Below are positions 1-28,773 of a stretch of 28,773 bases of DNA, one piece after another (the stretch's first letter is position 1; every line of letters starts with the position of its first letter). Under the pieces are notes generated by a model. It ran no database searches. It had not been told where the DNA came from and saw nothing but the letters and a program-made list of their open reading frames with translations. The stretch spans positions 1 through 28,773 of the IMG/VR virus record IMGVR_UViG_3300008263_000027. One strand, given 5' to 3'. This DNA comes from a virus. The translations under genes were made by a program, and so were the position numbers.

Positions 1-21
1 TGGACTGCTCTTTGACTTCAT
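1..21 (-). CDS. 5' end of small Cys-rich phage protein that continues at the right end of the window
   Basis: An ATG at 21-19 overlaps the TAA stop (23-21) of the upstream gene as TAATG, the same coupling used by other genes here. It starts MKSKSSP and runs off the left edge. Joined to 28773 as written it stops after ten codons (MKSKSSPKGR). If one T of the run at the join is dropped it continues as MKSKSSPKGGKRGCLCKDN and gives a 60-residue protein together with the partial frame at 28611-28773. The start is seen; the link across the window ends is an inference. Confidence 0.6.
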
Positions 22-641
22 TAGATAGATCTATTTATTATAAATTCTACATTAAATATACTTCCTGCATGAGAAGGAGATAAATAAACTTTAATTCCTG
101 TATTCTCAGTAGCTTCAGTTCCTACTATTTGAAAAGTTTTAGTAAACTTATGATTTACTCCGTTACCTTTAACAAATGGAAGAACATCAGAATATCCGTT
201 AACTATAGTTCCTGTAACTGCATCTCCAAAGTATAAATCTGCGTGTTGATTATTAGATGATACATTAGCAGTAAAAGAAACTGATATAGTAAAAATTCTA
301 TTAGCTTCTAATTTGATTATGTTATTATCAAAACAAGTTAAATTATTTTGAATATTTACTCCTGCATTATTTGTAATTACAAATGGAGAAGCAGTAAAAG
401 TAAGAGGAGATCCTGAAGTATATTGAGTATCAGCTATTAACTCATAACCACTCTGCGTAGAAGGAACTTCAGTACTATTCGCTAGTTGCAAAAATTCCAC
501 TCCATCCCCATAATAAACTCTTCCTTCTGAATATACTATAGCTCCCTTCTCAGGAACTGCATTTTCAAATCCACTAAAAACATCAAAATTTTCTAGTACA
601 TTATCGAACTGCGAATTTGTTATTCTTCTTCTTTCTGACAT
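21..641 (-). CDS. Virion surface or fibre-like protein, probable beta jelly-roll C-terminal half
   Basis: A 206-residue protein starting ATG at 641, overlapping the TAA of the protease gene (TAATG). No specific family is recognised. Residues 1-60 look like a short attachment region; the remainder alternates hydrophobic and polar residues with many N, T and S. The ending, GSIFNVEFIINRSI, resembles the last strand of C1q/TNF-like jelly-roll domains on phage fibres and head decorations. There is no signal peptide. The DNA is much more AT-rich than the protease gene beside it (10 G/C in bases 301-360 against 29 in 1021-1080), which fits a receptor-binding or decoration gene that is swapped between phages. 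The function is an inference from fold impression and position. Confidence 0.75.
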   Translation of the reverse strand: MSERRRITNSQFDNVLENFDVFSGFENAVPEKGAIVYSEGRVYYGDGVEFLQLANSTEVPSTQSGYELIADTQYTSGSPLTFTASPFVITNNAGVNIQNNLTCFDNNIIKLEANRIFTISVSFTANVSSNNQHADLYFGDAVTGTIVNGYSDVLPFVKGNGVNHKFTKTFQIVGTEATENTGIKVYLSPSHAGSIFNVEFIINRSI

Positions 642-1216
642 TATGCGTTCAATATATTTAAGATTTCATTTAATAATTCTTCATCCGATTTTTCAGCAGA
701 TAGTTTTGTTTCGGATGGCTCAAAGTACCCCTCAATTGAAAATCCTTTGATGTCTCCTGCTTTAACTTTATTCCAAACCTCATCATTATCGACTTTCATC
801 GAAATCATCCAAGTTCCCACAGGAAGAGAGAAATTATACAAGGCAGACTTGTCTTGCTTTTCATCTTCAATGATCCAGGACTCAACAACAGACATTCCAT
901 CAATTTTTGATTGGTGCTCATAGGTCGCATTGTTTTGATTGGACCTTTTGAGAAACAATTGTGATGCTTTGCGAATTGTGTCCTTGGAGAAATAAATATA
1001 AAACTCCTCTTTTTTGTCTCTGCGATAAATCTGCTTGTCTGGAACGAGGGCAGCACCCATAAGGATACGTTTCTCCTCATCAATTGCTTTTAGTTCGACA
1101 TACTGCTTTGATAGGGCAATCCAGTCCTCTTCAATAGCTGGAGACTCAACAACGGAGACTGCGTGCACTCCCTGCTTCACATTCTCCTCATTCAATACCA
1201 TTTCAATTATATTCAT
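641..1216 (-). CDS. XkdF-like prohead (capsid maturation) protease
   Basis: A 191-residue protein resembling the XkdF family of phage serine proteases, which mature the procapsid by cutting scaffold or capsid proteins. The N-terminus has the family's VxxGVHAVSVVESPAI pattern (residues 13-28). The likely catalytic His is H101 in TYEHQ and the likely nucleophile is S160 in GFSIEG, a spacing like that of HK97-type proteases. The C-terminal 20 residues are acidic and helical. Such proteases normally sit next to scaffold and capsid genes. Here they would be adjacent only if the genome is circular, because scaffold and capsid lie at the right end of the window. Its own start is ATG at 1216, 20 bases after the tape measure stop. 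Confidence 0.82.
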   Translation of the reverse strand: MNIIEMVLNEENVKQGVHAVSVVESPAIEEDWIALSKQYVELKAIDEEKRILMGAALVPDKQIYRRDKKEEFYIYFSKDTIRKASQLFLKRSNQNNATYEHQSKIDGMSVVESWIIEDEKQDKSALYNFSLPVGTWMISMKVDNDEVWNKVKAGDIKGFSIEGYFEPSETKLSAEKSDEELLNEILNILNA

Positions 1217-1236
1217 AACTTGAAAACTTTGATTTT

Positions 1237-3162
1237 TTACAATGTTGCGTTTTTAATTCTGTTTCGGTCCAGGGATTGTGCTGTAGTAACTTCTCCACTC
1301 ACAACGTATGCCTGCACAGGTTGGGATCCGAGTTGTGCGAGTTGGTTTACAGGATTATTTCCTACAATGTTAAAGTTTGGAGACATGATTGAAGAAGTAC
1401 CACCTCCACCTGTGTCACCAACACCTCCACCACCACCATCGGATGGAACTGTACCACCATCAAACTTTGCAGAAGCTATTTTTTTAATATTTGCCAATCC
1501 TGCTGCGACTGCTGCTGCTGCTGCGACTGCTCCCAATGCAGGACCGACAACTGGAATGCTTGACATTGAACTAAAAGCCCCTGTGGCTGCTTTAAAAGTG
1601 TCAATGGTAGCTTGACCTATCTGTGCTGCTTTCTGCACCTTAAATGCACGTTCCTGTGCCTTTTTTGACTTGCCTTGGAATAACTCCGAAAGGGATGAAA
1701 GGGTAGCGAACATGTTACTCGCTCCGTCTATCATTGCGTCATTCATTTCCTTACGGTGGGTTTTCATTCCTGTTGCCCACTTCATTTGGAGTTCTTCAAG
1801 TTTAGAAAACTTCTCCTCTTCAATTGCAATCTCCTCTTCGGGAAGAGCTAATAATTGGTCTTGATATTCTTGTGCTAATCGAAGAGACTCGGCTTGCTGT
1901 GCTTCCTGTGCTGCAAGTGCTTCTTCTGCTGCCAATGCGTCTATTTCACGTTGCATTTCGGCATCCTGTACATAAAGTTCTCGCTTGGCATCATTTTCTG
2001 CTGCGAGTCTTTCTAGTTCTGCTTGTCTCGCTTCCTCTGCTCTGGCAGCTGCTTCTTTTTTGGCATTTATATCTAATAATTTGAGGTCTGTCTGTGCATC
2101 CTTCAAATCATTTTTCATCGTGTTTAAGTCACTCTCGGCTTGGTCGACAATGTCCTTTAATCCTTTTGCCATCCATCCACTCTGCTCTTGCACAAACTTG
2201 ATTGCAGCAATGGAGTTTTCCATTTCCTTAATCTGCTGTTCCTGGAACTTGATGGATCCTTCAATTTTTTGTTTTTGCAATCCAAGAGTTGATTTACCCT
2301 CTGCCTCTGCGAGTGCTATTGCTCGGTCATAGTTTTTCTGCTCATTATCAAAGTTTTCTTTCCTTTGTTTAGCTGCTTCAGCTTCTTTTTCCATTCTGGC
2401 ATCAACCTGTGCCATTCGTCTTTGGTGCTGTGCTTTTCGTGCTTTGTCTTCATCACTTTCGATTATTCCAAGAGCAACTAATCCTGCTTTGATTGTTTCG
2501 ATTGCAATGATGAATGGAAATAAAGCAATGGTTAAAACGGATTTTATACCGTCACCCATCCCTTCAAATTTCTCCTTTGCCCAATCTACAATTCCAGATA
2601 GCTTGTCAAAGTTTGCGTACAAAGCACCTATGGCTACTACTAACAATCCAATACCTGTTGCACCGATAGCTCCTTTTATTCCATTAAATGCAGTAACTGC
2701 TGTGGATCCCATGGCTTTGAAAGCTGGCACTGCTTCTCTGATTCCCTGGACTCCCTGTGCCATAGCCATAGCCGATTGCACCTTGAGCAATGCTTCTTCA
2801 ACTTCAGCACTATCAGCACCCATAGCACCCATAGCACCTTGCACAAGTTCAAATCCAGATGCAACACCACCTAATGCTCCTCCCAACTTTTGAGAAGTAG
2901 TCATTGACAATGCTTCAATTCCTGCGTCTGTTTCTCGTATGGTCTTACGCATACCTGCTACCTCTTTCGATAGCTTCTTAAACTCCTCGGAAGACGTGTC
3001 TCCTGCGTGTGCCATGAGCATCAACTTGTCCTCCATCTCTCCCATTTGGGAAGTCAGAGGTACGAGCTCATCTCCTACATCACTAATGGCATCTCCGAGA
3101 TTATTTATTGACTGGGTTGCCGATGTAGTGTCTATCGAGACCTTTGCTTTATACTCTTCCAT
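1237..3162 (-). CDS. Tail tape measure protein
   Basis: A 641-residue protein that should set tail length and line the tail lumen before DNA ejection. Residues 1-95 are helical with heptad-like spacing. Two hydrophobic stretches follow (about 165-183 and 205-233), then a long charged coiled coil rich in E, K, A and Q (about 240-480). Near 535-570 lies an Ala/Gly-rich hydrophobic segment (GPALGAVAAAAAVAAG), and after it a glycine-rich linker (GGGGVGDTGGGGT). This order of coiled coil, membrane-like segments and Gly linker is typical of siphophage tape measures. Family members are often longer, so a fairly short flexible tail is expected. The start at 3162 overlaps the preceding 56-codon gene by 14 bases. 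Confidence 0.88.
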   Translation of the reverse strand: MEEYKAKVSIDTTSATQSINNLGDAISDVGDELVPLTSQMGEMEDKLMLMAHAGDTSSEEFKKLSKEVAGMRKTIRETDAGIEALSMTTSQKLGGALGGVASGFELVQGAMGAMGADSAEVEEALLKVQSAMAMAQGVQGIREAVPAFKAMGSTAVTAFNGIKGAIGATGIGLLVVAIGALYANFDKLSGIVDWAKEKFEGMGDGIKSVLTIALFPFIIAIETIKAGLVALGIIESDEDKARKAQHQRRMAQVDARMEKEAEAAKQRKENFDNEQKNYDRAIALAEAEGKSTLGLQKQKIEGSIKFQEQQIKEMENSIAAIKFVQEQSGWMAKGLKDIVDQAESDLNTMKNDLKDAQTDLKLLDINAKKEAAARAEEARQAELERLAAENDAKRELYVQDAEMQREIDALAAEEALAAQEAQQAESLRLAQEYQDQLLALPEEEIAIEEEKFSKLEELQMKWATGMKTHRKEMNDAMIDGASNMFATLSSLSELFQGKSKKAQERAFKVQKAAQIGQATIDTFKAATGAFSSMSSIPVVGPALGAVAAAAAVAAGLANIKKIASAKFDGGTVPSDGGGGGVGDTGGGGTSSIMSPNFNIVGNNPVNQLAQLGSQPVQAYVVSGEVTTAQSLDRNRIKNATL

Positions 3163-3319
3163 TTTTCAGTGCTTTTTTCATTTTGCGTTCACGAATAGCT
3201 TGATTAAAAACCTCTTTTACAGTGGTTGGTATTTTATACTTGCCCTTGGCAATTTCCACATTCTCCGATATTCCGTAGTGGTGTGACATCCGTAGCATGT
3301 TCAGTACATTTGTTATCAT
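3149..3319 (-). CDS. Small basic protein encoded directly upstream of the tape measure gene
   Basis: A 56-residue ORF (starts MITNVLNMLRMSHHYG, ends KKALKNGRV) whose ATG overlaps the TGA of the upstream baseplate-like gene and whose end overlaps the tape measure start by 14 bases. That tight fit on both sides supports translation. The protein is helical and strongly basic in its second half. Its position just before the tape measure is where tail assembly chaperones often lie, but it is far shorter than those and the better chaperone candidate is at 7721-8490. No family is recognised. It could be a small tail assembly factor. Confidence 0.7.
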   Translation of the reverse strand: MITNVLNMLRMSHHYGISENVEIAKGKYKIPTTVKEVFNQAIRERKMKKALKNGRV

Positions 3320-5664
3320 CCTGCTTGTATTATTTGTATGTATTGCGTTGTTGTTGATCCATCGTAGTTTTCAAGTACCATTGGAATGTTGTAAACCAGT
3401 TCTCTTCCCTCCTCGTTCACTAATCCACTTCCACCTTCAGTAATTAAATTGTCTCCTTCCTCTGTTATAAGCTGATAAATCAAATTTGTATTCTCTGGGA
3501 TCTCGATTTGAATTGTGGCATCCTCAAAGAACTCGGTTTGAGAAATAGAAGTCACTCCTGTTCCTGTGATGTCAATTGTTATTCGATAAGTACCGTTTGG
3601 AACAGCAACATAAGTATTGATGAGTGCTACACCACCTACTCCAACTTGACCTGCAATACTTCTGGTTGGTCCAAGTGGTCTGAAGTCATTTATCAATGTA
3701 AACTCCACCTCTCCACTTGTAAGGTCCGATTTCATCTCGTTTATAATGTACCTTTTGTCTCGGATCACGAGTCGGTCATTTAAACGCAGAGAGGTCAGTA
3801 TCGTTATCGGCAAGTTTGCCTTGACATACGTCAGTCTGTTCTTCTGGTTGAAGAGGTTAACAATATAATTAAAGTAATACGTTTCGTACAATCCGTTGTT
3901 GATTGGAGTGTTCCAAAGTGTGGATGTTTCTGCACCCCAGTTCAAAGAATAATCAACACCATCTACTTGTAGATCCTGCCCGAAAGCCATGTATTGGTTT
4001 AATCCATCGACAGTTGTTCCATTATCTAGATACCATGTATTTGTGCTGATACCTCCAAATTTATACAGCAAAATTGGTTTAGGAACATACGGTTTAAACT
4101 CTGGTCCTGTCCCCAATGCATAACCTACCTGGATGTCCTCGTTTTCAAATCTGTTAAATAGCAAGTTTTCAAATGGCACTTCAATCGTGTACTCTTCTCC
4201 ATCGTATGGGTAGGAATAATCCAAGTCACCGTACTGCCTATTGAAAAACTGTTTGAATTGCTGATTCATGAAAGACAGCGACTCTTGGTATTTGAACTTG
4301 ATGGTCCTGTATAGTTTTATTCGCTCCACATCGATGTTCTCCACTATGGTGTGTTGAGTGATGTCGATAATTTGACCTTTCTGATACCACTCTTCCAATG
4401 GCTCGACTTGGTAAACGTTCTCCGATATTCCGTAGCAAGTTAAATTACATTCTTTGAGCACTCCTGCGAAAAAGTCAGCCACTTTCATGTCTGGCATCAA
4501 ATCCGAAAGGTTAACATAAGCCATCGCTGTTTGATTGGCATTTGTTATTGAATAATCGGGAAGAGTGACAGGGATGTATGCTATTAAACCTGTGAAATAA
4601 CTGTTGATTATTGAGTCGAATGTTAAAGTGCTTTGTGCTCGCAATACCAAATAAATGGTATTATCAATTCCTGCACTATTATTGTCCGTTATAATGTTGT
4701 ACGTTGCGTTTCCAATCCCCTCAATAGTATTGTTTAATGTTCCATTTATATAGACATCAATCCAATAGGAAAGAGAAGTATTTGAAACACCAGAAATAAC
4801 GATGTCAATAAAATGCTGAACGGGTGGATTGAGTAATGTGGGTTGAGTGATGTATCGAATGGTGTTTGCTGCCAAATCAACTGTGACGTAATCAACAGCT
4901 CCTGGATCCCAAAAAGTGACCGAGTCAAAATCAATAGGTGTAGCTTGAGAAGTGAATTGTGGAACTTCTGCTTTTTTCAACCATAGGTATGCTGCTGCAA
5001 ATCGTGGGTCCGATAAAAACGTACCTTGGAAATCAACCCCATACGTATTTTGAATAACTCCGAATATATTTCGTACTCGGTAGGCAGGTAGAAGTTCATC
5101 GTAAACGATAGCACCAGCAGATGTGTCGATGTTGTCGGCAGGAGTTGATGGGTTGTCCCATTGCCATACTCGTTGACTTGAAATCAAAGGGTAGCATACG
5201 GCATAATCCGTTGCAGTATCCTCAATGCGAAGTTGCACCTCACTCCCAATGTACTCATGACTGTCTGCTGAATAATCCAGGATTGAAAGTTTATCTTCTC
5301 CAAACTTATCTTTTAATGCGAGGACATCTCCATAAAATGTGACGGTGTAATTTTCAACTTTTCCATTTTTTATGTTTGATTTCTCAAGTTGGATTTTACC
5401 TCTACGGAATGATGTTAAGTCAATTTCAATGTAGGCATCTCTTCGGAGATTATGGTTAATTGTTCCATCGTAGTCCGTATTGTAAAAGTGCTGGAATATC
5501 TGGTTGTTATTTTCGGAAGCAGGAACTGTAAAGCTCTGCGAGAAGTCCGTGAACACCTTTGAAATATCAGCAATATTCTGAACTGATGAATTGACGTTAA
5601 TCTTTTCATCGTTAAATAATTCTAGTCGATTGCCCTCAACATAAATCTGTACGTTTCTTTTCAT
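3316..5664 (-). CDS. Large baseplate or distal-tail-like structural protein
   Basis: A 782-residue protein of a type I know from Bacteroidota phages and prophages, with the conserved start RNVQIYVEGNRLELFNDE and, near residues 36-60, the pattern DISKVFTDFSQSFTVPAS. No transmembrane segment or enzymatic motif is visible. The middle is rich in aromatic residues (Y, W, F) and beta-strand patterns. The C-terminal 100 residues contain two similar phrases (LITEEGDNLITEGGSGLVNEEG) that look like a short repeated beta domain. It is coupled to the 356-residue upstream gene by TAATG and followed by the 56-codon gene. Size, composition and position suggest a baseplate hub or distal tail component; this is inferred, not shown by a catalytic or binding motif. 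Confidence 0.8.
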   Translation of the reverse strand: MKRNVQIYVEGNRLELFNDEKINVNSSVQNIADISKVFTDFSQSFTVPASENNNQIFQHFYNTDYDGTINHNLRRDAYIEIDLTSFRRGKIQLEKSNIKNGKVENYTVTFYGDVLALKDKFGEDKLSILDYSADSHEYIGSEVQLRIEDTATDYAVCYPLISSQRVWQWDNPSTPADNIDTSAGAIVYDELLPAYRVRNIFGVIQNTYGVDFQGTFLSDPRFAAAYLWLKKAEVPQFTSQATPIDFDSVTFWDPGAVDYVTVDLAANTIRYITQPTLLNPPVQHFIDIVISGVSNTSLSYWIDVYINGTLNNTIEGIGNATYNIITDNNSAGIDNTIYLVLRAQSTLTFDSIINSYFTGLIAYIPVTLPDYSITNANQTAMAYVNLSDLMPDMKVADFFAGVLKECNLTCYGISENVYQVEPLEEWYQKGQIIDITQHTIVENIDVERIKLYRTIKFKYQESLSFMNQQFKQFFNRQYGDLDYSYPYDGEEYTIEVPFENLLFNRFENEDIQVGYALGTGPEFKPYVPKPILLYKFGGISTNTWYLDNGTTVDGLNQYMAFGQDLQVDGVDYSLNWGAETSTLWNTPINNGLYETYYFNYIVNLFNQKNRLTYVKANLPITILTSLRLNDRLVIRDKRYIINEMKSDLTSGEVEFTLINDFRPLGPTRSIAGQVGVGGVALINTYVAVPNGTYRITIDITGTGVTSISQTEFFEDATIQIEIPENTNLIYQLITEEGDNLITEGGSGLVNEEGRELVYNIPMVLENYDGSTTTQYIQIIQAG

Positions 5665-6734
5665 TATACCACTGAATTTATAATGTCATTCGCATACTCA
5701 AAATCCACTTGGTAATTGATAATTTTCTGATTTATCACTTTCAATTTTGCCAATGAGCGAGTTCGTAATTTCACAGGCAGTCCGTTTAACAAAATGCGTT
5801 CTGATAACATCAATTGTTGCAATGGCTCGTTCATGCTTTCATCTCTGATCCCTGTGTTCAATAGAATGGACTTAATCCCATTCGCATTAAATTCCTTTCT
5901 CTGCCCCTCTCGGACATCGTAATCGACAAGGTCGCTTTGTAGAAGATTGTATGTGGTCGCTGTGCTCTCCATTCGCTCATTGGATGCTCCAAAAAAGAAC
6001 TCACGTTGCCATGCTCCATACTTATTAACGAAGTCGCACACATAGACTTGATTTCGGCATTCTTGTATTGGTCTGAAAATATACCTTGCCAAGGTATTCA
6101 AATCTGAATCTAAGATTTCTAAAAGATTTCCATCTGCGTACCAAGCTGAATATACTCTTGGACAATCTTTGATTACAGCACCCGTAAGACCAACACTCGT
6201 TTGAGTGCCCGTTCGTAAATTTGTCCATTGAATATATGTTGCATCAGTTCGCTCAAATGTAAAGTGTCCTGCACTATCTAGTTGCGTAGCTCCTACCGTT
6301 GCATTTTCGTCATAATGATAATAGTACGTTCCAGGTGTTAACATATACAATCCAAGGTTGTAATTATATCCTTCCTCATAGTATCCATACCCGTCAAATC
6401 CAAAGTATGTTTTTGTATCGAGTAGGGTATAAACACCACCACTCAATTTGTACCTCTTGACCTTTACGTTGCACCATTGCGATGAAGGAGTATCCGTTAT
6501 TGTATTGTATATCGTTTGCCAAGTATTATGGTTTATGAATTCACGAATGTATGGTGCAATATTGTACGTGGTATCAATATTAGTTAGCGAAGGAATCGGC
6601 TTCGACAATTTATGTTGTGGAACAGACGGAGCACTCCCACTATTCCATAAAAAGATTTCGATTTTACTTCCTGCCTGCCCCGTTTCTGCTACCTTAATTA
6701 TGTACGGGCTACGTGCGAAAATGTTATTTGCCAT
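5664..6734 (-). CDS. Tail or baseplate structural protein
   Basis: A 356-residue protein starting MANNIFARSPYIIKV. It is rich in Tyr, Asn and Thr with repeated beta-strand patterns and has no signal peptide or membrane helix. The segment YVCDFVNKYGAWQREFFFG (about 230-248) and the ending INYQVDFEYANDIINSVV are patterns I associate with a structural protein found beside the RNVQIYVEG-type protein in Bacteroidota phages. The two genes are coupled here by TAATG. Its start overlaps the end of the upstream connector-like gene by 11 bases. A role in the distal tail or baseplate is inferred from this pairing. Confidence 0.78.
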   Translation of the reverse strand: MANNIFARSPYIIKVAETGQAGSKIEIFLWNSGSAPSVPQHKLSKPIPSLTNIDTTYNIAPYIREFINHNTWQTIYNTITDTPSSQWCNVKVKRYKLSGGVYTLLDTKTYFGFDGYGYYEEGYNYNLGLYMLTPGTYYYHYDENATVGATQLDSAGHFTFERTDATYIQWTNLRTGTQTSVGLTGAVIKDCPRVYSAWYADGNLLEILDSDLNTLARYIFRPIQECRNQVYVCDFVNKYGAWQREFFFGASNERMESTATTYNLLQSDLVDYDVREGQRKEFNANGIKSILLNTGIRDESMNEPLQQLMLSERILLNGLPVKLRTRSLAKLKVINQKIINYQVDFEYANDIINSVV

Positions 6735-7272
6735 TTTGTTTAAAGTTTTCTTTCATTATTCCGTTTAATAGTTTTTGCATGTCGAGTGAGTATGCTTCCA
6801 TAAATTCTGTAGGTAAACGATCCAGGGCTGCTTGGAAAGGTTTTGTAAAAAACAGCGATGGTCTCATTCCTTTGTGGTAAATTGACCGAGTGATTAAAAA
6901 CGCAGTGGATTTATAAGTGAGCATTTTACCTGTCTCCTTATCTCTGAATTTTATACCACGTTGCCTTACCCATTTATTTATTCCTTTCGTTAATCCACCC
7001 TTTTTACCTGTTCCAGATCCAAAGCGAAATGGAGAACTTGGTGCTTTGCTACCACTTGTCTTTCCTTTCACTCCTTGGTCTTGATACCATCCATAGTCCT
7101 CCATGCTGAATGATAAACGAATGGAGTTAGGGTAAGCTATCAACTCCCCATCAATGGATCCATACAAAGTCTTGGTGTTGTTCTTTGTCAATCGTGTTAA
7201 ATTACTCCTGGATTGCTGAATTACATACTTGCGTAGTCCATCCAGCATCTTTTGTGTCTCCTCTTGTTTCAT
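6724..7272 (-). CDS. HK97 gp10-like neck or tail-completion protein
   Basis: A 182-residue basic protein. I chose the ATG at 7272, which overlaps the previous stop as TGATG, over two in-frame TTG codons just upstream. The central part (DYGWYQDQGVKGK, about 60-72) and the later IYHKGMRPSLFFTKPF (about 132-147) resemble the HK97 gp10 / lambda gpZ group, in which a chain with a conserved aromatic and Pro-rich end helps finish the tail or join it to the head. The position after the terminase and chaperone-like genes and before the large tail genes agrees. No enzymatic motif is present. The assignment is moderate because this family is recognised mainly by pattern and position. Confidence 0.72.
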   Translation of the reverse strand: MKQEETQKMLDGLRKYVIQQSRSNLTRLTKNNTKTLYGSIDGELIAYPNSIRLSFSMEDYGWYQDQGVKGKTSGSKAPSSPFRFGSGTGKKGGLTKGINKWVRQRGIKFRDKETGKMLTYKSTAFLITRSIYHKGMRPSLFFTKPFQAALDRLPTEFMEAYSLDMQKLLNGIMKENFKQNGK

Positions 7273-7724
7273 CAACAAATCGACATTTCGTTTGGAAGTA
7301 TAATATCAAGTGTCATTGCCCATCCAGCTAGGTAGTTTTCAAACCGTTCTGTAAATGGCTCGCAGGTAGCATTGCCGACAATCTCCAAACGGTCATTGAG
7401 TTCTCCTCTGCGTAAAAGCTCTGCGACACGAATGAGAATAATCCCAGTGGTATTTAATACCTCTTGCTCGTTATCGTTTCCTTTGAATTTGTCCTCGGTT
7501 TGGCTCTTGCTTATATCTACCACATCCATTGATAAAATGGTGACGTTAAATCGAAGAATATTGGCTTCTGGTGACATGTTGTTTACCATGATGTGTACCA
7601 AGGGGAAGAGAGTCTGTTTATAATTGTCAATATCGTCAATGCTTCCTGTGGATACGGTAGTGACAAGTGGAATGTCCTCAAAGGCAGTTCGCAAGGTGTC
7701 GATTAGGTATGTGTATGCTTTCAT
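7272..7724 (-). CDS. Conserved tail protein, possible tail terminator
   Basis: A 150-residue protein starting ATG at 7724. The start overlaps, as ATGA, the stop of the minus-one frame of the upstream chaperone-like gene, so translation is probably coupled to that frame. Features are an N-terminal helix (residues 1-15), a segment YKQTLFPLVHIMVN (about 35-48), and the ending PFTERFENYLAGWAMTLDIILPNE, which is conserved among Bacteroidota phage proteins I have seen. The size and mixed alpha/beta pattern would suit a gpU-like tail terminator that stops tube growth and contacts the head, but no decisive motif shows this. Confidence 0.7.
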   Translation of the reverse strand: MKAYTYLIDTLRTAFEDIPLVTTVSTGSIDDIDNYKQTLFPLVHIMVNNMSPEANILRFNVTILSMDVVDISKSQTEDKFKGNDNEQEVLNTTGIILIRVAELLRRGELNDRLEIVGNATCEPFTERFENYLAGWAMTLDIILPNEMSIC

Positions 7725-7999
7725 ATTTTAGCTCGTCTTCTGATTTCGTTTATTTCAATTCTTGTTTTTTCCTTTTCAAAGGTTAGGAATGTGAGTGCAT
7801 GATGAATGGGAAGTTTAGTGACTTCATCGAACTTTGTAACATCTCCTTTTGCAGCTGCATAAATTGATGAATACCAACCCCATCTTTGTCCAAATTGAGC
7901 TCGTTCGCTATAATCGTCAACTCCTCCTTGGTCATCTCCTTCATCTGCTCCTGCAAAAAGCTCATTGTACCGTCTAACAAGTCCATTCCTAAACTCCAA
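7721..7999 (-). CDS. Minus-one frame extension of tail chaperone-like gene (lambda G-T-like)
   Basis: A 92-codon frame that begins at a TTG inside the nine-T tract, not at a proper start codon, and overlaps the C-terminal part of the 7783-8490 gene. It has strong coding character: RWGWYSSIYAAAKGDVTKFDEV followed by a helical, charged end, a pattern I know from Bacteroidota tail regions. Its TGA stop overlaps the next gene's ATG as ATGA, whereas the zero-frame stop leaves a 58-base gap. A minus-one slip at 7998-8006 would fuse it to residues 1-164 of the upstream frame and give a product of about 256 residues. This matches the G/GT principle of tail assembly chaperones, in which the long form recruits the tape measure. 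A missing T in the assembly would also explain it. Confidence 0.75.
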   Translation of the reverse strand: MEFRNGLVRRYNELFAGADEGDDQGGVDDYSERAQFGQRWGWYSSIYAAAKGDVTKFDEVTKLPIHHALTFLTFEKEKTRIEINEIRRRAKI

Positions 8000-8490
8000 A
8001 AAAAAACATTCGCAGAGATGGCTACACTCAAAGGCATGGCTTTCATGACCTCTGCATAATTTATGCTTGACTCATACTCCTCAATTGAGTACCGTTCTCC
8101 TTTCGTTTTAATGATTGGTCGATATAATACTGCCATTGCGTTGTTCATCGTCTGCCAATCACTCATGTATTTCTCAGCATCCATGTACTCCCCCCAGCTC
8201 ATGTTTTCCAATGCAGGAATAAATCCGAACTCCTTACTTCCAAGTTTGAAACGATGGATTAAAGTCTGCTCGTAATTTTCGAACATTTTATTAAACTTCT
8301 CGATGAGTTCCAGGATCGAGTTTCTTTCGATTTTAACTACTGCTGATAATGGTATTTTGCAAAGCACCGAAATCATCTTACGTGCCTGCGTGTCTTCATC
8401 ATCCTTTGGAGACGATATTTTCATGAGGTACTGGTACTGCTCAAGAGTAATCTCGGACAGCGATGTGGGAATGTATAGTTTGGCTTCCAT
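7783..8490 (-). CDS. Tail assembly chaperone-like protein (zero-frame product)
   Basis: A 235-residue, largely helical protein starting ATG at 8490. Residues 1-160 carry no enzyme motif. The segment IPALENMSWGEYMDAEKYMSDW (about 91-112) and the Ala-rich AMPLSVAISANVFFW (about 151-165) are the clearest landmarks. Codons 162-165 (GTT TTT TTT TGG) form the slippery tract. Without slippage translation continues through a Met- and Gln-rich helical tail (EMTKEELTIIANELNLDKDG) to the stop at 7783. The gene follows the terminase and precedes tail completion genes and the tape measure, where chaperone pairs are expected. The presence of two open frames over 217 bases is the main reason for the chaperone call. 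Confidence 0.75.
   Translation of the reverse strand: MEAKLYIPTSLSEITLEQYQYLMKISSPKDDEDTQARKMISVLCKIPLSAVVKIERNSILELIEKFNKMFENYEQTLIHRFKLGSKEFGFIPALENMSWGEYMDAEKYMSDWQTMNNAMAVLYRPIIKTKGERYSIEEYESSINYAEVMKAMPLSVAISANVFFWSLGMDLLDGTMSFLQEQMKEMTKEELTIIANELNLDKDGVGIHQFMQLQKEMLQSSMKSLNFPFIMHSHS
7997..8007 (-). other. Putative programmed minus-one frameshift site
   Basis: On the minus strand the sequence reads G followed by nine T and then GG. In the zero frame this is GTT TTT TTT TGG. Slipping back one base gives GTT TTT TTT TTG GAG and enters the open frame ending at 7721. T-runs of this kind allow full re-pairing of Phe tRNA after a slip, and also allow polymerase slippage. I did not find an obvious strong downstream stem-loop by eye. 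A homopolymer error in the assembly is the main alternative. Confidence 0.65.
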
Positions 8491-8511
8491 GTATTGATAA
8501 CTTGATTTGTT

Positions 8512-8553
8512 TTATTTGTATGCGTTTAATAAATTTGTAGTGCTTGTTCTCAT
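8512..8553 (-). CDS. Possible 13-residue leader peptide ahead of the tail operon
   Basis: A tiny ORF (MRTSTTNLLNAYK) in the 128-base space between the terminase end of the late region and the chaperone-like gene. It begins 27 bases after the hairpin at 8580-8613 and ends 21 bases before the ATG at 8490. Two other small genes of this phage also start MRT. It could be a leader peptide or chance; nothing beyond position supports translation. Confidence 0.2.
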   Translation of the reverse strand: MRTSTTNLLNAYK

Positions 8554-8579
8554 AAGCAATTAGTTTAGTTTATTAGGTT

Positions 8580-8613
8580 AAAGGGGAAGTGGTGCAATTG
8601 TGACTTCCCCTTT
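8580..8613 (-). terminator. Rho-independent terminator or bidirectional hairpin after the terminase gene
   Basis: A perfect 11-bp stem (AAAGGGGAAGT pairing with ACTTCCCCTTT) encloses a 12-base loop. It lies 5 bases past the end of the terminase large subunit gene. On the minus strand the trailing sequence is CCCCTTTAACC, a weak T-tract; on the plus strand it is followed by six T, so it would end antisense transcription more strongly. It separates the DNA-packaging genes from the tail genes. Confidence 0.7.
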
Positions 8614-8618
8614 TTTCA

Positions 8619-9761
8619 TTATCTAACGTGATATTTTCCTCTGTTTGGATTGCTGACTGCCATGTAGATAAAATATCTGGCTGCATCAATACAGTGATTC
8701 CACTCGTCCTTTGGAATGCTCTTGTTCGTTTTCTCAACCCATGAATAATTGTTGAATTCTCTAATCATGTTTGTAGAGTCTTTGTCGAGCACTATCTGAT
8801 ATTCACTCATTAAAGAAATACCTGCTGTGACACTTCCTGCACCTTTCTCGGCTTCCATAATATTCAAACCTCGCTGTCGAAGTTCCGAAATCAATCTTGG
8901 CTCTGCACTATCTCCAATGACAAGCATACGGTCTGCGTGCTGCTTTGTGTATTGATATAGCTGTCCTGTGTTCAATCCCTGCTCATAAAAGCACTCCTTC
9001 AAGTATATTATCTTCTCCTTGCGTTTAATCGAGACTTTGATTAACGTGGATGGATCGTTTGAGAATCCGTAGTCCTGTCCGAAACCTACAATGTCTCCAT
9101 CGATATATTCGCCAATGCTCCAATTGGAGAAGATTGCACCCGTTGGTTGTGCTCTGTGACCTACCCCATAAACTTTCCACCAATAGGCATTTGTTATTTT
9201 GCTTTCGATGTCGGCAACCTGTGCTTTCGTTAAATGGGGGTTGTCCTTATACGTGGTTATCAGAGGTGGGTACTTATCGATGTAATTGTCTAACCAGTGC
9301 TCCTGGGGGAGAGCAGGATTATAATCTGCAATCACTCGGTATCTCGTTCTTGGAAATAGCTGGTCGATTGTCTCTTCTGGAAATTGATGTGCCTCGTTAA
9401 TCCACAAAATATCTCTTGAGCGACCATGTATCTTATCTGGATTGTCTGCTCCATAATAAGAGATGTAGTTACCAAACAAAGTGTAGATGTGGTCCGTCTT
9501 GTTGTGGTTTTCATCCCTGTATAAATCATGCTTTATAAGGATGTCTTTAAAGTCCTTCCACGCAGTCGATTTCAGTGCTGTGTACGTATCTCGGCACATA
9601 TCGATTTCCATTCCTGCGTTTTCATACTCCTTACAAAGCCACAGGATGTAATAAGCCACACTGTAAGTCTTCCCACTACGAGTTCCACCCTGCAACAAGG
9701 TCACTCGATTTTGGGGAACGGATTGTTTAAGGAATAAAAAGTTAGGATTGGCTTTCTCCAT
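8619..9761 (-). CDS. terL: Terminase large subunit
   Basis: A 380-residue protein that should translocate DNA into the prohead and cut it. The ATPase domain has Walker A GGTRSGKT (residues 25-32) and a Walker B region ILWINEA (118-124), where the usual Asp before Glu is Asn; the same substitution occurs in other phage terminases. ADYNP (145-149) fits the coupling motif. The C-terminal nuclease domain shows D230 in FGQDYGFSNDP, D284 in VIGDSAEP and a late Asp in CIDAARYF, the usual three acidic metal ligands. I chose the ATG at 9761 over the GTG codon just before it. The start overlaps the end of the small-subunit candidate by 20 bases, which suggests coupled translation. Confidence 0.93.
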   Translation of the reverse strand: MEKANPNFLFLKQSVPQNRVTLLQGGTRSGKTYSVAYYILWLCKEYENAGMEIDMCRDTYTALKSTAWKDFKDILIKHDLYRDENHNKTDHIYTLFGNYISYYGADNPDKIHGRSRDILWINEAHQFPEETIDQLFPRTRYRVIADYNPALPQEHWLDNYIDKYPPLITTYKDNPHLTKAQVADIESKITNAYWWKVYGVGHRAQPTGAIFSNWSIGEYIDGDIVGFGQDYGFSNDPSTLIKVSIKRKEKIIYLKECFYEQGLNTGQLYQYTKQHADRMLVIGDSAEPRLISELRQRGLNIMEAEKGAGSVTAGISLMSEYQIVLDKDSTNMIREFNNYSWVEKTNKSIPKDEWNHCIDAARYFIYMAVSNPNRGKYHVR

Positions 9762-10074
9762 CACTCAACCATTCGGGTAGATTGCTTTCGATGTTTTTCT
9801 GTTCAATCTGTTGAAGAGGTGCACCGTAACCAGAGTCCATAAGTGCCTTGTATGCGTTGACGTCACCCTCCCTTGCCCTTTTGATTAAAGCAAGAGTCAT
9901 AAGGTCTTCCTGCGACATTCTTTCGACTTCGCTTGTCAGTGGGTTTTTTAGATCCTGTTCGACTTCCAACCACTTCTTTGCAATGGTACTTCTGTTCTTT
10001 AATCCTTTAGGGTAACCTTTCGGGTTTCCACTGACTCCCTTGGGGAAGGGTTTTAAGTTCTGCTCGTTTGCCAT
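9742..10074 (-). CDS. Probable terminase small subunit (DUF5681-like)
   Basis: A 110-residue basic protein starting MANEQNLKPFPKGVSGNPKG. The N-terminal segment KPFPKGVSGNPKGYPKG is the signature of the DUF5681 group, often found next to terminase large subunits. A helical region follows (residues 40-90), with ALIKRAREGDVNAYKALMDSGYG typical of the family's conserved core. Its 3' end overlaps the large subunit start. A role in recognising packaging sites is inferred from location and family habit; no clear helix-turn-helix is visible by eye. Confidence 0.78.
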   Translation of the reverse strand: MANEQNLKPFPKGVSGNPKGYPKGLKNRSTIAKKWLEVEQDLKNPLTSEVERMSQEDLMTLALIKRAREGDVNAYKALMDSGYGAPLQQIEQKNIESNLPEWLSDGESQS

Positions 10075-10092
10075 GTCATTGATATTTCACTG

Positions 10093-10254
10093 TTATTTCT
10101 CCTTTTCACTTTCAGATTTAATCATCTCTTTTGTGGCTAGGAAGTATGCCTTTCGTCTGCTCTTGATGTTCTTGTTGTAAGTGAAACATTTACCGTTTTC
10201 ACCGTATTTGAATCCATCCTTTCCGTTGAAGCTACAATGTATAATCTTCTCCAT
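10093..10254 (-). CDS. Small basic protein between methyltransferase and terminase genes
   Basis: A 53-residue ORF starting MEKIIHCSFNGKDGFKYG, overlapping the methyltransferase end by 23 bases and ending 18 bases before the terminase small subunit. It is lysine-rich with two cysteines (C7 and C23). The first half looks like a beta-strand pattern around FKYGENGKCFTY; the second half is a charged helix. No family is recognised. The overlap and spacing fit a real gene that fills the gap exactly; a role near DNA modification or packaging is only a guess from position. Confidence 0.68.
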   Translation of the reverse strand: MEKIIHCSFNGKDGFKYGENGKCFTYNKNIKSRRKAYFLATKEMIKSESEKEK

Positions 10255-11413
10255 TCTTTTTGACTTTGAGGTCTGGATTCATTTTAATTATTCGTTCTAT
10301 AATAACTTGACAATAACGAGGATCAAATTCAATTATTCTGGCTTTTCTATTTAACTGTTCACAAGCTATCATTGTTGTCCCACTTCCACCAAATGCATCT
10401 ATAACAATATCTCCTTGTTTAGAAGAGTTCTCTATCTGATAAGCAAACAGTCCGATTGGTTTCATTGTAGGATGTTCTCCATTTCTGTTTGGTCTATCAA
10501 ATTCAATAATCGTTGTTTGCTTTCTATCTGAATACCATTTATGACTATCTCCTTTTAACCATCCGTATAAGCAAGGTTCGTGTTTCCATTGGTAATCTTG
10601 TCTTCCCATTACCATTGAATTTTTAACCCAAATAAGCTGTTGTTTTAATAACCATCCAGCATCAACCATTGCTTTACCAAAATTAATAACTTCAGAAGAT
10701 GCGTGCCAAACATAAATTGCACCACCTTTTTTAACTGAGGTTGAAAGTGCTGTATAGAAATCATAAAGAAACTTATAAAAATCATCATTACTCATTGAGT
10801 CATTTTCAATTGTTAACTTTTCTTTTGTTCCACCTTCATATGCGACATTATATGGTGGATCAGTAACAACCATATCAGCTAATTCTCCTTGCATTAACTT
10901 TTCAAATGTATCCGTTTGAGTACTATCTCCACAAAGCAATCGATGTTCTCCTATTTCAAATAAGTCTCCTAATACAATATCCGTTTTAATACCACCCTCT
11001 GGCACATCGAAGTCATCCTCTTCGGCTTCCAAAACTTTAACCGATAAATCAACAGGTAGGTCCAACCCCCAATTTTCCAAGTCCTCGGTGTTCCATTCGT
11101 TTGCGAGAATGTCCCAGTCCCATTCCCCAAATCCAACATTGTCCTTGATAATGAATTCTTGTTTTTGTTCCTCTGTAAGCTCTTCTGCTTTGATAATGTA
11201 TACTTCCGTTAATCCAGCTTCTTTACACGCAGCAAATCGCATGTTTCCACCCAATATAACCATCTCTTCATCGACTACAATAGGTCGAAGCTTTAACATT
11301 TGTGGAAACTCCTTAATGGACTGTACTAATTTTTTAAACTTGGCATCCTTTATTGTTCTTGGATTGCTCGTGTTTGGCTTGATTGCCGATAATTTTACTA
11401 ACTCTGCCTGCAT
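10232..11413 (-). CDS. ParB-like domain fused to DNA adenine/cytosine-N4 methyltransferase
   Basis: A 393-residue protein. Residues 1-95 form a ParB/sulfiredoxin-like domain with ILGGNMRFAACK (53-64) as its core. Residues about 145-393 form an amino-methyltransferase: DPPYNV at 185-190 is the catalytic motif IV and DAFGGSGTT at 339-347 the AdoMet-binding motif I. This order (IV before I) is that of beta-class enzymes. A TRD-like region lies between them (about 240-300). The fusion is common in phages and should methylate phage DNA against host restriction. The methyltransferase part is clearly AT-richer (15 G/C in 10741-10800) than the ParB part (29 in 11041-11100), which suggests a replaced domain. 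No partner restriction enzyme is seen. Confidence 0.92.
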   Translation of the reverse strand: MQAELVKLSAIKPNTSNPRTIKDAKFKKLVQSIKEFPQMLKLRPIVVDEEMVILGGNMRFAACKEAGLTEVYIIKAEELTEEQKQEFIIKDNVGFGEWDWDILANEWNTEDLENWGLDLPVDLSVKVLEAEEDDFDVPEGGIKTDIVLGDLFEIGEHRLLCGDSTQTDTFEKLMQGELADMVVTDPPYNVAYEGGTKEKLTIENDSMSNDDFYKFLYDFYTALSTSVKKGGAIYVWHASSEVINFGKAMVDAGWLLKQQLIWVKNSMVMGRQDYQWKHEPCLYGWLKGDSHKWYSDRKQTTIIEFDRPNRNGEHPTMKPIGLFAYQIENSSKQGDIVIDAFGGSGTTMIACEQLNRKARIIEFDPRYCQVIIERIIKMNPDLKVKKNGEDYTL

Positions 11414-11418
11414 GATTG

Positions 11419-11850
11419 TTAAAATAAACGACCTACACCATCCAATGCATTGACTACATCGGTGTTGTTATCGTAGTGAATTGAAATATTTAAATCTTTA
11501 ATCTTTTGTATTTTTGCCTCGTTACTTCCTACAGCATAAACTCTGCTGTGTGGAATCCCAAGTTTGTCTGCTGTTCCAAGCATTCCATCAACTGAATCTC
11601 TGGCACTAATGATATACACCACTGCTCCGTTTAAAATAAGCCCCTCTGCTCGCTTTTTACCACGTTCAGTAGACAATGTTCCATCGTAATCAAAAGAAAC
11701 TCTCTGCCCCTCTAAATTGGTTCTGTATGCGTCATAACAAATAGCTGCTCTTTGATCCTCTGGATACTCGGATTTCATTTTTTCGTCTGACATACATCTC
11801 TGCATAAAGTCAGACTGCTTTTCGGTACTCGTTGGTTTAGGAATTGGCAT
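11419..11850 (-). CDS. Phage protein with C-terminal HAD-like phosphatase domain
   Basis: A 143-residue two-part protein. Residues 1-43 carry the pattern KQSDFMQRCMSDEKM...QRAAICYDAY, a short phage motif usually found attached to other head or maturation proteins. Residues 50-143 look like a compact HAD-fold hydrolase: motif I FDYDGTL (53-59) with nucleophile D54 and D56, motif II IISAR (80-84), a possible motif III Lys near 114-118, and an acidic IHYDNNTDV near the end. The cap domain is missing or tiny. It could be a nucleotide or nucleic-acid end phosphatase, but the substrate is unknown. It overlaps the upstream gene by 14 bases. Confidence 0.82.
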   Translation of the reverse strand: MPIPKPTSTEKQSDFMQRCMSDEKMKSEYPEDQRAAICYDAYRTNLEGQRVSFDYDGTLSTERGKKRAEGLILNGAVVYIISARDSVDGMLGTADKLGIPHSRVYAVGSNEAKIQKIKDLNISIHYDNNTDVVNALDGVGRLF

Positions 11851-12262
11851 AGGTGCTGTATACTTTTGTTAATTTATCGATGAACTCAACCCAGCAGTCT
11901 CTGCATGTAGTTGGCTCTTGTTGTAATCCAAAGATCCGATTGTACATTCTTAATAAAACCATCTGTTGTGTCGGTTTAACCACAGCAGAATTCAAAGCTA
12001 AAAATGACGTGAAGTAATTATACTCCTCCTCCGTCATGCACTTTGGTTTTTTGTAAGGAAACAATTTGTTTAATATTTCCTGTCTCTCTTCGCATCCACA
12101 GTCATCTCCTGCAATCCAATGCACCAACTTTTTAATTCCTGTAGCTTCTGTAATTGCTGCGATAGTATCCCCTAGTCCTTCTGGAGAAGTGGTGTACACT
12201 TTCTCTGCTTGTGCTTGTCTAATCTCTTCTTTAGTTCTCCTTTTTCTTTTCGGCTTTTCCAT
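11837..12262 (-). CDS. Conserved Cys-containing phage protein of unknown function
   Basis: A 141-residue protein starting with the basic run MEKPKRKRRTKEE. A conserved-looking segment follows, GLGDTIAAITEATGIKKLV (about 30-48), then AGDDCGCEER (51-60). The C-terminal part has TTCRDCW (near 118-124). Four cysteines in two CxC / CxxC pairs could bind a metal or mark a fold with two zinc knuckles. I recognise the overall pattern from Bacteroidota phages, where it usually has no assigned role. Overlaps of 32 and 14 bases with its neighbours point to one operon with the sigma factor. Confidence 0.75.
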   Translation of the reverse strand: MEKPKRKRRTKEEIRQAQAEKVYTTSPEGLGDTIAAITEATGIKKLVHWIAGDDCGCEERQEILNKLFPYKKPKCMTEEEYNYFTSFLALNSAVVKPTQQMVLLRMYNRIFGLQQEPTTCRDCWVEFIDKLTKVYSTYANS

Positions 12263-12491
12263 TTCTCCATCTATTAAATTCAGTACTCAAATCTTTCAAA
12301 TCGTTTTTTAGAACTTGGATGTAACTCCTTGCTGTTTGTAGGTCATGCCACATTTCATCATTCTTCTTTTCCAAGCTTTCCACTTCATCTTTCAGTTCGT
12401 TTATTCGCTTGCTTTTTTTACCGACTAACAACACCAATTCCATAACTGCTGTTTTATACTCGCTCGTACTCTCCGTTTTTGAAATCCTCAT
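12231..12491 (-). CDS. Small coiled-coil protein following the sigma factor gene
   Basis: An 86-residue protein whose start overlaps the sigma factor gene by 38 bases and whose end overlaps the next gene by 32. Residues 10-30 are hydrophobic (YKTAVMELVLLVGKKS). The rest is a charged coiled coil with heptads (KSKRINELKDEVESLEKKND, then LQTARSYIQVLKNDLKDLS) and a Lys-rich end. The TAVMEL phrase faintly recalls the TAVEWL start of a small protein family elsewhere in this genome. No function is assigned; location suggests it might act with the sigma factor, for example as a partner or anti-sigma protein, without direct evidence. Confidence 0.7.
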   Translation of the reverse strand: MRISKTESTSEYKTAVMELVLLVGKKSKRINELKDEVESLEKKNDEMWHDLQTARSYIQVLKNDLKDLSTEFNRWRNGKAEKKKEN

Positions 12492-12996
12492 AGTCTTCCC
12501 CTATTTCGTTTTTTAATCTTGTCTTGCAATTCTTTATTGTGTTGAAAATTGACTTCACTGAAATCGTAGTGCCTGTTGCAATTGTCCTCATGCTTTTTTG
12601 ATCCTGGACATGAACTTCAAACAGCTTTTTATCATAGGGATGCCATCGGTACATTTCTGCTTCGATATTTTGCTGGATTGTATTTAATGCTCTGTGGTAC
12701 ATAATATCTGTTTCATCATAACTTAAATGCACAAGGGAATCGATGTCTACCTTGTGCACTTTTGCTTTTTGCTTTTCGTATGTGATGAATGTGTTTTTTA
12801 GGATGCTCCAAATATACGCTCGGTTTGGCTCTCCGTTTATTATTACTTTTTCTCCTGCATTGCTGTTGTGAATTCGGACATACATTTCCTGTACTATATC
12901 TTCTGCATAATTGTGCTCTCCGAAGTTCTTAACGATGGAGACCCACTCTTTGTGATGCTTGCACAGTATCGTTGCCCACTGATTATTCACATGCAT
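12454..12996 (-). CDS. Phage RNA polymerase sigma factor (sigma-70/ECF-like)
   Basis: A 180-residue protein resembling short sigma factors. Region 2 is indicated by HNYAEDIVQEMYVRIH (28-43), the core-binding helix of ECF sigmas. The aromatic-rich NRAYIWSILKNTFITYEKQ (58-76) fits the promoter-melting part. Region 4 lies at about 118-165 with a helix-turn-helix-like KSMRTIATGTTISVKSIFNTIKNCKTRL. The acidic ending GEDYEDFKNGEY is typical of this phage group. It likely redirects host polymerase to late promoters: the clear house-keeping promoters lie only in the early region, and this gene sits between early and late genes. A weak TACATTTA lies just before its start. Confidence 0.85.
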   Translation of the reverse strand: MHVNNQWATILCKHHKEWVSIVKNFGEHNYAEDIVQEMYVRIHNSNAGEKVIINGEPNRAYIWSILKNTFITYEKQKAKVHKVDIDSLVHLSYDETDIMYHRALNTIQQNIEAEMYRWHPYDKKLFEVHVQDQKSMRTIATGTTISVKSIFNTIKNCKTRLKNEIGEDYEDFKNGEYERV

Positions 12997-13018
12997 TTAT
13001 ATCTGGTTGTAAATGTAG

Positions 13019-13219
13019 CTATTTTTTTAACTTGCTGATATACCTGTCAAATTTGTTGATTGTTTCAATAGACACAGGTCTTCCTAATAGGAACTTGTCA
13101 ATTTGAAATTGGTGCATTTTTTCGCCTGTTGCTTTTATTTCTGTTACCACTTGGTTTCGTGTTTTTGTGAGCAGGACTGTTTGGAGTTCGCTGCGTAGTT
13201 TTTTATCGTTTATGTACAT
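13019..13219 (-). CDS. Small helix-turn-helix-like DNA-binding protein
   Basis: A 66-residue basic protein starting ATG at 13219, 12 bases past the terminator at 13231-13271. The segment NQVVTEIKATGEKMHQFQIDKFL (about 22-44), followed by GRPVSIETINKFDRYISK, resembles a Cro/XRE-type helix-turn-helix with the usual helix 4-5 ending. It is therefore a candidate regulator of the operon that starts here with the sigma factor. With no integrase or divergent promoter in the genome I do not call it a lysogeny repressor. Confidence in the fold is moderate. Confidence 0.72.
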   Translation of the reverse strand: MYINDKKLRSELQTVLLTKTRNQVVTEIKATGEKMHQFQIDKFLLGRPVSIETINKFDRYISKLKK

Positions 13220-13230
13220 GTTTTTTGTAA

Positions 13231-13271
13231 TTAAAAACCCCCCAGAGCGACCAATAATACTCCGAGGGGTT
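13231..13271 (-). terminator. Rho-independent terminator ending the early recombination operon
   Basis: On the minus strand AACCCCTCGGAG pairs with CTCTGGGGGGTT over 12 positions (two G-T wobbles) around a 12-base loop and is followed by TTTAATT. It lies in the 66-base space between the small gene at 13286 and the HTH-like gene at 13219. It should separate the early operon from the regulator/sigma operon. Confidence 0.85.
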
Positions 13272-13285
13272 GGGTTGCAGCAATA

Positions 13286-13513
13286 TTAAAATGTGATCCC
13301 TGTGCTTGTTGATGTTGTTTGCTCTTCTTTTTTAAATGGCTCGGATAATTTTAAATAAAGCATTTGTTCTCCTGTTTTTGTGTCTCGATCCCAAGCTGAA
13401 AGGTCAAACTCTTCTCCTTTAATATTTATCTTTCCTTTCCAAAATGGATGCTTGTCCTCTTTTTTGTTTTTGTTGATGAATAGCACCCCTGTGTTCGTGT
13501 TATCGTAGCTCAT
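13286..13513 (-). CDS. Small conserved phage protein, possible single-strand DNA-binding-like
   Basis: A 75-residue protein starting MSYDNTNTGVLFINKNKKED. The central part (HPFWKGKINIKGEEFDLSAW, about 22-41) alternates strands and is a pattern I have seen in many phages in recombination or replication operons. The C-terminus ends in a Thr/Ser-rich tail. It may have an OB-like fold and bind single-stranded DNA, which would suit its operon with the ERF protein and nuclease, but the acidic tip usual in SSB proteins is absent. Last gene before the terminator at 13231-13271. Confidence 0.72.
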   Translation of the reverse strand: MSYDNTNTGVLFINKNKKEDKHPFWKGKINIKGEEFDLSAWDRDTKTGEQMLYLKLSEPFKKEEQTTSTSTGITF

Positions 13514-13515
13514 TT

Positions 13516-13629
13516 TTAATGTATTAAATTATTAATTATTGATTGCCATTTGTTTGATAATTCTGGGCTTGCAAACATTATGCTTGCTGATCCAATTCCT
13601 GCGAGAAAATATAAAAGTTTTGTCTTCAT
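13516..13629 (-). CDS. Tiny predicted membrane or secreted peptide
   Basis: A 37-residue ORF (MKTKLLYFLAGIGSASIMFA then SPELSNKWQSIINN) that fills the gap between two genes: its ATG lies one base past the TAA of the upstream gene and its stop two bases before the next ATG. It has a basic start, a hydrophobic stretch of about 15 residues and a small-residue FAS site, like a signal peptide or a single-pass membrane peptide. A role in the host envelope, such as superinfection exclusion, is possible, but the sequence does not show it. Confidence 0.6.
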   Translation of the reverse strand: MKTKLLYFLAGIGSASIMFASPELSNKWQSIINNLIH

Positions 13630-13630
13630 C

Positions 13631-13876
13631 TTATTCCGATTTGAACTCCTCATTATAATAAACTTCTGCGATTTTTTGAAAGTCGATTATATCTTGAAGT
13701 GTTAATTGTCTACCCAGTCCTTTCCATGTTTCTTTGCTAACATCTACAAATACTTTTATTATCTGCTTCTTCTCCATCTCCAATGTTTCGTCAAATAATT
13801 GTTTTAATTCTTGACCGTTGTATGAACCTTTGAAAAAAAGTCTTTCTCTAAACCATTGTACTGCTGTCTTCTTCAT
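13631..13876 (-). CDS. Small TAVxW-family phage protein
   Basis: An 81-residue protein starting MKKTAVQWFRERLFFKG. The pattern K-T-A-V-x-W near the N-terminus followed by MEKKQIIKVF (about 34-43) matches two other small genes in this genome (18994-19230 and 19227-19403), so the three look like members of one family that is common in Bacteroidota phages. It is helical and charged, with no signal peptide. Its start overlaps the nuclease gene's stop by four bases. Function unknown. Confidence 0.72.
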   Translation of the reverse strand: MKKTAVQWFRERLFFKGSYNGQELKQLFDETLEMEKKQIIKVFVDVSKETWKGLGRQLTLQDIIDFQKIAEVYYNEEFKSE

Positions 13877-14559
13877 ATCTCAAGTGATTTGTAATACTCT
13901 CTGCATACCTGGATCCGTTCTTTGATCCTTTCAATTACGTCTTCATCTCGCTCAATGATAAATCTACGCACTCGCTTTTCTTTTGGGATGTGGTCAAAGT
14001 TATGCTTGGCACGAACATACTCCTCAATGCTTTCGTCTTCATCGATTAGGTTGTTTTTCCAATGTTCTCTGCGGATCTCATCCAACACCATCAACTCTGG
14101 TGTATTTACAAGGCAATAGACCAGCTCGCTACGTTCAATTCCAGATAGCCACATGTACCCTTGGAGTTGGTAAAAATACGAGTTTGGTATATCGTCTGTA
14201 AACCATGGGAATGTGGTTGCATCAAAGCTGACCTTAATATCGGCAAGCAGACCATTCGTGCAAATATCGGTATGACCTACAATGAAATCATTGATAAACT
14301 CTTCCTGTCCTCCGTTCTCGATGTAGTCAAAAGGTAAGTTCCAATTCAGCACTTCGTTTGCCAGTGCAATACCATCTTTCTCGCATTGAATTCCTTTGTC
14401 TGTATATCTGCTCCAAAAGGTTTTTTTAATGCCGTAGTTCTTTTCCAAATACAATTCTTGGAGATACGTTTTAGCAGTTTGGGAGAGTGTCTCTCCCTTG
14501 CTGCGTGGATTTGTCATGATGTCTCCAATTTTGGAACATCGGATCAAAATATTACTCAT
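13873..14559 (-). CDS. PD-(D/E)XK nuclease (YqaJ/Cas4-like phage exonuclease)
   Basis: A 228-residue protein. I chose the ATG at 14559, which overlaps the previous stop as ATGA, over a start 60 bases upstream. The nuclease core shows E60 in QCEKDGIAL, D98 in GHTDIC, then D107-I-K109 in LLADIKVSF, and the QxxxY-type helix FYQLQGYMWL (129-138). This is the arrangement of lambda-exonuclease/YqaJ-like and Cas4-like enzymes. Next to an ERF annealing protein it would resect DNA ends to expose single strands for recombination during replication. The C-terminal part is charged (KEKRVRRFIIERDEDVIERI). Confidence 0.85.
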   Translation of the reverse strand: MSNILIRCSKIGDIMTNPRSKGETLSQTAKTYLQELYLEKNYGIKKTFWSRYTDKGIQCEKDGIALANEVLNWNLPFDYIENGGQEEFINDFIVGHTDICTNGLLADIKVSFDATTFPWFTDDIPNSYFYQLQGYMWLSGIERSELVYCLVNTPELMVLDEIRREHWKNNLIDEDESIEEYVRAKHNFDHIPKEKRVRRFIIERDEDVIERIKERIQVCREYYKSLEI

Positions 14560-14855
14560 TGCTCTTCCCAATTTAATTTTAATACTCGGTATCCTTTTGC
14601 CTTGAGATATTCGATGCACTCCTGCTCCTTTGTTGAGTCAGCAAAATATACCTGGACCTCTACTTCTTCCTTTTTCATCCAAGTTCGTGTTCCATCCATT
14701 AAGATTGCGTTTAGATGCAGGAAAGAAGTTGTAATTCCTTTCTTTACCATTTCGCTGTCAAGTCCATGCTCAACGCAGGTGTTTCTGAATAATTTACCAG
14801 AAAATGTAGATGGCATAGCTTCCAAGACTTCCATCAATTGCTTATCGTAATTCAT
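14556..14855 (-). CDS. Small recombination-operon protein of unknown function
   Basis: A 99-residue protein between the ERF and nuclease genes, overlapping each by four bases. Residues 10-35 (EAMPSTFSGKLFRNTCVEHGL) look like a small helical DNA-binding unit of the type that precedes winged or HTH folds. The C-terminal half (EEVEVQVYFADSTKEQECIEYLKAKGYRVLKLNWE) looks like an alternating strand-helix-strand unit. I know similar small proteins beside ERF genes in Bacteroidota phages but have no role for them. A partner of the annealing protein or nuclease is plausible from location. Confidence 0.7.
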   Translation of the reverse strand: MNYDKQLMEVLEAMPSTFSGKLFRNTCVEHGLDSEMVKKGITTSFLHLNAILMDGTRTWMKKEEVEVQVYFADSTKEQECIEYLKAKGYRVLKLNWEEQ

Positions 14856-15436
14856 AGCTCGTTTAGTTTAATTTTTTGTGTTGCTGTTAATTGGTATTTG
14901 TTGATTAGTTCTTCTTTGGTGTATTGACCAGCTTTTATGGCTTCTACTGCTTTATCGTATCTCTCATTAGATAAACCCTCCTTTGATGGCGAAGTTTGTG
15001 ATCCAGATGCGTCTGTGTCCTTATCGGAAACAATCCCTAGCATGCTGCTCAAAGCATACCTGCGAAAGTAACTCACAGAGCTACCGTAAACTTGATATTC
15101 ATTCATTCCTTTAAGTTGAACTCCCTGTGGAATATCAATGACACTTTCAATCATTTCGTTTGAAATGGTGTGAAAGATGACCGTTCGCAATTGACCATGC
15201 CCCTCAAGTGGTTGTATAAAACCCAAGTTGTGCTTTTTAAGATAGGGTGTTATCACTTGCAGGATCTTTGAAAGGTCTGCATACGTGTACCCATAACCTT
15301 GAGTGTCCTTGTGAATGATTGGCACTTCCTGCTGGAAGTCTGCAATTGCCTTCCAAATGCTGGTTGCAGGTGCTTGCTCTTTGCTTTGCACCTCATCGAG
15401 TGTTACCTCGGCTGGCTTTCCTTTTGTTGTTCTCAT
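14852..15436 (-). CDS. erf: ERF-family single-strand annealing protein
   Basis: A 194-residue protein of the ERF superfamily, which anneals complementary single strands during phage recombination and concatemer formation. The core YTYADLSKILQVITPYLKKH (50-69) and GSSVSYFRRYALSSMLGI (118-135), followed by DKDTDA, are the family signatures. The C-terminal 40 residues form a separate helical unit (YDKAVEAIKAGQYTKEELIN). Translation starts at ATG 15436, 24 bases after the minus-7 box of a promoter at 15461-15495, so this gene begins its own transcript. The nuclease downstream completes a recombination pair. Confidence 0.92.
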   Translation of the reverse strand: MRTTKGKPAEVTLDEVQSKEQAPATSIWKAIADFQQEVPIIHKDTQGYGYTYADLSKILQVITPYLKKHNLGFIQPLEGHGQLRTVIFHTISNEMIESVIDIPQGVQLKGMNEYQVYGSSVSYFRRYALSSMLGIVSDKDTDASGSQTSPSKEGLSNERYDKAVEAIKAGQYTKEELINKYQLTATQKIKLNEL

Positions 15437-15460
15437 TTATTGTTTATTTTAGTTTATACG

Positions 15461-15495
15461 CAAATATAGTAATTAAAAGGTAATTAAACCCCAAA
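15461..15495 (-). promoter_or_regulatory. Bacteroidota-type promoter before the ERF gene
   Basis: On the minus strand TTTG (15495-15492), a 23-base spacer and TATATTTG (15468-15461). The spacer is at the long end of the usual range. The promoter lies within the last codons and stop of the upstream gene, 25 bases before the ERF start codon. The box is identical to those at 16403 and 20247. Confidence 0.7.
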
Positions 15496-15880
15496 GTATA
15501 CTAATCTTTCTCCTTTGTTTAGGAGTTTCTTCATGCTTTGAGAATTCGATAATTGTACCATGAATTTTGGCATCCTTTGAGATTCGATCCTGCTGTTTTT
15601 TTGCTGCTCTGTAGTTTCTCTGGTGCATAACCGTATCCACGTAGAATTCATAAATCAAAGATTCTGTAATGGATCCTTTATTCCAAGTGAAGATTTTTTT
15701 CCTGCCTTTTGTGATTTGAGTTATATACTCCTTTCGCTCCAGGATTGTAAAAATTGAGTCCGATGTTTTGAATGCACGAGTAATGTGCTTCGGTGTAATC
15801 GGCTCTTGGGTGTCACAATAATGCTTAATCATCACAAGCATTTCGTGGTACTTCCTTAACATTTGCTGTTTGTTTTTCAT
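15473..15880 (-). CDS. Winged-helix-like DNA-binding protein
   Basis: A 135-residue basic protein starting MKNKQQMLRKYHEML. Residues about 10-65 read like a winged helix: MIKHYCDTQEPITPKHITRAFKTSDS then IFTILERKEYITQITKGRKKIFTW, where the helix pair is followed by a beta wing. The C-terminal half is Lys/Arg-rich and helical. It could act as a regulator of the early operons. Its 3' end contains the promoter for the ERF gene. Family not identified further. Confidence 0.7.
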   Translation of the reverse strand: MKNKQQMLRKYHEMLVMIKHYCDTQEPITPKHITRAFKTSDSIFTILERKEYITQITKGRKKIFTWNKGSITESLIYEFYVDTVMHQRNYRAAKKQQDRISKDAKIHGTIIEFSKHEETPKQRRKISILWGLITF

Positions 15881-15884
15881 GGTG

Positions 15885-16142
15885 TTATTGATTGATTATT
15901 GATTCTTTTACTTGATCCCAGAACTTGCTTTCAACTTTAAATTTGCTCTTGGCATCTGTGCTGATATTTTCTAGCTGTTCGATTATTCTATTCTCAAATT
16001 CGATCATCTCCTCCACACATGCTAGTGCGTATTTTTTTGCTTGTCTGGTTCTCCAATCGGCAGACATTCCTGCTCTTGCCTGCATGTATCCTTCAACACA
16101 AAACTTGCTGATTAACTGCTTTGCTTTTTCTTGTGGTGTCAT
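15885..16142 (-). CDS. Small helical early protein of unknown function
   Basis: An 85-residue protein starting MTPQEKAKQLISKFCVEGYM. It is almost wholly helical with alternating charges, including KYALACVEEMIEFENRIIEQLENI (about 37-60). The MTPQEKAKQLI start and the A-x-x-C-V-E-E-M-I phrase are patterns common in short genes of Bacteroidota phages. No DNA-binding or catalytic motif is evident. It follows a membrane peptide ORF and precedes the winged-helix gene, all downstream of the promoter at 16403. Confidence 0.7.
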   Translation of the reverse strand: MTPQEKAKQLISKFCVEGYMQARAGMSADWRTRQAKKYALACVEEMIEFENRIIEQLENISTDAKSKFKVESKFWDQVKESIINQ

Positions 16143-16148
16143 AGTTTT

Positions 16149-16229
16149 TCAATTTCGTGTTTTACTAATTTGAAATGCAATTACCCAAAGTGGAATCGCT
16201 ATAATAAGAGCATTTAACAACTGTATCAT
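16149..16229 (-). CDS. Possible single-pass membrane micropeptide
   Basis: A 26-residue ORF (MIQLLNALIIAIPLWVIAFQ then ISKTRN) whose ATG overlaps the TGA of the 50-codon gene (ATGA) and which ends seven bases before the next ATG. Almost the whole chain is a hydrophobic helix with a basic end. Perfect fit between its neighbours supports it; its size leaves doubt. Confidence 0.5.
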   Translation of the reverse strand: MIQLLNALIIAIPLWVIAFQISKTRN

Positions 16230-16378
16230 ACTTGTTCTACTTTTTTGATTAGTGGTGGATAAAGGTCCGCTCGTTTTTTCGCATCCTCAATGGATACAGC
16301 TTGCACTACTTTGTATGCCATCGACCACCTGGATCGATGCGTGGCTTTGTGCATGTAGGTTACTTTGTACGTTCTCAT
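16226..16378 (-). CDS. Small early protein MRTY-type
   Basis: A 50-residue basic protein starting MRTYKVTYMHKATHRSRWSM, the first gene after the promoter at 16403. The start MRTYxxTY is shared with the gene at 19647-19820, and both show a strand, a basic or polar loop, then a helix (SIEDAKKRADLYPP here) and a strand. They are probably paralogues with a small ferredoxin-like fold. It may bind nucleic acid, given its charge. Function unknown. Confidence 0.68.
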   Translation of the reverse strand: MRTYKVTYMHKATHRSRWSMAYKVVQAVSIEDAKKRADLYPPLIKKVEQV

Positions 16379-16402
16379 AATTAATTTAGATTTCTTTATA
16401 TA

Positions 16403-16410
16403 CAAATATA
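16403..16410 (-). promoter_or_regulatory. Bacteroidota-type minus-7 promoter box
   Basis: TATATTTG on the minus strand, followed by TATATAAAG, 24 bases before the ATG at 16378. The upstream minus-33 element is poor: at the expected distance the sequence reads ATGTTTTATC, not TTTG. The box lies in the 71-base gap after ninG, and the context matches the stronger promoter at 20247-20278. Confidence 0.6.
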
Positions 16411-16449
16411 AACAAATTATGTTTGATAAAACATTTAAGCAAAAATAAA

Positions 16450-16977
16450 TCAGAAATATTTTATTTTCTCCTTGTACTCTGTAATCAACTCTTTAAGCTC
16501 ATCCTTGGTAAACTTCCGAGTTTGATTCGATAGTTCGTCTAGGCGGCTAATTCTGGCATCTCCGATGCGTTCCTGTAGTCCTTTTCTGTATTGGATTAAG
16601 TTCCCATGCAGGTGCTGGTTACAGGTAATGCAGGAAGAGTGCACGTTGTCTTCGTCAAATCGCAGGAAGTAGTGGTTGTTTGCGTTATAATAATGGGATG
16701 CGTTCACTCGACCTGTGATTGGTTTAAAGCATGAAATACAAGGTTTTCCTTTATCTCGCATGTTGATATACCGATTGAATATTTGTTGAGCAAGTTTTAA
16801 GTAATCTCCAAGTGTAAGTAGATCCTCTTTAGCTTGTTTCTGCTTTGCTTTTTTTATCTTCTCCAAGTTCTTCATTGCTACCTCGGTTTTTAAGCAGATG
16901 TAGCAAAACTTGTCCGTTGTTCTGTATGGTGTGAATTGCTCACCACACTTCCTGCATGGTTTATCGTAGTCAGTCAT
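16450..16977 (-). CDS. ninG: NinG-like recombination nuclease/Holliday-junction protein
   Basis: A 175-residue protein of the lambda NinG (Rap) family, which acts on branched DNA in recombination. It has an N-terminal zinc knuckle (C8, C11, C25, C28), a Lys-rich linker, and a C-terminal HNH-like domain: C80-xx-C83, NASHYYNANNHYFLRFDEDN (92-111), then C116-xx-C119 and NQHLHG (120-125). RDKGKPCISC and the phrase ASHY are strong family marks. It lies between helicase and ERF/nuclease genes, as part of the DNA-processing module. Length is close to family norm. Confidence 0.92.
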   Translation of the reverse strand: MTDYDKPCRKCGEQFTPYRTTDKFCYICLKTEVAMKNLEKIKKAKQKQAKEDLLTLGDYLKLAQQIFNRYINMRDKGKPCISCFKPITGRVNASHYYNANNHYFLRFDEDNVHSSCITCNQHLHGNLIQYRKGLQERIGDARISRLDELSNQTRKFTKDELKELITEYKEKIKYF

Positions 16978-17255
16978 ACAAATTGCTTTAATTCCTGTAC
17001 CTGTTTTTTAAGCTCCAGATTCTCTTTGTGAAGTTCGTATATTTTTTTAATCACTGCTTTATGATCGTCTTCTAGTCGTAGGTATGTCATCTGTATTTCG
17101 CAAAGCTCCTGTAGTCGTTTCTCCATTCCTGTAATCAAATCCACCCTGTGTGGGTTGTTGTGTTTAATGTCATTTATTGAATTCTGAAGCACCTGCCGAA
17201 TAATTAACATTTGTGAATTGGCAAGTATTAAATCGAGTTGTTTATCTGTTCTCAT
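16974..17255 (-). CDS. Small coiled-coil protein between helicase and ninG
   Basis: A 93-residue helical protein starting MRTDKQLDLILANSQML and ending with a coiled coil (IKKIYELHKENLELKKQVQE). It overlaps both neighbours by four bases (ATGA), so translation is coupled with the helicase and ninG. No family is recognised. It might be a helicase accessory or loading partner, but the sequence only shows oligomerisation potential. Confidence 0.7.
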   Translation of the reverse strand: MRTDKQLDLILANSQMLIIRQVLQNSINDIKHNNPHRVDLITGMEKRLQELCEIQMTYLRLEDDHKAVIKKIYELHKENLELKKQVQELKQFV

Positions 17256-18100
17256 ATTGCATTTATTTCATTACATAAAAATTGTGTTCCGTTTTGGAGT
17301 TTAAATCTAACAGGATCATTCATTAAAGTGGGAAGTCCTCCACTCTCTGTTTCCTTTACTTTTTTGACGTGGATGTGGGTGTACATCCAATTGTCTCTGT
17401 CTGCGATGTATCGATGCACAACAATAAAGTCATCGGCACGATTTCCCCATTTTCCACCACCCTCTGCGTCACTCATATTTGGAGGTATTGGATGCCCCTT
17501 AAAGTCTCCCTCGCTGTGTACCTTACGCAAAGCATCGGTGCTGGCATGAATGCAAAGGTAAACCGTTGTTTTTTTAATCTTACAAAACAATCGAAGTTTC
17601 GTTGCCATCTCGTAATCGTAGTCATGTGCATTGCTACCTCGTGGTCTTAAAAATGAATTGTGGGGGTCTATCATTAAAACATCGTAGTGCTTTTTATTCT
17701 GTACCTCTTGCATGAACTCCTCAATGGTCCAAGCTCGGTTTGTATCGATAAAATCAAAATGCTCTTCAATGAACTTTTTTGATTGTTCCAGCTCTTTGAC
17801 GTTCATCCCTTTTATTTTCCTTCCTGCGTACAATTCGATGAGGTTTCTTTTTATGCCTTGCACCGTATTTTCGGATGAGTATATAAGATTGACGTGATTG
17901 TGGCGAACGCTGTGAGCTAATAAATACCATAAAACCCAGTAAGTCTTACCGACATTCGCATGCCCAAGTACAATGTTGAAGTTGCCGTCTTTAAATCGGA
18001 GGTGGTTGTCCAGATGTATACCTAAACCTTTACCGAGAGGAACTTGATCCAATCTCAAAAGTTCTAAATATTCATCCTGCTTTCTATGGTCTATAAACAT
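17252..18100 (-). CDS. RecA-fold replicative helicase (DnaB/RepA-like ATPase)
   Basis: A 282-residue protein. The ATG at 18100 is preferred to the TTG nine bases upstream and overlaps the initiator-like gene by 10 bases. Walker A is GHANVGKT (46-53) and Walker B YDVLMIDPHNSF (139-150). IYSSEN (73-78) fits motif 1a of hexameric helicases, and YLCIHAS around 185-192 fits the sensor histidine motif H4-like region. The late phrase PPNMSDAEGGGKWGNRADDF is usual in phage DnaB-like ATPases that must recognise the DNA-bound state. The N-terminal DnaB primase-binding domain is missing, so it resembles RepA-type hexamers. No separate primase gene is seen; priming may rely on the host. Confidence 0.88.
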   Translation of the reverse strand: MFIDHRKQDEYLELLRLDQVPLGKGLGIHLDNHLRFKDGNFNIVLGHANVGKTYWVLWYLLAHSVRHNHVNLIYSSENTVQGIKRNLIELYAGRKIKGMNVKELEQSKKFIEEHFDFIDTNRAWTIEEFMQEVQNKKHYDVLMIDPHNSFLRPRGSNAHDYDYEMATKLRLFCKIKKTTVYLCIHASTDALRKVHSEGDFKGHPIPPNMSDAEGGGKWGNRADDFIVVHRYIADRDNWMYTHIHVKKVKETESGGLPTLMNDPVRFKLQNGTQFLCNEINAI

Positions 18101-18525
18101 ACCTCGCAAAATAAAGAGTTAATTTGTTTTCTGCGACCACATTTGCACAAATCTTGACCATCTAATAATTCAAATCCGAAAACATCCAATTTGACTCCTG
18201 CGTACTCTTTCTCTTTCTCTTTCTCTTGTACTTTCTCTTTCCCTTTCCCTTTCTCTTGTATGGCAGGGGGTTGGGTAGGGGGTTGGCAAGGGGGTGCTGT
18301 AGGGGCTGCCAATGGTCTGTTCATTTTTGTTTCGTATCCTTTTACCTGTTGGTCGATGGAATGTTTTTGGCTTATGTAAGCAAACTTGGCGAGTCCATCC
18401 AATTCCTGCTCTTCGCCTGTGAACTGTCTAACCAGGATCGCTTTAATATAGGCGAGTTGTTCGCTTTCTGGGAGCTGGAGCATTACATCGTAGTAGCTCC
18501 TGTAAAAATTAAATGCTTTTCTCAT
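18091..18525 (-). CDS. Replication initiator/helicase loader-like protein (DUF6291-like)
   Basis: A 144-residue protein. Residues 1-60 have the pattern MRKAFNFYRSYYDVMLQLPESEQLAYIKAIL...ELDGLAKFAYI known from DUF6291-type phage proteins placed before helicase genes. The middle (about 70-105) is low complexity: a Pro/Gln stretch (PTAPPCQPPTQPP) and then a Lys/Glu run made from a hexamer DNA repeat. The end has a CxC-x12-CxxC knuckle (CKCGRRKQINSLFCEVCL). The order initiator, helicase resembles lambda O-P or similar. Origin recognition is an inference. The gene follows a structured terminator-like element at 18533-18588. Confidence 0.8.
   Translation of the reverse strand: MRKAFNFYRSYYDVMLQLPESEQLAYIKAILVRQFTGEEQELDGLAKFAYISQKHSIDQQVKGYETKMNRPLAAPTAPPCQPPTQPPAIQEKGKGKEKVQEKEKEKEYAGVKLDVFGFELLDGQDLCKCGRRKQINSLFCEVCL
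18205..18294 (+). repeat. Pyrimidine hexamer repeat plus G-tract cluster inside the initiator gene
   Basis: On the plus strand, 18205-18227 is a tandem CTCTTT repeat of nearly four copies. 18231-18257 is a second pyrimidine-only run of 27 bases. At 18266-18294 there are four G-tracts: GGGGG, GGG, GGGGG and GGGGG, with loops of 2, 2 and 7 bases, able to form a G-quadruplex. On the coding strand these encode the Lys/Glu and Pro/Gln linker of the initiator. This is the strongest base-composition oddity in the window. It may mark the replication origin, as lambda's origin lies within O. Confidence 0.75.
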
Positions 18526-18532
18526 AGGGAAT

Positions 18533-18588
18533 AAAAAACCCCTCCATTCGCCTTGCAGGTCTCACGTTGCAATTGGAATAAAGGGGTT
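18533..18588 (-). terminator. Terminator/attenuator-like structured element before the initiator gene
   Basis: On the minus strand AACCCC (18588-18583), TCCA (18577-18574) and TTGCA (18572-18568) pair in order with TGCAA (18557-18553), TGGA (18546-18543) and GGGGTT (18542-18537), followed by TTTTATT. A five-base bulge and a six-base bulge interrupt the stem, and the apical loop is ACGTGAGACC. The shape is that of a Rho-independent terminator with an unusually built head. It stands between the DnaA-domain gene and the initiator gene, so read-through must be allowed or controlled. Confidence 0.7.
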
Positions 18589-18619
18589 ATAAAATCGTTT
18601 AATTCGTGGGTGTGAGACC
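18558..18619 (-). other. Complementary loops of two adjacent hairpins (possible kissing-loop)
   Basis: GGTCTCAC at 18619-18612 is the exact complement of GTGAGACC at 18565-18558. The first copy lies in the loop of a small hairpin with AATTCG and CGAATT arms; the second is in the apical loop of the terminator-like element. On RNA the two loops could pair and compete with or lock the terminator. Confidence 0.5.
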
Positions 18620-18635
18620 GAATTATACTGCAATG

Positions 18636-19010
18636 TTAATAATAATTCTCCAATATCTGTTTTTTTATAATCTCCAATTTTTTGATGCTGGTGCATTTCA
18701 AAACTTCCTCTTTGAGATTGTACTCCTTAGGTGTAATATAAATTTCAGATTTGACCTGTTCAATCAACATCTCATAAACCTTGTCATTTTGTCTTGTGAA
18801 AAGTTTATGCATCCGAATTCCGTGAAGAACCGTTGCGTGATCCTTTCCAAAAATTCGACCTATTGCCGATAGGGAGTACTTGGCATCTCGCAGCAAGGAG
18901 TAGATATAATACCTTGGGTAAATAATCTCTTGTTTCCTGCTGACTTTTTTAAGGTTATGTCGCTCCACTACCTCAATTACGTTCTGTATAAAATCAATCT
19001 TTGTTTCCAT
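18636..19010 (-). CDS. Stand-alone DnaA domain IV-like DNA-binding protein
   Basis: A 124-residue protein whose core matches the C-terminal DNA-binding domain of DnaA: SAIGRIFGKDHATVLHGIRMHK (48-69), the family signature of the helix that reads DnaA boxes. The preceding residues 20-47 (KKVSRKQEIIYPRYYIYSLL) supply the other helices of the domain. There is no ATPase domain, so it cannot act as a full initiator; it may bind phage or host DnaA boxes, recruit host DnaA, or compete with it. It lies at the head of the replication genes, just before the structured element at 18533-18619. Confidence 0.88.
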   Translation of the reverse strand: METKIDFIQNVIEVVERHNLKKVSRKQEIIYPRYYIYSLLRDAKYSLSAIGRIFGKDHATVLHGIRMHKLFTRQNDKVYEMLIEQVKSEIYITPKEYNLKEEVLKCTSIKKLEIIKKQILENYY

Positions 19011-19230
19011 ACTCCTTTTGAAAATAAGCTTCTCCTGTTAAGCTGTGAGGATAATTGGCTGCGTACAGTCCATCCTCATAAAATTCAATTAGTGCTTCTC
19101 GCTCCATTTCTTTTGCTCGCTCAATTAAATTCGTAATTATTTTGTGATAAGATATTATCTCTCCATGGGTGGTTGAATAACTTAATTGTTCACTCAACCA
19201 TTCGACTGCTGTTTGTTTATCTGCTCTCAT
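18994..19230 (-). CDS. Small TAVEWL-family protein
   Basis: A 78-residue protein. I chose the ATG at 19230, which overlaps the previous stop as ATGA, over an in-frame upstream ATG. It starts MRADKQTAVEWLSEQL, the family mark shared with 13631-13876 and 19227-19403; a helix with AKEMEREALIEFYEDGL (about 41-57) follows, and then a polar end. It overlaps the DnaA-domain gene start by 17 bases. Function unknown; helical and acidic. Confidence 0.75.
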   Translation of the reverse strand: MRADKQTAVEWLSEQLSYSTTHGEIISYHKIITNLIERAKEMEREALIEFYEDGLYAANYPHSLTGEAYFQKEYGNKD

Positions 19231-19403
19231 TTCGTTCTGTGTTTCCATTCTTTCCAATAATCAAAATCTTCTAATTTTTCGAATTCTTTTCTTTCCATCT
19301 CTAGTGCTTGGTCAATAATATTCATTTCTTTTTCAGTTGCAAATATTTCTAATTTCTCAATCAACCATTCTATTGCTGTCTTCTGCTGGTTTTCCATCTT
19401 CAT
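19227..19403 (-). CDS. Small TAIEWL-family protein
   Basis: A 58-residue ORF starting MKMENQQKTAIEWLIEKLE and continuing with IIDQALEMERKEFEKLEDF. It is coupled to the next gene through ATGA and overlaps the upstream gene by 47 bases. The clear likeness to the neighbouring TAVEWL gene (K/Q-T-A-x-E-W-L, then A-x-E-M-E-R) indicates a tandem duplicate. The DNA is AT-rich. A second ATG two codons downstream could also serve. Function unknown. Confidence 0.7.
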   Translation of the reverse strand: MKMENQQKTAIEWLIEKLEIFATEKEMNIIDQALEMERKEFEKLEDFDYWKEWKHRTK

Positions 19404-19650
19404 TTAGTTTGTAGTGATTTGCATTCCAATAAGTATTGAAATCGAAAGGTTTGTCAAGTTTTCCCTCAAAGAAAGCATGTCCAAATGCCCACCTTGTATG
19501 GTTACGTTCCATCATCAAAAAGTGTTGAAACCACTTTTGTTTTGTATCCTCGTTCATGGTGTGAAAATTAAACTCTTGAATAATCCGGATCACGTCTTCC
19601 ATTGCTGTTTTGTAAATCTTTTTTTCTGGTTGTTCTGCTGGTGTACTCAT
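19357..19650 (-). CDS. Small early protein of unknown function
   Basis: A 97-residue protein starting MSTPAEQPEKKIYKTAMEDV. It has Trp- and His-rich helical content (WFQHFLMMERNHTRWAFGHA, about 40-59) and a charged polar end. The IYKTAMEDV start loosely resembles the TAVEWL family. Start and stop overlap neighbours (ATGA with the upstream gene, 47 bases with the downstream one). No motif shows a role. Confidence 0.68.
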   Translation of the reverse strand: MSTPAEQPEKKIYKTAMEDVIRIIQEFNFHTMNEDTKQKWFQHFLMMERNHTRWAFGHAFFEGKLDKPFDFNTYWNANHYKLNEDGKPAEDSNRMVD

Positions 19651-19820
19651 AGCTCTACGATGTATTTGATTTCTGATTCCTGGACATTGTTCTCATTTAG
19701 AAACCGACCTATCGCGAGAATGATTGATTCGGATTCAAGTGTTACTCCTCCCAATAAAGGTTTTTCATTTAGGTCCACGTCTCCTCGGTGGATGAAATAA
19801 GTGATGTGATAAGTTCTCAT
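19647..19820 (-). CDS. Small early protein MRTY-type (paralogue of 16226-16378)
   Basis: A 57-residue protein. I use the ATG at 19820 because the codons before it lie over a different, better reading frame (the Cys-rich gene at 19837-20016). It starts MRTYHITYFIHRGDVDLNEK and ends NNVQESEIKYIVEL, with a helix at SESIILAIGRFLNEN. The alternating strand-helix-strand pattern and MRTYxxTY start match the 50-residue protein after the promoter at 16403. Function unknown. Confidence 0.72.
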   Translation of the reverse strand: MRTYHITYFIHRGDVDLNEKPLLGGVTLESESIILAIGRFLNENNVQESEIKYIVEL

Positions 19821-19836
19821 TTGCTTTTTGTTTAAG

Positions 19837-20016
19837 TTAATATTCGTCTTCATCTGCTTCCTCTGTAATACTCCCTGTTCCATTGCATTCATCGCATTGA
19901 ACTGTTTTGTAGCATCCACCACAGCACATCGATGCTGGCAGTAAGCAGTCTGGTCCAATCTCAATGGATCCTTCTCCTTCGCATTCGGTGCAGGACCTCA
20001 TTACGTATTGTTTCAT
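19837..20016 (-). CDS. Small Cys-rich zinc-finger-like protein (DnaJ-type CxxCxGxG repeats)
   Basis: A 59-residue ORF. It contains SCTECEGEGSIEIG (8-21), CCGGC (31-35) and QCDECNGTGSIT (40-51): two CxxCxGxG knuckles as in DnaJ zinc-finger repeats, with extra cysteines between them. The end is acidic (EEADEDEY). The start lies six bases past the stop of the first early gene and its TAA is 16 bases before the next ATG. It likely binds one or two zinc ions and may act on a host or phage protein. The much longer frame through this region is a shadow. Confidence 0.75.
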   Translation of the reverse strand: MKQYVMRSCTECEGEGSIEIGPDCLLPASMCCGGCYKTVQCDECNGTGSITEEADEDEY

Positions 20017-20022
20017 GGCTTT

Positions 20023-20223
20023 CTATTTAGGTTTAAAAAATGTGCGTTGGCAAGTCGCACCCCTTGTTTGTTTAATTTCTATTCCTCGCAATTTAAGCTC
20101 CTCTTGATATTCTAATGCTAATTGCTTGTTCATTACTGATTTGTGGTTTCCACGACATTCAGCATACGTTTTCCATGCATTGTTAAACATCTGCACCAAC
20201 TCTTCATTTGTCAAATTACTCAT
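20023..20223 (-). CDS. First gene of the early operon, small basic protein
   Basis: A 66-residue protein starting MSNLTNEELVQMFNNAWKTY. The ATG at 20223 is used because a possible ATG at 20259 lies upstream of the promoter's minus-7 box (20254-20247) and would not be on the transcript. The protein has an N-terminal helical half, a KSVMNKQLALEYQEELKLRG helix (about 28-47) and a basic tail (TCQRTFFKPK). Being the first early gene, it may act on host functions, but no family is recognised. Confidence 0.72.
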   Translation of the reverse strand: MSNLTNEELVQMFNNAWKTYAECRGNHKSVMNKQLALEYQEELKLRGIEIKQTRGATCQRTFFKPK

Positions 20224-20246
20224 ACTCGTTTGTTTAAGTTTATATA

Positions 20247-20278
20247 CAAATATAAGCATAATTAATCAATCCACCAAA
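20247..20278 (-). promoter_or_regulatory. Strong Bacteroidota-type early promoter
   Basis: On the minus strand TTTG (20278-20275), a 20-base spacer and TATATTTG (20254-20247), an excellent match to the Bacteroidota vegetative promoter. Transcription should start about 5-8 bases past the box and lead directly into the gene at 20223. The terminator at 20331-20368 insulates it from the lysis genes. It is the best promoter in the window. Confidence 0.85.
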
Positions 20279-20330
20279 TTTATTAACAAAATAAATTTAA
20301 TTGTCTTACACAAAAATATTTTAATTACTG

Positions 20331-20368
20331 TAAAAAGAAAAACTGCACATCATTAAAGACATGCAGTT
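20331..20368 (-). terminator. Rho-independent terminator after the lysis module
   Basis: On the minus strand AACTGCA pairs with TGCAGTT (7 bp) around a 14-base loop, followed by TTTCTTTTTA. It lies between the end of the last lysis-region gene (20425) and the early promoter. A further short hairpin (GAATC, GAGT, GATTC) precedes it at about 20374-20387. The 201 bases between the genes at 20223 and 20425 hold only this terminator and the promoter. Confidence 0.82.
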
Positions 20369-20424
20369 GATCCGAATCACTCGATTCTTTGATTGTGAGA
20401 TTTCTTTGCTAATATACAAAAAAA

Positions 20425-20664
20425 TTAACCTCTGCGTTTTGCAATGTTCCGAATGGCAATACCAACTGCCTTAATTACTTTTTCTCCAAACTCTGGAGTA
20501 GTTTCCACATCGACATCAAGCTTCTCGCCTTTCTTCTTGCGAACTTTCACATCGATATTTTTTGTGTCGAGTTCAGCATTCAACTCTCCATCCTTTCTCG
20601 TTATGTGAACGTCAATATTTTTTGTGTCGATGTTGATGTCCAAGTCCTTTTTTTTCTTTGCCAT
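20425..20664 (-). CDS. Small protein with duplicated DTKNIDV motif, last gene of the lysis module
   Basis: A 79-residue protein from the ATG at 20664 (MAKKKKDLDINIDTKNIDVH). A longer version from TTG at 20763 would add a hydrophobic 33-residue segment and overlap the endolysin stop; I prefer the ATG. The phrase DTKNIDV occurs twice (about 12-18 and 33-39) within two similar blocks of alternating charged and hydrophobic residues, so it is an internal duplication, probably beta-rich. The C-terminus is basic (IRNIAKRRG). Function unknown; similar small repeat proteins occur near lysis genes of Bacteroidota phages. Confidence 0.7.
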   Translation of the reverse strand: MAKKKKDLDINIDTKNIDVHITRKDGELNAELDTKNIDVKVRKKKGEKLDVDVETTPEFGEKVIKAVGIAIRNIAKRRG

Positions 20665-20763
20665 TTTTCTTTTGTTTAATGCGTTTAAAAAGCAATCAAT
20701 AATAAATCCTATCGAATTAATAATAAATGCTCGCAGAACGGATGTATTGATGCTTTGTTTCAA

Positions 20764-21231
20764 TTATTGTTTTATTTCAAAGTGCATCCAATCGTAATTT
20801 TTCTCTTTGCCAAGTCCAACAAACCCATGCTTGTAAAAAATTTCAATCATTGGTTTATATTCTGGTCGAGCGAAACGAGCAGTCTTTGAAGTTTCATGCA
20901 GTTGGTTTCTAACGGGATCTAGGTCGATTGCTATGCCCCATGAATGTTTGGAGAACTCTGTACCACCTCTCATCTTTCTGTATGTAAAGCACCCACCGAA
21001 TAAATCAATGCCAAGCTCCTCTATCTTTTCGTATCCATAGACTTCCAAGAGTTCATTAAATACTGCTTCAAAGTTGTCTTTCACTAATTTGTGACATCGC
21101 ATTCTTGTGACCTTTGTTTCGAGATCCCAAGCTAAACGCATAGGATACGGTAGCTGTAATGTTACTAAATATTCTGCTCCTGTGATAGTCGGAGTTCCAT
21201 ACTTGGCTGTGGTTTGTCTTGTTGTCAACAT
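20764..21231 (-). CDS. Endolysin: M15-family peptidase
   Basis: A 155-residue protein, from the ATG at 21231 two bases after the holin stop; an upstream in-frame start inside the holin gene is rejected. It carries the M15 zinc-peptidase motif SKHSWGIAID (94-103), with H96 and D103 as metal ligands, and H150 in DWMHFE as third ligand, with F151-E152 following. GGCFTYRKMRGG (79-90) fits the substrate loop. These enzymes cut D-Ala or L-Ala-D-Glu links in peptidoglycan stems. No signal peptide is seen, so it should need the adjacent holin to reach the cell wall at lysis. Confidence 0.92.
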   Translation of the reverse strand: MLTTRQTTAKYGTPTITGAEYLVTLQLPYPMRLAWDLETKVTRMRCHKLVKDNFEAVFNELLEVYGYEKIEELGIDLFGGCFTYRKMRGGTEFSKHSWGIAIDLDPVRNQLHETSKTARFARPEYKPMIEIFYKHGFVGLGKEKNYDWMHFEIKQ

Positions 21232-21232
21232 A

Positions 21233-21658
21233 CTATTTTTTTTTATCTTCTTCTTGTCTTGCTCGCTGTACAAATATAACGAAACTCGCCCACAGGTTTT
21301 TGCCTGTAACAGCGAAGTAACTTTCATTGATGGATTTACCCTCCGTCATCAAACAAAACAACGTGAATGCCTTTGTGAGGATGAATTGAATATTTGTATA
21401 CTGTTCACATAATCCTTTCAGCACAAATATCTCTGCTAGAAATATCATTACAATACCTCCAACATAAAGCAGAGTTTTGGTGATGGTGTCCGACAATCTC
21501 CTGGATCTAACTGCTCGCCATCCAAAAAGACGAACGGTCTTCCATAATCCAAAATAAAGGTCGAGAATGATAGCTCCGAAAGCCAACAATACAAATGGCA
21601 CAATGGGAGTGAATATCGTAAGCAAAGAGATGGAAAGTGCTAAAATATACGTTCTCAT
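21233..21658 (-). CDS. Holin (phage holin 4 family-like)
   Basis: A 141-residue membrane protein with three to four hydrophobic stretches: residues 4-33, about 61-80, and a weaker one near 90-108. Between the first two lies DLYFGLWKTVRLFGWRAVRSRRLSDTITK (about 32-60), which has the D...G, basic and SRRL pattern of the TcdE/phage-holin-4 family. The C-terminus is charged (RARQEEDKKK), as in holins. It is followed two bases later by the endolysin and overlaps the upstream gene by four bases. It would form membrane lesions that release the endolysin. Confidence 0.85.
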   Translation of the reverse strand: MRTYILALSISLLTIFTPIVPFVLLAFGAIILDLYFGLWKTVRLFGWRAVRSRRLSDTITKTLLYVGGIVMIFLAEIFVLKGLCEQYTNIQFILTKAFTLFCLMTEGKSINESYFAVTGKNLWASFVIFVQRARQEEDKKK

Positions 21659-21882
21659 ACTGCGTACTTTTGAAGTTCAGTTAAAGTCCAGATTTCCACC
21701 TCTTCGTCAGTCCAATCGGAAGTGTAGGTAAATCCAGAAAGAGTCACTCCAAAGTTGGCATCCACTGTTTGAAGCAGAACTTCCACACTGCATTGCTTTG
21801 CAGAGATGTTATCCAACACATTAACTACTGATATATTCGGATCAGTGATTTCAACATTAAACTGGTCAAATTTGTAAGTCAT
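21655..21882 (-). CDS. Small virion or lysis-region protein of unknown function
   Basis: A 75-residue acidic protein starting MTYKFDQFNVEITDPNISVV with a beta-strand pattern and an ending rich in Thr, Trp and Glu (YTSDWTDEEVEIWTLTELQK). No transmembrane segment. It lies between a tail-like protein and the holin. Small proteins of this form occur beside tail fibre genes in Bacteroidota phages, where they may be fibre accessory proteins; the sequence does not show the role. Confidence 0.68.
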   Translation of the reverse strand: MTYKFDQFNVEITDPNISVVNVLDNISAKQCSVEVLLQTVDANFGVTLSGFTYTSDWTDEEVEIWTLTELQKYAV

Positions 21883-21886
21883 TTCT

Positions 21887-22477
21887 TTAAGATAAGGTTG
21901 TTCCTGTTACGGTGCACACTCGCACGTAAATTGTTAAATAAGCTGAAGTTTTAGATCCCGTTTCTAATGGTTTACCTCCAAGGTCAACAATAAATGAATT
22001 CGTACCGTCATAATCTGTTGAAGTATGAAAGTATCTCTGAGTACTCCCAAAGTTAAAAGGAGCATAATTCATTCTGTATGGTTTTTTAGAAAAATCTAGA
22101 AGGTTAATCATTTCTCTAGCATTCCATAAATACCACGTTGTCAGTCCTCCAATAGTTGCTGATAACTTTAAGTCAATGGATGTGTTCCAGTTTCGATATG
22201 TGGATGCGTCTCCAATAAAATAACAAAGAACAGTTGAATTATCGTATGTGCTCCAATCGATAACTATTCCATTAGCGTAGGTTTGCGTTCCTGCTGTGTC
22301 TGTGAAACGATTTGTATTGCCCCATGGATTATTGCTAGCAAGGGTGGTAAAGTTTGTTAGACGTCCTCTGCTAATGTCATCGCCTGTTCTGTAGGATGTG
22401 GTCTGTCCAGTCTGAAGTAACGGCATGCCGACAGGAGCTGGTGTACTTGCTTCAGCTTTAATATATAAATCTCTCAT
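21887..22477 (-). CDS. Tail or surface protein with Lcl/DUF1566-like domain
   Basis: A 196-residue protein. The phrases LLQTGQTTSYRTGDD (20-34), NRFTDTAGTQTYANGIVIDW (about 56-75) and TWYLWNAREMINLLDF (about 114-129) follow the DUF1566/Lcl domain plan, in which a C-type-lectin-like fold carries the strand WxLWxxxE. The end is beta-rich. Such domains are usual on phage tail tips and surface adhesins that bind glycans, so receptor binding is plausible. The DNA is AT-rich as for other surface genes here. Its start overlaps the upstream gene by four bases. Confidence 0.78.
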   Translation of the reverse strand: MRDLYIKAEASTPAPVGMPLLQTGQTTSYRTGDDISRGRLTNFTTLASNNPWGNTNRFTDTAGTQTYANGIVIDWSTYDNSTVLCYFIGDASTYRNWNTSIDLKLSATIGGLTTWYLWNAREMINLLDFSKKPYRMNYAPFNFGSTQRYFHTSTDYDGTNSFIVDLGGKPLETGSKTSAYLTIYVRVCTVTGTTLS

Positions 22478-22848
22478 ATTATTTGAGTAATATTTAAGTT
22501 AAGAACTGATGCTGTAGAAACGGTGATGTTGATTAAAACTCCACCACCAATATAACTCCCCAATGTATAAGAAACTCCTCCTACAAGAATTGTTGTTGTC
22601 GGTGCATTTACCAAATTAACTACTGTGTCTATACTCATCGTATACGGAGCATAAATATCAATTGAGGTAGAGTCCATTAAATCAACAGTCCATAAAACGG
22701 GTGCAAGAAGTCGAAGTGACTGTGCTGCATCCTGTCCTGTGATATTTCTAGAGTCAAAAGAAACTCCATTATACTCACTTGTTATCAGCAGGTCGCTTGC
22801 TGCTATTGTTCCCGTTGTTGCGAGTTCCGATATTCGTGTGTTTTGCAT
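22474..22848 (-). CDS. Short beta-rich virion surface protein
   Basis: A 124-residue protein starting MQNTRISELATTGTIAASDL. The opening ISELATTGTIAASDLLITSEYNG resembles the head-binding repeat (kisdLtaas-l-tsDl) of phage collar, fibre and tailspike proteins. The rest (VVNLVNAPTTTILVGGVSYT, then IGGGVLINITVSTASVLNLN) is Gly/Thr/Val-rich, fitting beta-sandwich units. Together with the next gene it looks like a two-gene adhesin: attachment part plus lectin-like part. The function is inferred. Confidence 0.75.
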   Translation of the reverse strand: MQNTRISELATTGTIAASDLLITSEYNGVSFDSRNITGQDAAQSLRLLAPVLWTVDLMDSTSIDIYAPYTMSIDTVVNLVNAPTTTILVGGVSYTLGSYIGGGVLINITVSTASVLNLNITQII

Positions 22849-22924
22849 CTCTATATTGTGATAAGTAGATTTCTAACTTTTTGATGTTGTCGTTCTTTGG
22901 TTTGTATTGTTTTAAAGATGCCAT
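22775..22924 (-). CDS. Possible small ORF between connector and surface-protein genes
   Basis: A 49-codon ORF starting MASLKQYKPKNDNIKKLEIY whose ATG overlaps the connector gene's end by 13 bases. It fills the 63-base space, but its last third overlaps the next gene by 74 bases in another frame, where it is merely polar. The first 25 residues look protein-like. It may be a real short gene with an extended overlap, or an artefact. Confidence 0.3.
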   Translation of the reverse strand: MASLKQYKPKNDNIKKLEIYLSQYRDAKHTNIGTRNNGNNSSKRPADNK

Positions 22925-23412
22925 CCAGTAAAAAAATTATCGTGTTTAGGGTAAACATCGCCACTCTGATTTGTATAATATTCTGGGTACAAGTATCCAA
23001 AGGAAGTCATGTGATCCAGGAACCGTTGAGTGTAGCTTTGTGCAATTTGTCTTTCTTTCTCCACTAAATAATCAACTTCTGTTTTTTCGACATTCTCTGC
23101 GTTCTCCGAGCTGTGCTTGTACACTCCTTTGTTTGCAATCGTGTATGCTGCAAATGGAAGGTACTCTACCATTGCCCAGTGAATAAGAATTGGTTTAACG
23201 TAATTGACCACCAATGAAAGGTAAGGATCCGTTAAGTCATCATTCAAAATGTCCTCTTGTATCTTTTGAAGAAGATTAGTGCCAAGGTAACCTTGCACGT
23301 GGATGTCTTGTGCTATTTTGATGAATTGAATGAACTTGTCCGTATCTACAGAACCACCCATGGCAGTCAATGATACGATGTCATTTCTCGATATTAGTAA
23401 TGCCTGTTCCAT
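22912..23412 (-). CDS. Head-tail connector-like protein (DUF6712-like)
   Basis: A 166-residue helical protein directly after the portal gene (TAATG coupling). Residues 10-70 (DIVSLTAMGGSVDTDKFIQF, then IAQDIHVQGYLGTNLL) and the long helices with Y, F, H around 95-140 match a family seen after portal genes in Bacteroidota phages. The position and alpha-helical content fit a connector or neck protein that binds beneath the portal. A specific equivalent of gp6 or gp15 cannot be claimed. Confidence 0.75.
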   Translation of the reverse strand: MEQALLISRNDIVSLTAMGGSVDTDKFIQFIKIAQDIHVQGYLGTNLLQKIQEDILNDDLTDPYLSLVVNYVKPILIHWAMVEYLPFAAYTIANKGVYKHSSENAENVEKTEVDYLVEKERQIAQSYTQRFLDHMTSFGYLYPEYYTNQSGDVYPKHDNFFTGWHL

Positions 23413-25178
23413 TATTTTGCGTCTTTTGGTCTGTTTGGATTATTGGGTGAGAAACCTTTTAGAGGTAGGTTGTTTGGGTAAACAGAAACTTCGTATGGAT
23501 TTGTCACTTTGTAACCTTTAATTTCGGCTGCTCGTGTTCCTATCTCTTGGTATCCATCCTCTATTCGATTAAGGTCAAGCATAAAAGTTACCCTTGCCCA
23601 TTTGTGATGACATCTCGGTCCACCTTTAAACTTGAAAATATCGTATGTGTTTGCACCGTTTTCTCCAAAACCTGCATTAACTGCTTTCAAACTCATGGCA
23701 TCTATGTCTTCCTTTCGGAATAAACGGTCCTCCTTTGCCATCATAGCTCTGCAAAAGTCTCGCTCTGGAGATTTATTGCCTGTGTATTTGTAGCGAACTT
23801 TGAAGTATTTTAACTCCTTGACATTTTTGTCCTGTGAGCTCTTTAATTTCGGCAGAGGGTTTCCAGTCTGCACTAGATGAATAACCTTGCTTAAAAACGA
23901 TGTTTTTGGCTCTAGAGTAAATTCTGCGTCAACTAACTTTTGATCCAGGTCAGTTTCATCGTCTCCAACCTCTCTTTCGTCAACCATTACCCATTCATCT
24001 GATAGTTGATTACGGTCTACCTCATCTAATATCATTTTCAAATCATCCTGTGAAGACAATTGTGTCTCTTCCACCTTTCCATCTGCTCCCTGGAACTCCA
24101 AAGGTTTCAATGTCTCAAAATAGAGTTTAAGTTTGATTCCATTATAAGCTAGAATCTGATTGTATGCATCAATGATGAGGTCTTGGTAAGGTCGAATTAC
24201 CATGTTGTAGTAAAGCACAAAGGAGTTCTTTAACTCATCTGCATTGGAACTAAATCCATTTGATGATGAAACTCCAAATAAAAGAGGGGATGTCACATTG
24301 TGTCCAAGCATAATCTTTCTCATGCACTCATCTGCAAGGTACTCATAATGCTGTGGTGCGTCATTTAAAGGGATGTCATCCACCGTAGTCTTTTGTGCAT
24401 CCGAGTGGTTAAACGAAACAATTACCCTCTTCCCTTTACTTCCCGTGAGTTTGTTTGTAACCTTGTTTTCGGTTTCATCCATCTCCTCATCCGTAGGGAT
24501 TCCATTGTTGAAGTTTATGATTTTTGTGCCAGAAAATCCATTTTGAACCTCATTGATAAGATAGTCAGCAATTTCCTGCTCCAACTTGCAATAAGGAAGA
24601 GCTCCTTGGTAATCCACCAATGAAAAATATTTCATTCCTACCGAGTATGGCTGCACCATCAATATTTCAAGTGGCTCATTTGAAGTTCCGAATGCAGGTA
24701 TACGTTTAGGTTTAAACTTTTTTGTATCCTGCCAATTATCGGAATAATAGTATGCTTCAATTTTACCCTCTTTATTGCACTTTTCTGGTCGCAACAATTG
24801 GATTGGAATGTGAGCAGTCTTGGCAATCGTCTTTCGATCCTTTGCGTAGATTACCTGGATTGCAAATTGACCGAGCATTTTGGCATCCATAATTTGTCGC
24901 TTGGTTTCATCCTTTGGAAACAAGGTAATCATGTTTGCGTACTCGTTCGGTTTTGCAGAAGCATCCAATGCTTTCAATCCTCTACCATAAATCAATCGAG
25001 AAATATTATTGATGATGGCATTATTTGTTGGCGAGTATGTATAACGGTCAATCAAATACTGAAAGTATGAGTCGTTCTCTCCGTAGGTTACCCAATCTTC
25101 TCTGTTACTTTCTTGAACTATAGGTGCTTCGTATTTCGATAGCTCCACTACACGAATGTTGTTGTATTTATTCTCCAT
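23412..25178 (-). CDS. Portal protein with extra C-terminal domain
   Basis: A 588-residue protein that forms the capsid portal through which DNA passes. The N-terminal part has YSPTNNAIINNISRLIYGRGL (about 47-67) and the middle holds the portal fold: IPIQLLRPEKCNKEGKIEAYYY near 123-144, and VVYNMVIRPYQDLIIDAY-like helices near 330-350. Residues about 460-588 form an unusual additional domain (RDFCRAMMAKEDRLFRKEDI near 473-492; YDIFKFKGGPRCHHKWARV near 513-531), with Cys, His and Arg positions like those of MuF-type minor head proteins. This suggests a fusion of portal and minor head function, which would explain why no separate MuF gene is seen. Confidence 0.85.
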   Translation of the reverse strand: MENKYNNIRVVELSKYEAPIVQESNREDWVTYGENDSYFQYLIDRYTYSPTNNAIINNISRLIYGRGLKALDASAKPNEYANMITLFPKDETKRQIMDAKMLGQFAIQVIYAKDRKTIAKTAHIPIQLLRPEKCNKEGKIEAYYYSDNWQDTKKFKPKRIPAFGTSNEPLEILMVQPYSVGMKYFSLVDYQGALPYCKLEQEIADYLINEVQNGFSGTKIINFNNGIPTDEEMDETENKVTNKLTGSKGKRVIVSFNHSDAQKTTVDDIPLNDAPQHYEYLADECMRKIMLGHNVTSPLLFGVSSSNGFSSNADELKNSFVLYYNMVIRPYQDLIIDAYNQILAYNGIKLKLYFETLKPLEFQGADGKVEETQLSSQDDLKMILDEVDRNQLSDEWVMVDEREVGDDETDLDQKLVDAEFTLEPKTSFLSKVIHLVQTGNPLPKLKSSQDKNVKELKYFKVRYKYTGNKSPERDFCRAMMAKEDRLFRKEDIDAMSLKAVNAGFGENGANTYDIFKFKGGPRCHHKWARVTFMLDLNRIEDGYQEIGTRAAEIKGYKVTNPYEVSVYPNNLPLKGFSPNNPNRPKDAK

Positions 25179-25527
25179 AAGTAATGAAGTCGTTTGCTGA
25201 ATTGTTTGATTTGTACTTGCTCTGTCCGTTTGGATTATTGTTAACGGAGAAGTCTTGAGTTGGCTGTGAAGTTACAAAGATCCTGTCTTTATAAGAGATG
25301 GTATCGTCTGCTGCAAATATTGTGAGGTTATAATAACGGTTTTCCAGGAGTGGTGCTTCCAATTCAAATTGAACAATGAAGTACCATTCAGCGAAAATTA
25401 CATTTTCAATAGTAAATGTCTCTGTTGTGTTGTTGGAGTCATCACGCAGCGTAATATAAGCCATGTCCTCATCCCTTGGTATTAGGTTTAAAACTTTAGT
25501 TCCGATTTCTGGTGTGAGTATAATCAT
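25168..25527 (-). CDS. Small virion protein upstream of the portal gene
   Basis: A 119-residue protein from the ATG at 25527; the earlier TTG six bases upstream is rejected. It starts MIILTPEIGTKVLNLIPRDE and has an immunoglobulin-like strand pattern with ENRYYNLTIFAADDTISYKD RIF near 70-92. The end is polar (NNNPNGQSKYKSNNSANDF). I know similar proteins before portal genes in Bacteroidota phages, annotated as structural without a defined role. It overlaps the portal start by 11 bases. It could be a head-tail joining or tail-associated protein. Confidence 0.72.
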   Translation of the reverse strand: MIILTPEIGTKVLNLIPRDEDMAYITLRDDSNNTTETFTIENVIFAEWYFIVQFELEAPLLENRYYNLTIFAADDTISYKDRIFVTSQPTQDFSVNNNPNGQSKYKSNNSANDFITYGE

Positions 25528-25559
25528 AAACAATTAACTGCAAAACTTCGGATTGTTCC

Positions 25560-25591
25560 AAAAAAAAAGGAGACGCACTAGGCAATCTCCT
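25560..25591 (-). terminator. Rho-independent terminator after the tail tube-like gene
   Basis: On the minus strand AGGAGA pairs with TCTCCT around a 12-base loop containing ATTGCCTA, followed by a run of nine T. It ends 22 bases past the 179-residue gene. It should reduce transcription into the portal operon relative to capsid and tube genes. Confidence 0.82.
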
Positions 25592-25613
25592 CTTCTTATC
25601 TACATGGCAGGGT

Positions 25614-26153
25614 TTATATCGTAACAATGTCCGCTCCGTCAAAAACTGCAATTAGTTCAGTTTCGTTAAGACAATCTAGGAAATTGGCAGGGGCATTCTC
25701 CATGGCACTAAATGTCAAATTATAACCATTGAAGTCCCCCAAGGCAGTACCACTTGATATAGTACCAGCAGTCATGTCAGCACCTCTTTCCAATCCTACA
25801 ATGAAGTAGTTTGAAGAACGAGTGCGAACAACGATGTGAGGTCTTCCGTAAGCTAACAATTTCACAGTCTTGTGCGTAGTGATGTCCTGCTTCTTCAATT
25901 GTGCAACAACAACTTGTTCAAAGAATGTTGTACCGTTATCACGTGAAGTTTGGATTGTTTGCTCAAAAGAGTTCGCTCCTTTAAGTTCGTATTTGTATAA
26001 TTCTGTTACCCCTGTTACAGCAGTCACTACACTGTCTGCATCAATGGTAACATTCTCTGGTGCAATTCCAAAATTGATGAAGTAGATTGCATCCAATCCA
26101 GAAACCGAGTCTTTGCATGTCTCCAATCGACCATGGCTTATATCACAGCTCAT
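25614..26153 (-). CDS. Probable major tail tube protein
   Basis: A 179-residue protein starting MSCDISHGRLETCKDSVSGL. It shows alternating beta strands and a C-terminal signature GYNLTFSAMENAPANFLDCL (about 143-162), which resembles the fold end of siphophage tail tube proteins, where a strand precedes an Ala/Pro-Asn turn. Its own terminator on each side is like the arrangement of the major capsid gene, so it is probably made in large amounts. No capsid motif or membrane segment is present. A second possibility is a head decoration protein; the tube assignment rests on abundance clues and fold impression. Confidence 0.7.
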   Translation of the reverse strand: MSCDISHGRLETCKDSVSGLDAIYFINFGIAPENVTIDADSVVTAVTGVTELYKYELKGANSFEQTIQTSRDNGTTFFEQVVVAQLKKQDITTHKTVKLLAYGRPHIVVRTRSSNYFIVGLERGADMTAGTISSGTALGDFNGYNLTFSAMENAPANFLDCLNETELIAVFDGADIVTI

Positions 26154-26172
26154 ATTTGCTTTTTTTTTGTGT

Positions 26173-26206
26173 TAAAAAATAGGGAGTAGGCAATCCACCC
26201 ACTCCC
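26173..26206 (-). terminator. Rho-independent terminator after the major capsid gene
   Basis: GGGAGT pairs with ACTCCC on the minus strand around a loop that contains GATTGCCTA, followed by TATTTTTTAAC. It lies just after the capsid gene stop at 26225. Its loop shares the nine-base GATTGCCTA with the terminator at 25560-25591. Confidence 0.82.
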
Positions 26207-26224
26207 CTGTATGTTTGTGGTTGA

Positions 26225-27175
26225 TTAGTCGATGCGATAAACAACGCAATCCTCCAAGATGCCAATTTGCGTTCCTGCTGTAAATCGCATAACGAAACGA
26301 ACATTTTGTGATCCATCGATGTTTGCCATGTCGATGATTTTCACCTCTTGGCTGTCATTCAATAATCCTGTTCCAAAATAAATGTTATCAGATGTAGTTG
26401 CCAACATTTCGTTGTTCTGCAATCCGTTTGCAACAAATACAGGAACACCGTCAAAAGACAAACCTGCACCTGCTCCGTACCATTGTGTACCTTGTGCGTT
26501 TGTACCTGCACCACCAACTCCTGCTGCTGCAAATCCACCCAAAGCACGAACGTAAGCACGAGCTACATTTTGAGATACATAAAGCTTCAATCCTTCTTTG
26601 CCGTACAAACGAGCAGGAATAGCATCTACTACTTTACCCATTTCTGCAATAACATTCGATGCATCTACAGTTGTTCCGTCTACTACTTGAGCAATTGGAA
26701 TTCCTGTTCCTGCTTGTGCGAGTGCTTGAGTAAAGATACCACCGAATTCTCCGTTAGTAGCGTTTACACCATGCCATAGGTTATTCTCTGTAGCTTCTGC
26801 TACTTGTCCTAACATGCGTGCTAAAAGGAAATCTTGAAATGATTTAGGGAGTACATCGTAAGCAGAGTATCCCATTTCGATTGCGTTCCAATCCGAGCGG
26901 AAGTCTTGTTTACAAAGAACTACGTTTACGTCTAGCTCTTTTGGCTCAATAATACGCTCTGTCAGAATAACATTTCCAGATGCTGTGAAGTCACATGACG
27001 CATCTTTCAAAATGTCGGAACTGTCGAAACGTTTAATTACTGAACGGTATTTTACATTGGGCATTACTGTTACCCCTCCGTTCTCGATTGTGTTTGCAGA
27101 AAGCAAAGCAGCTCCGATATATTTACCTGCTGATTCGCCTCTGTACGTTGATGTAATGTCGATTGTTGTTGGCAT
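26225..27175 (-). CDS. Major capsid protein
   Basis: A 316-residue protein following the scaffold-like gene and preceding a terminator. It resembles HK97-fold capsid proteins of Bacteroidota phages: an N-terminal arm with TYRGESAGKYIGAALLS (10-26), the E-loop region about 40-100 (VIKRFDSSDILKDASCDF), the P-domain helix WNAIEMGYSAYDVLPKSFQDF (near 96-116), and an A-domain rich in Gly/Ala (VARAYVRALGGFAAAGVGGA near 205-224). The end DSQEVKIIDMANIDG with MRFTAGTQIGI is usual for this group. GC content is relatively high, as expected for a highly expressed gene. Confidence 0.88.
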   Translation of the reverse strand: MPTTIDITSTYRGESAGKYIGAALLSANTIENGGVTVMPNVKYRSVIKRFDSSDILKDASCDFTASGNVILTERIIEPKELDVNVVLCKQDFRSDWNAIEMGYSAYDVLPKSFQDFLLARMLGQVAEATENNLWHGVNATNGEFGGIFTQALAQAGTGIPIAQVVDGTTVDASNVIAEMGKVVDAIPARLYGKEGLKLYVSQNVARAYVRALGGFAAAGVGGAGTNAQGTQWYGAGAGLSFDGVPVFVANGLQNNEMLATTSDNIYFGTGLLNDSQEVKIIDMANIDGSQNVRFVMRFTAGTQIGILEDCVVYRID

Positions 27176-27195
27176 TTTTTTTTGGTTTTATTTTG

Positions 27196-27786
27196 TTAAT
27201 ACAATTTGTTTAATACTCGATCCAGGGAGTCTTGTGAACGTTTAGTTCCGTATTTGAAGACCTCTGTTTTTTGTTCGTTTTCTGGATTGTACGAAATCGG
27301 AGAAACTGCTGCTGCTGATAACTCTGTTTTCTTATTTTCCAATTCTGTAGCTAATGCATCTTTCTCTGCTTTCAATGCTGCAAGCTCTGCTTTGATTGTT
27401 TCCAATTCACTTGAGAAATGGTGCTCTTTAACCACTGATTCGATAGTGCGTTTTGGTTGACGTTCAGTAGCTTCAGCTTGTGCTTCTACAGGAGCTTCTT
27501 CTTCTACTTCTGGAGCTTCTTCTTCTACTACTTCCATCTCTTTGATGTCCTCAATCATTCCCTCTGTAGCAACTACCAGGATCATTCCGTTTTCTAGTTC
27601 GTATTCCCCAACTGGAACAGGTACGTTACCGTCTGGTGTTACCACGTACACTTCCATTCCTGCTTCGAATGCATCCGCTTCTAGGATAGTTACTCCATCG
27701 GCTAATTTCATTTGAGCTAGTTCTACGATTACTGCTTTACCCAAGATGATTTTCCCGATAGCAGATAGTTTTTCTTTAGTTGTCAT
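27196..27786 (-). CDS. Scaffolding or capsid assembly protein
   Basis: A 196-residue protein in the scaffold position before the capsid gene. It has three parts: residues 1-85, a small beta domain (VTPDGNVPVPVGEYELENG near 49-67); residues 86-125, an acidic, Glu/Ala-rich linker (VVEEEAPEVEEEAPVEAQAE); and residues 128-196, a coiled coil (ELETIKAELAALKAEKDALA) ending in the KYGTKRSQDSLDRVLNKLY tail. Such tails bind the capsid floor. The N-terminus shares the VELAxxK motif with the two preceding genes. It is likely cut by the XkdF-like protease. Confidence 0.85.
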   Translation of the reverse strand: MTTKEKLSAIGKIILGKAVIVELAQMKLADGVTILEADAFEAGMEVYVVTPDGNVPVPVGEYELENGMILVVATEGMIEDIKEMEVVEEEAPEVEEEAPVEAQAEATERQPKRTIESVVKEHHFSSELETIKAELAALKAEKDALATELENKKTELSAAAVSPISYNPENEQKTEVFKYGTKRSQDSLDRVLNKLY

Positions 27787-27791
27787 TCTAA

Positions 27792-28196
27792 TTAAAATTG
27801 AGTGTTCATTCTATTTTTATTGTCATTTACTGCACCTCTTAATGCTGATGCAGTTTTTCCAAAACCTTGTAAATAACCTTCTATTTTATTGACTTCTGGA
27901 ATCTCTGTTATACCTAAATCACTTGCTTGTTTTTGTAGTACAGAAATTAGTTTGTAGCCATCTGTAATTGATTGCTCTACTGATGTAATTTCGTTTTTTA
28001 ATGGAGCAAATGTTTTATTCCATAATGTTACGGCATCTCCAAGCTGAACACTTAGAGCATTAGCTTTATCAACTGATGCTCGACCTTTTTGATATGCGGC
28101 TTCTAAATCACTAATTTTTGCCAAGTCCACTCGAACCTCTGCCAGCTCCACCTTGCTTTCAATCTTCGCAAGTTTGTTTAGTACGTCTTTATTCAT
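27792..28196 (-). CDS. Small head protein with VELAEVRVDLA motif
   Basis: A 134-residue helical protein starting MNKDVLNKLAKIESKVELAE. The motif KVELAEVRVDLAKISD (about 15-30) matches the gene at 28202-28564 almost exactly; the rest is a long coiled coil with no similarity visible beyond that. It lies before the scaffold gene. The pattern suggests an internal head protein with a shared N-terminal sorting or cleavage region that the protease or capsid recognises. This is inferred from position. Confidence 0.75.
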   Translation of the reverse strand: MNKDVLNKLAKIESKVELAEVRVDLAKISDLEAAYQKGRASVDKANALSVQLGDAVTLWNKTFAPLKNEITSVEQSITDGYKLISVLQKQASDLGITEIPEVNKIEGYLQGFGKTASALRGAVNDNKNRMNTQF

Positions 28197-28201
28197 GTTA
28201 A

Positions 28202-28564
28202 TTAAATTTGTTTTGCAGTGTCAGTCATTTTTCTAATTACATCGTAGAATTTAAGCAAACTTCCTGCGTTTTTAAATTCTGGGTAATCTAAATAATTCAA
28301 TCCCAATTCGGCAAATTGCTTTTTGAAAGTTGCACCTAATAAATTTAATTCATCTGATGCACTAAGAAAATTAGTTCCGTTTTCAACTACGCTACCTTTG
28401 ATTTTATCTAGTTCTCCGTATGCTTTATTGAAATCAACATAATACTTTTGTGCTTGGTCATACAATTTTTTGAAGTCATTGATGTTTGCCAAGTCAACCT
28501 TTACCTCGGCAAGCTCCACTTGCACTTCTCCTTTGTAGAGTTTTGATAAGACGTTTTTCTCCAT
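28202..28564 (-). CDS. Small head protein with VELAEVKVDLA motif
   Basis: A 120-residue helical protein starting MEKNVLSKLYKGEVQVELAE and continuing with VKVDLANINDFKKLYDQAQ. It is paralogous in its first 30 residues to the protein at 27792-28196, with the DNA of that part also conserved. The remainder (FNKAYGELDKIKGSVVENG, then an amphipathic C-terminal part) has diverged. It is probably an internal head or core protein cut during maturation. It is not clear whether one gene arose by duplication of the other. Confidence 0.75.
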   Translation of the reverse strand: MEKNVLSKLYKGEVQVELAEVKVDLANINDFKKLYDQAQKYYVDFNKAYGELDKIKGSVVENGTNFLSASDELNLLGATFKKQFAELGLNYLDYPEFKNAGSLLKFYDVIRKMTDTAKQI

Positions 28565-28610
28565 GTTCTTTTAACTTAATTGATTTTATCTGTTACCTTT
28601 TTTAATTATG

Positions 28611-28773
28611 TTACTCATGAATTCGTATGATATGAGTAACAGTATTATCTTGTTGCTTATTAACCTCCCTTCCCCCTTGTAATGCTCCGATGCCCTGTGC
28701 ATAAAGTTCGCCTGTGCAACATTTTGAGGAGTAGGTATTGTCCTTGCATAGGCATCCTCTTTTACCTCCCTTT
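28611..28773 (-). CDS. C-terminal part of Cys-rich phage protein, cut by the window end
   Basis: A 53-codon frame enters at the right edge and ends at TAA 28613-28611. It includes KGGKRGCLCKDNTYSSKCC (1-19) and GELYAQGIGAL (21-31), the GCLCxDxTYSxxCC...QGIG pattern of small proteins encoded in head regions of Bacteroidota phages. Its four cysteines could bind a metal or form disulfides. The start is missing; the ATG at 21-19 is the likely start if the ends are joined with one T less, giving 60 residues. It lies 47 bases before the head protein at 28564. Confidence 0.75.
   Translation of the reverse strand, partial: KGGKRGCLCKDNTYSSKCCTGELYAQGIGALQGGREVNKQQDNTVTHIIRIHE

Follow-up and report, generated by a model that had tools for sequence, protein, structure and literature searches.

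The gene directly behind the terminase large subunit gene in this phage sequence is open in two overlapping frames that meet at a run of nine Ts, which raises the question of whether it yields two products through a programmed change of frame and, if so, whether the ribosome or the RNA polymerase makes that change. The window, that is, the whole stretch of DNA analysed here, is a linear virus record of 28,773 bases. Its relevant features are as follows, with codon phase written as the number of Ts before the first full TTT codon, within full TTT codons, and after them.

7998..8006, minus strand: slip site, nine Ts in the sense strand (GTT TTT TTT TGG) at codon 162, codon phase 2+6+1
8490..7783, minus strand: zero-frame ORF of 235 codons, directly after the terminase large subunit gene
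7999..8490, minus strand: common N-terminal (G-like) domain, residues 1-164 (to VFF), present in both products
7783..7998, minus strand: C-terminal tail that the unshifted product gains by staying in the zero frame, 71 residues and a stop codon; the T domain overlaps it in a different frame
7721..7999, minus strand: T-like domain, read in frame -1, that ends the shifted product; 92 residues and a stop codon, counted from the TTG at 7999
7989..7991, minus strand: TAG in the third (+1) frame, soon 3' of the T run, which would end the products of transcripts lacking one U or carrying two extra Us
7272..7724, minus strand: next gene of the cassette, 150 aa, phrog_30964
8619..9764, minus strand: terminase large subunit, directly upstream of the slip gene, in the same order as in phage P12024L
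1237..3162, minus strand: tail length tape measure protein, matching PHROG tape measure families (best E 2.9e-16)

At the slip site the sense (minus) strand reads GCG AAT GTT TTT TTT TGG AGT TTA, corresponding to exactly nine As on the plus strand (7998-8006). The zero-frame and -1 ORFs share 217 bases (7783-7999), the TGA stop of the -1 frame (7723-7721) and the start codon ATG of the next gene (7724) share bases in ATGA, and 164 plus 92 residues give a fusion of 256 residues. Re-reading of the sequence bore out the initial annotation in its coordinates, the size of the overlap, the zero-frame end at 7783, the ATGA junction, the exact count of nine Ts (8006-7998) and the arithmetic leading to about 256 residues. 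It had also stated that the -1 frame starts only inside the T run; the first start-like codon, a TTG that is often TTA in relatives, does lie there, although no stop interrupts the frame over the roughly 22 codons that precede the run. The -1 frame contains the conserved motifs F-R and WGWY, and the T-like domain is predicted to be helical.

Five genes lie between the slip gene and the tape measure gene, which are not directly adjacent, in agreement with the earlier remark that the gene lies several genes upstream of the tape measure, unlike in lambda; P12024L shows a similar spacing as far as gp50. The window contains further A/T runs of nine at 21236, 25560, 26160 and 27175; one, an A9 in the sense strand, ends gene 21658..21233 and the remaining three lie between listed genes, the slip-site run being apparently the only sense T9 within coding sequence. 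Elsewhere in the window, an ORF of 393 aa (10232-11413, minus strand) looks, on visual inspection, like a fusion of a ParB-like N-terminus and a DNA methyltransferase bearing a DPPY motif.

Relatives of the gene and conservation of both frames

We collected 450 loci with a complete upstream domain from four sorts of search, using each frame of the window, upstream-domain alignments led by different members, P12024L-type members, and bacterial genomes. The T domain was readable in 446 of them, the other four lying on contigs cut off inside the gene or shortly past it, and in all 446 it lies in frame -1 relative to the upstream domain. Because different searches retrieved some of the same contigs, the count to use is that of the 339 distinct sequences, in which the run comprises nine (290) or ten (49) Ts, never fewer or more. 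Part of the loci had been drawn with the peptide FFLEFRNG, a possible selection bias; searches that used G-domain patterns located upstream of the run, and so were blind to it, led to the same result. The run is not due to chance, because at least nine Ts are found at the site in 132 of 132 representatives, whereas some 632 kb of sequence flanking it contain 13 such runs. The comparison of homologues that the initial annotation had called for thus found both the T run and the two frames conserved, with no relative showing an in-frame fusion and none, apart from contigs cut at their end, having only one frame. One close relative (IMGVR_UViG_3300021574_000015, 4001-4668) matches the window at 99-100% identity in the first part of the gene and has lost about 70 bases near the gene end, a deletion that cuts short both the T domain and the zero-frame tail and is either a real variant or an assembly fault.

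Tblastn searches of isolate phages with family members matched only P12024L and P12024S, isolated on Persicivirga/Nonlabens, which share the gene and its place after the terminase. In P12024L the homologous G domain (34% identity), the T9 site and the -1 T domain could be read directly, and P12024S matches in both frames by tblastn. The genome collection held only five confirmed loci, all in metagenome-assembled genomes (MAGs), and one of 395 genomes of the bacterial phylum contained a copy; accurate isolate genomes are therefore limited to these two phages. From the isolates and the MAGs holding copies, the hosts of the phage family are probably Bacteroidota. The P12024L gene (NC_018272.1 / JQ823123.1, 23946-24640; positions 3998-4692 of our extracted locus) is annotated as two hypothetical proteins, gp40 and gp41, without a frameshift, and the annotated start of gp41 is too late and misses the conserved beginning of the T domain. 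We propose that gp40 and gp41 should be treated as one gene with a frame transition, current annotations of such phages, including P12024L and P12024S, missing the fusion protein. The zero-frame tail of P12024L is only 25 codons long, differing in this from the window gene, and tails in the P12024 group are short in general (25 and 16 codons), indicating that this tail is not universal. Gp10 of Flavobacterium phage 6H, a distant structural relative of the common domain, has no T9. In phage 6H (NC_021867.1, 10352-10047), a gap of 300 bases behind gp10 contains an ORF of about 95 codons in frame -1 that is not annotated; we saw no clear slip site linking it to gp10.

In most members the unshifted frame continues for 55-100 codons past the run, making this stretch dual-coding. 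We replaced the codons of the T frame by synonymous ones in 59 representatives; only 5% of the recoded trials left the zero frame open for at least 50 codons, compared with 97% of the representatives as they occur in nature. Likewise, in moderately divergent pairs the zero-frame residues of the overlap score 1.51 BLOSUM units per column compared with 0.79 after recoding, while an upstream control region, where the off-frame is noncoding, gives 0.75 and 0.67 in the same test. Judged by these sequence comparisons, both frames are under selection, and the two results together suggest that the unshifted product with its zero-frame tail and the shifted product with its T domain are both likely functional. 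With 60 codons read in two frames, the overlap would be a clear example of dual coding in a DNA phage. As for the third frame, 54 of the 59 representatives have a stop within two codons of the run, TAG or TAA in the motif TTTA(G/A); this may be a safety stop for transcripts with one U fewer or two more, or a mere by-product of dual coding. Together, the -1 relation in 446 of 446 relatives, the T9 or T10 run and the selection on both frames strongly support the initial proposal of a programmed -1 transition joining two domains of one gene, and a programmed frame transition of some kind is close to certain.

Run length, codon phase and the slipping step

The T run occurs in six codon phases (2+6+1, 2+6+2, 0+9+1, 1+9+0, 0+9+0 and 1+6+2), always with a total of nine or ten Ts, and the residues at the run change with the phase (e.g. 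VFFW, VFFL, VFFFY, SFFFH, MFFFL and SFFL). Every relative has the heptamer T TTT TTT (U UUU UUU in the transcript) in phase, most commonly with one flanking T before and one after it. We counted 15 changes of phase class on the tree, including three losses of a T to the right and two to the left of the heptamer; a T lost on one side was always accompanied by a gain on the other, and the total was still at least nine each time. If the flanks varied independently, 4.3-8.1 representatives would be expected to have runs shorter than nine, and none was seen. Permutation gave P values of 5e-5 with clusters at 60% identity and below 5e-5 with finer clusters, values that are optimistic given the incomplete independence of the representatives; the sounder count is that of the five losses seen on the tree. 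Upstream of the run, phenylalanine codons are TTT or TTC at 380 : 158, and within the site only TTT is found. Conservation follows the total length of the run and not the heptamer.

No downstream RNA structure of the stem-loop kind was apparent in 60-base windows at 18 offsets in 98 representatives, the mean z being about 0 (-0.02 to 0.31), and only 16 of the 98 had upstream Shine-Dalgarno (SD)-like words. With z near 0 everywhere and such words so rare, we rejected a stem-loop and an SD motif as ribosomal stimulators.

We consider RNA-polymerase slippage to be, on balance, the more likely step producing the shift, because the length is kept whatever the phase, there is no downstream structure and SD-like motifs are rare, and also because the usual single-base insertion gives -1, the frame of every relative. 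Most transcripts would carry U9 and direct the 235-residue product with the zero-frame tail. On the A9 template the polymerase would slip, mostly adding one U, at a run whose weak rU:dA hybrid would be about as long as the RNA-DNA hybrid; that weakness would be the reason for a run of T rather than A. Standard translation of the transcripts with one extra U would then continue in frame -1 and yield the product with the T-like domain, of 256 residues or, depending on how the inserted base is read, of 257 with an extra Phe. Published data are available for several of these elements: slippage is efficient in vivo on runs of nine A or T, and the RNA-DNA hybrid of Thermus polymerase is 9-10 bp (PMC5009743); slips at A/T runs mostly insert a single base (PMC5574713); and bacterial genomes show selection against transcriptional slippage at length nine (PMC1088944).

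The main competitor, possible though the less likely of the two, is a programmed -1 ribosomal frameshift at U UUU UUU, where the P- and A-site tRNA-Phe would re-pair one base back as in lambda G/GT. It agrees with the in-frame heptamer present in every relative and with the -1 frame common to all of them. To our knowledge, all described tail-chaperone recoding is ribosomal, which also counts against the polymerase. In lambda the ratio of products is about 30:1. Known tail chaperones work by ribosomal frameshift (PMC5009743), and the bacterial transcriptional sites studied slip at 15-55% (PMC4256274), well above the lambda ratio, a further point against polymerase slippage. The phase argument for the polymerase draws on few independent losses, about five on the tree. 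Yet seven phased Ts suffice for the ribosome, which would leave the flanking Ts constrained by nothing but the amino acids encoded, and none of the 339 distinct sequences has seven or eight; the overall number of Ts beyond the heptamer is maintained through phase changes, and neither a downstream structure nor more than a few SD-like words accompany the site. The ribosomal slip at GTT TTT TTT TGG favoured by the initial annotation is accordingly the less supported part of its proposal, and its aside on transcript slippage fares better, given a length of nine or ten whatever the phase and the lack of a stimulator. As the heptamer is part of any T9, both mechanisms could also act.

Two separate overlapping genes, the second with its own start through an internal start or translational coupling, would agree with the annotation of gp40 and gp41 in P12024L. 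Against this, 88 of 98 representatives lack an ATG or GTG in the first 30 codons of the -1 frame, only 30 of 98 have a TTG among its first six codons, and conservation of the -1 sequence sets in within the run (FF-x-x-F-R), a beginning that the annotated gp41 start cuts off; an independent start of the T domain thus looks unlikely from the codons present. Homopolymers are generally error-prone and ten Ts would give one ORF, so that a sequencing or assembly error, or a decayed pseudogene, has to be considered, as does phase variation by replication slippage, with T9 and T10, both found in the family, switching the gene between two versions. Both ideas are left with a negligible probability and can therefore be dismissed, since all 446 loci keep the -1 relation, including T10 runs with an adjusted codon phase, the separately sequenced isolates P12024L and P12024S have the same site, and there is no in-frame copy, which a switch would predict.

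Protein identity and comparison with known systems

The cassette, the two-product design and weak family and fold matches make the slip gene a probable tail assembly chaperone; the initial annotation as a tail chaperone thus holds as a likely function. Neither frame matches Pfam. PHROG 166 ('tail protein') matches residues 11-72 of the window protein (E 0.0024) and is matched by five of 14 family members (best 6.5e-5). The model of the G domain (residues 1-161) has a mean pLDDT of 91, and Foldseek found no match to it in the PDB with E <0.001. Its comparison with the HK97 tail assembly chaperone (2OB9) gave Z 3.5 over 67 residues with 8% identity, second in a tied list with unrelated chains; this weak structural match, over residues 1-71 of the model, is no proof of a common fold. 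Good matches in the search of viral models were limited to uncharacterised phage proteins; one BFVD 'tail assembly chaperone protein' matched at E 0.01. The T domain gave a model of modest confidence (pLDDT 71) and no fold match.

As to function, and apart from any claim of homology, the slip gene would work like lambda G/GT: by analogy with gpG and gpGT, binding of the tape measure protein would fall to the common part and recruitment of the tail tube protein to the T part, with the ratio of the two products depending on how often the slip occurs. The furthest-reaching interpretation, to which we assign a probability of nearly 0.6, is that a widespread phage family sets the ratio of its chaperone isoforms by polymerase slippage on T9 or T10, with a conserved dual-coding overlap and both C-termini functional. 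If true, it would be a separate, transcriptional solution to a stoichiometry problem that lambda solves on the ribosome, and the phase-independent conservation of T9-T10 suggests that evolution can fix the same protein ratio at transcription. The family also supplies natural sequences for telling both mechanisms apart directly.

Frameshifting in tail chaperones is the textbook example of programmed ribosomal slippage in phages, and a two-product tail chaperone made through a frame transition is known already. Our literature search, which covered few subscription journals, found no description of phase-independent T9/T10 conservation, of a long dual-coding tail or of the mechanism that we consider probable, transcriptional slippage, in tail chaperones, nor any account of chaperone frameshifting in Bacteroidota phages. 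As in lambda gpG/gpGT, the two products share an N-terminal domain, the longer one arises when the frame shifts by -1 shortly before the first frame ends, and the gene belongs to a tail gene cassette upstream of the tape measure. Unlike lambda, which has a fixed heptamer, the family shows a T9-T10 homopolymer of constant length and variable codon phase, a long dual-coding unshifted tail (55-100 codons in most members), a position separated from the tape measure by five genes and a slip that is probably transcriptional.

Programmed transcriptional slippage on A/T runs is known from dnaX of Thermus thermophilus, from mxiE, spa13, spa33 and mxiA of Shigella and from tssM1 of Citrobacter. The site described here has at least about nine uninterrupted A/T and keeps its length irrespective of phase, both of which characterise transcriptional slippage. 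It resembles those genes in having a run of at least nine A/T in coding sequence, no ribosomal stimulator and two products with a meaningful ratio, and it differs from them in its sense-strand Ts, its place in a phage structural cassette and its dual-coding overlap conserved throughout the family.
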